Assembly (NCBI RefSeq): GCF_002953935.1 | Contig: NZ_CP026514.1 | Span: forward strand, 992,001 to 1,056,000 | Direction: 5' to 3' | Source of the DNA: Arthrobacter sp. PGP41 | GTDB taxonomy: Bacteria > Actinomycetota > Actinomycetes > Actinomycetales > Micrococcaceae | Length of the DNA stretch: 64,000 nucleotides | Shown here: positions 1 through 64,000 of the stretch, piece by piece | Numbering within the stretch: the stretch's first letter is position 1 | How the letters are laid out: each line of letters opens with the position of its first letter | The notes under the pieces: generated by a model | The model's input: only the letters and a program-made list of their open reading frames with translations | Databases searched by the model: none | Told to the model about the DNA's origin: nothing | Made by a program: the position numbers and the translations under genes

Positions 1-132
1 TCCCAGGGTGACCGCCAGTTGGAAGACGCGATGGCTGAGGGCCGCGAGAGGATGATCCAGGCGACCATCGAGAAGATGGAGCTGTACGGATGCGCCGGCA
101 AGGCCCGGGGCCTGGTCCAGGCACAGCGGTGA
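1..132 (+). CDS. 3' end of an unidentified gene upstream of the E2-like gene
   Basis: Frame 1 is open from the window edge to a TGA at 130-132 (43 codons visible). The tail is helical and charged (it includes the stretch ERMIQATIEKMELYGCAG) and I do not recognise it. Its stop overlaps the GTG start of the next gene by 4 bp (GTGA at 129-132), so both are probably translated from one mRNA. By context it could be an E1 component of a 2-oxoacid dehydrogenase, since it sits directly in front of an E2 catalytic domain, but the visible residues do not prove this. Confidence 0.6.
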   Translation, partial: SQGDRQLEDAMAEGRERMIQATIEKMELYGCAGKARGLVQAQR

Positions 133-797
133 CGGCGGTCGAGGAAGAGGGCAGGACTGTCGTCCCGCTCAAGGGAATCAGGCGGACTGCCGCGCGGCGC
201 ATGGTGGCCGCGTGGGAGGCGCCCGCCTTCCACCTTGCCGTTGAGGCGGACATGGGGGCTGCGCTCCGCGTGAAGGAGCGCAGCCCCGGTGCCACGGTCA
301 CGGATGCCATCCTTGCCGCCTGCGCGGCCGCGCTGCGGGAGCACCCGGCCCTGAACGCGCACTACGCCGACGAGACCGTCACCCGGTTCGAGCGCGTCAA
401 CGTCGGCATGGCCGTCGATACTCCGGCAGGGCTGGTGGTTCCGGTCATCAAGGACGCTGCGTCGCTTGACCTGGCGGGTATGGCGGATGCGCGCCGGGAC
501 ATCGTCCAGCGCGCCCGCGAGGGCAAGCTCACCATGGACGACGTGACGGACGGTACCTTTACCGTCTCCAACCTGGGCATGATGGGGATCGACGGGTTCG
601 ATGCCATCCTCAACGTCCCGCAGGTTGCCATCCTCGCCGTCGGCGCCACGCGCCAGCAGTTCGTGCCGACCGACGACGGGCAGGGTGCGTGGAGGCCCCG
701 TGCGAGGCTTACCCTCACCTGCGACCACCGGGCCATTGACGGCGCCACCGGCGCCCGGTTCCTGGCCGCAATACGCGAAAACCTCGAATCAAGCTGA
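129..797 (+). CDS. stand-alone 2-oxoacid dehydrogenase E2 catalytic domain
   Basis: A 222-residue protein matching only the C-terminal acyltransferase domain of dihydrolipoamide acyltransferases. It begins at the 'R.TAARRM' helix (about residues 18-24), contains the VNVGMAVDTPAGLVVPVI core, the TVSNLGMMG segment, and ends with the catalytic motif DHRAIDG (His200, Asp204 by my count). Known E2 proteins carry N-terminal lipoyl and E1/E3-binding domains; none is present, so the lipoyl arm would have to come from another polypeptide. I chose GTG 129, which overlaps the previous stop, over an ATG at 90 that would add a Pro/Gly-rich out-of-character tail. Lipoate ligase-like and lipoyl synthase genes occur 14 kb downstream. 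A strong terminator follows. The substrate acyl group is unknown. Confidence 0.85.
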   Translation: MTAVEEEGRTVVPLKGIRRTAARRMVAAWEAPAFHLAVEADMGAALRVKERSPGATVTDAILAACAAALREHPALNAHYADETVTRFERVNVGMAVDTPAGLVVPVIKDAASLDLAGMADARRDIVQRAREGKLTMDDVTDGTFTVSNLGMMGIDGFDAILNVPQVAILAVGATRQQFVPTDDGQGAWRPRARLTLTCDHRAIDGATGARFLAAIRENLESS

Positions 798-814
798 CTG
801 GGAGCACCCGCGGC

Positions 815-856
815 AAAGGAGGCCGGACAACCGCAAGGTTGTCCGGCCTCCTTTTT
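815..856 (+). terminator. Rho-independent terminator
   Basis: A perfect 18-bp stem (815-832 pairing with 837-854), GCAA loop and a run of five T. It lies 18 bases after the E2-like gene and ends that transcript. Confidence 0.93.
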
Positions 857-1195
857 GTGTGCTGACGGCGGGTCCCGTGGATACCGAGGACATGTCACCT
901 GCGGAGTAGCAGCTGTTGACCGCGGTGCGGGCCCGCTATCTGTTCCGGTAGGGCACTTGCCTGTTCGCGCCCACTTACGAACGCCGACGCACGTTTGTTG
1001 GAGTGGCACCGTGGGTATGCGCCGTATCCCGTCTGCCCTGGACCGCATTTCCGGCCGCCGCCTGACGGACAGCAGGCTAACGCGACGAACAGGGGACGAC
1101 GCCGGGCAGCGGCTGCGTCGGGTGGCGCCAGCCGGGGCCTCAGCTCCGGGATGGGTCAGCCTTAGCGGGACAGGCCCAGGGGCCCTGGACACGCA
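857..1195. other. intergenic stretch without recognisable gene
   Basis: About 340 bases between two hairpins, separating the rightward E2 operon from the leftward peptidase/ABC operon. Open frames cross it on both strands, but they are extensions or shadows without a ribosome site or recognisable protein. I see no RNA gene or repeat here. Confidence 0.5.
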
Positions 1196-1228
1196 GGAAA
1201 CCCCCGGCCTTCATAGCCGGGGGTTTCC
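1196..1228. terminator. hairpin terminator between convergent genes
   Basis: A perfect 13-bp stem (1196-1208 with 1216-1228) and a 7-base loop. It lies 25 bases beyond the stop of the leftward peptidase gene. The T-rich side is weak in both directions, so it may act as a bidirectional or Rho-assisted end. Confidence 0.75.
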
Positions 1229-1253
1229 TTGGTTTCAGTGGACGGGTGCCCGT

Positions 1254-2717
1254 TTATTTCAGACGGGACACAACCTCCTTGACGAGGGGCCATACGCGGG
1301 TGACCGAAGTATGGTTCACAGTCTCCTTGGGCGAGTGGAGATCGTGCAGTTCAGTGCCGATCGAGATGATATCCAGTCCGGGGATTTTCTGGCTGAACAT
1401 ACCCAGTTCCAGGCTGCACTGGGAGACGTGGACGTCTGCTTCCTGGCCCATGACATCGCGGAAAGCTTCCCGTGCCACTTTCAGCAGCGGCGAGTCCGGC
1501 CGGTAGGGGAATTCGGCCGCGTCCAGCCCGTACTCCTCCACGGTGACCCCGCCGCCTGCGAGTGCGGCGAGCGCCCGGACCCGGTCAAGGATCTCGTGCT
1601 TGCGGGAAGTCACCGCGGCGGTGATGGTGGACATGAGCCTGGCGCCGTTGGCCGTGGTGCGCACGGTGCCCAGGTTATTGGAGCTCTCCACGATCCCCGG
1701 AACGGTGAGGCTCCAGCTGAGGACGCCGTTCGGGATGAGTGCAGTCAGGCGGGCGAAGCGTGCCGCGGCCGCGGCGGAGAAGACCCGGTCCGGAGTCTCG
1801 GCAGGTGCCAGTTCGAGGCGCAGGCCGGGGTCAGCCTGGCGGTATTCGTTCTGCAGCACATCCTCAAGCTCCAGAATGACCTTGCGCACGCCGTCCGCGT
1901 CCTCGGGCCGCACGAGAAGGGTGCTCTGGGCGTCCGCCGGGATGGCGTTGTTCTGGGCACCGCCGTGGGGGTCGGAGATCCGCACGTCGTACTGCGCAAG
2001 TACGGTGTTGAGTGCCCGGGCGAGGACCAGGACGGCGTTGGCGCGCTCAAGATGGATATCGAACTCGCAATGTCCGCCGGACAAGCCGCGGACCTTGAGC
2101 TGCAGCGCATCCAAATGCGTGGCGGGAGCCGCCTCCCATTCCGCCGGGATGTCCACGGTGAAGGTTATGTCGCCGCTGCAGCCGGCGAGGATCTCCTTGT
2201 CGGTGATCCAGTTGAAGTCGATCATGCGCTTGCCGGACAACTTGGAGGTGTCGAATCCGGCGGCCCCCACCTTTCCCTTTTCCTCCATGGCGGTCAGGAC
2301 CGCTTCAAGCGGAGGATGCGGGATGTCCGTGGAGTCGAGGAGGGCCAGGATGTAGGAGACGCCGATGCCGTTGTCGGCGCCCAGGGAGGTGCCGTTCGCC
2401 GTGACAAAGTCGCCCTCGATGAGGAGTTCAATCGGGTCGTGTTCGAAGTCGTGGACCACTCCGTCCTCTTTCTCGCACACCATGTCCAGATGCCCGTGGA
2501 GGATGAGGGGCGGCGCGTCCTCAAGTCCGAGCTGGCCCGGTTTCCGGACCAGGACGCAGTGCAGGTCGTCCTGGGTGGCTTCCAGCCCGCGGGCCTGGGC
2601 GAAGTTGACCACCCAGTCGGCAGCTTCCTTCTCATTGCCGGAGCCGCGGGGGATGCCGGCAAGGGTCTCGAAGAAGGAGAACACCTCTTGCGGCTGGAGT
2701 GATTTGAGAACTGACAT
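1254..2717 (-). CDS. pepD: PepD-like aminoacyl-histidine dipeptidase (M20 family)
   Basis: Predicted 487-residue cytoplasmic metallodipeptidase of the PepD (Xaa-His dipeptidase) branch of family M20. Visible metal/catalytic motifs: HGHLDMV (His76, Asp78), GADNGIGV (Asp115), MEEKG (Glu145/146) and the C-terminal LHSPKE (His461). Where E. coli PepD has TDSEEEGEIYMGC, this protein reads FNWITDKEILAGC, so the usual Asp metal ligand is Asn169; activity may be altered. I chose ATG 2717 because a GAAAGG site precedes it; an upstream ATG would add 19 unlikely residues. It is 79 bases downstream of the last ABC gene on the same strand and may be the last gene of that operon. Confidence 0.88.
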   Translation of the reverse strand: MSVLKSLQPQEVFSFFETLAGIPRGSGNEKEAADWVVNFAQARGLEATQDDLHCVLVRKPGQLGLEDAPPLILHGHLDMVCEKEDGVVHDFEHDPIELLIEGDFVTANGTSLGADNGIGVSYILALLDSTDIPHPPLEAVLTAMEEKGKVGAAGFDTSKLSGKRMIDFNWITDKEILAGCSGDITFTVDIPAEWEAAPATHLDALQLKVRGLSGGHCEFDIHLERANAVLVLARALNTVLAQYDVRISDPHGGAQNNAIPADAQSTLLVRPEDADGVRKVILELEDVLQNEYRQADPGLRLELAPAETPDRVFSAAAAARFARLTALIPNGVLSWSLTVPGIVESSNNLGTVRTTANGARLMSTITAAVTSRKHEILDRVRALAALAGGGVTVEEYGLDAAEFPYRPDSPLLKVAREAFRDVMGQEADVHVSQCSLELGMFSQKIPGLDIISIGTELHDLHSPKETVNHTSVTRVWPLVKEVVSRLK

Positions 2718-2796
2718 GGGGTGCCTTTCGGAAAGAGGAGGAAGGCCTCGCGGTGGTTCGGAGGACAAGGACATGGAGTGTTCGGAGGTCCGGCGG

Positions 2797-3825
2797 TTAC
2801 TTGACCACTTCAGTGTGGCCCCGGCCCATGGTGAGCGCCACGGCGGCGATAATCACCAGGCCATAGACCAGGCTCTGCGCCTGGGGTGTCACGCCCACGG
2901 CAGCCGCGCCGATAGGCACGAGCGCGACCGTGAGGGCGCCAAAAACGATGTTGATCGGGTTGGTGGTGCCGCCGGTGATGGCCGTCCCGCCAACGATGGC
3001 GGCCGCGATACCCGGCAGCAGCAGGTCGCTTCCCAGGCCGAAGGACGAGGCTGCCCCGGCCTGTGCAATGACGAGGATGCCGGCGAGGCCAGCCAGAAGA
3101 CCGGAGAGAGCGAAGGCCAGCACTTTGAACCAGCGGGTCCGCAGGCCCGAGAACAAAGCACCCTTCTCGTTGAGTCCCACGGCTGTCATGCCTTCACCGG
3201 CCCGGGTAAACCGGAGGAAGGCCCACAGGCCCACTGCCATTAGCACACCGACCCAGAAGGCCAGCGGCAGGCCGGCAAACGCGGTCCCAAACAGGGGAGC
3301 GAGGAGCTGGCTGTTCGCCGTTGCATACACGGTGGTCGCATTGCTGATCACCAGTGAAGCTGCCTGCAGGATGCCGAGCGTGCCGAGCGTCAGGGCGAAG
3401 GACGGGATCTGGCCGAACGCAACCAGGAAACCATTGGCGGCCCCAATGAGGGTCACGACGCCGAGGGTGACGACGGGTGCGGCGGGACCGAGGGGCCCAA
3501 GGGTCTGGGCGAGGATGATCGCCGCGAAGATCACGATCGCTGCATTCGACAGGTCGATGGAACCCACATGGAGCACCATCGCCTGCCCCAACGCAACCAG
3601 GAGGATGGTCGCGGCCTGGACGGCAAGGATTGCCATGCCGCCGCCGGTCAGGAATGCCGGCCGGAGGATGGCCACGAGGGCAAACAGGGCAAGGAACACC
3701 GCGAAGGGCCCGGCGGTGAACCACAGATTCCGTCGCGGGCGGCGTGCGGACTTCGCCTTGCCGTCGGCGGCGGCCGGCACTGTGGCCGGATGCTCGAGAA
3801 GGGCTTTCTTTGACATGGGATTCAC
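2797..3825 (-). CDS. CUT2-type ABC permease (RbsC-like), second copy
   Basis: About 342 residues, predicted 8-10 membrane segments, with the RbsC-family pattern (GSIDLS near residue 88, GTAITGGTTNPINIVFGAL near the C-terminus). It forms half of the membrane channel of a ribose/polyol-type importer with the permease at 5369-6400. The GTG start at 3825 overlaps the stop of the ATPase gene, implying coupled translation; ATG 3816 is an alternative nine bases in. The substrate is not determined by sequence; the neighbouring polyol-type kinase and dehydrogenases suggest a sugar alcohol or branched sugar. Confidence 0.9.
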   Translation of the reverse strand: MNPMSKKALLEHPATVPAAADGKAKSARRPRRNLWFTAGPFAVFLALFALVAILRPAFLTGGGMAILAVQAATILLVALGQAMVLHVGSIDLSNAAIVIFAAIILAQTLGPLGPAAPVVTLGVVTLIGAANGFLVAFGQIPSFALTLGTLGILQAASLVISNATTVYATANSQLLAPLFGTAFAGLPLAFWVGVLMAVGLWAFLRFTRAGEGMTAVGLNEKGALFSGLRTRWFKVLAFALSGLLAGLAGILVIAQAGAASSFGLGSDLLLPGIAAAIVGGTAITGGTTNPINIVFGALTVALVPIGAAAVGVTPQAQSLVYGLVIIAAVALTMGRGHTEVVK

Positions 3826-5372
3826 ACCATCTTTTCAAGCAGGTCGAGGGAAGTCGGGCTGGCGACGGAGAGGTCGAAGCGGGCGGTGATTTCGCCGTCG
3901 CGCATCACGATGATCTCGTCCGCCATCTCGAGGGCCTCCTCGAGCGTGTCGGGCAGCAGGATCACGGCGGCGCCGTCCTCCTGGGCGGCACGGATCTGGT
4001 CGTTCACCGTTTGCGAAGCTCCCGGGTCTAGGCCGCGGAGCGGGTGGTCAAGGATCAGGACGCTAAGCTCCTCAGCGCGCAGCCACTTGGCCATGACCAC
4101 CTTTTGCTGGTTGCCGCCGGAGAAGCGGCCAAGGGGCAGGCGGGGGTCGCGGGGCCGGATGTCGAGGCGCTCGAACCATTCCTCGGCGGCCTTCATACGG
4201 GCCTTGCGCCGCAGGAACGGGCCCCTGGCTGCTTCGCGCGGATGGACCAGGGTGAGGTTTTCGGCCGCGCTCAGGCCGCCGACCATGCCCTCGACTTTCC
4301 GTTCGGAGGGGATGTAGGCCAGTCCGTTCCGTACGGCGCGGCGCATCGACCAGCCCTGGACGGGGCGGCCCCCCACCTCGAGGGTGCCGGAGTCGAACGG
4401 CTCGGCTCCGAAGAGGGCCCGGCAGACGGATTCGCGCCCGGAGCCCATGGCGCCCACGATGGCCAGGGACCGCCCGGGAGAGACGGCGAACGAAACGTCC
4501 TTGAATTGCCCCTTCCGGCTCAGGCCCTTGGCCTCGATGGCCGCGACGGCGCCCGCGGCGTTGCCGCCCTTGCGCACCCGCGCCCGTGATTCCTGTCCGA
4601 TCATGAGGCGGAAGAGGTCATCTTCGCTGACTTCCTCCCGCCGCACGTCTGCCACGACTTCGCCGTGCCGCATCACCACTACGCGGTCGCAGATCCGGAG
4701 GACTTCGTCGAGCCGGTGGGAGACGAACAGCACCGAACCGATTTCCCGCAGTGAGCGGATCTCGCGCTCAAGGATCGCCGTTTCGTTGCGCTCCAGCACT
4801 GAGGTGGGCTCGTCGAGGATCACCAGCGGTGCTGCGTGGATGGCCTCATCCACTCGCAGTGCCCGGGCGATTTCGACCATCTGGCGGTCCACGAAGGAGA
4901 GGTCGCTGACCGTGGTGCGAGGGTCGATGGTGGAGCCAACGCGGGCGAGGATGGCGGCTGCCTCCGCATTGAGGCGCTTCCAGCGGTAGAACCCGTAACT
5001 GGTGGCCGCATCCTTGGAGGACAGGGCATTCATCGCGATGTTTTCAGCGACGGACAGGTTGGACAGGAGCGACTGCTCCTGGTGCACGACGCCGATGCCC
5101 GCGGCAACGGCGTCCTGCGGCCTGCGGAATTTGACCGGCCGGCCGTCTGCCTCGATGACTCCCGAATCGGGCTGGTGCAGCCCGGTCAGGATCTTCAGCA
5201 GGGTGGATTTGCCGGCGCCGTTTTCGCCGATCAGCCCGACCACTTCATGGCGCGGGATCTCGAGGGAGACATTCTTGACCGCGTGGGTCGCGCCGAAGGA
5301 TTTCGAAATGTCGGTCAGCTTGAGTGCCGGGGTTTCGACGCCGGTGCGGGGCGCCAGGGAAGCGTTGGTCAT
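3822..5372 (-). CDS. CUT2-type ABC ATPase with two nucleotide-binding domains (RbsA-like)
   Basis: A 516-residue tandem ATPase. Domain 1 has Walker A GENGAGKST, signature LSFVDRQMVEIARAL and Walker B VILDEPTS. Domain 2 has a degenerate Walker A (GAMGSGRES), signature FSGGNQQKVVMAKWL and the Walker B region LILDHPLRGLDPG, where the usual catalytic Glu after Asp is His. A weakened second P-loop is normal for this family; the Glu-to-His change means domain 1 probably performs hydrolysis. It overlaps the permease genes on both sides by 4 bp, so the three form one translational unit. Confidence 0.95.
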   Translation of the reverse strand: MTNASLAPRTGVETPALKLTDISKSFGATHAVKNVSLEIPRHEVVGLIGENGAGKSTLLKILTGLHQPDSGVIEADGRPVKFRRPQDAVAAGIGVVHQEQSLLSNLSVAENIAMNALSSKDAATSYGFYRWKRLNAEAAAILARVGSTIDPRTTVSDLSFVDRQMVEIARALRVDEAIHAAPLVILDEPTSVLERNETAILEREIRSLREIGSVLFVSHRLDEVLRICDRVVVMRHGEVVADVRREEVSEDDLFRLMIGQESRARVRKGGNAAGAVAAIEAKGLSRKGQFKDVSFAVSPGRSLAIVGAMGSGRESVCRALFGAEPFDSGTLEVGGRPVQGWSMRRAVRNGLAYIPSERKVEGMVGGLSAAENLTLVHPREAARGPFLRRKARMKAAEEWFERLDIRPRDPRLPLGRFSGGNQQKVVMAKWLRAEELSVLILDHPLRGLDPGASQTVNDQIRAAQEDGAAVILLPDTLEEALEMADEIIVMRDGEITARFDLSVASPTSLDLLEKMV

Positions 5373-6400
5373 TTTACGATCCTCAGTCTGCTGCGGTGCG
5401 GCCAGGTAGCCACGAGGACGGCCGCGATCAGGACGGTTCCGGAGACGGCGGATTGGATGTTCGGGCTGACCCCGCTGAGGATGAGCCCGTTGTTGAGGAC
5501 GGTCAGCATGAGCACACCGATCGCGGTGCGGAGGATGCCGCCTTTACCGCCTCCCAGGGACGTGCCGCCAATCACCACGGCCGCGATGGTCAGGAAGAGC
5601 GTCCCCACGCCCACGGTGGCCGATCCTGCGCCGAGTTTCAGGGCTGCCAACACGCCGGCGGCGGCGCTGCAGGCGCCGGCGACAACGAAGACGTAGAGCT
5701 TGTACCTGAGGACCGGAATGCCGTTGCCCTTGGAGATCTCCTCGCTGTCGCCGATCGCGTAGGCGAAGCGGCCCAGCCGCGTGAAACGGGCCACGAACAT
5801 CCCCGCCAGGACGAAGGCGGCGGCGAGCAGGAATGAGTTGGGCAACCCGAAGGTCAGGGTGGACGGCCAGCCCTTGATGCCGCCGTCGGGCAGGAAGGGA
5901 ATGGACTCGTCACCGAAGAGCACAGTGGCGATTCCAAGGCCCACGAACCAGACGCCCAGCGTGACGATGAATGAGGGAACCTTGAGGCGCGTGTGCACCA
6001 GGCCGCTCAGGAGGCCGAGGCCCACGCCTACGGCGAGCGCCGCAACAATGGCCCAGGGCCCCAGGTCTGCGCTTCCGCGGCTGTTGGCCGTCATCAGGAC
6101 GAAGGTCATGCCTGCGGCGCCCATCACGCCCTCTACGGAGAGGTCAATTGAACCGGTCAGGATGACCAGGGTGGCGCCGACGCCGATGATCAGCGGAAGG
6201 GACGCGTGGTCCAGGATGGTCCGCAGGTTCTCCGGCGTCAGGAACGTCGCGGGGTTCAGCGCCGCGAAAACGGCGATCAGTCCGACCAGGGCAAGCACTT
6301 CGCCGAGGTTTTTGGCCTCGAACCGGCGGCCTGCCCGGAGGGGTGGCTGTGATGGGGCGGGCGCCTCGAGGAGGCCGGTCCCGGTGTCCTTTTGTGTCAT
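5369..6400 (-). CDS. CUT2-type ABC permease (RbsC-like), first copy
   Basis: A 343-residue multi-spanning membrane protein with the RbsC-family hallmarks GSIDLSVEGVMG and GGTSLGGGKGGILRT. The start ATG 6400 follows AGGTGA; a GTG three codons upstream is possible. It lies downstream of the binding-protein gene (82-base gap) and overlaps the ATPase gene (ATGA). It pairs with the second permease as a heterodimeric channel. Confidence 0.93.
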   Translation of the reverse strand: MTQKDTGTGLLEAPAPSQPPLRAGRRFEAKNLGEVLALVGLIAVFAALNPATFLTPENLRTILDHASLPLIIGVGATLVILTGSIDLSVEGVMGAAGMTFVLMTANSRGSADLGPWAIVAALAVGVGLGLLSGLVHTRLKVPSFIVTLGVWFVGLGIATVLFGDESIPFLPDGGIKGWPSTLTFGLPNSFLLAAAFVLAGMFVARFTRLGRFAYAIGDSEEISKGNGIPVLRYKLYVFVVAGACSAAAGVLAALKLGAGSATVGVGTLFLTIAAVVIGGTSLGGGKGGILRTAIGVLMLTVLNNGLILSGVSPNIQSAVSGTVLIAAVLVATWPHRSRLRIVK

Positions 6401-6482
6401 TACTTTCACCTGTCGTGGTTGCTCCGGATGGGGCGGCTCCGGACCCGTCTGCGCGGTGTCCGGAGCCGCCGTTTGCGGTCCG

Positions 6483-7607
6483 TTAGGGCAGCTTCTCCGG
6501 GCCGCCGGAGACCAGCGGCACGGGCTCGGTGTCCCAGGGGCCGTTTTCGATCAGATCGTCCATCCAGCCGTCGATATCGCCGTCGTACTTGGTGAATTCG
6601 GCGTGGTTGTCCGGGGTGACGCAGCTCAGCTTGAACAGGCTGTTGCGCTTCTCCTTGGGCAATTCCGATGGCTTGATCTCACCGGTGGCTGCGAGGTAGG
6701 AGGTGTAGAGCCCGATCGCGGCGGCCATGAATCCGCGGTGGAAGGTCTCGCCGGCGATGGCGCCGTTGCCCATGTTCTCCTTCATCATGTCGACGACCGG
6801 CGGGTAGAGACCGTCCGAGGCGAACTTGACGTCGTTGATGCGGCCCGCGTCCTTCACGGCCTGCACGGCGCCGATGATCATGCCGTCGTCGGCAGCCCAG
6901 ATGCCGTCAACCTGGTCGCCGTACTTGGCGAGGAGGTTCTGGGTCTCCTTCAGGCCGAGCTGGGGGTCCCAGTTGGCCGGGCGGGTGTCGAGGAGCTTCA
7001 CGTCAGGGTAGGCCTTGAGTGCATCCTGCAGGCCGGCGACGCGGGTCTGGCTGGTGGTGCTGTCCAGCACGCCGGCGAGGGCCACGATGTTGCCCTTGCC
7101 GCCGATGCTGTCCGCGAGTGCCTTGGCGGTGCACTGGCCGCTCTCGACGCCGGAGTGCTTCTGGAAGGCCACGAAGTTGTCGCCCTGGTCCCACGGCTCG
7201 AAGTTGTCCGGCTTGTTCCACCAGACAGTTGCGTAGCCGCCGGCGGCCTTGACGGCGTTGATGATGGGGGGAGCATCCGAGCTGGCGACGGTGTTGACCA
7301 TCAGTGCCACCTTCTTGCCCTGGGCAAGGATGGCCTGGATCTTGGAGATTTCGGTCTGCGAGCTGCCCTCGGAGTCGACGATCTCGAGGGGCACATCAAG
7401 CTTCTTGGACAGGGCCTTGGCGCCCTCGATCATGGAGGCCATGTAGGGGTTGGTCGTGTTGATGACCGACGCGACCAGCACGATGTCCTTCTTGTCGATC
7501 GGCTGCTGGGTGCCGGCCGTGGTTGAAGAGCAGGCCGTGGTGGCCAACAGGCCGGCCACCAGCCCGAACGCCGCAATGCGGCGCCCAATGGATTTCCTGA
7601 GGTGCAT
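6483..7607 (-). CDS. sugar/polyol-binding lipoprotein of the CUT2 importer
   Basis: A 374-residue periplasmic-binding-protein-I type receptor. The N-terminus has charged MHLRKSIGRR, a hydrophobic segment and a lipobox ending at Cys26 (ATTAC), so it should be lipid-anchored outside the membrane. The fold signature includes VASVINTTNPYMASMIEGAK and WAADDGMIIGAVQAVKDAG, as in ribose/autoinducer-2 receptors. I chose ATG 7607 because AAAGGAG stands 7 bases upstream; an ATG 12 codons earlier lacks a site. It is the first gene of the leftward importer operon. Confidence 0.93.
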   Translation of the reverse strand: MHLRKSIGRRIAAFGLVAGLLATTACSSTTAGTQQPIDKKDIVLVASVINTTNPYMASMIEGAKALSKKLDVPLEIVDSEGSSQTEISKIQAILAQGKKVALMVNTVASSDAPPIINAVKAAGGYATVWWNKPDNFEPWDQGDNFVAFQKHSGVESGQCTAKALADSIGGKGNIVALAGVLDSTTSQTRVAGLQDALKAYPDVKLLDTRPANWDPQLGLKETQNLLAKYGDQVDGIWAADDGMIIGAVQAVKDAGRINDVKFASDGLYPPVVDMMKENMGNGAIAGETFHRGFMAAAIGLYTSYLAATGEIKPSELPKEKRNSLFKLSCVTPDNHAEFTKYDGDIDGWMDDLIENGPWDTEPVPLVSGGPEKLP

Positions 7608-7748
7608 CAAAGACTCCTTTGTGAGAGACGACCCGAAGTGCAACTGAAGATAAATATTCAGCTACTGCATTTGCATGCTAACGAGTGTGCGTTACCTCAC
7701 AAGCGCCTGTCAAGGGGTTGCCGAACACTGGTGCCCGCGAGGGTTAAA
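7608..7748 (-). promoter_or_regulatory. promoter region of the importer operon with AT-rich candidate operator
   Basis: Upstream of the binding-protein gene lies an AT-rich island in GC-rich DNA, including ATAAATATT (about 7650-7660) and GCATTTGCATGC (about 7666-7678). The 9-mer ATAAATATT recurs on the opposite strand in front of the GlpD-like operon at about 11300-11311, inside GAATAAATATTTGCAAGC. A shared site for the SorC-family regulator is an inference. Confidence 0.45.
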
Positions 7749-7787
7749 CAACTGTGGGGAGCCTGCCAAGCAGGCTCCCCACAGTTG
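7749..7787 (-). terminator. perfect 17-bp hairpin terminator after the epoxide-hydrolase gene
   Basis: Arms 7749-7765 and 7771-7787 are exactly complementary with a 5-base loop. On the minus strand the hairpin starts 9 bases after the stop of the epoxide-hydrolase gene and is followed by a short T-rich run (TTTAA). It separates the BKACE/epoxide hydrolase transcript from the importer promoter. Confidence 0.88.
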
Positions 7788-7796
7788 CACGCCGAC

Positions 7797-9041
7797 CTAG
7801 CGGAGCGTCCTGAAGAAGGTCCGGACGTCGTCCACGTAGGTGTCCGGCACCTCGAGCGGGGCGAAGTGGCCGCCGTCGTCGTGCACGCGGTACTGCTGGA
7901 CGTTAAAGTACTTCTCGGTCCAGCTCCGTGGCGGCTTGTAGATTTCGCCCGGGTAGATGCCGATGGCGGTCGGCGCCCCTACTACCGGGAACCTGTCGTG
8001 GGAGGGCTTCCAGGGGTTGCCGCGGCACTCCCAGTAGTAGCGCGAGGAGGTGCCGCCGGTGTTGGTGAGGAAGTACACGGCGGCGGTGGTGACCAGATCC
8101 TCCTTGGGCCACACGCGCTCAAAGGCTTCGGTGCCCTGGCCGCGCTCCTCGAGGCCCCAGAAGTAACGCTTCTCCGTGATCCAGGCCAGCTGGGCTGCGG
8201 GGGAGTCGGCCACGAGGGCTGCAAGCGTCTGGGGCTTCGTCAACTGGATTTCGCCGTAGCCGCTCTCCTTCTGGACGAAGAGCTTGCCGCGTTCGAACCA
8301 GCCCTTCTCATCCGCGTCGTTGTACTCGCTCTCGTCCGGGAGTCCGAGGAAGGGGTCGTACTTCACGCCCGGAGGGGCGTCGGGATGTTCGGCGAGATAG
8401 TGGCTCATCTGGGCCGGGAAGTGCGTGTAGACGCCGTAGACGTCCTGCTCATATTTGTGGCCGTGCTGCTGGGCGATGAGGGCGCCCCAGTCGCCGCCGG
8501 CCGTTGCGTATTTCTCATAGCCGAGGACGTCCTTCATGAGGGCATTCTCCAGGTCCGCGGTCCGCCACCAGTTCCAGCCCGGTTCGGTCAGGGGCGAGGA
8601 GAAGCCATAACCCGGGAGCGAGATGAGGACGACGTCGAAGGCGTCCGCCGGGTCGCCTCCGAAGCTCGCCGGGTCGGAGAGCGGTCCGATGACCTTACGG
8701 AGGTCCCAAAAAGTCCAGGGCCAGCCGTGGTGGATGAGCAGCGGCATGGGGTTCGGCCCCTTGCCCTTGACGTGGATGAAGTGGAGCGGAACGCCCATGA
8801 GTTCCGTTTTGAAGTGCGGCAGTTCGTTCATGCGCCGCTCGACGTCCCGCCAGTCGTATTCGTGGATCCAGTAATCGACGAGCTGCTTGTGGTAGTCGGT
8901 GTTGTATCCGTACCGCCAGTCGTCATTGGCGAAGTCCACGGGATATCGGGTGCGGCGGAGCCGCTCGTCCATATCCTTGAGGTCCTCATCCGGGATCGAG
9001 ATGGTGAAGGGGGTGACCCCGCCTTCGTTGTGCGCAGCCAT
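7797..9041 (-). CDS. epoxide-hydrolase family alpha/beta hydrolase (EHN type)
   Basis: A 414-residue protein with the N-terminal epoxide-hydrolase (EHN) domain over roughly residues 10-115 and an alpha/beta-hydrolase core. Visible catalytic elements: oxyanion HGWPW (105-109), nucleophile Asp184 in GGDWGAL, and base His392 in DDGGHFAPLE. The size fits microsomal/juvenile-hormone-type epoxide hydrolases. GGAGG precedes the ATG. It is 41 bases downstream of the BKACE gene and ends at a terminator, so these two form one transcript. The physiological substrate is unknown; being in a polyol-type region, it may act on a pathway intermediate or on an ester or lactone rather than an epoxide. Confidence 0.9.
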   Translation of the reverse strand: MAAHNEGGVTPFTISIPDEDLKDMDERLRRTRYPVDFANDDWRYGYNTDYHKQLVDYWIHEYDWRDVERRMNELPHFKTELMGVPLHFIHVKGKGPNPMPLLIHHGWPWTFWDLRKVIGPLSDPASFGGDPADAFDVVLISLPGYGFSSPLTEPGWNWWRTADLENALMKDVLGYEKYATAGGDWGALIAQQHGHKYEQDVYGVYTHFPAQMSHYLAEHPDAPPGVKYDPFLGLPDESEYNDADEKGWFERGKLFVQKESGYGEIQLTKPQTLAALVADSPAAQLAWITEKRYFWGLEERGQGTEAFERVWPKEDLVTTAAVYFLTNTGGTSSRYYWECRGNPWKPSHDRFPVVGAPTAIGIYPGEIYKPPRSWTEKYFNVQQYRVHDDGGHFAPLEVPDTYVDDVRTFFRTLR

Positions 9042-9082
9042 TGCGCCTCCTCGTGAAAAATAGATGGTTGGGTTTGACGTGC

Positions 9083-10030
9083 TCAGGTGATGTTGTACAG
9101 GGCCCGCGCTTCTTCATGGGTTGCGATGGGCCGGCCCACCTCCCGCGCGATCTCCTGGGCCTGCTGGAGGAGCTCGAGGTTGGTGGGGTTGCGGGCCGGA
9201 TCGTAAAAGAGCTCCAAGCCGGTCTTGATGTGGCCGCCGAGCTCGATGGCCCGGCGGAGGATGGCGGTGTCATCGAGGGCGCCCTGTCCCCAGATCGAGA
9301 TGTACCAGGGGTGCCTGACCTTGGCTTCCTCAATCATCGTGAGGTAGTAGTAAAGGCTCTCAAGGCTCGGTTTCATGCCGTTGGTGCCGATCGGTTCCAT
9401 GGCGGTGAGACCGTAGTCTCCGATGAGGTAGAAGTCCCACATGGAGCCCTGCGTCGACAGGCCCCGGTTGACGTAGTGCATGGCGTGGCGCAGGTGGCCT
9501 GGCTCGTACACGCCGAACACCATGGCCAGGTCCCTTTCGCGGAACATTTTGACCTGGCTTGCCACGCGCTGGTAGTTGAATCCGAACTCCGGTCCGGAGA
9601 GGTAGCCTTCCTCGTCTTCCTCGACGGCGAAAAGCGTCAGGCCGGTGTCCACGCAGCCGATGCGTACGTTGCCGCCCTCGTACAGGTGCGGCACGTGCTC
9701 GAGCCCGTTTTCGTGGGGCAGCAGCCGGAGGTTGTTGCAGGTGGTGGGGTACCACGTGATGTCCGGGTGCTTCTCGAGGACCCGGTCCCAGGTGCGCATG
9801 TAGTCTTTGTAGGCGTTCTCCCCGAGCAGGTCGAAGCTGGTGTTGTGCGCATGGATCGCCCCGGCGCCTGCCTCCCAGCACCTGATCGCGTCTTCCGCGA
9901 TTTCCTCGTAGGTGATGGGTGTGTTCGGGTTCATCTCCTTGGTGCGGATGCCGTTGATGTGGGACTCGATAACGACCGGGTAGTCCCAGTTCGGTTTCAT
10001 GTCGGCGTATTTGTCGAGGGCGGTGGACAC
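9083..10030 (-). CDS. BKACE-family (DUF849) beta-keto acid cleavage enzyme
   Basis: A 315-residue TIM-barrel zinc enzyme of the family that condenses beta-keto acids with acetyl-CoA and splits them to acetoacetate and a new acyl-CoA. The zinc-binding HxH is visible as AIHAHN (His60, His62); Glu22 and the C-terminal KTGLEL segment also fit the family. Residues 35-45 (NTPITYEEIA) match the usual TPEEIA helix. GTG start with AGGAGG 5 bases upstream. It is the first gene of a two-gene transcript with the epoxide-hydrolase family gene, downstream of the SorC regulator on the same strand. Confidence 0.9.
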   Translation of the reverse strand: MSTALDKYADMKPNWDYPVVIESHINGIRTKEMNPNTPITYEEIAEDAIRCWEAGAGAIHAHNTSFDLLGENAYKDYMRTWDRVLEKHPDITWYPTTCNNLRLLPHENGLEHVPHLYEGGNVRIGCVDTGLTLFAVEEDEEGYLSGPEFGFNYQRVASQVKMFRERDLAMVFGVYEPGHLRHAMHYVNRGLSTQGSMWDFYLIGDYGLTAMEPIGTNGMKPSLESLYYYLTMIEEAKVRHPWYISIWGQGALDDTAILRRAIELGGHIKTGLELFYDPARNPTNLELLQQAQEIAREVGRPIATHEEARALYNIT

Positions 10031-10176
10031 GGTACCTCCTGCAGGTGGCGTGGCGCCGATTCACGCTAGTCAGCCGCAGGGGTGTGAATCGATATGCGCA
10101 CTTCTAATGAATATGCAATCGATCATGGGACGTACGTCACACCGTTGTCAATAGGTGCCCGGTATCGCGGGCGGTT
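10031..10176 (-). promoter_or_regulatory. promoter region of the BKACE gene with repeated AATCGAT motifs
   Basis: The gap between the SorC-regulator stop and the BKACE start is AT-rich and holds GAATCGATATGC (about 10086) and ATATGCAATCGATC (about 10111), i.e. two AATCGAT elements with ATATGC beside each. The TATGCAA element resembles the AT-rich motifs upstream of the other two transcripts. Use as an operator is an inference. Confidence 0.4.
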
Positions 10177-11211
10177 TTAGGCTTTCGAGGCGGCCGTCCG
10201 CCGCCGCGGGGTTGACTGCGCGGGCTTTAGGTCCGCGGCCGCCTTGCGGTCCGCCGAAGCCGTGTCGACAAGGAAGCGCGCGGTGGCCGCGTCCGTGACC
10301 AGCGTGTCCACCCACCCGCCGGCCGCTGCTGCCCTGATGGCCCGGTGCTTTCGGGCGCCGCCGGCTACCGCCCACCGGTGCCGGGCGTTGCGAAGCTGCT
10401 CCCGGGTGATGCCGACCACCAGGTCCTCGAGTTCCGAGTCGATCGGGTTCCCGTCGGCGTCGAGGAAGTGCAGGCAGACTTCCCCAACCGCCCCGAGTGC
10501 ACGCACACGGGCGAACTGCTCGTCCGAGAAGAAATTGTCCCCCGGGCGCAGGTCCGGATCGATCTCGTCAGCGCCGATGCCCACCAGTGCCAGATCCACC
10601 GAGTCGAGCATCTGCAGTGCTTCCCGGGCATGCGGATCGCCGCTCAGCAGGAGTTCCTTCATCTCCGGGCTTGCTGCCACGCCGGGCGTCCGGAGGAAAA
10701 CGGGCTGCGCCCCGGTGAGGGCGGCGAACTGCTGGGTGGACCGTGCCGTGGCGTGCTGCAGCGAGGGCGGGCCGAGGTCGCCCAGCGTTTCGACGACGTG
10801 CTTGCACCGGGTGCGCATGGGCAGCATGGTGTCGATCATCATCCGCATCGTCTTGCTCCAGGAGGTCAACGCGATCGTGCTCACCTCGAAGGCCACGTCC
10901 TGCAAAAGGGAGGCCATCGTGTGCGCCAGGTCCTTGCCCAGCTCCTGCTCGTTGTCGCTGACCGCGTCGATGATGTGGACCTCGCTGAGTCCGTACAGCG
11001 CCTCCACGCGTTCCTCAAGCTCCGCATGGATATGCGGGGGAACAGCCACCACGGTCCGCACGATCGACGCGTCCTCGGCCTGGGCCAGCAGCCTCGACAC
11101 CCGGGATTGCGAAATCTGCAGACGTTTGGCGATATCCGTCTGGCGCATCTCGTGGGTATGGTAAAGGCGCGCAACCTTGATCATCAGTCGCTGCGCGTCG
11201 ATGTCATTCAT
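10177..11211 (-). CDS. SorC/DeoR-family transcriptional regulator
   Basis: A 344-residue regulator with an N-terminal helix-turn-helix (about 22-45: MRQTDIAKRLQISQSRVSRLL) and a C-terminal sugar-phosphate-binding domain (LALVGIGADE, GEVCLHFLDADGNPI, AVAGGARKHRAI). Proteins of this family sense phosphorylated sugars or polyols; EryD of erythritol catabolism is one. GGAG precedes ATG 11211. It is divergent from the GlpD/kinase operon and co-oriented with the BKACE, epoxide hydrolase and importer transcripts, so it probably controls all of them. The C-terminus ends in a basic tail (TPRRRTAASKA). Confidence 0.92.
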   Translation of the reverse strand: MNDIDAQRLMIKVARLYHTHEMRQTDIAKRLQISQSRVSRLLAQAEDASIVRTVVAVPPHIHAELEERVEALYGLSEVHIIDAVSDNEQELGKDLAHTMASLLQDVAFEVSTIALTSWSKTMRMMIDTMLPMRTRCKHVVETLGDLGPPSLQHATARSTQQFAALTGAQPVFLRTPGVAASPEMKELLLSGDPHAREALQMLDSVDLALVGIGADEIDPDLRPGDNFFSDEQFARVRALGAVGEVCLHFLDADGNPIDSELEDLVVGITREQLRNARHRWAVAGGARKHRAIRAAAAGGWVDTLVTDAATARFLVDTASADRKAAADLKPAQSTPRRRTAASKA

Positions 11212-11342
11212 TGGACTCCTTCTTTTGCTCCGCCCATCTTATGGCCCCCTTGACACGTGACTTGGGGCACATAACACTTGTAAATGGAAATGCAGCTTGC
11301 AAATATTTATTCTATTGCTTATGGGGCTGGAAGGGAAGCGCT
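11212..11342. promoter_or_regulatory. divergent promoter region between SorC regulator and polyol operon
   Basis: A 131-base region, AT-rich at its right end, with ACTTGTAAATGG, GCTTGCAAATATTTATTC and TATTGCTTATGG. The TTGTAAA/TTGCAAA half-sites are about 20 bases apart (two helical turns), as expected for a multimeric SorC regulator. The second overlaps the likely core promoter of the gene at 11343. Binding is inferred. Confidence 0.5.
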
Positions 11343-12980
11343 ATGGAGGAGTTCAGCACTCCGTTCGACGTCGTCGTCGTAGGGGCAGGGATTAACGGCC
11401 TGGGAATCGCACGGGATGCAGCGCTCAGGGGGCTGCGGGTTGTCTTGCTCGAGCAGGATGACATCTGCAGCGGCGTCTCCGCGTGGTCCGGACGGCTTGT
11501 CCACGGAGGACTGCGGTACCTCGAACACCGCGACTTCGCGCTGGTCCGCGAATCGTTGCGTGAGCGCGAGCTCCTCTTCCGGCTTGCGCCCCACCTGGTC
11601 AAACCGCTCCGGCTCATCATGCCGCTGAGCTCGCACAGCCGCCGTCCCGCCTGGCTGATCCGGATCGGCATGTTCCTGTATGACGCCTTGTCCTTCGACA
11701 AGAAGACGCAGGGGCACGAGGTCCTGAACCGGGACGCGATCCTTCGCCGTTTCCCGGGCATTGAACCCGGCGGCCTCCGCGGGGCAGTGGTCTTCACGGA
11801 CGGACAGGTTGAGTATGCGGAGCGGCTCTGCACCGAGGTGGCCCTTGCGGCAGCCGGAGCCGGCGCCGTGATCCGGACCAAGGCGCGGGTCGAGGAACCT
11901 GTCCTGGAAGGCGGACGGGTTGTCGGCGTGCGCTACCGGAACACCCTGACCGATGAAATGCATGAGGTCCGTGCACCGATCGTCCTCAACGTGGCCGGGC
12001 CGTGGATTGACCGGATCTTCCGCCGCGGCGCGCCGGACCAGCCGCGCCTGAATGGCGGCACCAAGGGCAGCCACCTGATCGTGGATCCCTTCCCGGGAGC
12101 CCCGGACGACGTCGTTTACTACGAGTCCAAGACTGACGGCCGGCTTGTCCTCGTGATCCCGTGGATGGGCCGCTACCTCATCGGAACAACGGACCTCCGG
12201 TTCGACGACGATCCCGGCGAGGCCCGTTGCGACGCCGACGAGATGGACTACCTGCTGGGCGAGGTCAATGAACTCATCCCAAGCGCAAACCTCACGCCCG
12301 CTGACGTCCTTTTCACCTATTCCGGGGTGCGCCCACTGCCCTACGCACCTGATGTGGAAGAGTGGGAGATCCCCCGGAGCCATGTTCTCCACGACCACGC
12401 CCCGGACCTGCCCGGGCTCATCACCGTGGTGGGCGGGAAACTGACCACCTATCGCCAGCTTGCCGAAGACGCGGTGGACGACGTCTTCAAGCGCCTCGGA
12501 CGCAGGAGCCCGAAGTGCGTGACGGCCAGCCTCCCGCTCCCCGGGGCAGCGGGTGATTTCGGTGCTGCGCGGGCCGCGCTGGGCCGGGAAGGCCTCGACC
12601 GGCGGACGATTGAACGGCTGCTGGCCCTGTACGGGACGCGGGCACTGGACGTCATCGCCGAAGCGGACGCCACCGGTGCGGGCCACCCCGTCCTCGATCC
12701 CGCAACGGGTGCGCTGGAGGCCGAGATCCTCCTCGCCGTGCGGCGTGAGTTCGCCCAGACGCTCACCGATGTCCTGGCACGCCGGATGCTCCTGGCCTTC
12801 GAGCCGGGACATGGCCTCGACGTGGTCGGACGGGCCGCTGCAGTCATGGGTGCCGAATGCGGCTGGGACCAGGCGCGCCAGGCGGCCGAAGTCCGCGGCT
12901 ACCGCGAATGGCTGGAACGGCTTGCGGTGCCCACCCGCGCCGCGCAGGGCCGGCCCGCAGTGGAGGGCTCCACGCCGTGA
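11343..12980 (+). CDS. GlpD-like FAD-dependent polyol-phosphate dehydrogenase 1
   Basis: A 545-residue flavoprotein. The Rossmann motif is VVVVGAGINGLG (Gly14, 16, 19), followed by the family segment SGRLVHGGLRYLE and the GxR/GGK region (TVVGGKLTTYR). A C-terminal GlpD domain is present. It would oxidise glycerol-3-phosphate or a related polyol phosphate at the membrane, passing electrons to quinone. I chose ATG 11343 (GGAAGGGAAG upstream); the frame is open further left but without a start site. Its stop overlaps the kinase start (GTGA). A second, divergent homologue lies 4 kb on, which argues for oxidation at two positions or of two substrates rather than simple glycerol use. Confidence 0.9.
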   Translation: MEEFSTPFDVVVVGAGINGLGIARDAALRGLRVVLLEQDDICSGVSAWSGRLVHGGLRYLEHRDFALVRESLRERELLFRLAPHLVKPLRLIMPLSSHSRRPAWLIRIGMFLYDALSFDKKTQGHEVLNRDAILRRFPGIEPGGLRGAVVFTDGQVEYAERLCTEVALAAAGAGAVIRTKARVEEPVLEGGRVVGVRYRNTLTDEMHEVRAPIVLNVAGPWIDRIFRRGAPDQPRLNGGTKGSHLIVDPFPGAPDDVVYYESKTDGRLVLVIPWMGRYLIGTTDLRFDDDPGEARCDADEMDYLLGEVNELIPSANLTPADVLFTYSGVRPLPYAPDVEEWEIPRSHVLHDHAPDLPGLITVVGGKLTTYRQLAEDAVDDVFKRLGRRSPKCVTASLPLPGAAGDFGAARAALGREGLDRRTIERLLALYGTRALDVIAEADATGAGHPVLDPATGALEAEILLAVRREFAQTLTDVLARRMLLAFEPGHGLDVVGRAAAVMGAECGWDQARQAAEVRGYREWLERLAVPTRAAQGRPAVEGSTP

Positions 12981-14488
12981 GCGCCCGGTACGTCCTGGCA
13001 CTGGACGAAGGCTCGACGAGCGCACGTGCAGTACTGGTCTCCCTTGACGGAATGATCGTGGCGGAGGCCCGCCACCCGGTGACTCCCCTTTTCCCGAAGC
13101 CGCGGTGGGTTGAACTCGACCCCGTCGCGCTGTGGGAGGCCCAGCGGAACAGCATGCAGGCTGTCATGGCCAAGGTGGGCGCCACGACGGACGATCTGGC
13201 CGCCGTCGGAATCACTACCCACCGGGAGTCCTGCCTCCTGTGGGACCGCCGGACTGGGAAGCCCGTCCACAACGCGATCATGTGGATGTCCAAGCAGACG
13301 GACGGAATCGTCCAGCGCTGGAGTACGGACGGCCTTGACCCGGAGTTCCGGCAGCGGACCGGGCTCTTCAACGATTCCTTCTTCAGCGCGGCCAAACTCG
13401 CCTGGGTGCTGGAGAATGTGCCCGGAGTCAGGGAACGCGCCCAGCGCGGGGAGCTTGCCGCCGGCACAGTGGATACGTGGCTGCTGTGGCAGCTGACCGG
13501 AGGCCGGTCGCATTTCACGGACCACAGTGAGGCATCCCGGACGGCGCTGTTCTCCCTTGAAACACGCGACTGGGACGAGAAGCTTCTCGAGGCCTGCGGC
13601 ATCCCTGCCCGCCTGCTGCCCCCCGCCCTGCCGTCCGATTCGCACTTCGGCGACATGCGGCCGGCCGACGTCGGCCTTCCGGGGACGTCCAGCGTGCCCG
13701 TCATGGCGATCATGGGTGACCAACAGGCGGGGATGTTCGGCCAGGCATGTTTTGAGGGTGGGTCGGTAAAGAACACCTACGGCACCGCCGGCGTCCTGAC
13801 AGCCAACAGCGGCCAGGCCCCCGCGATCCTGGACGGCCTCACCGCCAGCGTCGGCTGGACGGCGGGCGGAACAACCGCCTATGAAATCGAAGGCGTTGTG
13901 TTCCACTGCGGCCAGACGCTGCAGTGGATGCGGGAGCGCCTGGGGATCCTTTCCGCCGATACCGACCTCGAGGAACTGGGACGGAGGGTGCCGGACACCG
14001 GAGGTGTCTACATAGTCCCGGCATTCGCCGGCCTGTGTGCGCCGCACTGGTCCCGGGACAGCAAGGCGAGCATCGTCGGGCTGACACTGGAGAGCAGCGC
14101 CGAGCATATTGTCCGGGCCGGCATCGAGGCGATGGCCTACCAGACGCGGGACAACATCGATGTGCTCGTGGCTGGGGGAAACCCGGTTCCCGAGCTTAAG
14201 GTCGACGGCGGCGCGGCGCGCAGCAACCTGCTCTGCCAGTTCCAGGCGGACATCCTCGGCGTTCCCGTGCTTCGCCCCACCGAGCTGGAGCGCACGGCGT
14301 TGGGGGTAGCCCACCTGGCCGGGATGGGCGCAGGGCTCTGGGGCCGCGACGACCTGGCGACCGGTTGGCATCTCGACCGGGTGTTCGAACCGGCGATGTC
14401 CGCGGACCGGCGCGAGGAGCTGTATGCAGGCTGGTGTGACGCCGTGAGGACCGTGACCGGGCGGAATCCGGGTCCCGGAACGCTGTGA
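12977..14488 (+). CDS. FGGY-family polyol kinase (glycerol-kinase-like)
   Basis: A 503-residue ATP-dependent kinase. The N-terminal phosphate loop reads LALDEGSTSARAV where glycerol kinases usually have ALDQGTTSSR. The substrate region reads THRESCLLWDR (normally NQRETTVVWD) and MWMSKQT (normally VWQDRRT); GDQQAGMFGQ with the catalytic Asp and KNTYGT are kept. Thus the fold is GlpK/EryA-like but several substrate-contact positions differ, so a substrate other than glycerol is likely. GTG 12977 overlaps the previous stop; a 4-bp overlap also joins it to the next gene. Confidence 0.88.
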   Translation: MSARYVLALDEGSTSARAVLVSLDGMIVAEARHPVTPLFPKPRWVELDPVALWEAQRNSMQAVMAKVGATTDDLAAVGITTHRESCLLWDRRTGKPVHNAIMWMSKQTDGIVQRWSTDGLDPEFRQRTGLFNDSFFSAAKLAWVLENVPGVRERAQRGELAAGTVDTWLLWQLTGGRSHFTDHSEASRTALFSLETRDWDEKLLEACGIPARLLPPALPSDSHFGDMRPADVGLPGTSSVPVMAIMGDQQAGMFGQACFEGGSVKNTYGTAGVLTANSGQAPAILDGLTASVGWTAGGTTAYEIEGVVFHCGQTLQWMRERLGILSADTDLEELGRRVPDTGGVYIVPAFAGLCAPHWSRDSKASIVGLTLESSAEHIVRAGIEAMAYQTRDNIDVLVAGGNPVPELKVDGGAARSNLLCQFQADILGVPVLRPTELERTALGVAHLAGMGAGLWGRDDLATGWHLDRVFEPAMSADRREELYAGWCDAVRTVTGRNPGPGTL

Positions 14489-15285
14489 ACGGCGAGCATC
14501 CGCCGTTCGGTTCCGGCTTCATCCGGCTGGTCCGCGATCCGAAACCGCGCTCCGGCCCGGAGGACATGGAGTTCATCGCCGGGCGGCTCCGTGCGCTCTC
14601 CTCCGCCTCAGCCGGTGAGCTGAACTTCTCCTTGCCGCTTCCGACGGCGGCCTTCAGCCGCCGGGATTCGCTCCGCCCCGGGTACCCAAAAGCCCGTGAC
14701 CTCCTGGCAGCGCACGGTTACGAACCGATCATCCGGCCAGTGGGGGGACACCTGGCGCTGTACGGTTTTGGTGACCTGGTGGTCCACCTCTGGGCGCCGC
14801 ACCCGGACCCGCGGCGCTCGATCAAGGAACGCTTCGAATCCTTCGGCCACCACACCGCCACGGCCCTCCGGGACCTCGGGGCCGATGCGCGCATAGGTGC
14901 CGTGCCGGGCGAATACTGCACCGGCGAATTCAGCGTCAACCACGCCGGGCGCGCCAAACTGGCCGGCACCGGGCAGCGCCTGACCAAGGACGGCTATCTG
15001 TTTAGCGCCGTCGTCATGGTTGAGGATGCGGGCCCGGCCCGGGCGGCCCTTGAGGAGGCATACGCACTCCTGGGCCTCGACTTCCGCCCCGAATCCGTCG
15101 GCTGCGTTGCCGATGCCGTGCAGGGAGCCACCGTGGACGACGTCCGCGAAGCCCTGGCCGGCACGCTGATGCCCCAGCTTCAGCCGGCAGCGCGTGCCGG
15201 CTTCACGCCCACGGAGTTCCGTGCCGAGCGTGCCATCGACCCCCATTCGCCTTACACCCTGTCGGGAGCCATCCGTGTCCACTGA
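14485..15285 (+). CDS. lipoate-protein ligase A-like protein
   Basis: A 266-residue protein of the LplA/LipB/BirA fold. Family marks: RPVGGHLALYGFGDLVVHLW (residues 84-103, matching the RRxTGGG...GDL motif) and RAKLAGTGQRLTKDG (156-170), where Lys158 is the candidate catalytic lysine. The usual RR.SGGG reads RPVGGH, a variant. It would attach or transfer lipoyl/octanoyl groups to a carrier domain. GTG 14485 overlaps the kinase stop, placing it inside a polyol operon, which is unusual. It may be an octanoyl/lipoyl transferase working with the LipA encoded two genes later. Confidence 0.85.
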   Translation: MNGEHPPFGSGFIRLVRDPKPRSGPEDMEFIAGRLRALSSASAGELNFSLPLPTAAFSRRDSLRPGYPKARDLLAAHGYEPIIRPVGGHLALYGFGDLVVHLWAPHPDPRRSIKERFESFGHHTATALRDLGADARIGAVPGEYCTGEFSVNHAGRAKLAGTGQRLTKDGYLFSAVVMVEDAGPARAALEEAYALLGLDFRPESVGCVADAVQGATVDDVREALAGTLMPQLQPAARAGFTPTEFRAERAIDPHSPYTLSGAIRVH

Positions 15286-16993
15286 CCACTCCGTCCGGTC
15301 CACTGTCCGGGCCCTTAAAGACCATCCGCGCGCCCGCGTCCTCATCATCGGCGGCGGCATCAACGGCGTCGGCACCTTCCGTGACCTTGCGCTGCAGGGC
15401 GTCGAGGTGGCCCTCGTAGAGCGCGGCGACTTCTGCCAGGGCGCCTCCGGGGCCTCGTCCCACATGATCCACGGCGGAATCCGTTACCTCGAGAACGGCG
15501 AGTTCCGCCTGGTGCACGAATCAGTGGTCGAGCGGAACCGGCTCCTGCGCATCGCACCGCACTACGTCAAGCCGCTGCAGACCACCATCCCGGTGTTCTC
15601 GACGTTCTCGGGGCTGCTGAACGCCCCGCTTCGCTTCATCACGCACCGCTCAGGCAAACCGCAGGAACGCGGGGCGCTCCTGGTGAAGGTGGGCCTGAGC
15701 CTCTATGACGCGTTCTCCCGGCGCGGCGGGACGGTCCCGCGGCACCGGTTCGTGGGCCGCAAACGCTCCCTGGCGGAGTTACCCGCCCTGCGGCCGGACG
15801 TTAAATACACCGCCACGTATTTCGACGCCTCGGTCCATGACCCCGAGCGGCTGACCCTGGACGCGCTCCGGGACGGACTTGAAGCCGGGCCCCACGCACG
15901 CGCCGCGAACTACGTGTCGTTCGTCGGAACGCACGACGGCGGCGCCCGCCTCCGCGATGAGCTCACCGGTGCGGAATTCACCTTCGCCGCGGACGTCGTC
16001 GTAAACATGACCGGCGCGTGGGTGGACGCGACCAATGGAGCCCTGGGATCGCCGTCGCGCTTCATGGGCGGGACCAAGGGCTCGCACATCGTCTTGGACC
16101 ACCCCGGGCTGCTGGCCGCCACCGGCGGCCGCGAGATCTTCTTCGAGCACAGCGACGGACGGATAGTCCTCATCTACCCCATGGGCGGCCGCGTGCTGGT
16201 GGGCACCACAGACGTGGACGCGGGGGAGGACCTCGAGCCCGTCTGCACGGACGCCGAAATCCAGTATTTCTTCGACCTCATCCGCCACGTGTTCCCCACC
16301 GTGGCAGTGGATCGGAAGGACATCGTCCATACGTTCTCCGGGGTCCGGCCCCTGCCGCGGCATGACGACACCGCCCCGGGCTTCGTGTCCCGGGACTACC
16401 GCATCGAACGCTCTGTCCTGCCCGGAACCGACCGGCCCGTCCTGAGCATCGTCGGGGGAAAATGGACCACCTTCCGGGCATTGTCCGAGCAGGTGGCCGA
16501 CGAGGTCCTGGGACTGCTCGGGCGGGTGCGCTCCGTGGATACACGGAACCTGCCCGTCGGCGGAGGACGGGCCTATCCCCAGGACGACGCCGGCATCGAG
16601 GCCTGGATCGCTGCCCGCACCGGACCTCGGATCAGCGCGGACCGCGCCCGGACGCTCCTGGCCCGCTACGGCACCCGCGCCGACGACGTGCTGGCATTCC
16701 TTGCCCAAGGACAGGACGCCCCGCTGCGGAGCACCGCCGAGCTGAGCGTGCTTGAGCTCGCCTGGATGGCCGAGCACGAGCATGTAGCGCACGTCGCCGA
16801 TGTCCTGATTCGCCGGACCAGCCTGGCCTTCCGCGGCCTGGTCACCGCAGAACTCGCCCACGAGGTAGGTTCGCACCTGGCGCCCTGCCTCGGCTGGGAC
16901 GGCCGCCGGACCGAGCAGGAGGCGCAGGCAGCGTTGTCGCTCCTCGCCCAACGCCACCGGGCCGGCACGGCAATCTCGGGGGTGCTGCAATGA
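15275..16993 (+). CDS. GlpD-like FAD-dependent polyol-phosphate dehydrogenase 2
   Basis: A 572-residue homologue of the protein at 11343. FAD motif [10 protein letters not shown] (Gly26, 28, 31), then [21 protein letters not shown], and [13 protein letters not shown] near residue 395. GTG 15275 overlaps the ligase gene by 11 bases and its stop overlaps the LipA start, so translation is coupled throughout. Sequence differences from copy 1 ([10 protein letters not shown] versus AWSGRLVHGG) suggest different substrates. Confidence 0.88.
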
Positions 16994-18003
16994 CCTTGGC
17001 ACCTGAAGGCCGGAAGCTTTTGCGCGTTGAGCAGCGTAACTCCGCTGTCCCGGTGGAGCGGAAGCCGGAGTGGATCAAGGCGAAGGTGCAGATGGGGCCG
17101 GAGTTCGTCCAGCTCAAGAACCTGGTGAAGAAAGAGGGCCTGCACACGGTGTGTGAGGAGGCCGGCTGCCCCAACATTTTTGAGTGCTGGGAGGACAAGG
17201 AAGCCACGTTCCTGATCGGCGGGTCCGAGTGCACCCGGCGGTGTGATTTCTGCCAGATCGATACCGGCAAGCCGTCCCCGGTGGACATGTTCGAACCCAC
17301 CAAGGTGGCCCGCTCCGTGCAGGCCATGCAGCTCCGGTACGCCACCGTCACCGGGGTGGCCCGCGACGACCTCGCCGACGAGGGCGTGTGGCTCTACGCC
17401 GAGACGGTCCGGAAGATCCACGAACTGAACCCCGGCACCGGCGTCGAACTTTTGATCCCGGACTTCTCCGGCAAACCCGAACACATCAAGGCGATCTGCG
17501 ACTCCGCCCCCGAGGTGTTCGCCCACAACGTGGAGACCGTGCCCCGGATTTTCAAGCGGATCCGGCCCGCGTTCCGCTACGAGCGGTCCCTGGATGTGAT
17601 CACGCAGGGCCGGAACCTGGGCATGGTGACCAAGTCCAACCTGATTCTGGGCATGGGCGAAACCCGCGAGGAGATCTCCGAAGCCCTCCGGGACCTGCAC
17701 GGGGCAGGTTGCGACCTGATCACCATCACCCAGTACCTGCGCCCGTCCGAGCGGCACCTGCCGGTGGACCGCTGGGTCAAGCCGCAGGAATTCGTGGACC
17801 TGCAGGACGAGGCCACGGAGATCGGGTTCCTGGGCGTCATGTCCGGCCCGCTGGTCCGCTCCTCCTACCGCGCCGGCCGGCTCTGGGCCACCGCAATGCG
17901 CAAAAAAGGCCGCGACATCCCCGCCGAACTCGCCCACATCGCCGACGGCATCCAGGACTCCGGCACCACCCGCCAGGAAGCCGCAACCCTCCTGGCCCGC
18001 TGA
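16990..18003 (+). CDS. lipA: lipoyl synthase
   Basis: A 337-residue radical-SAM enzyme that inserts two sulfurs into octanoyl groups. The auxiliary cluster ligands are Cys55, Cys60, Cys66 ([12 protein letters not shown]) and the SAM cluster is Cys81, 85, 88 (CTRRCDFC). The C-terminal RSSYRAG carries the serine ligand expected for LipA. ATG 16990 overlaps the dehydrogenase stop (ATGA). It is not next to lipB, the usual partner; here it follows polyol genes and a ligase-like gene, so it is likely an additional, dedicated copy. Confidence 0.95.
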
Positions 18004-18073
18004 AACCACATCGCCTCGCCGCCGACCTGTTCCGGCTTCCCGGCCGGGGCCCTGCAGAACCGAAAGAGGAAGC

Positions 18074-18949
18074 ATGATCCACCACGCCACCCAGCCTGCG
18101 GACCTGGCCGCCGACGTGCTGGTCCAGCTAAAACACTGGCCGGGCGCACCCTCCCTCGCCGTCGTGGGGCCCGAAGGGGTCCTGGGCTGCCATGACGAAG
18201 GACGCGTTTATCGGCTCGCTTCGGTGACCAAACTGCTCACTGCCCTTACCCTCCTCGTCGCCACAGAACAGGGGGACGCCTCGCTTGACGCTCCGGCCGG
18301 CCCCCCGAATTCCACCCTGCGCCACCTGCTGGCCCACGCCTCGGGCATTGGGTTCGAGGAGGAAAAGGTACGGGCTACGCCCGGGGCCAGGAGGATCTAC
18401 TCGAACCGGGGCATCGACCTGGCCGCAGAGTATCTCAGCGCGCAGACCGGCAGGCCCTTCGAAAGTGAGTTGAGCGAGCGGGTCCTGAAGCCGCTCGGCA
18501 TGGACCGGACATCGCTGGCCGGCCCGCCGTCCAAAGGAGGCATGGCACCCATCGGTGACATCGCCCGGCTTGCCCAGGAGCTCCTGCGGCCCCGCATCCT
18601 CACCAACTCCGTGGTGGACGCCCTGTCCTCAGTTGAGTTTCAGGGGCTGGCCGGGATACTGCCCGGATTCGGCCGCCATTGGGACAACTCCTGGGGCCTC
18701 GGCGCCGAGGTGCGCGGCACCAAGGAACCCCATTGGACGAGTCCGCATAATTCCCCCGTCACTTTCGGGCATTTCGGCATGGCAGGAAGTTTCCTCTGGG
18801 TGGACCGGGAAGCGGACTTGGCCTGCGCAGCCCTGTCCACCGTCGATTTTGGGCCCTGGGCCGCACGCCTGTGGCCGGAGACATCTTCCGCCGTCCTGAA
18901 GTGTTATCGGGACCGGTTCCCACACCCCACGCCAGCTTGCAGCAGCTAA
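18074..18949 (+). CDS. beta-lactamase-fold serine hydrolase
   Basis: A 291-residue protein with the class C beta-lactamase/esterase triad: SVTK (Ser50, Lys53), YSN (Tyr109-Asn111) and HFGMAGS in place of KTG near residue 235. No signal peptide is visible, so it is probably cytoplasmic and more likely an esterase or amidase than a resistance enzyme. AGAGGAAG precedes the ATG. It is 70 bases after lipA and is probably the last gene of the polyol operon. Confidence 0.85.
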   Translation: MIHHATQPADLAADVLVQLKHWPGAPSLAVVGPEGVLGCHDEGRVYRLASVTKLLTALTLLVATEQGDASLDAPAGPPNSTLRHLLAHASGIGFEEEKVRATPGARRIYSNRGIDLAAEYLSAQTGRPFESELSERVLKPLGMDRTSLAGPPSKGGMAPIGDIARLAQELLRPRILTNSVVDALSSVEFQGLAGILPGFGRHWDNSWGLGAEVRGTKEPHWTSPHNSPVTFGHFGMAGSFLWVDREADLACAALSTVDFGPWAARLWPETSSAVLKCYRDRFPHPTPACSS

Positions 18950-18961
18950 GTCCGGGCGCCG

Positions 18962-19021
18962 TTAGCCCGTCACCGCCCGCGTCGCCTTCATCCACTCGCT
19001 CAGCCATGGCGCCGCGCGTGG
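18962..19021 (-). pseudogene. trace of the C-terminal end of a ThDP-enzyme gene
   Basis: On the minus strand this stretch reads APWLSEWMKATRAVTG followed by a stop, matching the end of the intact ThDP enzyme at 30225-31883 (RAPWLSEWMKASQAAKAAVAG). The nucleotide match is about 28 bases with three differences around 18984-19012. An in-frame TAG lies just upstream, so nothing more of the gene remains. The short length leaves some chance of coincidence. Confidence 0.5.
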
Positions 19022-19039
19022 CTACCAGCGCGACGTAAC

Positions 19040-19552
19040 CTACCGGCGGGGGAGGCCGAGGTAGCGGGGCACCCGCTGTGCGTAGTCCGGGTAGGACTCC
19101 GGAAACAGCCCGGCGAGCGTGTCCTCTTCGCTCAGCACAAACCGGTGCTCCCCCAGCAGTTCCGCGGGCAGCAGCGCGAGGACCCAGGCTGACCCGGCCA
19201 TGGTTCCCGCGCCGAGCTGGATGATCCACCAGCCCACGTACATCGGGTGGCGGGTGACGGCATACGGGCCGGTGACCACCAGGTCCTCCGGCCGCTCCAG
19301 CTCGAACGGGCCGGCAGAGCGCCGCCGGCGTTCAGCCAGGGCCCAGGCATTCAGGCCGGCGCCAGTGATCACCAGTCCCGCCCCCACCATCCTGTGGACG
19401 GAACGGGGACCGGGGAGCGGCAGTGGGCGGAGCCTGGCGAGCGCAGCATCGAGTGCCATCGCGGCGACGACGGGCGCCGGCAGCGGAAGGTTTTCGTAGA
19501 CCGCCTTCACGCGTCCCGCCAGGATGCGTACGGAACCGACGCCGGCTTTCAT
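19040..19552 (-). CDS. isoprenylcysteine carboxyl methyltransferase-like membrane protein
   Basis: A 170-residue integral membrane protein with about four hydrophobic segments and the ICMT/PEMT-type motif VVTGPYAVTRHPMYVGWWI (around residue 100), followed by a conserved Glu-rich segment (LSEEDTLAGLFPESYPDYAQRVPRYL). Such enzymes use S-adenosylmethionine to methylate carboxyl or phospholipid head groups. ATG 19552 overlaps the serine-hydrolase stop (ATGA). A longer open frame to the right exists but is a shadow of that hydrolase. Last gene of a four-gene leftward operon. Confidence 0.82.
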   Translation of the reverse strand: MKAGVGSVRILAGRVKAVYENLPLPAPVVAAMALDAALARLRPLPLPGPRSVHRMVGAGLVITGAGLNAWALAERRRRSAGPFELERPEDLVVTGPYAVTRHPMYVGWWIIQLGAGTMAGSAWVLALLPAELLGEHRFVLSEEDTLAGLFPESYPDYAQRVPRYLGLPRR

Positions 19553-21144
19553 GGCTTCAGGGTACGCCGCGGGTCTCGGTGCAGCACCCTGCTGAGCAGC
19601 CAGACTGTCCGCGGGACAGGCCACAGGATGGCCAGCCCCAGCACCGGCACCAGCGAAACGCCCACGTCCGGGAACTGGCGGACGATGACCAGCAGGTCGG
19701 TGTCGAACCGGGCGGGCGCGTAGACGAGGCAGAGCCAGAGGGCGAAGGCGTCGAGTGCCAGCGCGGCGGCGGCCCACGCCAGGGGAGCCCAACGCCCACT
19801 GCGGACGAACCGCCGTCGTAAAAGCACCGAGAGGGACAGCCACAGGCTCAGCAGCTCCGCCAGCAGCAGCCCCAGCGAGACGGCCCAGCTGAACTGCTGC
19901 AGCCAGTCCTCGAAAACCACGGCGGGCACGGGGGAGCGCCCGTGGAGGATCCTTAGGATGTTCGTGTCGATGGCCTTCAGCCGGGACGGGGCTGCGGTGT
20001 CGTTGCCGTTGACGACCAGGGCCACGCCGAGCCCGGACTCCGGGACCATGGCCAGGTAGGTGTGGCTGTTGCCCCATTCCCCCTGGTGCTCCAGCAGCAG
20101 CGGCACGTCCCCGGCCGCCGGCGCCGGGGCAGCGGGGTCAACGGATTCCACGAGCGGCCGGGTGTACCAGCCCATGCCGTAGCCCTTCGCGCCGTCCACG
20201 GTGGTACGGGGCTCGAACATCGCCGCCACGCTCCCTGGCTCCAGGATGCGCGCTTCCCTGTGTCGGCCGCCGTCGAGCAGTGCGGCCAGCTCGCGGCCCA
20301 GGTCCTCGGCCGAGGCATACAGGGTGCTGGAGGGCATCCCCGCGGCTGGCGCCGGAACGTCGGTCCGGACCCAGAACGAGCTGAACCAGCGCGCATGGCC
20401 CTCGGCCGCGCTGTCCTCCCGGGCGGCGGCCGCCGTCGTATGGCTGTGCACCATTCCCAGCGGCGCGAAGACGTGCTGCTCCACATACTCCCCGAAGGGC
20501 TGGTTGGCGGCGGTCTGCACTAAGAGGCCCAGGACGTTGTAGTTGGCGCTGGCGTAGTGGAAACGCTGCCCCGGTTCGCCGGCCAGCGGGGAGCCGGCCA
20601 GTGCCCGGACTGATGCTTCGAGGGCGCTCGGGTCCTGGCTGAGGGAGGCCTCGAAGGCCGTGTCCCTCGAGGACATGCCGCTGGTCTGGTGGAGCAGGTG
20701 CCGGACCGTGATGGCCGGGGACCGGCGATCGTCCAGCGTGAACCAGGGCAGGTAGGTCCGCACCGGCTCATCCAGCCGCAGCCGCCCGGCCTCCACCTGC
20801 TGCATCACCGCGATGGCCGTCAGCGACTTGCTGGTGGAGGCCAGCAGCACCGGGGTCTGCGGCGTCATCGGCCGCCCGGCGGGGTCCGCCTTGCCGAAGG
20901 CGGCGGAGTGCACCTGCCTGCCGTCACGCACGACGGCGATCGCGGCACCGGGAATGCCGAGGGTTTCGAGCTGGTCGAGGAGGAAGGCGTCCACGGCGGC
21001 GTAGGCGTGTTGCGGATCGACGGTTTCCGTGGCGGCCGTGGCGGGAATGGTTGCGAGCGTCGCCGCGTGAGTGGCGCCAACGAGGGCCACGAGGCAGCAG
21101 AACAGGAACCAGCGCGGTGACCAGGATATTGTCCGCACGGTCAC
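19549..21144 (-). CDS. secreted/membrane-anchored beta-lactamase-family serine hydrolase
   Basis: A 531-residue protein with an N-terminal signal or anchor segment (residues 10-35), a class C beta-lactamase-type domain with STSK (Ser103, Lys106), YAS (Tyr197) and an HQGEW segment in place of KTG, and three or more C-terminal membrane segments (about 415-525). This layout (extracellular hydrolase plus C-terminal TM bundle) is typical of PbpE/D-aminopeptidase-like proteins acting on the cell envelope. GTG start overlaps the upstream gene's stop; its own stop overlaps the methyltransferase start. Confidence 0.88.
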   Translation of the reverse strand: MTVRTISWSPRWFLFCCLVALVGATHAATLATIPATAATETVDPQHAYAAVDAFLLDQLETLGIPGAAIAVVRDGRQVHSAAFGKADPAGRPMTPQTPVLLASTSKSLTAIAVMQQVEAGRLRLDEPVRTYLPWFTLDDRRSPAITVRHLLHQTSGMSSRDTAFEASLSQDPSALEASVRALAGSPLAGEPGQRFHYASANYNVLGLLVQTAANQPFGEYVEQHVFAPLGMVHSHTTAAAAREDSAAEGHARWFSSFWVRTDVPAPAAGMPSSTLYASAEDLGRELAALLDGGRHREARILEPGSVAAMFEPRTTVDGAKGYGMGWYTRPLVESVDPAAPAPAAGDVPLLLEHQGEWGNSHTYLAMVPESGLGVALVVNGNDTAAPSRLKAIDTNILRILHGRSPVPAVVFEDWLQQFSWAVSLGLLLAELLSLWLSLSVLLRRRFVRSGRWAPLAWAAAALALDAFALWLCLVYAPARFDTDLLVIVRQFPDVGVSLVPVLGLAILWPVPRTVWLLSRVLHRDPRRTLKP

Positions 21145-21623
21145 TGGCCGGGGGTAGGCGTAGCCCCGGCCTGCGGGGGACGGTCCTTAAGGAGCACCGT
21201 CCCTGCGATGATGCCCCCGGCTGCCAGGAGGGGTATCGGACTTTGCAGGATGGTGCCCAGGGCAGCCAACCCGGAGTCCGCGATGGGCCGTGATGCCGCA
21301 AAGAGGCACGCCGCGTCGCTGGCAAGCGCTGCCGCGTATCCGGCGATGAAACACACCACGAGCGCGGGGGTTCTGTAGTCCTTGGTGAACGCCCTGACTG
21401 CGGCGTCGTACGCGAGGTATTTGAGGCCAACGACGGTGGGAACGAAGGTCAGGACGAAGACAACGTCCACATCTTCGGGAAAATCGCTGAGGGACACGTT
21501 GGCGTTGCCCTGATAGACCCCGGCTGAATGGAACCACAGGCTGTAAAGCTGGATCCCGACCAGGAGCGCCGAGACCATGCCGTACCGCAGTGCCGTTCCG
21601 GCCCGCGTCATCCCCAGTGCCAT
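21141..21623 (-). CDS. four-TM membrane protein of unknown function
   Basis: A 160-residue protein with hydrophobic segments near residues 13-32, 53-72, 86-108 and 118-143. I do not recognise a family. ATG 21623 is 3 bases after the stop of the small gene upstream; its stop overlaps the hydrolase start. By position it is probably a partner of the envelope serine hydrolase. Confidence 0.75.
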   Translation of the reverse strand: MALGMTRAGTALRYGMVSALLVGIQLYSLWFHSAGVYQGNANVSLSDFPEDVDVVFVLTFVPTVVGLKYLAYDAAVRAFTKDYRTPALVVCFIAGYAAALASDAACLFAASRPIADSGLAALGTILQSPIPLLAAGGIIAGTVLLKDRPPQAGATPTPGQ

Positions 21624-21626
21624 GGC

Positions 21627-21740
21627 TCAGCCCAGCGCGGCGTCAGTCGAAAGCGAACCAACTGCAAAGACTGCAAGGACGAAGGCCAGCACCATCAGGC
21701 CGGTGGCGGACCGCACGTGAGCTTTCTTTGTGCTCCGCAT
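21627..21740 (-). CDS. 37-residue small membrane protein
   Basis: A short gene, ATG 21740 to TGA 21627, preceded by AGGGGGA at ideal spacing. The product starts MRSTKKAHVRSATG, then a single hydrophobic helix (LMVLAFVLAVFAV), then SLSTDAALG. It is 3 bases upstream of the four-TM gene and so leads a translationally linked set of four. The polar basic N-terminus suggests an N-in membrane orientation. Function unknown. Confidence 0.65.
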   Translation of the reverse strand: MRSTKKAHVRSATGLMVLAFVLAVFAVGSLSTDAALG

Positions 21741-21810
21741 TGAGTCCCCCTATGCAACCCAGTCCAAGGCAGCCGTCCATCTGCCCAAGCCAACCTTAGC
21801 GTCCGGCAGG

Positions 21811-21842
21811 GCAGTGACGTTCCTGAGCAGTGACGTTCCTGA
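21811..21842. repeat. perfect tandem duplication of a 16-bp unit
   Basis: The unit GCAGTGACGTTCCTGA occurs twice in direct succession (21811-21826 and 21827-21842) in the gap between two leftward genes. This looks like a slippage duplication; it may double a regulatory half-site. Confidence 0.95.
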
Positions 21843-21913
21843 GAACCGCTTAGGTGTCCACGGCGCTCCTCCATGTCAGCCACCATTGCGGAGGCCAGCT
21901 CCATGGGACCGTT

Positions 21914-22459
21914 TTACGTCTTCAGCTCGGCGGCGGCGAAGGACACTGTGAAGCGGGCGCACCAGATGCTGACAGAGGTGTAGTCTCCCAGCACTGTGGC
22001 TGCCGGGATGTCATAGTTCTGATCGCCCTTGTTGGCTTTGAGCGCGCCCAGGTCGAGGTAGGCGCCGTCATCGAACACATGCCAGCCCGCCAACCCTTCG
22101 ATCACCGGGGCATCGCTGAGCCACACCCGGAGGTCGGGGCCATCGGAGGTATTGAGGCCCTCAAGGCGGAGGATCCGGCTCCCGTCGGGAAGCTCGAGGA
22201 TCCGCACCGTTCCCGAGCTGGCGTGTTCATGGCTGATGAGCCGGCCTGTTGCCAGTTCACGTGGAACCGGGGCGGGCGCGGCGGGCGCGGGCGCTGCCGA
22301 GGGCCCAACCGATTCGGATGCAGGAGGGGCAGCAGCCGGCACATCCTCGATCACAGTTGAGCTGGTGAAGATGCGCCACGGCTGGAACAGGTATAGCCCC
22401 ACGGCAACCGCGATGACAGCCATGAGCGCCACAACCGGGATGACAACACGCCGTCTCAT
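21914..22459 (-). CDS. DM13-domain membrane-anchored protein
   Basis: A 181-residue protein with an N-terminal TM anchor (residues 5-26), a Pro/Ala-rich linker (40-67) and an extracellular DM13 domain (about 70-178: ISHEHASSGTVRILELPDGS, LRVWLSD, DLGALKANKGDQNYDIP, SVSIWCARFTVSF). DM13 domains are proposed to take part in redox/electron transfer, with the conserved Cys in the WC segment. Divergent from the phosphoesterase gene. Confidence 0.87.
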   Translation of the reverse strand: MRRRVVIPVVALMAVIAVAVGLYLFQPWRIFTSSTVIEDVPAAAPPASESVGPSAAPAPAAPAPVPRELATGRLISHEHASSGTVRILELPDGSRILRLEGLNTSDGPDLRVWLSDAPVIEGLAGWHVFDDGAYLDLGALKANKGDQNYDIPAATVLGDYTSVSIWCARFTVSFAAAELKT

Positions 22460-22581
22460 ACCACATCAACGTCCGGACCCACCGTGCCGTTCCGCGCCCG
22501 GAGGGCCACTCCAATGCGTCCTCCAGTACTCGTCCCGGTCCGAGTGGTTACGCGCCCTTCCCCTGCCTGTGACCTACCAGT

Positions 22582-22597
22582 GGGTAACCGTTTACCC
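22582..22597. promoter_or_regulatory. inverted repeat GGGTAA-N4-TTACCC, candidate operator
   Basis: A 6+6 palindrome with a 4-base centre, in the 204-base gap between the divergent DM13 and phosphoesterase genes, 67 bases before the latter's start. The layout resembles a dimeric repressor site. No regulator gene is adjacent. Confidence 0.45.
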
Positions 22598-22663
22598 GGT
22601 GCTGTGAGGGTGGACCTGCCGGCTGAAACCGCCGGCAGCATTCACTCAACCCGGAGGATCTTC

Positions 22664-24496
22664 GTGTACTTGATTGCCAGACCGTCCAAGTTCCATCCCG
22701 CCCGGCCCTTGGCCCTGACTGCCGGCACCTTGGCAGTCATTGGCGCGGCTTCCCTTCTCAACCCGTCCACCGGCAATGCCGTCGAGCCTGCCGTCGAGCC
22801 TGCCGACTGGGCTGCCACGGCATACCGCGGCAGCGTCAACGTAATCGAAGGACCGGACGAGAACCAGCAGGTGATCGACGGCGTCGCCTACGTGGACGAG
22901 GACCAGGACTCGGTGCAGGACGGCAACGAGCGGGGCCTCGCCGGGGTGACCGTATCCAACGGGCGTGACGTGGCAAAGACGGACAGCCAGGGCCGCTATG
23001 AGCTGCCTGCGTTCGACAACATGACCGTGTCCGTGACCCAGCCGCGCGGCTACCAGGTTCCGGTGGATGCGGACAACGTGGCCCAGTTCTTCTACCACCA
23101 CCTGCCCGCGGGTTCCCCGGAGCTGAAGTTCGGCGGCCTCGAGCCCACCGGACCGCTGCCTGACCAGGTGAACTTCCCGCTGGCTAAGAGCGGCCTGACC
23201 CAGTCGCCGGAGCAGCACTGCGTCATCGGCGGCGACGTCCAGACCTACGACCAGGACGAGGTGGAGTACGCCCGCACCGGCGCCTTCACCGACCTCGCCG
23301 CTCGCACGGACTACGCAGGCTGCGGCGCGCTGTTCATCGGCGACGTGGTGGGCGATGACCTCTCGCTGTATCCGCAGACCCGGGAGCTGGCGGGCATGCT
23401 GAACGGCCCGGCACGCTTCCTGCCCGGCAACCACGACCTCGACTTCGATGCCACCAGCAGCGAGCACACGTTCGATACGTTCAGGGCCAAGCTCGGCCCG
23501 GAGTACTACTCCTACGACGCCGGCAAGGCCCACGTCGTCGCGCTGAACACCGTGGAATTCCCCACCAAGCAGCCGGCCGCCAAGGGCGACTACACCGGTT
23601 CGCTGGATGAGCGGCAGCTTGAATGGCTGCGCAACGACATTGCCCAGGTGCCGGAGAACCAGCTGATTGTCCTGGCCGCCCACATTCCGCTGCTGGATTA
23701 CGCGGACCAGGGCAGCAGCAAGCACCAGGTGGCGCAGGTCAAGGAGGTCTACGAGATCCTCGAAGGCCGCGAGGTGGTGGCGCTCGGCGGGCACACCCAC
23801 AGCATCGAGAACCTTCGCGAAGGCGACTCCCTGGCGGGCTGGTCCGAGCTGTTCGGCATCGACGCCCTGCCGTTCACCCACATCACCGCCGGCGCCATTT
23901 CCGGCGACTGGTACTCCGGACGCCAGACCGCTGAAGGCTACCCGCTCGCGTACCAGCGCGATGGCGGCCTGCCGGGAGTGCTGACCCTGGACATCAAGAA
24001 CACCGAGTTCCAGGAGCGCTTCTCCGTCCGCGGCGAGGACGAGTCACTGCAGATGTCCCTGGGCCTGAACACCCCGCGCTACCGCGAGTGGTACGCCCGG
24101 AACCTCGCCAACAAGGGCAGCGCCCCCGCGTTCGCTGATCCGATGACGGTTTCCCGTGAGGACCTGGTCAACACCACATGGCTGACCACCAACTTCTGGA
24201 TGGGCAGCACCGGCTCCGCAGTGAAGGTCCAGCTTGACGGCGGCGAGACGGTTGAGGCGGTACGTACCCAACAGATGCAGGGCGAAGGCCAGTTGGCCGG
24301 TGCTGAGTACTCTGACCCGGTGGCCGTCCAGGAGCAGTTGGTCAACGGCGGAAGCCTGGCCGACCGCATGATGCACCTGTGGCGGCTGCAGCTGCCCGCG
24401 GACCTGGCAGCAGGCGAGCACACGGCCACGGTCACTGCCACTGATGTCTACGGCCGGACGTTCACGGAGACCCTGGCGTTCCGGGTCGCCGGATAG
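22664..24496 (+). CDS. secreted calcineurin-like phosphoesterase
   Basis: A 610-residue protein. GTG 22664 follows GGAGG by 6 bases; the earlier frame is untranslated. N-terminal Sec signal (about 15-45, ending near NAVEPA), an N-terminal beta-sandwich (YVDEDQDSVQDGNERGLAGVTV..GRYELP), a central metallophosphoesterase core with FIGDVVGDD, LPGNHDLDF and GGHTHS, and a C-terminal beta domain. The metal ligands in the D, GNH(D/E) and GHxH motifs are present. It probably releases phosphate from extracellular phosphoesters. A terminator follows. Confidence 0.9.
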   Translation: MYLIARPSKFHPARPLALTAGTLAVIGAASLLNPSTGNAVEPAVEPADWAATAYRGSVNVIEGPDENQQVIDGVAYVDEDQDSVQDGNERGLAGVTVSNGRDVAKTDSQGRYELPAFDNMTVSVTQPRGYQVPVDADNVAQFFYHHLPAGSPELKFGGLEPTGPLPDQVNFPLAKSGLTQSPEQHCVIGGDVQTYDQDEVEYARTGAFTDLAARTDYAGCGALFIGDVVGDDLSLYPQTRELAGMLNGPARFLPGNHDLDFDATSSEHTFDTFRAKLGPEYYSYDAGKAHVVALNTVEFPTKQPAAKGDYTGSLDERQLEWLRNDIAQVPENQLIVLAAHIPLLDYADQGSSKHQVAQVKEVYEILEGREVVALGGHTHSIENLREGDSLAGWSELFGIDALPFTHITAGAISGDWYSGRQTAEGYPLAYQRDGGLPGVLTLDIKNTEFQERFSVRGEDESLQMSLGLNTPRYREWYARNLANKGSAPAFADPMTVSREDLVNTTWLTTNFWMGSTGSAVKVQLDGGETVEAVRTQQMQGEGQLAGAEYSDPVAVQEQLVNGGSLADRMMHLWRLQLPADLAAGEHTATVTATDVYGRTFTETLAFRVAG

Positions 24497-24527
24497 CGGT
24501 TACACGCAGCACCGCGGCTTAGCAGAG

Positions 24528-24568
24528 AGAGAAAGGCCCTGGCACGGTTCGTGCCAGGGCTTTTCTCT
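24528..24568 (+). terminator. Rho-independent terminator of the phosphoesterase gene
   Basis: An 18-bp stem (24528-24545 with 24551-24568, one G-U position), 5-base loop and TTTT in the right arm. It begins 31 bases after the stop. Confidence 0.88.
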
Positions 24569-24744
24569 GTCTGGACTCACGACGGCGGCGCCTGCGTTGG
24601 GCGCGGCAGGCAATCTCCGTGCACGGTAGGGCCAGCCCACGCGGCGGGCAGGCGTGCTCCGCATGGCGCGCGGCGCCGTCGTGCTTGCCCGTAAACCAAG
24701 CCTCAGCACATGGTTGGAGCACCTTGACTTGAACACGTGGCCCA

Positions 24745-26367
24745 TCATCCTGACAAGAGCTGGAGCAGCAGCCCTTCCAGCGCACTGATTTCCGGTGACA
24801 GAATGCCCGGCGGCCATTGAGGTGGTTCGCGGTCGGGTTGTTCGGCTTGGTACTGCTGCCCTGTGGGTGACGTCCAGCCGGGCGGTTCGTCCTTGGCAGC
24901 CGGCGTCGGTTCCCAGCCGCTGTTGTGTTTGAGCCGGTGATGTTTTGGGCAGACCTGTGCCAGGTTGCTGATTCCGGTGGTTCCGCCGTGTTGCCAGGCC
25001 TTGAGGTGGTCGATTTCGTTGTCGAGGGCGTTGTTGCTGCAGCCGGGGAAAGCACATTTGCCGTCCCGAAGATGCAGCGCTTTCCTCATGGCTTTGGTGA
25101 GTCGATAACTGGTGCGACCGATTTCCAGTGGTGTTCCGTCGCTCGGGTCAAGCAGGACGCGGCGGAATGACTCGGCACCCGCGGAGAGGAGTTGGCGGGC
25201 CATCGAGGCGGGGATGGGGCCGTAGCCGTCGAGCACGGCGGGTTCGCCGGTGAGTCCGAGAAGGGCGAAGAACGGAACGGTCACAAGCACGTCGGCGCGG
25301 GGAGTGGGGACCTTCGCGGCATCCGCCGGTGCCCGGTTGCCGTGGCTGCCGGGATGGTCGCTAGTGCCCGGGTCTGTTGCGGGTTCGTCGGAGCCGACGA
25401 CTGTGGCCGGGCCGATCATGTCCGCCGGCGCCTCGCCCAAGACGTAACCGGTGCCGGTGGGCCCCGGGGCTATGGCGCCGCGGTAGGTGAGGAGCCGGTG
25501 GGTGAGGATGTCGGGCCGGAGTTGGGCGAGGGTGCGGGGTTCGTTGGGGCCTTGGAGGCTTCGGGCAGTTGCGGTGAGGTCGTTCCAGACCGCCAGGGCT
25601 TGGTCGGCGGGCAGGTATGCAGCGATCCAGGCCATCCCGTCACGGTCCGGCGTGAATTCCACGCGCCGATCGGCCACGCCCTTGCGGTGGCGTTTCTCGA
25701 TCGACTCCGGGTGATGGCGTTCCCGCCAGCCCCGCACCTTTGCCCGTAACCGGGCCGGCACCAGTTCCGGGGCGGGGCAACCCCGGGCCGGATTGGGTGC
25801 GTCGGGGTCGAGGAAGTGCTCCACCAGCGCGGCTGCGGCGGCGTGGTCCAAACCCTCAGTTTCGTCGGCAAAAATCCGGGCCTGCTGCCAGGAGAGGCTG
25901 CCGGCGGACAGGGCGTCCATGACCGGCGGCATTGCACACACCTGCCGGGACTGGGTGACGAACGCGGACGCGGCACCGGAGCTGATGGTGAGGATCCCGG
26001 CGATTTCCTCAACAGTGGAGATCTCGGCGTAGGTCCGGTCGTGCAGGGGCGCGTCCGGCGGGGTCATGGCGTGCTGCAGGTCCATCGCTTCGGTGGCGGA
26101 CCGCACCTTCCGCGCCGAGGCCTGGGACTCCAGCTTCTTCTCCAGCCCCATCCGCTCGAGCCGGATTTCGTACGCCCGCTGCAATACATCGGCTCCGTCC
26201 CCAGCGGTACCCGAGGCTCCGGCAGAAGCGAGGGCGGCGTCCTCGGCATCAAGCGCGGCGAGCGCAGCAACGGTGGCGTAGATAGCCTCCACGCCCGTCC
26301 CGGTTCCCGCTCCGTTTTCCACAGGAATATCGTCTAACGGGGGTACGACATTTTGGTCGGCCCTCAC
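24745..26367 (-). CDS. DUF222 / HNH endonuclease-domain protein
   Basis: About 540 residues. The N-terminal two thirds are the helical DUF222 (13E12-type) domain common in actinobacteria; the C-terminus has an HNH nuclease core: CAFPGCSNNALDNEIDHL, then WQHGGTT, NLAQVCPKHHRLKH. The start is uncertain: GTG 26367 is the last plausible start before the frame runs under the promoter of the divergent MFS gene. Such genes occur in many copies per genome, and the function is unclear. Confidence 0.82.
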   Translation of the reverse strand: MRADQNVVPPLDDIPVENGAGTGTGVEAIYATVAALAALDAEDAALASAGASGTAGDGADVLQRAYEIRLERMGLEKKLESQASARKVRSATEAMDLQHAMTPPDAPLHDRTYAEISTVEEIAGILTISSGAASAFVTQSRQVCAMPPVMDALSAGSLSWQQARIFADETEGLDHAAAAALVEHFLDPDAPNPARGCPAPELVPARLRAKVRGWRERHHPESIEKRHRKGVADRRVEFTPDRDGMAWIAAYLPADQALAVWNDLTATARSLQGPNEPRTLAQLRPDILTHRLLTYRGAIAPGPTGTGYVLGEAPADMIGPATVVGSDEPATDPGTSDHPGSHGNRAPADAAKVPTPRADVLVTVPFFALLGLTGEPAVLDGYGPIPASMARQLLSAGAESFRRVLLDPSDGTPLEIGRTSYRLTKAMRKALHLRDGKCAFPGCSNNALDNEIDHLKAWQHGGTTGISNLAQVCPKHHRLKHNSGWEPTPAAKDEPPGWTSPTGQQYQAEQPDREPPQWPPGILSPEISALEGLLLQLLSG

Positions 26368-26602
26368 TGGACTGGGCCAAAGCAGCAGACCTGGGGGCCA
26401 CGCAGGGTCCGCCCAAGCGGAGCACACGCCCGCGCTCTCAAAGTGCGTGCCGCCGTCGTACTTCTCCCAAAAGCGCAACCGTTGTTGCCCTGGCGGGTGC
26501 GGTGGCAGGATGATCGAAAGTGTTGGGCTCCTGCCGGCCAGGCGGGCTGGAAGAACGACGACGTATGCCCAGCCAAGCGAGCGAGGCGGCGGTGAGCGGG
26601 CC

Positions 26603-28117
26603 ATGACAGAGCACAGAGGGCAGCAGCGGCGGTTGCAGGTATCCGACGTCAACGTCGTCAACCCCCGCACGCTGAAGAAGGCGCTCGGCGGGACCATCGT
26701 GGGCAACACGATGGAGTGGTACGACGTGGGCGTGTTCGGCTACCTCATCACCACCATGGGGCCGGTGTTCCTGCCTGAGGCGGACAGGGCCGTGCAGAAC
26801 CTGTTCCTGCTGGGAACCTTCGGCGCCACCTTCATTGCCCGGCCGCTGGGCGGGATCTTCTTCGGCTGGCTGGGCGACAAGATCGGCCGGCAGAAGGTGC
26901 TGGCCATGACCCTGATGCTCATGGCCGTCGCGACGTTCGCCGTCGGCCTGCTGCCCGGGTACGCGGTGCTGGGCATCTGGGCGGCGGTGCTGCTGGTGGT
27001 CCTCAAGCTGGTGCAGGGCTTCTCCACCGGCGGCGAATACTCGGGCGCCACCACGTTCGTGTGCGAGCATTCGCCGGACCGCCGCCGGGGCTTCTACGTC
27101 AGCTTCCTGGACATGGGCAGCTATCTCGGTTTCGCGGCGGGCGGGCTGGTGGTGTCCCTCCTCCAGCTGGCGCTGGGCCAGGAGCAGATGGAGGCGTGGG
27201 GTTGGCGGATTCCTTTCCTTGTAGCCGGTCCGCTGGGCGCCGTGGCCGTCTACTTTCGGATGAAAATCGAGGAGTCGGCCGCCTTCAAGGCCACGCTGGA
27301 AGCCGAAGCCGTGGCAGCCAAGCACCCCGAGGCCGGGGAGGACCTCCGCCCGGTGGGACCGGTCGGGATTCTGCAGGCGCACTGGCGGCCCATCCTGCTG
27401 GCCATGATTCTGGCGGCGGCAGCCAATACGGTGGCTTACGCGCTCACGTCTTATATGCCCACATACCTGACCAGCAACAAGGGGTACAGCGAGGTGGAGG
27501 GGACGCTGCTGACCATCCCGGTCCTGGTGGCCATGGCGTTGTGCATTCCGTTCACGGGGCTGCTTTCGGACCGGATCGGCCGCCGCCGCGTGCTGTGGAT
27601 CGGGGCCTTCAGCACCGTGGTGTTCGCGGTGCCCGCCTTCCTGGCCATAGCGGCGGGCAGCCTCCCTATGACCTTGCTGGGCCTGGCCCTCATTGCTTTC
27701 CCGGTGGCGTTCTCGGTGCCGAACCTCGCGTCGGCGCTGCCGGCGCTGTTCCCCACCGAGCACCGCTATTCCGCCATGGGCATTGCCTACAACCTGGCGG
27801 TGGCCATCTTCGGCGGAACGGCCCCGTTCATCATCGCGTCCCTCATCCAGCTGACCGGCGACGACATGGCGATTGCGTACTACCTCATGGCCGTGGCCGC
27901 GGTGGCTGCAGTGGCCATCCGGTTCCTGCCCGAGTCAGCCCGGCGGCACCTGCCCGGGTCCATGCCCAGCGTGGAGTCGGAGGAAGCCGCCCGGAAGCTG
28001 GTGGAGACCCAGGACAGCAACCCGCTGCTGGACGTGGACTCGCTGCCGTTCGAGAGCAGCTTCGAAATCGCGCGGGCGGAGCGCAAGGGCCGGCCCGGGA
28101 ATCCGACGGCGATGTGA
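26603..28117 (+). CDS. MFS metabolite:proton symporter
   Basis: A 504-residue, 12-TM transporter of the metabolite:H+ symporter (ProP/ShiA-like) branch. Marks: GNTMEWYDVGVFGY at the first helix, ARPLGGIFFGWLGDKIGRQKVL in loop 2-3, GEYSGATTFVCEHSPDRRRG, and the repeat DRIGRRRVL in loop 8-9. The substrate (osmolyte, dicarboxylate or aromatic acid) cannot be told from sequence. ATG 26603 is the start that gives the normal family N-terminus. Confidence 0.9.
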   Translation: MTEHRGQQRRLQVSDVNVVNPRTLKKALGGTIVGNTMEWYDVGVFGYLITTMGPVFLPEADRAVQNLFLLGTFGATFIARPLGGIFFGWLGDKIGRQKVLAMTLMLMAVATFAVGLLPGYAVLGIWAAVLLVVLKLVQGFSTGGEYSGATTFVCEHSPDRRRGFYVSFLDMGSYLGFAAGGLVVSLLQLALGQEQMEAWGWRIPFLVAGPLGAVAVYFRMKIEESAAFKATLEAEAVAAKHPEAGEDLRPVGPVGILQAHWRPILLAMILAAAANTVAYALTSYMPTYLTSNKGYSEVEGTLLTIPVLVAMALCIPFTGLLSDRIGRRRVLWIGAFSTVVFAVPAFLAIAAGSLPMTLLGLALIAFPVAFSVPNLASALPALFPTEHRYSAMGIAYNLAVAIFGGTAPFIIASLIQLTGDDMAIAYYLMAVAAVAAVAIRFLPESARRHLPGSMPSVESEEAARKLVETQDSNPLLDVDSLPFESSFEIARAERKGRPGNPTAM

Positions 28118-28258
28118 AACGTGGACTGACGACGGCGGCACTTGGCGTTGGTGCCGACAGCGTGATCTCGCCGACTAAAGGCCAGACGGTTATGCCAGCC
28201 CTTCACACGCGTGGCACCCCCATCACGGGCGAGGGCGGGAGACCGTAGACTCGGCGTC

Positions 28259-29089
28259 ATGTCAGCTCATGGGGGGATGCCGGCTCGGCACGCAGGAATG
28301 TTCATGGCTGCGGCCGTTCTGGCCATGTCGCTGGCGGGGTGTGAGTACAGCGGCCCGGACGAGCCGCCGGCGCCTTCATCCCCACCGCCCGCAACGCCGT
28401 CGGCCGCGTCCTTCAAGGACAACGTCAACGAAGTGGCCCGTTTGCTCGAGGCTTCCCCTACGGACCCCGGCATGCCGTCGGAGGCTGAACCTGCCGGGAA
28501 GCTGTCCCTTGAGCTGGCGCCCGGAGACTACCTGGTCACCGGCGCCTGCGCAGGGGTTTACGGGGCCAAGCTCACTCTCATGAAGGCTGACGGCGTCCCG
28601 GAAGCGACCAGCTTCGAGTGCACCTCCACGCTGGACCGCTTTGTCAGGCACGACGGCGGGCCCCTCACCATCAGCGCGGTGCCGCCCACGGGCAGACCCG
28701 CCGCAACGGGCGTCAAGGTGCAGCCCAACCCTGACCGCAGGCTTTCGGAGCTCGAAGACCTTTCAGACTGGGCAGCACAGCAGCTGCAACCGCCTATGCC
28801 CGGAGAGCTGCGGGGAACCAGCAGCGGGAACACAACCACCACGGCCAGCCTGTCGGCCCCACCGGGCCAGTATGAACTGCAGATAGTCTGTGCCGGACTG
28901 CCGGTAGCCGAGTTGTCCGTCTCCACCTGGAAGGGTGCGGAAGTCCTCGCCCCCGTGCTGGTCCCTTGCGGCGGGAGCGTGTTCAAGGCGCCGGTGGTGC
29001 TGCCCACCGAGGGGGCCGACCTCACGATGGGACCCGGTGGCCCGGACAGCCGGTTCGCTTACCGGCTCGTCCCCACAGGCCAGCCCTGA
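28259..29089 (+). CDS. hypothetical lipoprotein
   Basis: A 276-residue secreted lipoprotein: signal peptide with lipobox MSLAGC (Cys28), then a Pro/Ala-rich linker. The mature part seems to contain two similar beta-rich halves (compare LELAPGDYLVTGACAGVYGA with LSAPPGQYELQIVCAGLPVA), each with a Cys pair, suggesting an internal duplication. No known family recognised. An internal ATG at 28277 is an alternative start. Confidence 0.75.
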   Translation: MSAHGGMPARHAGMFMAAAVLAMSLAGCEYSGPDEPPAPSSPPPATPSAASFKDNVNEVARLLEASPTDPGMPSEAEPAGKLSLELAPGDYLVTGACAGVYGAKLTLMKADGVPEATSFECTSTLDRFVRHDGGPLTISAVPPTGRPAATGVKVQPNPDRRLSELEDLSDWAAQQLQPPMPGELRGTSSGNTTTTASLSAPPGQYELQIVCAGLPVAELSVSTWKGAEVLAPVLVPCGGSVFKAPVVLPTEGADLTMGPGGPDSRFAYRLVPTGQP

Positions 29090-29154
29090 ATCGCCTCCGG
29101 ACGCCGCGGATCGGGCTGGGCGTAGGGTGGGGAGTTGGACGATAGGAGCATTTC

Positions 29155-29922
29155 ATGAAGAAAATCCTCATGGTACTGACCAGCGTTTCCGAGATCGGCG
29201 ATACGGGAGAGAAGACCGGCTACAACGTGGCCGAGGCTGCACACCCCTGGAAGGTGTTCAAGGATTCCGGGCATTTCGTCGACTTTGCATCCATCCAGGG
29301 CGGCCAGCCCCCGCGCGACGAGGTGGACACGAAAGATCCCATCCAGATCGCCTTCACGGAGGATGAGACCACGCGCGCCGGCCTCTACAACACTGCCCGC
29401 GTCGACGTCGTGGATCCGGAACAGTACGACGCCGTCTATCTCGTGGGCGGCCACGGCACCATGTGGGACTTCCCGGACAGCGAAGGCCTGCAAAACCTGG
29501 TGGCCAGCGTTTACAACAACGGCGGTTTGGTGGGCGCTGTATGCCATGGACCGGCCGGCCTGCTGAACGTGGTACTGGAGAACGGGCTCCGCCTCGTCGA
29601 GGGCCGCAAGGTGGCCGCCTTCACCAACGACGAGGAGGTCGCTGCAGGCAAGGACAAGGTCATTCCGTTCTTCCTGGCAGACCGGCTTGAGGAGCAGGGC
29701 GCCACCCACGTCTTCGCTGATGTCTTTGAGGAAAAGGTTGTGGTTGACGACCGGCTGGTGACCGGCCAGAACCCGGCATCAGCTGCCGGCGTGGCCAAGG
29801 AGATGGAGAAGCTTTTCGCAGTGGTCATCCACCAGGAAAAAGCCGAGGAACAGCACGACGCCGAGGCTCTCCGGGCCGAGAAGGACGCCGTCAAGGCGGC
29901 TGCCGCGGAAGCGGAGCAGTAG
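29155..29922 (+). CDS. DJ-1/PfpI-family protein (type 1 glutamine amidotransferase fold)
   Basis: A 255-residue protein with the nucleophile elbow GAVCHGPAG (Cys130, His131) and the YLVGGHGTMWDFP segment. This matches the HchA/Hsp31-like group, members of which act as glyoxalase III/deglycase or chaperone. A charged alanine-rich tail (about 220-255) is extra to the core. GATAGGAG precedes the ATG. A terminator follows directly. Confidence 0.9.
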   Translation: MKKILMVLTSVSEIGDTGEKTGYNVAEAAHPWKVFKDSGHFVDFASIQGGQPPRDEVDTKDPIQIAFTEDETTRAGLYNTARVDVVDPEQYDAVYLVGGHGTMWDFPDSEGLQNLVASVYNNGGLVGAVCHGPAGLLNVVLENGLRLVEGRKVAAFTNDEEVAAGKDKVIPFFLADRLEEQGATHVFADVFEEKVVVDDRLVTGQNPASAAGVAKEMEKLFAVVIHQEKAEEQHDAEALRAEKDAVKAAAAEAEQ

Positions 29923-29937
29923 CACCCAGCAGGCACT

Positions 29938-29981
29938 AAAAACTCACGGCCACCCGGATGAAAGGGTGGCCGTCAGTTTTT
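29938..29981 (+). terminator. Rho-independent terminator after the DJ-1 gene
   Basis: Stem of 18 bp with one mismatch (29938-29955 with 29964-29981), starting in AAAAA and ending in TTTTT, 8-base loop. The symmetrical A/T ends mean it could work in both directions. Confidence 0.9.
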
Positions 29982-30022
29982 CGTATGAGAGGCGGCAAAC
30001 GGGGGCAGCTTAGGCTTGGCCT

Positions 30023-30148
30023 ATGTCTACTGATGATGAGAAGGACCCTCCCGTCCCCGCTGACGTTGAGGGCAAGATCCCGAAGAAGGTTCACGACAAG
30101 CCCGGTGCAGACGATGATAAGTCACGGGCCGAGGAGCCTCAGGGCTAA
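30023..30148 (+). CDS. 41-residue hydrophilic protein
   Basis: A short gene from ATG 30023 to TAA 30146-30148. The product is highly charged and Pro/Lys/Asp-rich (MSTDDEKDPPVPADVEGKIP at the start), with no hydrophobic core, so it is probably disordered. The ribosome site is weak (TTAGG about 10 bases upstream). Function unknown. Confidence 0.5.
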   Translation: MSTDDEKDPPVPADVEGKIPKKVHDKPGADDDKSRAEEPQG

Positions 30149-30224
30149 CTAATCGCAGTGCATCCGACTGGGTGACCAACACCAGGCATCCGAGCCCACC
30201 CGCGATGTGGAGGGGACCTGGCCG

Positions 30225-31883
30225 CTACCCCGCCACCGCCGCCTTCGCTGCCTGGGAGGCCTTCATCCATTCGCTCAGCCACGGTGCCCGCACGGTGGAG
30301 GTGATCCGGCAGTCGGCCACGAAGATTCCCTTAGCGCCGGCGTCCGTCCAGTCCTGCAGCGCGGACAGGTCGGCCAACGAGCGGATGATCGCCGACTCGG
30401 CACCCAAAGCGCGGGCAATCCCGCTGAAGTCCACCTCGGGGATCAGCATCGGCTTTTCGGTCAGGCCCTGGGAGCCGTACTGGTGGATTTCGGCGCCGTA
30501 CGCGGCGTCGTTGTAGATCACGACAATGGCGCTGCGGGCCGCGGCAATCAGCGATTCAAGGTCAGACAGGCCCATCAGGAAGCCGCCGTCGCCGGAGGCC
30601 AGCACCAGGGTGCGGCCGTCCTCCAGCGCGCGGGCTGCTCCAACGGCGCTCGCAAGTCCCAACCCGATCGTCTGGTAGGCGGTGCCCACCATCACCAGGT
30701 CCTGCGGCCGCGGGATGTTCCAGTACATGGGCGCCCAGCCCACGAAGTGGCCGCCGTCCTGGACCACCGTGCGGCGCTCCGGCAGCACGGCGTCCAGGGC
30801 GATGGCAAGGGACCGCGGGTCCAGCCGGCCGTCCGGGGTTTCCGCGGAGCCCGGGTGGTGCCCCGGACCCTCGGCCAGCCGACGGCGGGCTTCCGCGCGC
30901 CAGGCTTCCGCCGCAGTCCCGCCGTCAAGCAGCGCCAGGAGGCGCGCCGCCGCGGCTTTCGCGTCCGCGCTGACGAACAGGTCCACCCGGGGGTGCGTGG
31001 GCTGCAGGCCGGCGTCGATCTGGATGACGGTGCTGTCCGGGCCGATCAGGTGCCCGAACCGCATGGTGAACGGGCTCAAGCTGGCCCCGGCCACCAGGAC
31101 CACATCGGCCTCGCCCATGAGGCCCGCCGCGGTGTCGGTGCCGAAACCGCCCGCGACGCCCAGGTACCCCTCGCCGTTGAGGAGGTTGAGCGCCAGGGCG
31201 GTTCCGGCGGTCAGTGCGCCGAGCCGGTCGGCGAGCTCGCGGAGTTCCGGGCCGGCGCCGGCGAGGTGCGCACCCCGGCCGGCAAGAATCAGCGGCCGCC
31301 TGGCCCCGGCGAGCAGGCGGGCTGCCCGCCCAAGGCCGCCGTCGGCGTCGTCTGTCACCTTTGGCGCCGCCGGTTCCGGAAGGTCCTCGTCCGCGGCCTC
31401 GAGTGCCGCGAGGTCGTAGGGAATGGCAAGCACGACGGCGGTGCGCCGGGTGAGTGCGTATTCCACCGCCTGCCGGGTGATGGCACCTGCGGCGTCGCGG
31501 GTGACGGTGAAGGTGGCCGCGCCGAGGCCGGCGGCGATGGCCGTTTGGTCCACGTCCCAGGGCCGGGCGCCGCTGGTGGGTGCATCCCCGGTGACCAGCA
31601 CCACCGGGATCTGCGCCTGGACCGCCTCGGCCAGGGCGGTGAGCGCGTTGGTGTAGCCGGGACCGTAGGTGGTGGTGCCCGCAGCGAGCCGTCCCGACGT
31701 CCGGTAGTACGCGTCCGCCGCGGCGATGGCGGCGCCCTCGTGCCGGACGGGGGAGAAGCGGAGGCCCTGCTTCTCCGCGGCGTCCAGGAAGTAGACGTTG
31801 CCGTTGCCCATCACGCCGAACACATCGCTGACATAGTTGCTGAGGACCTGCGCCACGCGGCCGGAGACGGTGAGAGTAGTCAT
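30225..31883 (-). CDS. ThDP-dependent 2-oxoacid decarboxylase/acetolactate-synthase-family enzyme
   Basis: A 552-residue three-domain ThDP enzyme. Catalytic Glu49 in VRHEGAAIAAADAY; central domain; cofactor motif GDGG (431) ... YNDAAYG (457-463). Members include benzoylformate, phenylpyruvate and indolepyruvate decarboxylases and acetolactate synthases. It follows the Lrp gene on the same strand, and a PLP aminotransferase and permease are divergent, so a decarboxylase acting on the 2-oxoacid made by that aminotransferase is a reasonable guess. I chose ATG 31883; an upstream frame extension is implausible. Two decayed partial copies occur at 37025-37412 and 18962-19021. Confidence 0.88.
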   Translation of the reverse strand: MTTLTVSGRVAQVLSNYVSDVFGVMGNGNVYFLDAAEKQGLRFSPVRHEGAAIAAADAYYRTSGRLAAGTTTYGPGYTNALTALAEAVQAQIPVVLVTGDAPTSGARPWDVDQTAIAAGLGAATFTVTRDAAGAITRQAVEYALTRRTAVVLAIPYDLAALEAADEDLPEPAAPKVTDDADGGLGRAARLLAGARRPLILAGRGAHLAGAGPELRELADRLGALTAGTALALNLLNGEGYLGVAGGFGTDTAAGLMGEADVVLVAGASLSPFTMRFGHLIGPDSTVIQIDAGLQPTHPRVDLFVSADAKAAAARLLALLDGGTAAEAWRAEARRRLAEGPGHHPGSAETPDGRLDPRSLAIALDAVLPERRTVVQDGGHFVGWAPMYWNIPRPQDLVMVGTAYQTIGLGLASAVGAARALEDGRTLVLASGDGGFLMGLSDLESLIAAARSAIVVIYNDAAYGAEIHQYGSQGLTEKPMLIPEVDFSGIARALGAESAIIRSLADLSALQDWTDAGAKGIFVADCRITSTVRAPWLSEWMKASQAAKAAVAG

Positions 31884-31999
31884 GCAGGCATCGTGTGGCC
31901 TGCGTCTCATGTTTGCAATACCGACGGATCCTGCTGGGACTTTTGGCAGCAGGAGTTGCTGGCAGTGACAATCTGCCCAGTTGTGGCGCGCCCTGCGGG

Positions 32000-32503
32000 T
32001 CAGTCCGAGGGGCGCGCCTCCTGCTCCGACAGCCGGCTGATGAGGCCGTCGTAGCGGGGCGGCATGAGTTCCAGGATGGAGATGGCCGTGCTGGTGCGCT
32101 GGACCCCTTCGATCTCCAGGATCTGGTTGGTGATGCGGTAGAGGTCCCCGGTGCCGCGGGCCACCACCTTGGCCACGAGGTCCGCGTCCCCGGTGGTGGC
32201 GTGGACTTCGATGACCTCCGGGATCGCCTCGAGCCCGTGCTCCACCGAGCCTGTCCGGGTCTGGCTGATCGATAGCGAAAGGAAGGCCATCAGGTCGTAG
32301 CCGAGCGCGGCGGGGTCCAGCCTGCGGCTGAAGGAGCGGAGCGCGCCGCTGCGCTCCAGCCGCGCCAGCCGGGCGTGGACCGTGTTCCGGGCGACGCCGA
32401 GCGTGCGGGAGAGTGCCAGGGCGCTGGCTTCGGGATCCTTGTCCAGGGCCAGGATGATCCTGCCGTCGAGGGAATCCAGGGTGCGAGAGTTCGCAATGGT
32501 CAT
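32000..32503 (-). CDS. Lrp/AsnC-family regulator
   Basis: A 167-residue regulator: N-terminal HTH (LDGRIILALDKDPEASALALSRTLGVARNTVHARLARLERSG) and a C-terminal RAM ligand-binding domain (ending IEGVQRTSTAISILELMPPRYDGL). ATG 32503 chosen; an upstream start five codons earlier is less likely. It is divergent from the aminotransferase-permease pair (93-base gap) and upstream of the ThDP gene, so it probably controls both in response to an amino acid. Confidence 0.93.
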   Translation of the reverse strand: MTIANSRTLDSLDGRIILALDKDPEASALALSRTLGVARNTVHARLARLERSGALRSFSRRLDPAALGYDLMAFLSLSISQTRTGSVEHGLEAIPEVIEVHATTGDADLVAKVVARGTGDLYRITNQILEIEGVQRTSTAISILELMPPRYDGLISRLSEQEARPSD

Positions 32504-32596
32504 ATTTTCACCACACACAGTAGAAGTTGAGCAGAAGTCCCAATGGTTAGAGGGTATCTTGCAATGTGGCCCGGGTCACTCCCATGATCGGACCTC

Positions 32597-33694
32597 ATGA
32601 CCAGTAATCAGCTTGTGGCCGGTCCCGAGGCAGCGCTGCCCGCCCTTCGCGGCGCCGTCGCCGGCCTTCCGTCCTACGTGCCGGGCCGCCGCGGTGCCGG
32701 CGTGGACGTCGCGGCCCTCGCCAGCAATGAAAGCCACTACGACCCGCTGCCCGCAGCCGTCACCGCGGTGGCCGAAGCGGCCGGCAGGATGAACCGCTAC
32801 CCCGACATGGCCGCCGTCGAACTCCGCGAACGGCTCGCCCGGCACCTGGGCGTCACCCCTGCGGAGGTGGCGGTGGGTCCAGGCAGCGTGGGCGTCCTCC
32901 AGCAGGTCATCACCGGACTGTGCGACGCCGGCGATGAGGTGGTGTTCGCGTGGCGGTCCTTCGAGGCCTACCCCATCCTGGTGGAGCTGGCAGGCGCCCG
33001 GCCGGTCCGAATCCCCTTGGACGGGGCGGAGGGCCACGACCTTGAGGCCATGGCCGCGGCCGTCACTGACCGCACCAGGGTGATCCTGCTCTGCACGCCC
33101 AACAACCCCACCGGGGTGCCGATCAGCCACGACAGCATCGAGGCGTTCCTGCAGGCTGTGCCGTCCAGCGTCCTGGTGGTGATCGACGAGGCCTACATTG
33201 AATACGCTGAAGCCGGCAGCGGCCCCGATTCCCTGGCGCTCTACCGCCGGTACCCGAACGTCTGCATCCTGCGCACGTTTTCGAAGGCTTACGGCCTCGC
33301 CGGGCTGCGCGTGGGCTACGCCGTGGCGGCGCCGGCCATCGCCGAGGGGCTGCGCCGGACCGCCCTGCCCTTTTCCGTGAGCGCGCTGGCCCAGAAGGCG
33401 GCCGTCGCGTCGCTGGACGCGGGGGAGGAGATGGAAGCGCGGGTTGCCGCCGTCAGGCAGGAGCGCGCACGGATGGCCGCGGAACTGGCGGCCCAGGGCT
33501 GGAGACTGCAGCCGAGCCAGGGCAACTTCCTGTGGATCCGTGCCGATGAATCCCTCCTTGCCAGGCTGTTGGAGGCGTTCGACGGCGCGGGCATCCTGGT
33601 CCGGGCGTACCAGGGCGACGGGGTGCGGGTCACCGTGGCCGATCCCGCCTCCAACGACCGCGTGCTCCGGATCCTTGAAGCCCACGCAGCCTGA
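32597..33694 (+). CDS. PLP aminotransferase, HisC/aromatic type
   Basis: A 365-residue fold-type I aminotransferase. Schiff-base Lys230 in RTFSKAYGLAGLRVGY; LASNESHYDPLP and CTPNNPTG are the conserved substrate and cofactor loops. It matches HisC and the actinobacterial aromatic aminotransferase (Pat). Absence of other histidine genes and the permease 43 bases downstream favour a catabolic aromatic amino-acid role. TTG/GTG alternatives upstream are not needed. Confidence 0.9.
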   Translation: MTSNQLVAGPEAALPALRGAVAGLPSYVPGRRGAGVDVAALASNESHYDPLPAAVTAVAEAAGRMNRYPDMAAVELRERLARHLGVTPAEVAVGPGSVGVLQQVITGLCDAGDEVVFAWRSFEAYPILVELAGARPVRIPLDGAEGHDLEAMAAAVTDRTRVILLCTPNNPTGVPISHDSIEAFLQAVPSSVLVVIDEAYIEYAEAGSGPDSLALYRRYPNVCILRTFSKAYGLAGLRVGYAVAAPAIAEGLRRTALPFSVSALAQKAAVASLDAGEEMEARVAAVRQERARMAAELAAQGWRLQPSQGNFLWIRADESLLARLLEAFDGAGILVRAYQGDGVRVTVADPASNDRVLRILEAHAA

Positions 33695-33737
33695 AGTTTT
33701 ATCCCCAACAGTTCCACCTACAACCAGAGGAATTCCC

Positions 33738-35147
33738 ATGGAACAACAGACAAAGACGTCTGCGCGCGCCCTCGGCGCCGCCCTCAAACCCCGCCAGCTC
33801 ACCATGATGGGGCTCGGCAGCGCCATCGGCGCGGGCCTCTTCATCGGCTCCGGCGCAGGCATCCAGGCCGCCGGCCCGGCGGTGCTGATCTCCTACCTCG
33901 TGGCCGGTACCCTCATCATCCTGGTGATGTGGGCCCTCGGCGAGATGGCCGCGGCCAACCCGGACAGCGGCGCATTCTCCGTCTACACCGCCAAGGCCTA
34001 CGGGCCGGTCGCCGGCGCAACCGTCGGCTGGCTCTGGTGGCTGCAGCTGGTGGTGGTCATCGCCGCCGAAGCGCTCGGTGCGGCAGGCCTGCTCGCCACC
34101 ATCTTCCCCGCACTGCCGGTGTGGCTGATGGCATTCGTGTTCATCGTGGTGCTCACCGCCGTGAACCTCACCAGCGTGAAGAACTTCGGCGAGTTCGAGT
34201 TCTGGTTCGCCCTGCTCAAGGTGGCGGCGATCGTCGGGTTCCTCTTGGTGGGCTTTGCGCTGCTGTTCGGCTGGCTGCCGGGTGTGCAGTCGCCGGGCCT
34301 TTCCAACTTCATGGGCGACGGCTTCGCGACCAACGGATTCGCCGGGATTGCCACGGCACTGTTCGTGGTGGCGTTCGCGTTCGGCGGCACCGAGATTGTG
34401 TCCGTGGCCGCAGCCGAGACCGCAGAGCCGGCCCGCAGCGTGAAGAAAGCCGTCCGCACCGTGCTGTGGCGCATCCTGGTGTTCTACATCGGTGCCATCT
34501 TCATCATCGCTGCGGTGGTTCCCGTGGGTTCGGCGGGGCTGAAGAGCCCGTTCGCCGCCGTGCTGGAGGCCGCCGGCATGCCCGGTGCGGCCACCGCCAT
34601 CACCCTGGTGGCCGTCGCGGCGCTGCTCTCCGCGCTCAACGCCAACCTCTACGGCGCCTCCCGGATGGCGTACTCCCTGGCTGAGCGGGGCGAAGCGCCG
34701 CGGCTGCTTGCTTCCGTGTCCAAGGGGCAGGTCCCGGTGGCCGCGGTGCTGGCGAGCGTTGCCTTCGGCGTTGTCACGGTGGTGCTGGAGCTGGTTTTCC
34801 CCGAGATGGTCCTGGGCGTCCTGCTCAACATCGTGGGCTCCACCTGCCTGCTGGTGTGGACGTCCGCGCTCCTGGCCCAGCTCGCGCTGCGCCTCCGTGC
34901 CGACCGCGAGGGTACGGAGCTTCCCCTGCGGATGCCCGGCTTCCCGTGGCTGACCGTGCTTGGCCTGGTCATCCTCGCGGCGATCTTCACGGTGGGCTTC
35001 ATCGGCGAGGATTCCCGTCCCCAGCTCCTGAGCACGTTCGCGCTCGTCGCGCTGCTGGCGGTTGGGTGCTGGGTGAACCAGCGGAACCGTAAGGTTGCGC
35101 CTGTTGAAGCGTCGGAGGACGCCAAGCAGCCGGTGCTTATCGACTGA
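33738..35147 (+). CDS. APC-family amino acid permease
   Basis: A 469-residue, 12-TM permease of the AAT/GABA-permease type: RQLTMMGLGSAIGAGLFIGSG at helix 1, GEMAAANPDSGAFSVYT, and FAFGGTEIVSVAAAET in helix 6. GAGG precedes ATG 33738. Probably cotranscribed with the aminotransferase and under Lrp control, so an amino-acid importer. A strong hairpin follows. Confidence 0.92.
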   Translation: MEQQTKTSARALGAALKPRQLTMMGLGSAIGAGLFIGSGAGIQAAGPAVLISYLVAGTLIILVMWALGEMAAANPDSGAFSVYTAKAYGPVAGATVGWLWWLQLVVVIAAEALGAAGLLATIFPALPVWLMAFVFIVVLTAVNLTSVKNFGEFEFWFALLKVAAIVGFLLVGFALLFGWLPGVQSPGLSNFMGDGFATNGFAGIATALFVVAFAFGGTEIVSVAAAETAEPARSVKKAVRTVLWRILVFYIGAIFIIAAVVPVGSAGLKSPFAAVLEAAGMPGAATAITLVAVAALLSALNANLYGASRMAYSLAERGEAPRLLASVSKGQVPVAAVLASVAFGVVTVVLELVFPEMVLGVLLNIVGSTCLLVWTSALLAQLALRLRADREGTELPLRMPGFPWLTVLGLVILAAIFTVGFIGEDSRPQLLSTFALVALLAVGCWVNQRNRKVAPVEASEDAKQPVLID

Positions 35148-35186
35148 ATAATCCGCCTTGGCCCGGGTTGCGGGTTCAGAGCGCAC

Positions 35187-35222
35187 GAAGGGCGCGTCCG
35201 GCTTTGGCCGGGCGCGCCCTTC
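35187..35222 (+). terminator. hairpin terminator after the permease gene
   Basis: Stem of 16 bp with one mismatch (35187-35202 with 35207-35222), 4-base TTTG loop, 40 bases after the stop. There is no clear T run. The remaining gap up to about 35523 shows no further gene. Confidence 0.8.
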
Positions 35223-35523
35223 TGTACCGACCGGAGATGTGGGGAATACGTACCTGGCGGGGAGTGTCGGTCTGTCCCCGGATGAGCGACGGCGGCCACA
35301 GCACACCTGTATCCTGAGTATCTAGTTCAAGGGCCCCGGCGGCCATCGACCAAGCCCGGCGCGCAGCCGGATGAGGGGTCTGGAAGCTGGGCCGCAGCCT
35401 TGGACGTCGTCGAACCGCCGCCGCGATCGTCACCCCGGCCGGCTCCCGGATTTTCAGAATGGATCCTTCATCAGCATTGACCCGCCAGCACCCGCGTTAA
35501 TCCCGACGCCGGTCCCCAATCCC

Positions 35524-36660
35524 GTGAGCGCTGCTGCGGCGGATGAGCCTGCCGTTGTGATCTGGGTTGAAGCGGGGACCAGCATGACCGCGCGCTGGCG
35601 GTCGGCGAACGGCAGGCCGGCGCCGGCGCGGGCCGATGTGGTGGACGATTCCCTTACGGCCGATGAGGCGTACCGGATGGCGTCCCAGGGGATCGCGATG
35701 CTCTGGCGCGGTGACTTCCATAACGGGCGGCAGCTCCTCAACGCCCTGGACCGGCGGGTAGGCGGCGGGAAGAAGGGGACCACTGGAACCGGTGCCGAGA
35801 GGTTCTACCGGCACCGCCAGTCCGCCTCGCACCGTGCCCGCATTCTCGGTCTGCTGCTGATTCCCCTTGATCCGGGCCCGGTGGTGCCGCTGCGCCGCGC
35901 CCCGGACATCCGGGAGGCCGCCGCCGAGGCGTACGGTGGCATAACCGAACCGTCCGTGGTGTCCCTGCATGAGCTGGTCGGGGCCGTTGGCGCCCACGAG
36001 TGGCGGCGGAACGGCGTCTACGTCGAGGCCCTGCAGGGCCGCATCCACCCGCACTATGGCACGTTCTTCCCCACCCGGAGCGAGTATGTGGATCTCGTGG
36101 CCACCGCCGCGCTGCCTTCTGAGACGCTGGCGTTCGACGTCGGAACCGGCACCGGCGTGCTCGCTGCCGTCCTCGCCCGCCGCGGCGTCCGCCGCGTGGT
36201 GGCGACGGACAATGAGCCGCGCGCCGTCGCCTGCGCCGCCGAGAACTTCCGGAACCTCGGTGTAGCGGACCGTGCCGAGGCGGTCCTGACCGACATGTTC
36301 CCGCCGGGCCGGGCGCCGCTGATCGTGTGCAACCCGCCGTGGATTCCCGCCACGCCGCATTCCAGCCTGGACAGCGCGGTCTACGACCCCGGGAGCAGGA
36401 TGCTGCTCCGCTTCCTGAACGGACTGCCCGACCATCTGGAGCCGGGCGGCGAGGGCTGGCTGGTCCTCTCCGACCTGGCCGAGCACCTTGGCCTGCGCTC
36501 GCGTGAGGATCTGCTGGCCGCCATCGGTGCTGCAGGGCTGAAAGTGGTGGAACGGCTCGACACCAAGCCAACGCACCCGAAGGCATCGGACCGCGACGAT
36601 CCCCTGTTCGAGGCGCGCGCGGCCGAGGTCACGTCCCTGTGGCGGCTCGTTCGCCGTTAG
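35524..36660 (+). CDS. class I SAM-dependent methyltransferase (PrmC-like core)
   Basis: About 378 residues. An N-terminal helical domain of unknown role is followed by a Rossmann methyltransferase core: AFDVGTGTGVLAAVLARRG (motif I), VVATDNEPRAVACAAEN, and IVCNPPWIP, the NPP(Y/W) motif of enzymes that methylate amide or amino nitrogens (PrmC, N6-adenine). The start is uncertain: GTG 35524 was chosen, and the frame is open to ATG 35371. Confidence 0.75.
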   Translation: MSAAAADEPAVVIWVEAGTSMTARWRSANGRPAPARADVVDDSLTADEAYRMASQGIAMLWRGDFHNGRQLLNALDRRVGGGKKGTTGTGAERFYRHRQSASHRARILGLLLIPLDPGPVVPLRRAPDIREAAAEAYGGITEPSVVSLHELVGAVGAHEWRRNGVYVEALQGRIHPHYGTFFPTRSEYVDLVATAALPSETLAFDVGTGTGVLAAVLARRGVRRVVATDNEPRAVACAAENFRNLGVADRAEAVLTDMFPPGRAPLIVCNPPWIPATPHSSLDSAVYDPGSRMLLRFLNGLPDHLEPGGEGWLVLSDLAEHLGLRSREDLLAAIGAAGLKVVERLDTKPTHPKASDRDDPLFEARAAEVTSLWRLVRR

Positions 36661-36727
36661 CCCTAAAAAATTTTGTAAGACCGCAGAATGCTTGCGGCCG
36701 AGGTTGCGTTCCTGGGGTGGCAGAAAA

Positions 36728-36957
36728 TGGAAACACCAAGCGAAAACTGCGACGACGAAGTGCCCGGTTTGCGGCCACGAATCATGGCGCATTATCTACG
36801 GCATGGTCATGCCCGACGCAGTGAGCAGGACCCCAAAGCCGAATTTGCCGGCTGCGTAATCGTCCCCGAAGAGCGCTTCTACCCTGCCACGGGCAAAGTT
36901 GAAAGCGGCATAGCCAAATGGGCGTGCCAGAAACCCGAGTGCTGCCATCGTTGGTGA
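36728..36957 (+). pseudogene. frameshifted copy of the small zinc-ribbon gene
   Basis: Compared with the intact gene at 52424-52669, the first half reads CPVCGHESWRIIYGMVMPDA in one frame (from 36761), and the second half reads PKAEFAGCVIVPEERFYP and AKWACQKPECCHRW in the next frame, ending at TGA 36955. Around 36818-36832 the copy is one base shorter than the intact gene, which explains the shift. The nucleotide identity is otherwise high. A frame fusing both halves exists from 36688 but scrambles the first zinc knuckle, so it should not encode a working protein. Confidence 0.82.
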
Positions 36958-37024
36958 TGAAGCCGCACCAACATATCTAGCCCGCTACCGGAGCCTTCGC
37001 GGCCCGCGGGGCGTAAATTCACTA

Positions 37025-37412
37025 GCCAAGGGCCCGGACGCTGGACGTGATCCGGCAGCCGGCCACGAACGTTCCCCGGGCGCCGGCGTCGGTCCAATAC
37101 ATGGGTGCCCAGCCGATGAAGCCCCGGCCACCAGGGCCACGTCGGCGTAGGCCATGAGCCCGGCCGCGGGTCCGTGCCGAAGCCGCCGCGACGCCGAGGT
37201 GTCCCTCGCCCTCGTGGAGGTTGAGCGCCAGGCGGTGCCGGCAGTCAGCGCGCCGAGGCGGTCGGCGAGCTCGTGGAGTTCCGGCCTAGCTCCGGCCAGA
37301 TGCTCTCCCCGGCGAGCAGGCGGGCAACCTGCCCAAGGCCGAGGTCGACGTCGTTCGCCGCCTTTGGTGCGTCCCGCGCCGGAAGTACCTCGTCCGCCGC
37401 CTCGAGCGCTGG
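37025..37412 (-). pseudogene. decayed, internally deleted copy of the ThDP-enzyme gene
   Basis: This stretch aligns in three blocks to the intact gene at 30225-31883: 37025-37095 to about 30283-30345, 37096-37121 to about 30721-30746, and 37121-37412 to about 31083-31400. Block order and orientation are kept, with two large deletions and many small indels, and no frame survives. It is a remnant of a second ThDP gene, lying directly left of the catabolic island. Confidence 0.82.
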
Positions 37413-37491
37413 CCGGGTGCGCCCTTCGTCATGCACCTTTGCCGGGCATGCCGTGGGGCCTCCGGCCCAGGAAGGCCGCCGCAGCCTGTGG

Positions 37492-38400
37492 CTACCTCGC
37501 CGCTGCTCCGGAGGTGGCCTCCTCGGCTTCATCGCGGATTTTCTTCGGCGTTTCCTCGTTGACGGGGCTGACGAACTTGTGAATCATCGAGCCGATTCCC
37601 TCGATGGTCGTCGTGAGTACGTCCCCCTCCGAAAGATAGATCTGCGGAGACCGCCCAAGCCCTACGCCCTCTGGCGTACCTGTGAAGATCACGTCGCCCG
37701 GATAGAGGGTTACGATCTTGGACAGGTAGGAGACAAGCTGCGGAACCGAGAAGACCAGGTCCGACGTCCGGGAATCCTGTACCGATTCCTCACCCTTGAG
37801 GCAGCTCACCCGCAGGTCATCCGGGTTCTCGAATTCATCCGTGGTCACAAGCCAAGGGCCTATGGGAGCGTACTTTTCGAACGACTTGCCCATGCTGAAC
37901 TGCGGTGAGGTACCTTCCAGTTGCACCTGGCGATCCGAAATGTCCTGCCCTGCAGTCAGGCCAGCTACGTGTTGCCACGCGTCTGCTTCGGATACATTCC
38001 TTGCCTCCGCCCCTATGACTGCGACCAGCTCAACCTCCCAGTCGACGGAGTTGCCGGATAGCTCGATCGTTCCGGACGGGCCCGTTATGGCGCTGGGGAA
38101 CTTCGTGAAGACCATCGGGACGGAAGGCACTGGCAGGCCAGATTCCTTGGCATGGTTTACGTAGTTCAGACCAATAGCAAAAACTTGGCGGGGGCGAGGC
38201 ACTGGTGAACCGAGGGCGTCAAAGTCGAACGGGGCCGATGACGAGAGGTCGGCAGTGCGCGCCCAGCCGACGAATGCTTCCCATTCGTCATACACAGACT
38301 GCGGATCGGGGCCGAAACGTCCACCGCTCGCAGCCGCAACATCCACGGCCCCTTCCCCGGTGACGATAGTGAGTCGGTTGGTAACGTTTGCGATGCGCAC
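37492..38400 (-). CDS. fumarylacetoacetate hydrolase-family protein 1
   Basis: A 302-residue FAH-fold protein. Metal-binding acidic residues are visible in VDWEVELVAVIG (ExE) and in the GQDISDRQVQ segment; IGLNYVNHAKESG and VIFTGTPEGVG are family motifs. Such enzymes hydrolyse C-C bonds of diketo acids or decarboxylate/hydrate enol acids. GTG 38400 follows AGGAGG by 7 bases. Last gene of the leftward island operon. Confidence 0.9.
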   Translation of the reverse strand: MRIANVTNRLTIVTGEGAVDVAAASGGRFGPDPQSVYDEWEAFVGWARTADLSSSAPFDFDALGSPVPRPRQVFAIGLNYVNHAKESGLPVPSVPMVFTKFPSAITGPSGTIELSGNSVDWEVELVAVIGAEARNVSEADAWQHVAGLTAGQDISDRQVQLEGTSPQFSMGKSFEKYAPIGPWLVTTDEFENPDDLRVSCLKGEESVQDSRTSDLVFSVPQLVSYLSKIVTLYPGDVIFTGTPEGVGLGRSPQIYLSEGDVLTTTIEGIGSMIHKFVSPVNEETPKKIRDEAEEATSGAAAR

Positions 38401-38424
38401 TTATGTTCCTCCTGGTTATTGGTC

Positions 38425-39144
38425 TTAGGCTGCGACGTTTGCTGCTGCGCGAAGTTCGTAGAGCAACTGGAACTCCCCGCCGGAGCCCATGGTCTTCGGA
38501 TCGATCCCGGACCCTTCGATTCCCTTGCCGAATTCCTTGATTACGCGCTCTGCATCGACGCCTGTTTGCAGTTCGGCGAGAATTGTCCAAGACGCGGGCA
38601 GTGCGCTGGCGGTTGCGCGGCCTTCCCGGGTTGAATCTTTCGCGGAGCTCACTGCGGCGTCTGGTTCCATCAGGCACGCGGTGTGTACAAGGTGTCCTGC
38701 GATCACGCCCGGCAGCAGCGTATCTGCGATCAGCGTCCGCAACGGTTGTTCGTGGCGACGCTCGGGCGAAAGCTCGATCGCCAGTACGCGGCTGGAGGAA
38801 CCGAAACCGCGCTGTACGCTGATGACGCAGGCTGCCCGCCGGAACTGCCGGAAGGTGGGGATAACGCGTTGGGTCAGTTCGGTCGGGTTGTTGAGTCGGC
38901 GAAGGTATTCCGGCGAATTCAGTACCGAGAGGTCAGCGGTCTCATACACGGTGAGGTAGTTTGCTTCCGCTGAATCGGGTTGGTCAGTTGCTATGAAACG
39001 GCGGGCGCGCATAAAACCCGGTGTTGAGACCCGTTCCGGCACATGTTGGTAGTTGTACCAGTCATCGAATGTGGGTACGTCGCTGCGCCCGACCGTGATC
39101 CAGTTGACCAAGGCCGCCGCGCCCGACAGTGATTGAAAATGCAC
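38425..39144 (-). CDS. EthD/DUF4286-like ferredoxin-fold protein
   Basis: A 239-residue protein. Residues about 25-50 (DDWYNYQHVPERVSTPGFMRARRF) are typical of dimeric alpha-beta barrel proteins of the EthD/DUF4286 group; a second, weaker barrel half seems to follow. These are small binding or isomerase-like partners in catabolic clusters. GTG 39144 with AAGGAA upstream. It is 24 bases upstream of the FAH gene, in the same transcript. Confidence 0.7.
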   Translation of the reverse strand: MHFQSLSGAAALVNWITVGRSDVPTFDDWYNYQHVPERVSTPGFMRARRFIATDQPDSAEANYLTVYETADLSVLNSPEYLRRLNNPTELTQRVIPTFRQFRRAACVISVQRGFGSSSRVLAIELSPERRHEQPLRTLIADTLLPGVIAGHLVHTACLMEPDAAVSSAKDSTREGRATASALPASWTILAELQTGVDAERVIKEFGKGIEGSGIDPKTMGSGGEFQLLYELRAAANVAA

Positions 39145-39361
39145 GGATAGTTCCTTTCTGATGCCCGGCTATCTTGTCCGTGGTGGACAGGGGATCAGCA
39201 GCTGGGACGTGTCTTTGGCAGTGCCAGGATCGGCGGGACGCGAAGGCGGCGGCCAGTTGGCTGCGGTCGCTGCGGCCAAGCGTGAGGCGGCGATGCAGTT
39301 GCTGATCCGGCGGATTTCTGCGTACCCGGCCCGCTCGCTACCAGTCGTGGCGGTTGATTAG

Positions 39362-40579
39362 CTAGAGAGCATTGGCCCTTGTGAGGTTTTCAAGCTGATG
39401 CGAGCCTTCGTCCGGTGTCCATGGCGTCAGCTGTTCCGGGCAGACGATTGCCCTGCCATGGATCTCTCCCTTTTCCATTGCCGTGAAGGCCTTTTGCACG
39501 TCAGCGAGCGGATACTTGCGGGTCACGACCTGATCCAGTGCATACCCTCCGGTCTTGGCCATGTCTACTACGAGCGGCAGGTCGCTTCGGGTTCGTGCGC
39601 CGAAGGAACCCACGATTGACTGTCCTCTCCGGACGAGGGGCGTAATCGGAACCGAAGCGGTCTGGGCACCCGCAGCGATCCCCACAGCCACCATTCGTCC
39701 CCCCTCGCTGAGAAGGGAAATGGCTTGGGCAAAAGTCGCTGGGTGACCTAGTGCTTCGAATGCAACGTTTGCACCTCTCCCTCCCGTCAGCCGCCGTACC
39801 GCTTCTACGGCATCCTCTGTGCCTGAGTTGATGGTGAAGTCAGCCCCCAGGGACTTCGCTGCTGCAAGTTTGGCGTCGCTTATGTCGATTGCGATGATTG
39901 GAGCGGCGCCGGCAAATTTTGCGACTTGGATGAGGCTCGATCCGACCCCGCCAACAGCAACGATGGCGACGGATTCCCCGGCCTCAAGCCGGGCAGAGCG
40001 GGTGACTGCCCCGAATGCGGTGAAAGCCGCGCAGCCTAGGACGGCGGCCTCTTCCAGCGGAAGTTCATCAGGCACCGAGGCTAGAGCTGAAAGCGGCACG
40101 ACTGCATATTCAGCCATGCCGGCCATTGAGTACATGGAGAGGCGGCTGTTGTCAGAGCGGCGAAGCCTGGAGGTCCCGTCGAACAGGTTTCCGTGCAGCC
40201 GGTTCTCCTGGAAGAACAGTTCGCACAGGTCGTCGCGCCCCTTGCTGCATGAGTCGCACTTGGTGCATGGCATGATGAATGCCCCGACCACCCGGTCTCC
40301 CACAGCTCTTTCCGAGTGGAAGGTACCTTCGCCGATTGCCACGATGGTTCCGCTGATTTCATGGCCGAGCACGGCCGGCGAGGGAAACGCCACTTCGCCC
40401 TTCATCACGTGCAGGTCGCTATGGCAGACCCCGCAGGCCGCAATCTTGACCAGGGCTTCGTCCTTTTGCGGTTCCGGGGTAGGAATCGACTCTACGTTGA
40501 GCCTGGCCCCTTCGCCGTCCCACACGGCCGCCTTCATCGTGGCCGGAATGACCGGCCCTTGTGGTTCTTCCTTGATCAT
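39362..40579 (-). CDS. zinc-dependent alcohol dehydrogenase
   Basis: A 405-residue MDR-family dehydrogenase. Catalytic zinc ligands Cys52 (CGVCHSD) and His73-Glu74 (GHEISG); structural zinc Cys105, 108, 111, 119; NAD-binding VAVGGVGSSLIQ. It is longer than usual because of a C-terminal tail of about 25 residues (LTPWTPDEGSHQLENLTRAN). ATG 40579 chosen with AGGGA upstream. It would interconvert an alcohol and an aldehyde or ketone of the island pathway. Confidence 0.92.
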   Translation of the reverse strand: MIKEEPQGPVIPATMKAAVWDGEGARLNVESIPTPEPQKDEALVKIAACGVCHSDLHVMKGEVAFPSPAVLGHEISGTIVAIGEGTFHSERAVGDRVVGAFIMPCTKCDSCSKGRDDLCELFFQENRLHGNLFDGTSRLRRSDNSRLSMYSMAGMAEYAVVPLSALASVPDELPLEEAAVLGCAAFTAFGAVTRSARLEAGESVAIVAVGGVGSSLIQVAKFAGAAPIIAIDISDAKLAAAKSLGADFTINSGTEDAVEAVRRLTGGRGANVAFEALGHPATFAQAISLLSEGGRMVAVGIAAGAQTASVPITPLVRRGQSIVGSFGARTRSDLPLVVDMAKTGGYALDQVVTRKYPLADVQKAFTAMEKGEIHGRAIVCPEQLTPWTPDEGSHQLENLTRANAL

Positions 40580-40707
40580 TTGCAATCCCTGTCTGGTTAA
40601 TGCGGTGCTAGGCCGCGGCAAAGCTGCGGTCGGAGTTGGGGGGCTTCGGTCTTCTCACCGCCTGGGTTTGTCAGCCGGACCCGGTAAGCGGGAACTCACG
40701 CTCCGGC

Positions 40708-41667
40708 TCACCGCTGGCCCAAAGTATGGAGGGAATCGGCCAAGCCTTTCGACGTGCCCGAGGCCTTCACTTTGCGGCTTCCGTCCGCGGTAATTACCTT
40801 GTTGGTGAGTACGCCAATGCCCTCGATTGATACTTCGACGACGTCGCCAGCGTGAAGGAATGCAGCCGGGTGTCGTGTAAAGCCCACTCCCGCTGGTGTT
40901 CCAGTGATGATGACGTCTCCGGGTGCGAGCGGCCAAACGGATGAGACATGCCGCACGATGTCCACGACACCGAAAATCATGTGGCTGGTTGATGAGTCCT
41001 GGCGTCGCTTCTGGTTTACAGACAGCGAGATCTTGAGATCCTCCGCGCACCCGAGTTCGTCGGCGGTCACCATAAGCGGTCCCATGGGACCGAAGCTCGG
41101 AAAGGATTTCGCCGCCATCCATTGGCTTGTCCGCCGCTGCCAGTCCCGGGCCGTCACGTCATTCATGATCGTGTAACCGGCGATGGCATTCCGCGCTTCA
41201 TCGACATCGGCATGGAATGCCGGCTGTCCGACGACGATTGCGAGTTCTGCCTCATAGTCCACTTCCTGTGATGCGTCCGGCAGGATGATGTCACGCCCGG
41301 GCCCCACAATGCAGGATGGGTGCTTAGCGAAGACGACGGGTTCGGATGGGCGAGGTGAACCGGTTTCGGCGGCATGATCCTCATAGTTGAGGCCAATTCC
41401 GATCAGGGATCCGGGGCTTGGTACCGGTGCGAGAATCTCCACCTCCGCTGCAGGCAACCAGTCTTCGGGCCTGGATCCAGCCGCCAGCTCGCTTAAGCGG
41501 CCCTTCCAATATGTCCAGTCCTGTAAAACGTCGCGCATACTCACAGCACAGGTCATGTCCTCGGCAGCGGCCCACGAGGTTACCGGCAGCACCTTGGAAC
41601 CGTCAGCGCTTTCCCGGACTATGGCAAGTGCGGCAAATCCGGACTGATCGTAGGAAATGAGCTTCAT
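40708..41667 (-). CDS. fumarylacetoacetate hydrolase-family protein 2
   Basis: A 319-residue FAH-fold protein with VDYEAELAIVVG, YTIMNDVTARDWQ, GIGLNYEDHAAETG and VIITGTPAGVG. It has the N-terminal extension found in 2-keto-3-deoxy-acid and 2-hydroxyhepta-diene-dioate type enzymes. It differs clearly from FAH 1, so the two probably do successive steps. AGGAAATGAC precedes the ATG. It is 8 bases after the ABC ATPase gene. Confidence 0.9.
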   Translation of the reverse strand: MKLISYDQSGFAALAIVRESADGSKVLPVTSWAAAEDMTCAVSMRDVLQDWTYWKGRLSELAAGSRPEDWLPAAEVEILAPVPSPGSLIGIGLNYEDHAAETGSPRPSEPVVFAKHPSCIVGPGRDIILPDASQEVDYEAELAIVVGQPAFHADVDEARNAIAGYTIMNDVTARDWQRRTSQWMAAKSFPSFGPMGPLMVTADELGCAEDLKISLSVNQKRRQDSSTSHMIFGVVDIVRHVSSVWPLAPGDVIITGTPAGVGFTRHPAAFLHAGDVVEVSIEGIGVLTNKVITADGSRKVKASGTSKGLADSLHTLGQR

Positions 41668-41675
41668 GTCATTTC

Positions 41676-42488
41676 CTACGAAGGATTCTTCACGGCCAAC
41701 AGGCGGCGGATCTCGCGGCTGACATGATCCACTTCGGGATGGTCCTCGTCGTCCAGCCGCCGGGGTCGGTCGCGATTGAGCTCGAACTCGGCGAGGATGC
41801 GTCCGGGCCTTCCTGAAAGGACGATGACCCGGTCTGAAAGCAAAGTGGCTTCCGCGATTGAGTGGGTGATGAAGAGAACGGTGGGACGTCGTTCAATCCA
41901 CAGCGCTTGCAGGTCGTAGCACATCTGTTCGCGGGTGAGGGCGTCAAGGGCTCCGAAGGGCTCGTCCATGATGATAAGGGGAGGTTCATGCAGAAGCGCC
42001 CGGCAGATGCCGACCCTCTGTTGCATGCCGCCGGAAAGCTCATGTGGGCGGTGATTTTCGAATCCGGAAAGGCCCACCTGGGCGAGCAGAGCCTTGGCTT
42101 TCGCGGTGGCCTCCTCTTTGGGCATGTCCCTCATCTCGGCTTGCAGGAGCACGTTGGAGATGATCGTCCGCCAGTCCATTAGGAGCGGATTCTGGAAAAC
42201 GATCCCCAGATCTGAGTGGGGCTTCGTGACCGTGATTCCTCCGACTCGGACGCTGCCGGACGAGGGGCGGATGAGCCCGGCCACTGCCTTAAGGAGCGTC
42301 GATTTACCGCATCCGCTGGGCCCCACGACGGATACGAACTCCCCGGCCTTGATCTGCATGTTAATCGGTTCCAAGGCCCTTACGGTCTTGCTGCCCGATT
42401 GGTACTCGATCGACAGGTCCTGGATATCGATCGGTGTCCCTGCGCTGCGCTTCATGTTCACTGCCCCTGGCGTTACCGTGTGGCTCAT
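41676..42488 (-). CDS. ABC ATPase, nitrate/taurine type
   Basis: A 270-residue ATPase of the SsuB/TauB/NrtD group: Walker [10 protein letters not shown], signature [15 protein letters not shown], Walker [13 protein letters not shown], and H-loop [12 protein letters not shown] 42488 overlaps the binding-protein stop. It energises the importer formed with the permease at 43544-44407. Confidence 0.95.
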
Positions 42489-43504
42489 TGTGCGTGCTCA
42501 TTGGTGTAGTAGAGATCGAGCGGCTTTTCCTGAAGGCCCGTGTTTTCGACAAGAATTTTTTGGGTTTCTTTCCAGTCTGATTCTTCCGTCACGCATGCAG
42601 GCTTCCCCTCGGTGGCCTTTGTGTGCAGCAGCGGGATAGTGGCCTCGATCTGCTTCAATGCCAGCTCCCTATCGAAGCGCGGCACACCTTTTACAAAGTG
42701 GTCGGCTGCCTTCGCTGGGTTCGCCACCACGAAATCGACAGACTCCTGCGTTGCTTTGATGAAGCGGTCGAGAAGCTCCTTGTTCTGGCTAGCCCAGCTC
42801 GTGTTGGTCACGATCGCCATGCTGAGCGTGTCCACGCCAAGTTTCGAGAACGAGAGATAGTCCATGTCTTTGCCCGAACTCTGCTCGACTGCGGGGAGCT
42901 GCAGGGTGTAGTAGCCGAGAAAAGCATCCGAGGCTCCTGTCAGTACCGAGTTCTGCTTCGCTGCGGGGTCGGACAGGCCCACCAATTTCACGTCGTCCTT
43001 GGACATACCGTTCTTCGCGAGGACTGCCGGAAATATTTGCGACAGCGAGTCGCCGGGCGTCACAGCCACCGTTTTTCCCGCCAAATCCCGGATCGATGAG
43101 ATGCCCGCGCCGGCCGGGAAAATGGCAGACATGGGGTTGCGCTGTGCCAGAACGCAGGCTGACTTGACGGGTAGCCCCTTGCCCACGCCACCCATCATTG
43201 TCCCTGCATCGACGAGACCTACCGGGTCGCTGCCGGATGCCACCAACTGCAATGTCGAGGCAGATCCTGTTCCTTCTTGCGGCTGGAGTTCAATGCCGTG
43301 CTTGGCATAAATGCCTTCGACCATTCCGGCAAAAAACCATGGATGGTCGGCCGCTTCAAATGTCCAGTTCAGGCGGATTGGCAGCTTGTCCAATCCCTTG
43401 GCCTCGGATCCGGACGGGTTTGAAGCCGGGGTGGCGCAGCCGCTCAAAGCCATAATGGCCGATGCTGCCAAGGCGGTGAACGTAACTTTTTTTCGTGCTT
43501 TCAC
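42485..43504 (-). CDS. NMT1/SsuA-type substrate-binding lipoprotein
   Basis: A 339-residue receptor with lipobox ALSGC (Cys23) and the NMT1/THI5-like fold (LPIRLNWTFEAADHPWFFAGMVEGIYAKHGIELQ). Such receptors bind pyrimidines, sulfonates or aromatic acids. With a catabolic operon around it, an organic acid is likely. It lies 39 bases after the permease gene. Confidence 0.93.
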   Translation of the reverse strand: MKARKKVTFTALAASAIMALSGCATPASNPSGSEAKGLDKLPIRLNWTFEAADHPWFFAGMVEGIYAKHGIELQPQEGTGSASTLQLVASGSDPVGLVDAGTMMGGVGKGLPVKSACVLAQRNPMSAIFPAGAGISSIRDLAGKTVAVTPGDSLSQIFPAVLAKNGMSKDDVKLVGLSDPAAKQNSVLTGASDAFLGYYTLQLPAVEQSSGKDMDYLSFSKLGVDTLSMAIVTNTSWASQNKELLDRFIKATQESVDFVVANPAKAADHFVKGVPRFDRELALKQIEATIPLLHTKATEGKPACVTEESDWKETQKILVENTGLQEKPLDLYYTNEHAQ

Positions 43505-43543
43505 GAGAACTCTCCGATGGGTTCTAGGGAATAAGGACTGTGG

Positions 43544-44407
43544 TTAGAGAGCAGGTCCGGTGGTGACCGCTGTCTCGGCGCGCTGGGATACGTGCCAGGG
43601 AATAGCAAGGCGTTCGATCAACGTCACCGTGTAGTAAACGATCAGACCGAGGACTGTGAGGATGACGATGGCCGCAAACAGCAAGGGCGTGTCCAGGTTC
43701 GCGTTCGCCCGCAATAGCAGGTAGCCGAGACCCTCCGTGGCTCCGACGAACTCCCCGACCACTGCTCCGACGACTGCCAACGTTATGGCAACCTTCAACC
43801 CGGAAAACAAGTGGGGTAAGGCGGCCGGGAGGCGTACCTTCGTGAAAATAGACCACTTGCCGCCACCCATCGACCTGACCATGCTGGCCATCTCGGGGCT
43901 GGAAGAGCGCAGGCCGGTCATAGTGTCAAGCAGGATCGGAAAGAAGCAGATCAAGAACGTGACCAGTACTTTGGGCACGATGCCGAAGCCGAACCAGACG
44001 ACGAAGAGCGGAGCCAGCGCAATCTTCGGTACGGTCTGTAGCAGAACAAGGAACGGATAGACGATCGTCTCGAACCACTTGAACGAGACGATCAGCATGG
44101 CCACGGGAACGCTAATGAGTACGGCGAGTATGAATCCGGTAAGGACCTCGAATGTGGTCACCAGCGTTGCATTCCACAGATCTGCCCGTTCGGTCCAAAG
44201 AGTGTTTGCCACTTCCGTGGGCAAAGGCAGGATGTACGTGGGGACTTTCAACGATGTCACCAGGACTTGCCAAAGAAGAACGGCGGCGATTCCTACCACC
44301 ACAGGCATGATCCAAGTCCGATGTTTACCCCAGGCCGCTGCAGCACGGCGTGTTCCGACAGGTCTGGATGCAGGCCGGGGTTGCCTGTCCGTAACGCTCA
44401 ATGTCAT
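43544..44407 (-). CDS. ABC permease, nitrate/taurine type
   Basis: A 287-residue permease with about six TM helices and the EAA-loop segment (SSPEMASMVRSMGGGKWSIFTKVRLPAALPHLFSGLK). It pairs with the ATPase and NMT1-type receptor. Located 30 bases after the NmrA-like gene. Confidence 0.93.
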   Translation of the reverse strand: MTLSVTDRQPRPASRPVGTRRAAAAWGKHRTWIMPVVVGIAAVLLWQVLVTSLKVPTYILPLPTEVANTLWTERADLWNATLVTTFEVLTGFILAVLISVPVAMLIVSFKWFETIVYPFLVLLQTVPKIALAPLFVVWFGFGIVPKVLVTFLICFFPILLDTMTGLRSSSPEMASMVRSMGGGKWSIFTKVRLPAALPHLFSGLKVAITLAVVGAVVGEFVGATEGLGYLLLRANANLDTPLLFAAIVILTVLGLIVYYTVTLIERLAIPWHVSQRAETAVTTGPAL

Positions 44408-44437
44408 TTGATTGCTTCCTGGCTTGTCGCGTCTGGG

Positions 44438-45454
44438 CTAGAACTGTCCATTGCGCTGTTGGAATTTTGTTGGTTTTCCTATCGTGGGTCCCTGCGCCTG
44501 TGTCCACTCAGATACTCGCTCGATCATCTGATGCAGAGTCACGGAGGGATAGCCGAACTCTCCCTGTAGTGCCGTTCCGTCCATGACATAGGCGGTTTCG
44601 TTTTCCTGGCCCTCGAAGGTCACTTCCTTGCCGAACCGCCGCCCGAATTGTTCGGCCAACCACCGGACAGAGACAATTTCCGGTCCTGTGATGTTCAGCT
44701 TCCGGGGAGGAGTCGAGGCAAGGTTCAGGCTGCGGATGGCATATTCGGCAACATCGCGCTGCCAGATAACGCTGGCATGGCTCATCTCCAGGCTTACCGG
44801 CTTCGAATCGAAAACCGTCTGGGCGATTTCCTGGAGGACCCCGTACCGGGTTTCGATCGAGTAACCGAGCCGGAAGATAAGCAGCGGGGTCTCATTCTTG
44901 AGGGCGAAGTGTTCGAATACCCGCTCCCGTCCCACGCAAGAAGCGGCGTATTCGCCGAGAGGACCTGGCGCGTCGGACTCTGTCGACCCGCCGTGGCGCA
45001 CATCGGCCATGGGGTAGGTCAGGAGTGTCGAGAAGGCCACGATCCTGGAGTCCCGAAACTTTTGGGCGACACGGCCCGGAAGGTACGAATTCATCATCCA
45101 GGTGAAGTGCTCGTTGCCCGTCGTCCCGAATTTGGCGCCGGCCATGTAAATGACATTTTTGGTGTCCGGCAGGGAGTCCAGTTGCTGGTCGTCGGTGAGA
45201 TCCACTGCCAAAGTCCTGACTCCATGAGAGTCAAGGAGGGTTCGGGTTTCGGGGTCCGAGAAACGGGCGATCCCGAAAACTTCCTTATTCAGGCCGGCCT
45301 TATCAATTGCCCGTTTCGCCATGATGGCGACGCTGGGGCCGACCTTTCCTCCGACGCCGAGTACCGCAATGTCTCCTTCTAGGGAGGCGATGTCCTGGAT
45401 CAGTTCTTCGGAAGGCGTCGTTAGATCGGATTCAATGTCGAGAGGAAAGTTCAT
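44438..45454 (-). CDS. NAD(P)-dependent epimerase/NmrA-like oxidoreductase
   Basis: A 338-residue extended-SDR-like protein. N-terminal dinucleotide motif variant IAVLGVGGKVGPSV; a YAASCVGRER segment stands where YxxxK is normal, so the catalytic Lys appears replaced. LNITGPEIVSVRWLAEQFG is typical of the group. AAGGAG precedes ATG 45454. First gene of the leftward island operon, divergent from the PucR-type regulator. It could be a reductase/epimerase or a non-catalytic binder. Confidence 0.78.
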   Translation of the reverse strand: MNFPLDIESDLTTPSEELIQDIASLEGDIAVLGVGGKVGPSVAIMAKRAIDKAGLNKEVFGIARFSDPETRTLLDSHGVRTLAVDLTDDQQLDSLPDTKNVIYMAGAKFGTTGNEHFTWMMNSYLPGRVAQKFRDSRIVAFSTLLTYPMADVRHGGSTESDAPGPLGEYAASCVGRERVFEHFALKNETPLLIFRLGYSIETRYGVLQEIAQTVFDSKPVSLEMSHASVIWQRDVAEYAIRSLNLASTPPRKLNITGPEIVSVRWLAEQFGRRFGKEVTFEGQENETAYVMDGTALQGEFGYPSVTLHQMIERVSEWTQAQGPTIGKPTKFQQRNGQF

Positions 45455-45553
45455 ATTTTCTCCTTGCGGGTTCACACACGTCTTCGTGCGTTGCTCCAAT
45501 GCTGACATGTGGAAAAGACCCAAAGAAGAGGGCAAACCCCCACCGTTGGGCGC

Positions 45554-45578
45554 TATCATATTGTGATGGTTTCACAAT
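45554..45578 (+). promoter_or_regulatory. -10-like box and inverted repeat over the regulator start codon
   Basis: TATCAT (45554-45559) is followed by ATTGTGA-TGGTT-TCACAAT (45560-45578), a perfect 7+7 repeat with a 5-base spacer that covers the ATG at 45566. The -10-to-ATG spacing of six bases suggests a leaderless mRNA, and no ribosome site is seen. The repeat is a likely autoregulatory operator. Confidence 0.55.
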
Positions 45579-46777
45579 CAGGGGCTCGCAGGTATGATCC
45601 GGACATTGCACGCCTGACGTCCGAAGTGGTGGACCTGATCTGGAACGAGCTGCCCGGATACTCGGCCGATAAGTTGCAGAAGCCGGATCTGATCAGGTCT
45701 GTGGAACGCTACGTTAGGCTCACCATCAACGTGCTGCGACGCGGCGAAACGCCCACATTCGGCGAGCTTGCGATAGAGAGTGATCTCGGAAGCCGGCGTG
45801 CGAAGCAGAATGTCCCATTGGAATCGGTCATTCTGGCGTTCCGCGTGACTGAACGGGTCCTCCTGCTGGATGTCTTGTCGGACCGCCATCGGTGGCCGCT
45901 AAAGTTGACCCGGCATTATGCGGATTTGGTAATTGACACGTTTGACCGACTTTCCCAGCACACGGTCAATTCATATCGTGAGACCTACTCCGTGCTGGAG
46001 TCGCTGCATGAACGCGCGCAGAGCGACTTGATGGATGCGCTCATAAGCGGTATCGCGCTTCATCCCGCGCAATTGTCGACGTGGGCGCAGATGCTTTCGG
46101 TGGAGCCCGGCCGCCCATACCTGGCGGTGGCCATAGCGACCGAGGGAGAAAAGGACCCTTTGAAGGCGCTTCGCCTGCGGACCAGGTTCACGCTTGCCCT
46201 GCAGCCGTCCGCTGTAGGGCCGGTCCTGTTCGGAGGAACCTCGGCAGCGCAAGTCGGCTTATTTTCTCCCGCTGGCCCGGTTGCCAGAGTGATCGAAAAT
46301 TTAAAGTCGACCATCGCAGGGCTTCACTGGGACGGGCGCCTCATCGTCGGTGTCGGCACTGTCGGCGAGGATCTCGCAAGTGCTGGCTCGTCTTGTCTTG
46401 AAGCCTTGTCGGCCGCGGATGTGGGCATGCGCCAAGAGCGGCGGCAAGCCGTAGTCACTTATGAAGCCGTCTTGGTGGACTCTTTGCTGTTGGACCGGGC
46501 TAAGACCGCCGATGCTTTGATGGCCACCCGATTGCGGCGGCTGGAAGACCACCCGCATCTACTGGAGACACTCCAGGCCCTGGTAGACAATGACTTCTCT
46601 CAATCCAAAACTGCGAGGAGCCTCTTTGTGCACATCAACACAGTGGCCCACCGACTGAAAAAGATACAGACTTTGACCGGGTACGATCCGCTACGGCTAA
46701 ATGACCTGCTGGAACTTGCCCTGGCTATTCGCTACCGCAATCTCACGCGAGGGGATGCGGCTGGGGCGGATCACTGA
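45566..46777 (+). CDS. PucR/CdaR-family transcriptional regulator
   Basis: A 403-residue regulator: an N-terminal helical sensing domain, a GGDEF-like middle region and a C-terminal HTH of the PucR type (LLETLQALVDNDFSQSKTARSLFVHINTVAHRLKKIQ). Members activate catabolic genes for purines, aromatics or amino acids. Start ATG 45566 lies within an inverted repeat. Divergent from the island operon and thus its probable controller. Confidence 0.9.
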   Translation: MVSQSGARRYDPDIARLTSEVVDLIWNELPGYSADKLQKPDLIRSVERYVRLTINVLRRGETPTFGELAIESDLGSRRAKQNVPLESVILAFRVTERVLLLDVLSDRHRWPLKLTRHYADLVIDTFDRLSQHTVNSYRETYSVLESLHERAQSDLMDALISGIALHPAQLSTWAQMLSVEPGRPYLAVAIATEGEKDPLKALRLRTRFTLALQPSAVGPVLFGGTSAAQVGLFSPAGPVARVIENLKSTIAGLHWDGRLIVGVGTVGEDLASAGSSCLEALSAADVGMRQERRQAVVTYEAVLVDSLLLDRAKTADALMATRLRRLEDHPHLLETLQALVDNDFSQSKTARSLFVHINTVAHRLKKIQTLTGYDPLRLNDLLELALAIRYRNLTRGDAAGADH

Positions 46778-46815
46778 GCCGGCGAGAAGACCTTTTTATT
46801 AGTCGGGACAGGCCT

Positions 46816-47565
46816 CTAATGAGCCGCCTTCTTTAGTCCCATGAACATCGTCCGGTGCAGGATATCCACGTGCTTCCGGGCGACCTCGACGGCGTCCTGA
46901 ACGTCTCCGGCGCGGAGGGCTGCCACCAGGGCGATGTGGTCCTGGTTGGACTTGTGCAGCTTCTCGATCGGGTAAGGGATGAAGTAGTCGTAGAGCTCGG
47001 CGAGCGTCTCGTGATAAACCTCGACGGCGGAGTCCAGGCATGACGCAGTACCCACCAGTTCATGGAACTGCTCGTCCATCCGGTGGTAGTAGGACCAGTC
47101 GGTCGCCTCGGCCATTTCCCGGGTCAGCCGCTCCAGCTCATCCAGCTGCTCAGCGGTGGCGTTGACTGCCGCGTAGTGCGTCACGGCGCATTCAAACAAA
47201 AGCCGCCGGTCCACCAGCCGGTTCACCGCCTGGGATTCGGCGGGGGATGCCGACAGTGAGGCCAGAACATCAGTAGGCGGCGCATCCGCCACGAACGTCC
47301 CGCCGGCCCGGCCGCGCCGGCGCACCACCACGCCCTGCTCCGCCAGGCTTGCCAGAGCACGGCGGGCAGTGATGGGGCTGACCGAGAGGCCCAGGGCAAC
47401 TTCCTCCTGGTCCGGCAGCCGCTCACCCGGTTTCAAGAGCCCCAACGAAATCGCCATCCCGATCCGCATCCGCACGGCGTCCATGGCACTGCGGCGCTCC
47501 ATCCCGGGCATCCTGCCGGCGCCGAGGCGCGGGGGTTCAACGGTGTCCTCCAGCTGACGGGTCAT
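46816..47565 (-). CDS. GntR/FadR-subfamily regulator (FCD domain)
   Basis: A 249-residue regulator with an N-terminal winged HTH (MAISLGLLKPGERLPDQEEVALGLSVSPITARRALASLAEQGVV) and a C-terminal FCD ligand domain (DRRLLFECAVTHYAAVNA, SYYHRMDEQFHELVG with a metal-binding His/Asp pattern). Divergent from the nitrilase-permease-nitrilase genes, with a palindrome in between. ATG 47565 chosen. Confidence 0.92.
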   Translation of the reverse strand: MTRQLEDTVEPPRLGAGRMPGMERRSAMDAVRMRIGMAISLGLLKPGERLPDQEEVALGLSVSPITARRALASLAEQGVVVRRRGRAGGTFVADAPPTDVLASLSASPAESQAVNRLVDRRLLFECAVTHYAAVNATAEQLDELERLTREMAEATDWSYYHRMDEQFHELVGTASCLDSAVEVYHETLAELYDYFIPYPIEKLHKSNQDHIALVAALRAGDVQDAVEVARKHVDILHRTMFMGLKKAAH

Positions 47566-47604
47566 ATCCGCTACTTTACGGCCCACGCCGGCCCTCTTCC
47601 CTTT

Positions 47605-47625
47605 ATTGGATCATTCTGATCTAAT
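47605..47625. promoter_or_regulatory. palindromic candidate GntR operator
   Basis: ATTGGATCA-TTC-TGATCTAAT: 8 of 9 paired positions match, in the 96-base gap between the GntR regulator and nitrilase 1. TAATAT at 47622-47627 could be a -10 box, which would put the operator on the promoter. Confidence 0.6.
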
Positions 47626-47661
47626 ATAACCCGGATCACACCCCAACGCGGAGAAAAACCC

Positions 47662-48540
47662 ATGCAACGCATCCTTCCCCTCGTCGCGGCCCAAGCAAGG
47701 CCCCGGCTCATCGGCGAACCCGTTTCGGCCTTCGCCGATGAGGTCAAAGGAGCCCTCGAAGCCCAGCCGCATAGCAAGCTCGTCGTCTTCCCCGAGCTGC
47801 ACCTCTTCGGCGACGAAAACCCCGACCTGCAGCGCACGGAAATCCTTCAAGAATCCGCCGAACCGCTGGACGGACCAAGAGTCAAAGAACTCAAACAGCT
47901 CGCGAAAGACCTCAACATCTGGCTGGTCCCGGGCAGCGTCTGCGAACGCGGCCCCGAAGGACAGCTCTTTAACACCCAGCTGGTCCTGTCCCCGGAAGGG
48001 GAGCTCGCCGGCTACTACCGGAAGATCTTCCCCTGGCGCCCGTTCGAGCCCTACGACCCCGGCGACAAGTTCACCACCGTGGACCTGCCCGGCATCGGCA
48101 GGGTGGGCCTGAACATCTGCTACGACGCCTGGTACCCGGAGGTCTCCCGCCAGCTCGCCTGGATGGGTGCCGACGTGATCCTCAACGTCGTCAAAACCAC
48201 CACCCCTGACCGCAAACAGGAACTGATCCTGGCCAAGGCCAACGCCATCGTGAACCAGGTGTTTATGGTCAGCGTCAACTGCGCCGGCCCCACCGGCCAG
48301 GGCAGGAGCATCATCGTGGACCCGGAGGGCAACACCCTCGCCGAGGCGCCCGACGACGCACCCCGGCTGCTCACCGCGGAACTGGACCTGGCCGCCGTCG
48401 ACCGCGTCCGCACGCACGGCACGGAGAACCTCAACCGCCCCTGGTCGCAGTTCCGCGAGGGGGAGCCCGCCGTCGAACTTTCCGTCTACCAAGGCCGGAT
48501 CAATCCGTCCACCTGGACACCGCCGTCCTACAAGCCCTAA
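47662..48540 (+). CDS. carbon-nitrogen hydrolase (nitrilase superfamily) 1
   Basis: A 292-residue cytoplasmic amidase/nitrilase. Catalytic triad Glu45 (VVFPELH), Lys121 (YYRKIFPW), Cys153 (NICYDAWYPE). GGAGA precedes the ATG. First gene of a three-gene unit; 9 bases before the permease gene. It probably hydrolyses an imported amide, carbamoyl compound or nitrile. Confidence 0.93.
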   Translation: MQRILPLVAAQARPRLIGEPVSAFADEVKGALEAQPHSKLVVFPELHLFGDENPDLQRTEILQESAEPLDGPRVKELKQLAKDLNIWLVPGSVCERGPEGQLFNTQLVLSPEGELAGYYRKIFPWRPFEPYDPGDKFTTVDLPGIGRVGLNICYDAWYPEVSRQLAWMGADVILNVVKTTTPDRKQELILAKANAIVNQVFMVSVNCAGPTGQGRSIIVDPEGNTLAEAPDDAPRLLTAELDLAAVDRVRTHGTENLNRPWSQFREGEPAVELSVYQGRINPSTWTPPSYKP

Positions 48541-48549
48541 GGAAACACC

Positions 48550-49899
48550 GTGACAACCACCCTCACCCGCACGCTGAAGCTGCCCTCGCTGGTCCTGTTC
48601 GGGCTGGCGTACCTGACCCCCATCATCGTCCTGGGGATCTTCGGCATCATCGCCGAAACCACCGGCGGCGCCGCGCCCGCCGCGTACCTCGTGGCGCTCG
48701 TGGCCATGCTGTTCACCGCGCACAGCTACGGCCGGATGGCCATCGCCCACCCCGTGGCTGGCTCCGCCTACACCTACGTCCGCCGCTCCATTGATTCCCG
48801 CATCGGGTTCCTGGTGGGCTGGGCCGTGCTGCTGGACTACCTCTTCCTGCCCATGGTCATCTGGCTCATCGGCGGCTCCTACCTGAGCGCCCAGTTCCCC
48901 GGGATCCCCATCGGCGTCTGGATCGTGGGCTTCATCCTCATCACCACGCTGCTGAACATCCTGGGCATCAAGGTGGCGGACAAGGCCAACTACGTCCTGA
49001 TGGCATTCCAGCTGCTGGTCCTGGTGTTCTTCGTGGCGCTGGCCATCGGCAGCGTGGTGTCCGCCAACGGCGCCGGGGGACTGGCCAGCGGCCAGCCCTT
49101 CTTCAATGACACCGCCAGCTTCACCACCATCTCCGCCGGCGCCGCCATCGCCGCGTACTCGTTCCTGGGGTTCGACGCCGTCACCACCCTCACCGAGGAA
49201 ACCATCGACCCGCGCCGGACCGTGCCGCGCGCCATCATGCTCGTGGCCCTGATCGGCGGCGGCATCTTCGTGGCCGTCTCCTACGTGACCCAGCTCGTCC
49301 ACCCCGGCGGGGTGTTCGAGGATTCGGCGTCCGGGGCCAGCTCCATCGCCCTGCAGATCGGCGGGCAGCTGTTCGGTGCCGTGTTCCTGGCCGGCCTGGT
49401 GGTGGCGCAGTTCGCCTCCGGCCTCGCCGCGCAGGCCAGCGCCTCCCGCCTGCTGTACGCGATGGGCCGCGACTCCGTCCTGCCCAAGGCGGTCTTCGGC
49501 CGGCTCAGCGAGAAGTTCCACACCCCGGTGGCGAACCTGGTGATCACCGGCGTCGTGGGCCTGATTGCGATCTTCCTGGACGTGGCGACGTCGACGTCGT
49601 TCATCAACTTTGGTGCCTTCACCGCCTTCACGCTGGTGAACGCCGCGGTGGTGTTCCACTATGTGCGCCAGTGCCGGGCCGGGCAGCAGCTGAACCCGGT
49701 GTCTTACGTGGTGGTCCCGGTGATCGGCGCCGTCATCTGCGCCTATCTGCTCTCCCGGCTGGACAGCAACGCCATTACGCTGGGACTGTCCTGGCTGGTG
49801 CTGGGCGTGATTGTCCTGGCCCTGATCACGCGGGGCTTCAAGGCGGCGCCGCCGGAGATGGCGGCGACCGAGAAGGCAACGGTCGAGGCGGCTGCCTGA
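48550..49899 (+). CDS. APC-family permease
   Basis: A 449-residue, 12-TM amino acid/polyamine-type permease (GLAYLTPIIVLGIFGIIAETT, HPVAGSAYTYVRRS, AYSFLGFDAVTTLTEET). GTG 48550 follows AAGGAAAC. Between two nitrilase-family genes and under the GntR regulator, it likely imports their nitrogenous substrate (an amine, amide or ureide). Confidence 0.92.
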   Translation: MTTTLTRTLKLPSLVLFGLAYLTPIIVLGIFGIIAETTGGAAPAAYLVALVAMLFTAHSYGRMAIAHPVAGSAYTYVRRSIDSRIGFLVGWAVLLDYLFLPMVIWLIGGSYLSAQFPGIPIGVWIVGFILITTLLNILGIKVADKANYVLMAFQLLVLVFFVALAIGSVVSANGAGGLASGQPFFNDTASFTTISAGAAIAAYSFLGFDAVTTLTEETIDPRRTVPRAIMLVALIGGGIFVAVSYVTQLVHPGGVFEDSASGASSIALQIGGQLFGAVFLAGLVVAQFASGLAAQASASRLLYAMGRDSVLPKAVFGRLSEKFHTPVANLVITGVVGLIAIFLDVATSTSFINFGAFTAFTLVNAAVVFHYVRQCRAGQQLNPVSYVVVPVIGAVICAYLLSRLDSNAITLGLSWLVLGVIVLALITRGFKAAPPEMAATEKATVEAAA

Positions 49900-49954
49900 G
49901 TCCGTTTCGTTTGTAGTTTGTAGTGTGGCCGGTGGGCCGAGGGAAGGAACTCTT

Positions 49955-50734
49955 GTGCGGATAGCGCTGGGGCAGCTGGAGTCGGGCGCCGACATCCGGG
50001 CCAACATCGCCGCGATCGACAGGTTCGCCGCCGAGGCAGCGCACGACGGCGCCGCGTTGATCGCATTCCCGGAGTACGCCACCTACGAGAAGAAGAAGGT
50101 GGACGCGACCTTCCCCGCGGTGGCCGAGCCGCTGGACGGCCGCGTCTGCCGGGAGCTCGCTGACATCGCCCGCCGCCACCGCATCGCGCTGGTGGCGGGC
50201 GTGGTGGAGACCTCGGAGGAGTCGGGCAGGGCATACAACACGCTGGTGGCTTTCGGGCCCGACGGCGGCCGGCTGGCTTCCTACCGAAAGATCCACCTTT
50301 TCGACGCGCAGGGCTTCGGGGAGTCGGAGTTCATCAAGCCTGGCCCGTCTACCGCGCCGGTGGTGTTCGAGCACGGGGGAGTGCGGTTCGGGCTGATGAC
50401 CTGCTACGACCTGCGGTTCCCCGAGCTGGCCCGGTCGCTGGCCGACGCCGGCGCGCAGGTTTTGCTGGTCTGCTCGTCCTGGGTGCCGGGCGAGCACAAG
50501 ACGGAGCAGTGGCTGGCGCTGAACGCGGCGCGGGCAATCGAGAACAGCGTGTACGTCGCGGGCGTGTGCCAGGCGCCGCCAGTGTCCGTGGGCAGAAGTG
50601 TGCTGATGGACCCAATGGGTGTTGTGGAAGCGGACCTTGGGTTGGATCCCCGGGTGCGGACGGTGGAAGTTTCGCTGGAGACGGTGGACCGCGTCCGGGA
50701 GTCGTTTCCGATGTTCCGGCAGCGGCGGCTTTAG
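49955..50734 (+). CDS. carbon-nitrogen hydrolase (nitrilase superfamily) 2
   Basis: A 259-residue hydrolase, shorter and closer to omega-amidase/deaminated-glutathione amidase. Triad Glu40 (AFPEYAT), Lys112 (YRKIHLFD), Cys150 (MTCYDLRFPEL). GTG 49955 follows AAGGAA. It probably completes amide hydrolysis begun by nitrilase 1. Confidence 0.93.
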   Translation: MRIALGQLESGADIRANIAAIDRFAAEAAHDGAALIAFPEYATYEKKKVDATFPAVAEPLDGRVCRELADIARRHRIALVAGVVETSEESGRAYNTLVAFGPDGGRLASYRKIHLFDAQGFGESEFIKPGPSTAPVVFEHGGVRFGLMTCYDLRFPELARSLADAGAQVLLVCSSWVPGEHKTEQWLALNAARAIENSVYVAGVCQAPPVSVGRSVLMDPMGVVEADLGLDPRVRTVEVSLETVDRVRESFPMFRQRRL

Positions 50735-51119
50735 GGGTAAGGCCCTCGGCGAGAGCTGCGAACCCAGGCAGCCGCCCCTTCTCCGTCTATACCGGCCAAG
50801 ACCAACGGGCGGTAAAGACAAAGACGATAAGTGCCCGCCGCCCCTGCACCACGTCGGAAACATGCAAGGCCCTCGCTGAGTGAGCAAGGGCCTTGCCGTT
50901 CGGTACTCCTGGCTACCAACCTTGTGAACCGTAAGACCAATCTAACTGCCCTTGCTCAGCAATGACTCAAGATTGATCATCAAAATATCCAAGAATTACA
51001 TGTCTTCATGATGAAGTTCGATGCTCTTATGTACCTGTGGCTCGTACTGCTCGTGGGTCGCTTTCCGGTTGCCATCGTGTCGGACTGCGTTCACTGCTAC
51101 GTGTAGGCATAATTGCGGC
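50735..51119. other. intergenic stretch with one hairpin
   Basis: 385 bases without a credible gene. It holds the hairpin at 50864-50896, and from about 50940 the DNA becomes AT-rich (ATGACTCAAGATTGATCATCAAAATATCC). A CATAAT box (51108-51113) precedes the EcsC start by six bases, suggesting a leaderless or very short-leader promoter. Confidence 0.5.
50864..50896 (+). terminator. hairpin, probable terminator of the nitrilase operon
   Basis: Perfect 10-bp arms GCAAGGCCCT (50864-50873) and AGGGCCTTGC (50887-50896) with a 13-base loop, 130 bases after nitrilase 2. There is no T run, so termination efficiency is uncertain. Confidence 0.6.
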
Positions 51120-52244
51120 ATGACAGAACCCTCGACGTACGAGCTCGAAGCATGGCAGAACATCCAGCGGTTCAAAGGCCGACCGCTCTCACAGGCGATA
51201 CGAAATGCGGGCGAGCAGGTGGCCATCGGCGCTGAGAAGATCGGTGAGCGCGCCACGCAGTATTTGGAGGAAAGGCCAGGAGCTCAAGCTACCGTTGTCC
51301 GGGGACAGGAGCTCGTTTCCAGGGGAGCTCACGTGCTCGGCACCGGGGCTCGAAAAGCGGCCGAGGCCATTCCGGACGGAATTTCCGATTGGAGCGGCGC
51401 TGCATTTACATCGATGCGCAAATCGGTGGCTCGGGTCTCAAGGGCAGGACTCTCACCAAAGCAAGTGGTAGCGAAGCACAGGAAGCGAAAGCATGCCGTC
51501 AGTAACCTTTCCGACCTGCGACGTTTGGACCTCGAGCAGGTCGACGCTGTTCGTGGACGAGGGGCGAGCTGGGGATATCCGCTTGCTGCTGCGCTTTCTG
51601 GAGCCGGTGCAGGGCTGGCGATCTCCGGCGGGGAACTTGCAGTCCCCCTCACTGGTGGTGCCGCGGCAGCACCTTCGGGCGCCGTAATCGCCGGCGCCTT
51701 CGTTGGCGACGCCGCATTAGTTCTGGCGCTTGGGTCCCGCTGCGTCGGCGAAGTGTCGTTGCACTACGGCTACGATCCGGAAGAACCTGCTGAAAAGCTC
51801 TTCATCATGTCTGTCGTCAATGCCGGAACGGCTGTGTCCGCCGGTGCGAAGTCTGCCGCACTGGCCGACATTTCACGCCTCACCCAAGCTCTTGTCCGCA
51901 AAAAGACTTGGGAAGTTCTGGATAAATCGATCGTCTCTCAGGTCTCGAAGCAATTCGCGAAGGCATTCGGCGTTCGCCTTACGAAGCAGGGGCTTGGCAA
52001 GGTTGTTCCCGTCGCAGGAATTCTCGTCGGCGGGACCCTTAACTGGACCACTTTGGAAGGTATCTTTGACGCCGCCAATATCGCATACCGTCGGCGGTTT
52101 CTCCTTGAAAAGTACCCGCGCCTTGAAGAGGGGGAATCACAAGGATGGCTTCCTTATGAGGACCAATCCGGCCTAGACGACTCCGACGAACCTATCAGCG
52201 TGCTCGGTGAGATCGTCGAGGCGGGCGGCCCCGACCTGCACTGA
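51120..52244 (+). CDS. EcsC-family protein
   Basis: A 374-residue protein starting MTEPSTYELEAWQNIQRFKG, the usual EcsC entry helix. A glycine/alanine-rich hydrophobic stretch (about 170-225) could insert in membranes; the C-terminal half (RLTQALVRKKTWEVLDKSIVSQ, TKQGLGKVVPVAGILVGGTLNW) is the conserved EcsC region. Base composition is less GC-rich than the neighbours. No ribosome site is seen; a CATAAT box six bases upstream suggests leaderless translation. Function poorly known. Confidence 0.82.
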   Translation: MTEPSTYELEAWQNIQRFKGRPLSQAIRNAGEQVAIGAEKIGERATQYLEERPGAQATVVRGQELVSRGAHVLGTGARKAAEAIPDGISDWSGAAFTSMRKSVARVSRAGLSPKQVVAKHRKRKHAVSNLSDLRRLDLEQVDAVRGRGASWGYPLAAALSGAGAGLAISGGELAVPLTGGAAAAPSGAVIAGAFVGDAALVLALGSRCVGEVSLHYGYDPEEPAEKLFIMSVVNAGTAVSAGAKSAALADISRLTQALVRKKTWEVLDKSIVSQVSKQFAKAFGVRLTKQGLGKVVPVAGILVGGTLNWTTLEGIFDAANIAYRRRFLLEKYPRLEEGESQGWLPYEDQSGLDDSDEPISVLGEIVEAGGPDLH

Positions 52245-52423
52245 TCGTAGCGTCTCCGCGCGAGGGAGCGTGGTGTAGGTCTGGCCAGGCCGTGGACGCC
52301 GACCTTAAAGTGGGCCACAGAACAGTGACGCTGTGAAACGAACCGGCTGATTACAAAAAACGCTTGGCGATAAGAACCTTTTGTAAGTCGGGAAATGTCC
52401 ACGCCTGCCTTTATATTGCTCGT

Positions 52424-52669
52424 ATGGCTAATGAGGGCGCGACAAGGAAAAGAACTGCGACAAGGAAGTGCCCGGTTTGCGGGCATGAGTCTTGGCGCAT
52501 CATCTACGGCATGGTTATGCCCGATGAGAGGGAGCAGTACCAGAAAGCGGAGTTCGCAGGCTGCGTCGTACTCACTGAAGAGCGCTACTACCCGCGGACC
52601 GGTAAGACAGAACTCGGTGTTCCGAAATGGGCCTGCCAGAACGGCGGGTGCGGTCATTACTGGTGGTGA
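52424..52669 (+). CDS. small zinc-ribbon protein
   Basis: An 81-residue basic protein with two Cys pairs: KCPVCGHESWR (residues 14-24) and WACQNGGCGHYWW at the end, plus a central AEFAGCVVLTEERYYP. The arrangement is a zinc ribbon with a nearly invariant middle. ATG 52424 chosen because the protein then begins MANEGATRKRTATRK. It ends 13 bases from the end of the AddA-like gene on the other strand. A frameshifted copy lies at 36728-36957, and TTTTGTAAG occurs upstream of both. Confidence 0.78.
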   Translation: MANEGATRKRTATRKCPVCGHESWRIIYGMVMPDEREQYQKAEFAGCVVLTEERYYPRTGKTELGVPKWACQNGGCGHYWW

Positions 52670-52682
52670 CCGCACCCGGGTT

Positions 52683-55600
52683 CTACCCCTCGCTTACCTC
52701 GTAAACGCTGCCCAACGCCGGGAAGTGGATCAGGGTCCGCAACACCGGTTTTCCTGTCGCAGCGAGAACAGCGCCGCGGTAGGCAGCCATTTGGCCAAGG
52801 TACTTTTCCCGGATATGGCCTTCGGGATCGCTGCCCGGATATGTCTTGTGATCAACAAGCACGTAGCCCTCCGGCCCCTCAAGCAGAAGGTCAATCCAGC
52901 CTTCCATCACCCTGTTCTCCGGGCGCCAGCCGATTGCAGCCTCACGATGCCGGATCCAGGCGGGGAACTCTGCGTCGAGGTACTCCTCGAAACGGGTGCC
53001 TGAGGTCACGAGAAGCGCAGGGGAGACCAGATGTCCGATCTTCCAGCGGCCAATGATTTGTTCCGCAAGGCCTAGCTGCTGACCGCCGTCCAGAGCACCG
53101 TATTCGGTGCCGAGGTAGGCATGGACGGCGTTTCCCACGGCGCCCCATTCGTCCGCACCATGCTCGGCGAGCCGAGAGCCAAGTTCGGCAGCCAAGGACA
53201 CGGTCGCCTTGTCCCCGTCGGAACCCTCTGAGCTGGCGGTCAGACGCGCCGGAAGATACGCGGCGGGAGGTAGCTGACTCGGCGCGTCTGTGAAGTGTGC
53301 GGCCCCTGCGGGTACGGCCGCAGTCTGCTCCACCGGTTCGAGTGTCGCAACCCGGGCCGGAAAGACGCCGCCGCCGGCAACGTTCAAGGTCCCCGAGGCG
53401 CCTGGCGACTCAGGGTCCTCGAACAGGTCCAACCCGGGGTCCCGAACATCGGGTTCCTCGGTTGCAGACCAGGACAGAAGGGATTCGACGCCGAGATTGT
53501 TCAGCAGGCCAGGGACGTTTCCCTTGCCCGTCAGCACATTCGTCTCCACAGCCCGGGTCATTCCGACGTACATCAGCCGTGCCATGTTCCGCCGCTCGCG
53601 CTCCTCGGCGTTCAAGGCAACCTGGCTCTCCTTGCCGCGGGCATCCAGCGGAGAACCGGAGTAGGGGAAAGGGCTGGGCCAGAAGCGGATCCAGCGTCCG
53701 GCGAGGGGCTGCTCAAGATCAAGCGTTCCGTCCTGTTCCACGGCGGCACCGAACGCCGCGAAGCGCAGGTCCTTGTCCAGTGCTTCCATGACCACCACAG
53801 GCCACTCCAGCCCCTTGGCTTTGTGGTAGGTGAGGACGTTGACGACGTCCGGGCCGGCGTTCTCAGCCGACTGCTGCTGCTCCGAACCGAAGAACGTCAG
53901 GAATCCCCGCAGGGTGGCGGGCGAGCGGAGCGCCAGGCAACGCTCGTAGTAGTCCTCAAGGGCGCCGCGGAAAGCGTCGAGATTGCGCAGCCGTGTCGCC
54001 GGCGCGGACCAGGACTTGATTAGCCGCGGAAGTCCCAGCGCACCGACCACCGCTTCGAAGATTTCGGTCGGCGTGGCCGTCTTGGCCTGCGTTCGCAGCG
54101 CATCCAGCGCTGTCAGCAATGGTTCCGTTCTCCAGCGGTCCAGCACCGTTGAGGGCTCGACGGCGGACAGCAGTTCCCGCTGCCATGTCAGGTTCGCAGG
54201 ATGACCGGGGTGGAGGGCCACGATCTCGGTGAGTGCCACCGTGTCGTAGCCGTCCGCCACATACGCCATTCCTGCGCGGGCCAACTGGATTTCACGGGCG
54301 TCGGCAAGCTTGCGCGGATTGCGGCTTGCCCGGATACCCAGGCAGTCAAGGGCCGCGGAGAGCGCCTCGACATCGGCGTTGGACCGGGTCAACACAGCAA
54401 TGTCTCCCGGGCTGAACTCTGTGCGGCGCGCCAGGAACTCAGCAACGCCGGCCGCCGTGGCACGCAAGCGCTCGCCATCGTTGCTTTGGGGACGCGTCCA
54501 GGCCTCGAGGCTTCCGGGTGACCAGTCTTTGTGATCCTCCGGCAGCTCGAGGTGCACGGTGTCGTAAGCCATGCCGTGCTGGGCGAACGCGGGCTCGAAG
54601 ACCGCGTTGGACAGCTCGACGACGGCCTGGTGGGACCGCCAGGACTGTGAAAGCTGCTGTCTTGTTGGCACGCGGTCAACGACCGCCTGCATCAGGTCGG
54701 GGTCGGTGCCGCGGAACTCGTAAATCGACTGCTTCGGATCGCCCACCCACACGGCCTCTTTCACCAGGCTGCTGAGCTGGAGGAAGAGTTCCAGCTGCAG
54801 CGGGCTCGTGTCCTGGAACTCGTCGACAACAAGGAAGCTGATGCGCCGGCCAAACGATGCGCGGAAGGCCTCGCTGTTCCGGGCGAGTTGGAGGACGAGG
54901 GTCTCCTGGTCCACGAAGTCCATGAGCCCGTGAAGCCGCTTGAACTCGGCGTAGGTCAGGAGGCATTCGTTGGCACAGGCAAAGATGCGCCGGATGTATT
55001 GCTCCAAGTCGGAGTGGAACGCCGGGTTGGAGAGAAGTCCCTCATGAATGCGTTCCCGCAGGTCCCAGAAGATCGACTTGATCGGCGCGGCAGGGGCGGA
55101 CGCGATGAAACCGCGCCAGATCTCCCATGGTGTGTCATCGACGTTGACCGCCTGGTCGAGCTTCTGGATCACCTTGGGGTACTGCTCGCAGAAAGCCTTC
55201 GTGGTGATTTTCGCGGCTTTTCCGTCCGGACCGATTCCCGTCCTCGCAACGGTATCGAGCTGGATCCGCCGCTCGATGAACTCCCGGTGCCATACCTGCC
55301 GGTCGTCCTGGCCCGGCTCGTCCAGCAGTTCCCGGAGCCCGCGCCAGGACTGCTCGGCACAGGCGGCCAGATCGTCGGCATCAAGGAGATTGGTGCGCGC
55401 GGCGTCTACGATCGCGCGAACAGTCTCTTCCCACGGCTGGGCGTCCCGGGCTCCGTTTCCGTCAGTGCCCATCCTGCGGGCGATGGGCAGGATATCGGCT
55501 CCGTGCTCAGCGAGGATGGTGTCTGTGGCCAGGTGGAAGATCCCGTGGAGTTGCTCCTCTCCGATCACTTCAAGTGCCGGGGAGAGCCCTGCATCGATGG

Positions 55601-55916
55601 CATGCTCCTGAAGCAGTTTTCCGCAGACGCTGTTCACTGTGCCGATAAGGCTCGCCGGCAGTTGCTGCGCCGCGAGCTGCAATGACTCGGCCAGCTGGAG
55701 GTCTCCAGACGAGGCGGCTGAACCCGACTGGTCCAGAAGCCGCGCCCCGATGCGCTCCTTCAGCTCACCAGCCGCCTTCTTGGTAAAGGTTGTGGCCATC
55801 ACGGCGTCGGCAGGCAGTCCGTCCTCGATCTTCTCGGCAATGACCTGGGTGAGATGGAACGTTTTGCCGGTCCCGGCACTCGCCGAGACCATGGTGACGT
55901 TGTCCAGCAGGTTCAT
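52683..55916 (-). CDS. AddA-like UvrD helicase with C-terminal RecB nuclease
   Basis: A 1077-residue SF1A helicase-nuclease. Walker A MVSASAGTGKTF (residues 9-20), DEXX box VVDEFQDTSPLQLELF, motif around YHKAKGLEWPVVVME, and a C-terminal PD-(D/E)XK domain with GWID (Asp1009), VDHKT (Asp1022, Lys1024) and GQMAAY (QxxxY). This is the layout of AddA and of AdnB. ATG 55916, after AAGGGGGA, overlaps the AddB-like stop (ATGA). It would process double-strand ends together with the AddB-like protein. Last gene of the cassette. Confidence 0.93.
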   Translation of the reverse strand: MNLLDNVTMVSASAGTGKTFHLTQVIAEKIEDGLPADAVMATTFTKKAAGELKERIGARLLDQSGSAASSGDLQLAESLQLAAQQLPASLIGTVNSVCGKLLQEHAIDAGLSPALEVIGEEQLHGIFHLATDTILAEHGADILPIARRMGTDGNGARDAQPWEETVRAIVDAARTNLLDADDLAACAEQSWRGLRELLDEPGQDDRQVWHREFIERRIQLDTVARTGIGPDGKAAKITTKAFCEQYPKVIQKLDQAVNVDDTPWEIWRGFIASAPAAPIKSIFWDLRERIHEGLLSNPAFHSDLEQYIRRIFACANECLLTYAEFKRLHGLMDFVDQETLVLQLARNSEAFRASFGRRISFLVVDEFQDTSPLQLELFLQLSSLVKEAVWVGDPKQSIYEFRGTDPDLMQAVVDRVPTRQQLSQSWRSHQAVVELSNAVFEPAFAQHGMAYDTVHLELPEDHKDWSPGSLEAWTRPQSNDGERLRATAAGVAEFLARRTEFSPGDIAVLTRSNADVEALSAALDCLGIRASRNPRKLADAREIQLARAGMAYVADGYDTVALTEIVALHPGHPANLTWQRELLSAVEPSTVLDRWRTEPLLTALDALRTQAKTATPTEIFEAVVGALGLPRLIKSWSAPATRLRNLDAFRGALEDYYERCLALRSPATLRGFLTFFGSEQQQSAENAGPDVVNVLTYHKAKGLEWPVVVMEALDKDLRFAAFGAAVEQDGTLDLEQPLAGRWIRFWPSPFPYSGSPLDARGKESQVALNAEERERRNMARLMYVGMTRAVETNVLTGKGNVPGLLNNLGVESLLSWSATEEPDVRDPGLDLFEDPESPGASGTLNVAGGGVFPARVATLEPVEQTAAVPAGAAHFTDAPSQLPPAAYLPARLTASSEGSDGDKATVSLAAELGSRLAEHGADEWGAVGNAVHAYLGTEYGALDGGQQLGLAEQIIGRWKIGHLVSPALLVTSGTRFEEYLDAEFPAWIRHREAAIGWRPENRVMEGWIDLLLEGPEGYVLVDHKTYPGSDPEGHIREKYLGQMAAYRGAVLAATGKPVLRTLIHFPALGSVYEVSEG

Positions 55917-58555
55917 GAAAAGTCCCCCTTCAATCCGCAGAGCACACCGAAATCGCAGAAACGGCAAGGCGGTTTTATGTGGTGTCTGCCAGCGTCGGCG
56001 TCCACCTGGGCGCGGTCAGGCACGTTTGCCGTGCGGGCGTCGTCGGCCGGCTGGGCTGCGGTGATCCGGCCCGCGAGCACCTCTTCAACAGTGAATTCGG
56101 CGGCCGCCACAGCCTGTGTCCAAAGCAGCGCGGGCTCAACAGCCCGGGGCAGGGGCGTTCCGAAGTGCGGATGGGCCGACGCGAAAGCGCCCTGTTTCAG
56201 CAGGTAGAACGCCGTCGGGTCATCGGGCGGGGTGTCGCCGGAATGGAGGGCCCACTGGTAGAGCGCTAGCTGGAGGGCGGTGCCCTGCTGGATTTCCTCG
56301 CGGCGGTACTTCGCGTTGTTGGTCCACTTGAGGTCGACGACGACGGTGCGGCCTTCCGCGTCGATGCCCACGGCGTCTGCGCTGCCCTTCACCTGGACCG
56401 TGAATTCCTCGCCGTCGGCGGACAGAAGTACGTCTTTTTCGAATTCCCGCTCGACGTCCTGGAGCGTTATGCCGCCCCTCGAGAGCTGTCTGAAGAAGGT
56501 TCCGATCGAGGCCACGAGGGTGGCGGTGACGGCGGCACGGCGACGCAACTGGCCCGGCAGCAGCAGTTCCGAGGCATAGTGGGGAATCAGTTCGTCGACG
56601 GTCAGCCGGATCTCTGTTTCGTCGGGAACTGCGCGATTCTCGGGGCGAAGGCGGTGGTGGAGGACCTCCACCACCTTGTGCGCGAAGCTCCCGAGCATTT
56701 GGTTGTCCATGGGGATGCCAGCGGCGTCGGCAACGTGCAGCTGTGACTTCTTCTGCAGCACCCAGGCAAGGGAACAGCCGAGCAGCGTCGTTAGCTGGCT
56801 GAAGGACAGCCGGTCCGGTCGTAGCGAGGGATTCGGGCCAACTTCGTGGACAGGCGGAGGTGGAACGGGCAGGTGCCGGTCCACGGGAACCAGGTGGGCG
56901 CTCCGCCCGGCGAACCGCCAGCGGCCGTCGGGGCCGGTGAGCTCGGCCGGCGTCGTGCTCAATAGAGCGATGCGTTCGGACAATGACTTCGCAGTTCCCT
57001 CTTCCGGACGCGGGGGCTGGGCGGCGGCCAGTGCCTCCAGGAGCGGATTGCTTTCGGTCCGCTCGCCATTGAGCTGCTGGGCCTGGATGATGACCAGGTT
57101 CCGGCACCGGCCGGCGGCTGCGAGCGTCTGCCCGGCCGAAAGCGCCGCGAGGCCTTCCGGTGACGGCAGGTGGACACCCACCCTGGCGAGGGTCTCGACA
57201 TCGTGCGCGTCCCAGCGCCGTCCAGGAGCCATGGATCCACTGCGGAAGCCCCACCACAGGACGTTCTCGACGTTTCCACCGAGTTCGTGCAGATGGTTGA
57301 GCCGGAGCCAAGGACTGGCTTCCGCGGCGACTAAGGGGCTGGACGTTGGCGTCACCACGGCGGAGATGATGCGCCGGAGCTCGCGGCGGGAGACCGACGG
57401 GAGGGGCGCGACGAGCTCCAGAATCCGCTGTAGTTGGGTGGACGGGGCCTGGAAGACGGGGTCGACCGCGGCGCGGGCCCGCAGCCGCCCGGCGAACCAC
57501 GCCGCGCTCCCCGCTAGGTCGGCTCCGCTGGCGCTGTCCCCGGTGATCAGGCCGGCGTTGAACGTACGGTCGAGGATGGCGGCCAGATCATGACCAAGCT
57601 GCTCGTCGTCGGCGATCTTCCGGATGGCCTCCTTCCAGGCGGCGCCGCCTGTGCCGGGTGCCTGCTGGAGGGCCTGGAGGAGGTGGTGCGCTGCCCGTCG
57701 CTTGACCGGGCTGCCGGGGAGCGACAGGAACTCAGCCAGGAGCCGTACGTCGGCCGGGGCCCAGATGAGCTCGAAGAAGAGGGGAATTAGCTGGTCCTGT
57801 ACCCGCCACGGGGAGCGGGCGCCCACACCCAGGCGGGGCAGTCCATGCCCGGCAAGGTACTGGTCAAGGACGGAGGTGCTGTCCGAGCACACCACAGCTG
57901 TTCTGGCGTTGTCTCCGTTGGAAAGCCAACGGGCTGCCTGCTCGGCGGCCTCCCACTCTGTTTCGGCTGTGAGAATTGTCAGGCGCGGCTGGACAGTTGC
58001 CTGAGTCGCATCGCTGACTTGGACGCCGTGCCCGCGAAGTTTGGCGATGATGCGTTGCCAGATTGCGGGGAAGGATGTCTCGGGGTGCTGGAGGATCAGC
58101 TGGTCGATCCCGAGCGGCAGGGGAGTGTCGAGGGCGTCAAGCAGTTCCAGGGTGTCGTCCGCAAGCGAGGGGGCCAAATATCCTTGGGCATGTTCCGCGT
58201 CAGTCAGCGTGCGAAGCAACGGCGAAGGACCCGTGAAGTCGGGACCGTTTTCGGGCAGCGTGCCGTCCCATCCGTTGCTGACGGCGTCGTCCCGGCCGTC
58301 GAGGAGCTCCCGGGCGGTGGACCATGGATCTACCTGGAGCGAGGCATGGAACCATTGGTCCGGTGTGTCGATGGACTGAAGCCGCTGCAGGTACTGGCCG
58401 ATGCGCTCGGCGTGCGGGGTGTCGGGGCGGGTAATGCCCAGCCGTGTCTGCAGCAGGGTGGTCAACCCCTTGCGGCCTACCCGCACATGGTTCAGGCCAG
58501 GCTCGGTGTAAGCCCACGGGGCTCGGTCCAGAAGCCATCCGAACTCAACGATCAT
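55913..58555 (-). CDS. AddB-like Fe-S cluster nuclease
   Basis: An 880-residue partner of the AddA-like protein. The nuclease domain has GSFAHKVVE (His626), GSADAVG (Asp727) and VVVDLKW (Asp741, Lys743). Four cysteines with AddB spacing, Cys594 then Cys864-x2-Cys867-x5-Cys873, should hold a 4Fe-4S cluster that locks the nuclease fold. The N-terminal P-loop is gone (GRKGLTTLL in place of GxxGxGKT), so it is probably not an ATPase, unlike B. subtilis AddB. ATG 58555 follows GGGGG. Confidence 0.9.
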   Translation of the reverse strand: MIVEFGWLLDRAPWAYTEPGLNHVRVGRKGLTTLLQTRLGITRPDTPHAERIGQYLQRLQSIDTPDQWFHASLQVDPWSTARELLDGRDDAVSNGWDGTLPENGPDFTGPSPLLRTLTDAEHAQGYLAPSLADDTLELLDALDTPLPLGIDQLILQHPETSFPAIWQRIIAKLRGHGVQVSDATQATVQPRLTILTAETEWEAAEQAARWLSNGDNARTAVVCSDSTSVLDQYLAGHGLPRLGVGARSPWRVQDQLIPLFFELIWAPADVRLLAEFLSLPGSPVKRRAAHHLLQALQQAPGTGGAAWKEAIRKIADDEQLGHDLAAILDRTFNAGLITGDSASGADLAGSAAWFAGRLRARAAVDPVFQAPSTQLQRILELVAPLPSVSRRELRRIISAVVTPTSSPLVAAEASPWLRLNHLHELGGNVENVLWWGFRSGSMAPGRRWDAHDVETLARVGVHLPSPEGLAALSAGQTLAAAGRCRNLVIIQAQQLNGERTESNPLLEALAAAQPPRPEEGTAKSLSERIALLSTTPAELTGPDGRWRFAGRSAHLVPVDRHLPVPPPPVHEVGPNPSLRPDRLSFSQLTTLLGCSLAWVLQKKSQLHVADAAGIPMDNQMLGSFAHKVVEVLHHRLRPENRAVPDETEIRLTVDELIPHYASELLLPGQLRRRAAVTATLVASIGTFFRQLSRGGITLQDVEREFEKDVLLSADGEEFTVQVKGSADAVGIDAEGRTVVVDLKWTNNAKYRREEIQQGTALQLALYQWALHSGDTPPDDPTAFYLLKQGAFASAHPHFGTPLPRAVEPALLWTQAVAAAEFTVEEVLAGRITAAQPADDARTANVPDRAQVDADAGRHHIKPPCRFCDFGVLCGLKGDFS

Positions 58556-58626
58556 TGTTGCCCCCAAGTGTTGTCTGCTGGCTTTGTACTACGGTATGGC
58601 AGGGTCCGTGCGGTAGTGCCATCGGA

Positions 58627-59223
58627 TTACCCTGCTGTTTTCTGCGCGCCGCTGTCGCCTCCAAGGTCTACAGCGGCGGCCATCAAACGGTCAAAGCTCG
58701 TTACTCCATAGTCGGGAGGGGTGGCGGTGACGACGATGCGCGTCGTCCAGACAACGTTGTCCACACGCTTTATGGCAGGATTCCGCGCCTGCACAGGCGG
58801 TTTCGCCCGGACTGCCTGGAGTTCCAGCCCGGGAACACCGTTGACAGGTAGCGGCAGGGGCGCGCCGTTTTCGATCAGTGCCCTGAACTGTTGGGCGGAC
58901 AACCGGTGTTCAATGTTTCCGGTCAGCCCCACGATTGTGTCGTTGAGTGTTGCGGTCAGGGCCTCCAGGAACTTGCGTTCGGTAGAAGCCTTCGCCTTGA
59001 CTGCCAGCACCGTGAAGAGGACGGCGAAGGCAGCGGTAAAGAGGGTGAATGCTCCTCCGCTCCTGAGGCCCGGCACGAAGATCATGAGGACCAGGCATAG
59101 CACTGCGCCCATGATGGCGGACCCAACGAATATGCTTCCGCCGTCCTTTGCTGGCCGGCCGCTCCACTGTTCGGAGGTAAAGGCATGGAGCACACGCTGC
59201 TCCGGTTTGGGATTCGGCATCAT
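58627..59223 (-). CDS. two-TM membrane protein of unknown function
   Basis: A 198-residue protein: short polar N-terminus, two hydrophobic helices (about 30-52 and 55-76) and a cytoplasmic C-terminal domain of about 120 residues containing TATLNDTIVGLTGNIEHRLS and TRIVVTATPPDYGVTSFDRL. No family recognised. Its ATG overlaps the stop of the helical-protein gene; 71 bases separate it from the AddB-like gene. In the cassette it could tether the complex to the membrane or sense envelope damage; that is speculation. Confidence 0.75.
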   Translation of the reverse strand: MMPNPKPEQRVLHAFTSEQWSGRPAKDGGSIFVGSAIMGAVLCLVLMIFVPGLRSGGAFTLFTAAFAVLFTVLAVKAKASTERKFLEALTATLNDTIVGLTGNIEHRLSAQQFRALIENGAPLPLPVNGVPGLELQAVRAKPPVQARNPAIKRVDNVVWTTRIVVTATPPDYGVTSFDRLMAAAVDLGGDSGAQKTAG

Positions 59224-59810
59224 TTTTCCCGTTTCGCTTCCAGCAGGGCCTCGGCCAGGATGATGGCGTGCCGTGCGTCCTGGAGATCGCTGCGCAGGCC
59301 CGGGTCCGGGTTGGCCACTGCAACCGCGTCCGGCGTCCCGCTGAGTTCTCCGATCGCCCTGCTCAGGCTCTCGCGTTCCTTCGCAATCATCCGGGATGAC
59401 GTCAGTTTGATTTTGCTCTTCTCCAGGCCGCGGAGGGAGCTGTTGATCTCCGCGCAGCGCGCGCGGACCGCGGCCAGCCGCACGTCGACCCGCTGCGCCC
59501 TCTTCCGGAACAGGGGCTCCATTTTGAGCGCAACCTCGTGAAGTTCCATCAGGGCAGTGCTCCGGTCGGGTTCGCCGGCGGCATGTGCCAACAGCTCTTC
59601 GCACACGTGAAGCCGCTGCTCCCAGAGCTGAATACCGGTGGTGTTCTGCCTCAGTAGCAGTGCCAGGATCTCAACAATTTCGTTCAGGGTGTTGCGCCGG
59701 GCCTTGAGTTTGGCGCTCGCGGCATCAAGGCGGCCGATGAACTCTTCGTAGTTGTCCACCGGCGCCGCACTTTTGGTCGGCCACGGCAGCCTGCGTGGCT
59801 CCGCCATCAT
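59220..59810 (-). CDS. helical (coiled-coil) protein of unknown function
   Basis: A 196-residue protein, almost wholly helical and rich in Leu, Arg, Glu, Ala (FIGRLDAASAKLKARRNTLNE; RVDVRLAAVRARCAEINSSL). No catalytic motif. Its start overlaps the helicase-sigma stop (ATGA) and its stop overlaps the two-TM gene, so stoichiometric expression is expected. A binding partner or sigma-controlling role is possible but unproven. Confidence 0.75.
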   Translation of the reverse strand: MMAEPRRLPWPTKSAAPVDNYEEFIGRLDAASAKLKARRNTLNEIVEILALLLRQNTTGIQLWEQRLHVCEELLAHAAGEPDRSTALMELHEVALKMEPLFRKRAQRVDVRLAAVRARCAEINSSLRGLEKSKIKLTSSRMIAKERESLSRAIGELSGTPDAVAVANPDPGLRSDLQDARHAIILAEALLEAKREK

Positions 59811-62347
59811 GCTGCACCGGCCTCGGTGCTTGTGGATCCGGCGACGCCGTCGAAGTTGTACTCGCGTAGGGACTGGGATCGTTCTGGTTCTCTGAGCAGA
59901 GCCATGGTCTTCGACTCGATCTGGCGGATGCGCTCGCGGGTGACGCCGTAGGCCTTGCCGATGGCATCCAGGGTCTTTTCCTCGCCGTCGTCCAGGCCGA
60001 AACGCATCGCAATGACTCCGGCCTCCCGTTCAGTCAGCGTGTCCAGGACCGCATGCACCTGGGCCGTCAGCTGTTCCTTGGCGATCTGGTCAACGACATC
60101 CACGTGCCAGGGATCGAGGAGCTGGTCCGCCAGCGGCTCGAGGCCCCCCTTGCCGTCCGGGACGAGGTAGTCCAGCGAACGTACGGGCTGGTCCAGCGCC
60201 AGAAGATACTCCACTTTTGCAGTCGACTGATCCGTGAGCTTGCCGAGTTCCTCAAGGTTGTATTCGAGCCCCTTCCGGGCCGCTTCACGCTGAATTGCCT
60301 GCACTTTGTGGATCTGCTCCACCATGTGGACCGGGAGCCGGATGACCCGAGCCTGGTCGGCCAGCGCCCGGGTGACAGCCTGCCGTATCCACCACGTCGC
60401 GTAGGTGGAGAACTTGTAACCCAGGGTGTAGTCGAACTTGCACACGGCCCGGTGCAACCCGATATTGCCCTCCTGGATCAGGTCCAGCAGGTCCATGCCG
60501 TGATACACGTACTTCTTGGCGATGGACACCACCAGCCGGAGGTTCGCCTCAAGCAATGCGTCCGCAGCCCGCTCGCCCAACTGTGCGATCATCCGGAGCT
60601 CCCGGGTCTCGCGGCGCCCGCGGGCAGGGCCGTCCGCCAGCAGGTGGGCAGCGTACAGGCCGGCCTCGATGTCCTTGGCGAGCTCCACTTCCTGCTCGGC
60701 TGTCAGCAGGTCCGCGCGGCCTGCCCGCTGGAGGTAGTCAGACACCCCGTCGTCGCTGAAGCCCTCCAGCCCCTGGAGTTCCTCACTCCAGCCGGAGTCC
60801 TCGAGGTCAAACGACGTAGGCGCGCTCTCGTCGTCCTCCTCCACGGGAGGCTCCACCGCCGACTCCAGATCACTGCCGACCTCCGGTCCAGCGCCGTTCC
60901 CGGGCGTACCCGCCGCGGGCTCACCGGGCTCGGGCCGTGAAGCCACTTCAGGGTCGGCCTGGCGGAGGAACTCCTGCAACCCGTCCTGGTCCGTCCTGAT
61001 GTCGAAGAACCCCACGTTGCGGGCGAAGGGCAGAACCTTGCCCAGGAACTCCTCGCCTTGGACGTCCGGGTCCTCCACGGTGCCCTTGGAGTAGAGGACA
61101 ACCAAACGTCCGGGCCGCCCGTCGGCCTTCTTGCGGATAACGCGGCCCAGCCGCTGCACCATCTGCCGCTGGCTCCGGTTGGCTGCAACGATGATCCCGA
61201 GGTCGGCCTCGGGTACGTCGATGCCTTCATCGAGGAGCCGCGGCGCGGTGAGTACCTGTGATGCGCCGGAGCGGAAATCCTCCAGGCCCTGCCGGCGCTC
61301 ATCTTTGGCCATGCCGCTGAACACGGCCGAGGCGGTCGACCCGAGGGACGTATACAGCTCCTGCGCCCGCCGGGCGGAGTCCTGGGTCTGGGTGAACACC
61401 AGCGTCCCGCGGGACCCATCAACGGTTTCCTTCAGTGCTGCAAGTGCCAGATACTTCGTCTTGGCTTCGGCCAGTAGGGTGAGCCGCGATGACATTGCCC
61501 GCATGTACCTGCGCGCGATGGTTGCTTCCCGGCTGGGCGAATCCGAAGCCGCCAGCGCGGCCACGGCAGTGATGAACTGGGGGAAGGGCCGCCGCGGGAT
61601 GCCGGCGTACGTCTCCAGGTTTCGCGCCGCCTCCACCATCACCGTCGAGAACTCGTCGTAGTCATTCTGTTCCGACGGCAGCAGGTCAACGCCGACCAAA
61701 GCGATGTCGAACGGGGCGATGACCTGGTCCTTCAGCGCACGGTCGTACCAGAGGTTGTAAATGACGCCGCCGAAGTAGGGGGTCAGGAGGTTCTCGTGCT
61801 CACCGTCCGCCCGTTCGAACGTGGCTGTCAGCCCAAGCCGCCAGGCGTACCCTTCCTGCAGGGCACCGGTAAACATTGGTGCCGCATAACGGTGGCACTC
61901 ATCAGCGATGATCAGTCCCGCCTTGTGCGAGCGGAGCGTCTCCCGGTTGGACGCGGAGTGGACGATGGCCACGAGGATGTCGACGTCGTCGAGGGAATCG
62001 GCCCGGCCGTCGCCAAGGGCACCACGCCGAGCGGCGGGCAGGTCCCGGCGCAGGGACACCAGCCATTGGCGCTGAAGCTCGGCCGTTGGCACCAGGATCA
62101 GGACTTTGATGCCCTGCCGGACTGCCTCGAAAGCGGCGGCGATTCCGACGCGCGTCTTGCCGGAACCGGTCACGGCCTCCACCACGCCGCGGCGCGCATT
62201 CGAGTGCCAGGCCTTCAGCGCCTCCTGCTGCCACGGATACAGGAAGCCGTAGTCGTAGGAGGCAGGCACCGCCGCGGGCGGAGCCTGGACGGGCACCCGC
62301 GGAAGCGTCGCGACCGGGTGGGACCCGGCGTCGGCTAGTTCTGGCAT
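59807..62347 (-). CDS. SF2 helicase fused to a complete sigma-70 factor
   Basis: An 846-residue two-part protein. Part 1 (about 35-465) is a DECH-box SF2 helicase: Gln40/41 in YPWQQEAL, Walker A TGSGKTR (60-66), ADECHRY (148-154), LTAT (173-176), LVFTQT (316-321), EGIDVPEAD (374-382) and QRLGRVIRK (398-406). A Pro/Glu/Asp-rich linker (466-530) follows. Part 2 is SigA-like: region 1.2 (DYLQRAGRADLLTAEQEVEL, 537-556), region 2 with ANLRLVVSIAKKY and YATWWIRQAVTRALADQAR (649-667, keeping the -10-contact Gln and Thr), region 3, and region 4.2 GVTRERIRQIESKT (801-814). ATG 62347 follows GGGGGAT. The DNA shows no stop or frameshift between the parts. It may bring RNA polymerase to helicase-processed DNA, or the reverse. 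Confidence 0.93.
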   Translation of the reverse strand: MPELADAGSHPVATLPRVPVQAPPAAVPASYDYGFLYPWQQEALKAWHSNARRGVVEAVTGSGKTRVGIAAAFEAVRQGIKVLILVPTAELQRQWLVSLRRDLPAARRGALGDGRADSLDDVDILVAIVHSASNRETLRSHKAGLIIADECHRYAAPMFTGALQEGYAWRLGLTATFERADGEHENLLTPYFGGVIYNLWYDRALKDQVIAPFDIALVGVDLLPSEQNDYDEFSTVMVEAARNLETYAGIPRRPFPQFITAVAALAASDSPSREATIARRYMRAMSSRLTLLAEAKTKYLALAALKETVDGSRGTLVFTQTQDSARRAQELYTSLGSTASAVFSGMAKDERRQGLEDFRSGASQVLTAPRLLDEGIDVPEADLGIIVAANRSQRQMVQRLGRVIRKKADGRPGRLVVLYSKGTVEDPDVQGEEFLGKVLPFARNVGFFDIRTDQDGLQEFLRQADPEVASRPEPGEPAAGTPGNGAGPEVGSDLESAVEPPVEEDDESAPTSFDLEDSGWSEELQGLEGFSDDGVSDYLQRAGRADLLTAEQEVELAKDIEAGLYAAHLLADGPARGRRETRELRMIAQLGERAADALLEANLRLVVSIAKKYVYHGMDLLDLIQEGNIGLHRAVCKFDYTLGYKFSTYATWWIRQAVTRALADQARVIRLPVHMVEQIHKVQAIQREAARKGLEYNLEELGKLTDQSTAKVEYLLALDQPVRSLDYLVPDGKGGLEPLADQLLDPWHVDVVDQIAKEQLTAQVHAVLDTLTEREAGVIAMRFGLDDGEEKTLDAIGKAYGVTRERIRQIESKTMALLREPERSQSLREYNFDGVAGSTSTEAGAA

Positions 62348-62425
62348 TTCATCCCCCATTGGACGGTTCTGATCTGGTGCCTGAAGAGTATTGCGGGGCA
62401 CCGACAATTTAGGTGAGCAGCGCCA

Positions 62426-64000
62426 CTAACCGTCTTCCAGCACAGGTTTCCACGCCTGGCTCCGCGATAGCGCGAGCTTGAGCTCGCGGCCGCCGGCCTC
62501 CTCCAGCAGCCCGGAATGACCCACAACCACCAGTAGGCTGCGTGCCCGGGACAGCCCGACGTAGAGCTGCTCCCGGGCCCGGTCCATGTCCTTGAAACCG
62601 TTCACGCAGAGAACAACAACAGACCGTTCCAGGCCCTTGAAACCCAGCACATGGCCGTAGAACTCACCGTCGTTGGCGTGGAAGTCCCGCCAGTACTCTT
62701 CCGTGGCGCCGCGCTTAAAGTAGTCCAAATGAATGGGGTGGCGGTCCTTGGTGGTGAGAAGCGCGATCTGGTTGTTCGCCCAGCCCTCGTCGATCAGCGA
62801 ATCCAGGCAGTCCCCGGCGATCTCGAGCGCGTCCTCGGTTGGGCAGTCCACGAACCGGACGGGCAGGCCCGTGCTTCCGCGGGGCTTGAAGTATTCGCCG
62901 GCGAATGGCTTGAACGTCTCAGCGATCTTGACGGTGTTCCGGAGGTTATCGTCGATGTGGATGGGCACGAAGGTGGCCATCGGCCCGCTGGTGAGGTCCG
63001 CCGTCGCGCCTCCCCAGCGCTGGTAGACGTCCTGCCGGTCGTCCATGAACGCGTATACCTCACCCGCGTACGGGTCGCTGGTGCACGCGAGAAGGGCGTC
63101 CCACCACAGGGGCGCGAAGTCCTGCGCTTCATCGACGACGACGGCGTCCAGCCGCTCGTGCGGCTCCAGGCCGGCTGCCAGCTCCTTCAGGAGGCGGGGC
63201 ATCTCGACGTCGAAATAGTCCTGCCCCGAGCCGTCCGGGACTCCCAGCCCGCGCACGTATTCGTGGAACTCGCCCGTGAACACCGGCTTGGCTTGCCGCT
63301 TCCATGTCCCGACGCGGTCCTGGAGGTATTGCCCGAGGCCTTTGTTGTAGCAGAAGAGGCCTACGCGTTTGCCCTGCTTGCTGAGCAGCTTGGCCTTCTC
63401 GACGGCGAGCCACGTCTTTCCGCTGCCCGCGCCGCCGGTGAAACGGACCCTGTTGAGTGAGCGGGTTGCCTGGAGCAGCACGGACTGGCGTTCCGTGAGG
63501 TGGTCCTGCTCTGCCTCGTCCTCGTGCGAGGTGGTGGAAGGTACGACGGCGGTGTCCAGGTTTCCGCCCAGCTTGCGGACGATGCGTTCCAGGAAGGCCG
63601 GGGCCAGCGGGGAGGCGCCGCCGCCTTCGTTTTCGATGGCTTGGCGGACGAGGTCGGCGGGGGACTTGCTGCCGGTCTGGTCGAGGATGAGCGACCGGGG
63701 GCAGCCTGCCATGGTCCAGTCCCGCGGCACGTCGGTGTAGGGCAGGCTGACCATGTAGACGCAGCGGCTGCTCAGGCGCGCACCGAGCTGGTTCTCCAGC
63801 CAGTTCTTGAGGGCGTGGAGTGAGCTCTGGGACTGCGCCACGGGGCTTTGGATCTTGCGTCTCTGGGTGCGGTCCGACTGGTACCACTGCCCGTCCGTGA
63901 TGCTGACCTGGCCGCCCTTGACCTCGATGGCAGCCATGCCAACGTTGGGCCAGAGGACCAGCAGGTCAATCTCGTATTCATTCCGGCCGTCGCGGACGTG
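62426..64000 (-). CDS. NERD-domain UvrD-like helicase (5' end beyond the window)
   Basis: The visible 524 residues begin inside a nuclease-related domain: NEYEIDLLVL and MAAIEVKGG supply the Asp and ExK of a PD-(D/E)XK core. A UvrD-like helicase follows: FTGGAGSGKTWLA (Walker A), VVVDEAQDFAPLWW (Walker B), LTTKDRHPIH, and VGLSRARSLLVVVG (motif VI). The 5' end lies outside the window. The stop is 78 bases from the helicase-sigma start on the same strand, so it is probably the first or an early gene of the cassette. NERD-helicases occur in DNA-repair and phage-defence settings. Confidence 0.9.
   Translation of the reverse strand, partial: HVRDGRNEYEIDLLVLWPNVGMAAIEVKGGQVSITDGQWYQSDRTQRRKIQSPVAQSQSSLHALKNWLENQLGARLSSRCVYMVSLPYTDVPRDWTMAGCPRSLILDQTGSKSPADLVRQAIENEGGGASPLAPAFLERIVRKLGGNLDTAVVPSTTSHEDEAEQDHLTERQSVLLQATRSLNRVRFTGGAGSGKTWLAVEKAKLLSKQGKRVGLFCYNKGLGQYLQDRVGTWKRQAKPVFTGEFHEYVRGLGVPDGSGQDYFDVEMPRLLKELAAGLEPHERLDAVVVDEAQDFAPLWWDALLACTSDPYAGEVYAFMDDRQDVYQRWGGATADLTSGPMATFVPIHIDDNLRNTVKIAETFKPFAGEYFKPRGSTGLPVRFVDCPTEDALEIAGDCLDSLIDEGWANNQIALLTTKDRHPIHLDYFKRGATEEYWRDFHANDGEFYGHVLGFKGLERSVVVLCVNGFKDMDRAREQLYVGLSRARSLLVVVGHSGLLEEAGGRELKLALSRSQAWKPVLEDG

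Follow-up and report, generated by a model that had tools for sequence, protein, structure and literature searches.

The window analysed here comprises 64,000 nucleotides, bases 992001-1056000 of the single contig that forms the 4.27 Mb genome of Arthrobacter sp. PGP41. On its minus strand lies a gene (59807..62347) for a protein of about 846 amino acids, in which an XPB-type SF2 helicase is joined to a sigma-70 factor. The frame is uninterrupted over 866 codons (59807-62407, minus strand), spans both halves and reaches a TTG at 62407, from which all residues are numbered here (866 aa). The start codon is likely the ATG at 62347, judging from the sequence, since little constraint acts on residues 1-49 of the longer frame (omega 0.49 and 0.86 for two pairs) and since a GGGGGATGAA-ATG block at this position is common to six loci, including that of PGP41. 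The same start had been chosen in an earlier, sequence-only reading of this DNA, which had also placed helicase and sigma factor in one joint frame; both proposals held, the latter by the open frame and by a Pfam scan in which ResIII (7e-23), Helicase_C (3e-17), Sigma70_r1_2 (8e-10), Sigma70_r2 (2e-20) and Sigma70_r4 (2e-15) occur in the expected order. Where the source names proteins, such sequences are usually called 'sigma-70 family RNA polymerase sigma factor' or 'RNA polymerase primary sigma factor'. As these names mention the sigma factor alone, the helicase half escapes notice.

The helicase half (residues 50-470; 60998..62260, minus strand) was delimited by Pfam and by structure and sequence comparison, and XPB/Rad25 is its closest match in structure as well as in sequence. 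It belongs to XPB/Rad25 by its Walker A (62153-62170, minus strand), its D-E-x-H box (DECH, 61892-61903, minus strand), motif VI and the XPB fold, while PF16203 scores 28.2 bits at a cut-off of 27. The residues of all three motifs are unchanged throughout an alignment of 66 diverse fusions. Toward the sigma half follows a disordered acidic linker (residues 485-551; 60755..60955, minus strand), whose 67 residues are predicted to be flexible, with pLDDT under 50. An acidic linker is common to all 66 rows (13-32 D/E vs 0-14 K/R). This acidity may be inherited from a SigA, because the host SigA, with 31 D/E and 19 K/R among its first 142 residues, is also acidic directly ahead of region 1.2.

The sigma half comprises, all on the minus strand, region 1.2 (residues 554-586; 60650..60748; Pfam), region 2 for core binding, melting and -10 contacts (residues 618-687; 60347..60556; Pfam and alignment), region 3 (about residues 690-770; 60098..60340; alignment) and region 4 with the -35 contacts (residues 787-840; 59888..60049; Pfam and alignment). 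Regions 1.2, 2 and 4, which characterize the sigma-70 family, exceed their Pfam cut-offs. Region 3 is diverged: PF04539 did not reach E 0.001 in the PGP41 fusion and did so in four of seven relatives tested. According to the alignment it retains the extended -10 residues, and the tip of the 3.2 finger is altered, the conservation of the finger (0.65) being not above average. Because this tip has diverged, initiation may be abnormal. Region 1.1, which is poorly conserved in actinobacteria, is absent from the Pfam matches; helicase and acidic linker occupy its place, and PDB sigma alignments start at residue 482 or later. By these comparisons, the fusion does not show the N-terminal region 1.1 of a group 1 (primary) sigma factor. 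The earlier description as a complete SigA-like sigma factor thus stands for regions 1.2, 2 and 4, but not for region 1.1 and the diverged region 3.

The residues to which functions are assigned in E. coli sigma70 were mapped on K-12 rpoD as the reference. In sigma70 numbering, W434, R436, Q437, R441, H455, R584, E585, R588 and Q589 are identical in 66 of 66 fusions. One row (P0044) was left out of the contact-residue and dN/dS counts and remains in the 66-row alignment that underlies the motif, residue, SigA-identity and linker results and the earlier of the two helicase trees described below. Among the other 65 fusions, 13 of the 17 DNA-contact positions are invariant and the same in SigA, in agreement with the previous assessment of the promoter-contact residues as housekeeping-like. 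The 17 positions reach a mean conservation of 0.98, compared with 0.67 across the whole sigma half, and none of 20,000 random 17-position sets equalled this value. For the seven core-contact positions the mean is 0.985, with one of 20,000 random sets as high. Since SigA keeps identical contact positions, such conservation indicates maintained function, not purpose or new specificity. In eight pairs, dN/dS amounts to 0.05-0.10 for the helicase and 0.08-0.18 for the sigma half, and to 0.19-0.47 for the linker (six pairs computable). By these ratios both halves are under purifying selection and look functional, the sigma half being the faster-evolving one. Another SigA-like sigma factor is encoded in all 16 fused genomes checked, which speaks against an essential housekeeping role of the fusion.

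To what extent the arrangement recurs was addressed by several searches. A protein search yielded 772 matches at E <= 1e-30 among 7,994 scored candidates; the 120 matches listed are mostly full fusions with 53-97% identity, the closest named homologues among them belonging to Pseudarthrobacter and Arthrobacter. Starting from G678, a distant fusion, a second search found 474 matches, most of the 120 listed having both domain sets, with Dermacoccus, Propionibacteriaceae, Nocardioides, Geodermatophilus and Modestobacter among the named ones listed. The 203 homologue rows assembled comprise 187 database clusters plus 16 genome proteins, with some overlap. Both halves are present, in order, in 192 of them; ten of the other 11 have at most 712 aa, and two are without a sigma match. 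The helicase was found at E 1e-60 in 10 of 295 Micrococcaceae genomes, each time in a frame of at least 827 codons. It is also present in 12 of 396 genomes of the order-level set (eight fused) and in 29 of 396 genomes of the phylum-level set, where only PGP41 and G002 have it in a frame over 800. In a named collection drawn from the best 80 of 531 helicase relatives, 16 of 79 helicase-family loci are fused, all from Actinomycetes (Micrococcaceae, Microbacteriaceae, Brevibacteriaceae, Geodermatophilaceae and Propionibacteriaceae). At one locus the sigma is encoded by the following frame, which overlaps that of the helicase, and at 62 no full sigma was seen, a few of these being truncated by contig ends. 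Two plasmids, each about 430 kb in size, also carry the fusion, with 55% identity, near dnaE and ssb. In viral contigs the fusion query found no match and a helicase-only query seven weak ones (E 2e-16 to 1e-8).

These counts bear on the question whether two genes were merely joined by read-through or misassembly. One row, P0044 from a 5.3-kb metagenome contig, is a likely chimera within its sigma part. However, the arrangement recurs in the 192 rows, on many megabase contigs and in separate genome collections, and given these independent occurrences of the fused form we regard an artefact as practically negligible. The sequence-only reading had considered homologues that are consistently split, with this case explained by an assembly read-through, and had left the matter to a count of independent fused occurrences; with 192 of 203 rows fused, across several families of Actinomycetes, that case did not materialize.

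The fusion gene is one of six minus-strand genes, in the order NERD-UvrD helicase, fusion, P196, P198, AddB-like nuclease and AddA-like helicase-nuclease, which form an apparent operon, as deduced from gene spacing. The upstream gene (62426..64000) encodes a NERD nuclease with a UvrD-type helicase and extends beyond the window end. A distinct operon promoter, considered for a block before the NERD gene that is conserved in six loci, was set aside: the block has no clear -35/-10 by eye, and it lies outside the window, which contains no copy of it. Downstream, P196 (196 aa; 59220..59810), without match in Pfam, PADLOC or NCBIfam and by eye probably a coiled coil, overlaps the fusion gene by four bases, as does P198 (about 198 aa; 58627..59223) the P196 gene; P198 is without family match and has two membrane helices by hydropathy. 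Then follow an AddB-like PD-(D/E)XK nuclease (55913..58567; Pfam) and an AddA/RecB-like UvrD helicase with a nuclease domain (52683..55967; Pfam, NCBIfam), both optional neighbours. According to Pfam the two have the make-up of AddAB, in which an AddA with UvrD-type helicase and nuclease domains accompanies a PD-(D/E)XK AddB, and on this basis the pair would work like AddAB, while the AddA-like protein misses the NCBIfam addA equivalog cut-off (154.6 vs 707.65 bits). Farther upstream, at about 11-24 kb from the fusion, are genes for McrB, McrC, a type IV PLD-helicase and a type IIG-like pair, followed by an integrase. The PGP41 fusion gene sits in a defence island.

Elsewhere the surroundings vary. 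In the stretches read, AddAB-like genes were found at 7 of 16 fused genome loci and the NERD helicase at 6 of 16. Hhe-like, GmrSD, ZacC and type IIG proteins are neighbours at other fused loci, and at several only ordinary metabolic or transport genes occur among those scanned. Beside the fusion gene of G172 and of both plasmids, the adjacent gene encodes a small protein whose pattern, by eye, resembles that of PD-(D/E)XK resolvases; one of these proteins has no PDB match and no Pfam match. Matches to 17 reference defence proteins were obtained at 8 of 16 named fused loci vs 1 of 20 control stretches (Fisher p 0.003), a rough test because the references are neighbours or island genes of other fused genes, in other genomes, and the controls come from genomes other than those of the named loci. 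With a looser filter, nine of the 16 fused loci have a defence-type neighbour, as do nine of the 63 unfused ones; to some extent the defence neighbourhood thus belongs to the helicase family as such.

The link between fusion and AddAB is optional in both directions. At E 1e-60 the AddB-like protein occurs in 20 of 295 Micrococcaceae genomes, only three of them among the ten fused ones, and in one of these three (G150) it is encoded far from the fusion; two genomes (G180, G282) carry a different AddB version that the AddB-like query misses. At E 1e-40 it was found in 38 of 396 genomes of the order. An obligatory core system of sigma plus AddAB had been suggested by a stand-alone sigma (L036) beside AddAB and by the seven fused loci with AddAB-like genes. 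It was rejected, as nine of 16 fused loci are without AddAB in the stretch read and no sigma, and no fused helicase either, was seen at 30 other AddAB-like loci, one of which spans only 8.4 kb.

A helicase tree was built from 37 fused and 14 solo rows. All fused helicases group together there, with one solo row nested among them (98/94). A single origin of the fusion is possible, strict monophyly of the fused rows obtaining p 0.052 (midpoint rooting only). A previous tree, which had fewer fused branches, placed G678 beside a solo row, outside the main fused clade. Some fused sigma halves are close to SigA: that of G326 is 80.6% identical to its own SigA, compared with 42.4-62.6% in 13 other genomes, and rows P0101, P0126 and P0137 share 76, 81 and 73% identity with the SigA closest to them. 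Tests for one clade of fused sigmas gave p 0.348 and 0.067, and 0.219 and 0.090 with reduced sets; a further reduced set required no test, as it placed the G326 sigma with the other fused sigmas at 99/99. Renewed capture of a host SigA is therefore possible on the sequence evidence, as the identities are suggestive and the tree tests unsettled.

Relatives show further architectures. In two Arthrobacter proteins, P0100 (= G326) and P0101, a KOW tail of the NusG type forms the C-terminus; it matches NusG in P0100 (E 1.7e-12) and was compared by eye in P0101. A separate branch has an added helicase-associated HA domain (PF03457). Seven Rhodococcus/Rhodococcoides helicases end in a sigma-region-4-like HTH alone, as detected with a model built from fused sigmas; when six of these seven and L204 were scanned with Pfam, three passed the region-4 cut-off, one stayed below and three were unmatched. 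Three stand-alone sigmas (L035, L036 and L037) are related to the fused ones; in each, the W pair of region 2.3 is altered at one position or both.

We propose, with a probability of roughly 40%, that the protein is a polymerase-borne XPB motor-sigma that rides to ordinary promoters and pulls or opens DNA there, likely in defence against invading DNA. The interpretation offered in the sequence-only reading is partly supported. The sigma half would bind host core RNA polymerase, which would bring the flexibly tethered motor to ordinary promoters; the motor, while polymerase-bound, would pull or open promoter DNA. In an ordinary holoenzyme sigma 1.1 is located close to the downstream channel. 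In the initiation complex of eukaryotes, XPB engages the DNA on the downstream side. A tether N-terminal of region 1.2 would put the motor at the place of sigma 1.1, near downstream DNA. The target would be invading DNA, and nucleases encoded next to the fusion (AddAB-like, NERD) may degrade the engaged DNA at loci that have them. A bolder version, which we consider rather doubtful, would see the TFIIH principle in bacteria: a sigma factor carrying its own XPB translocase as a promoter-guided weapon that opens transcribed invading DNA for nucleases.

Judged from the island and from the counts of neighbours, defence appears a likelier purpose than transcription alone. Nevertheless, a transcription-only role is a serious rival, and against defence stand the several fused genes among ordinary genes and the 30 AddAB-like loci without sigma. 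The protein could then form an auxiliary SigA-type holoenzyme in which XPB drives promoter opening with ATP, on genes of mobile elements or stress. Motor and contact residues would fit this as well, and so would the fusions in ordinary surroundings, the plasmid copies near dnaE and ssb, and the NusG-like KOW tail of two relatives. However, the promoter-contact residues equal those of SigA, hence no distinct regulon would be expected, and defence-type neighbours lie above control; on balance we hold this account to be unlikely. Alternatively, the sigma half would be only a DNA- or polymerase-binding tether of a restriction helicase, without transcription initiation. The Rhodococcus/Rhodococcoides helicases with an HTH alone, the altered 3.2 finger and the changed W pair of the three stand-alone cousins point that way, but the full fusions keep regions 1.2 and 2 together with melting and core-contact residues, which renders a mere tether improbable. 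An integrated decoy, finally, would bait phage anti-sigma or polymerase-hijacking proteins with its sigma half, and their binding would trigger helicase and nucleases. A housekeeping-type sigma that evolves faster than its helicase agrees with this idea, and the G326 sigma half, so similar to its own SigA, would fit renewed capture. Yet a decoy has no need to keep DNA-contact residues invariant, and the tree tests and the 99/99 grouping leave such capture unsettled, so that we give a decoy a small chance.

At bacterial SigA promoters, opening is regarded as independent of any ATP motor, while eukaryotes use XPB. With a conserved sigma-XPB chimera, one gene would suffice to test ATP-driven action on promoters in a bacterium. 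If our preferred reading of a defensive motor-sigma is right, immunity would here be aimed at the act of transcription itself.

Compared with known systems, the sigma half resembles mycobacterial SigA and the motor XPB of TFIIH. With SigA/HrdB/RpoD the fusion shares regions 1.2, 2 and 4, about 55-61% identity to actinobacterial SigA and the core, -10 and -35 residues; it differs by the missing region 1.1 match, the N-terminal helicase and the diverged region 3, and by the other SigA in the same genome. XPB/Rad25 (TFIIH; archaeal XPBII) is the best structure and sequence match of the helicase half, whereas the motor is here joined to a sigma and the identity is 21-29%. Mfd, RapA and HelD are DNA/ATP motors working with RNA polymerase, as the fusion would be by its proposed action. 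Searches of open-access full text, in one of which part of 24,494 matches was ranked, listed no paper on a helicase-sigma fusion, most subscription papers and all preprints being outside this scope. Related domains have been described, namely a DndH variant with a sigma-related HTH (PMC10853773) and a sigma-HTH-like domain in BrxL (PMC12839542); a further paper (PMC12857756) concerns an engineering use and is unrelated. The SF2 helicase core matches the PADLOC models of PbeA (Pbe/CxC), which is described as an HKD nuclease-SF2 helicase (PMC10853773). In contrast, Pfam found no HKD/PLD nuclease domain joined to the helicase of the fusion, which has a sigma in its stead and thus, by that description, falls outside Pbe. 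With MzaA (NF041931, PDLC02203), a sigma-70 defence protein, the sigma halves align, but the fusion obtains 306 bits at a cut-off of 800, over residues 601-850 only, and is not an MzaA equivalog; no other Mza model was among the matches listed for the six operon proteins scanned. With mzaA, called a sigma factor in PMC9523054, a sigma factor of defence is already known.

The C-terminal tails of the helicase-sigma fusion proteins differ in their make-up. A NusG-like KOW tail is found at the C-terminus of the Arthrobacter fusions P0100 (L086:7684-10617) and P0101. By eye, repeated PRRA-type motifs were recognized in many C-terminal tails of the homologues P0127-P0187, and repeated acidic DPFA motifs in those of one branch within P0097-P0120.

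Besides complete fusions, partial or split arrangements were observed as well. The Rhodococcus-type XPB-like helicases of seven loci (L161, L173, L174, L179, L182, L184, and L191) carry only a sigma-region-4-like HTH at their C-terminus, and AddAB-like genes adjoin the one of L179. In Propionibacterium acidifaciens (L188:9773-13034), helicase and sigma factor are encoded by two overlapping frames. The AddA/AddB-like pair itself, in loci L259-L288, forms a unit independent of any sigma factor, sometimes accompanied by a NERD helicase or restriction genes.

Other elements were found around the fusion loci. In two plasmids (L050:17935-18486 and L051:17927-18478) and in the fused locus L087 (7045-7638), a small protein with a resolvase-like motif pattern is encoded after the fusion gene. 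In the window, an EcsC-family protein is encoded at 51021-52244, next to where the AddA-like gene terminates. Six loci share a conserved block 5' of the NERD-helicase gene (at ~11130-11200 in L029, outside the window); this block may act as a control site.

A sigma factor is also present within a DISARM-like locus, L034 (2709-9798). There, a protein of 737 aa, whose N-terminal ~390 aa gave no Pfam match and which resembles MzaA, the sigma-70 protein of the MZA anti-phage system, immediately precedes DrmA- and DrmB-like genes.
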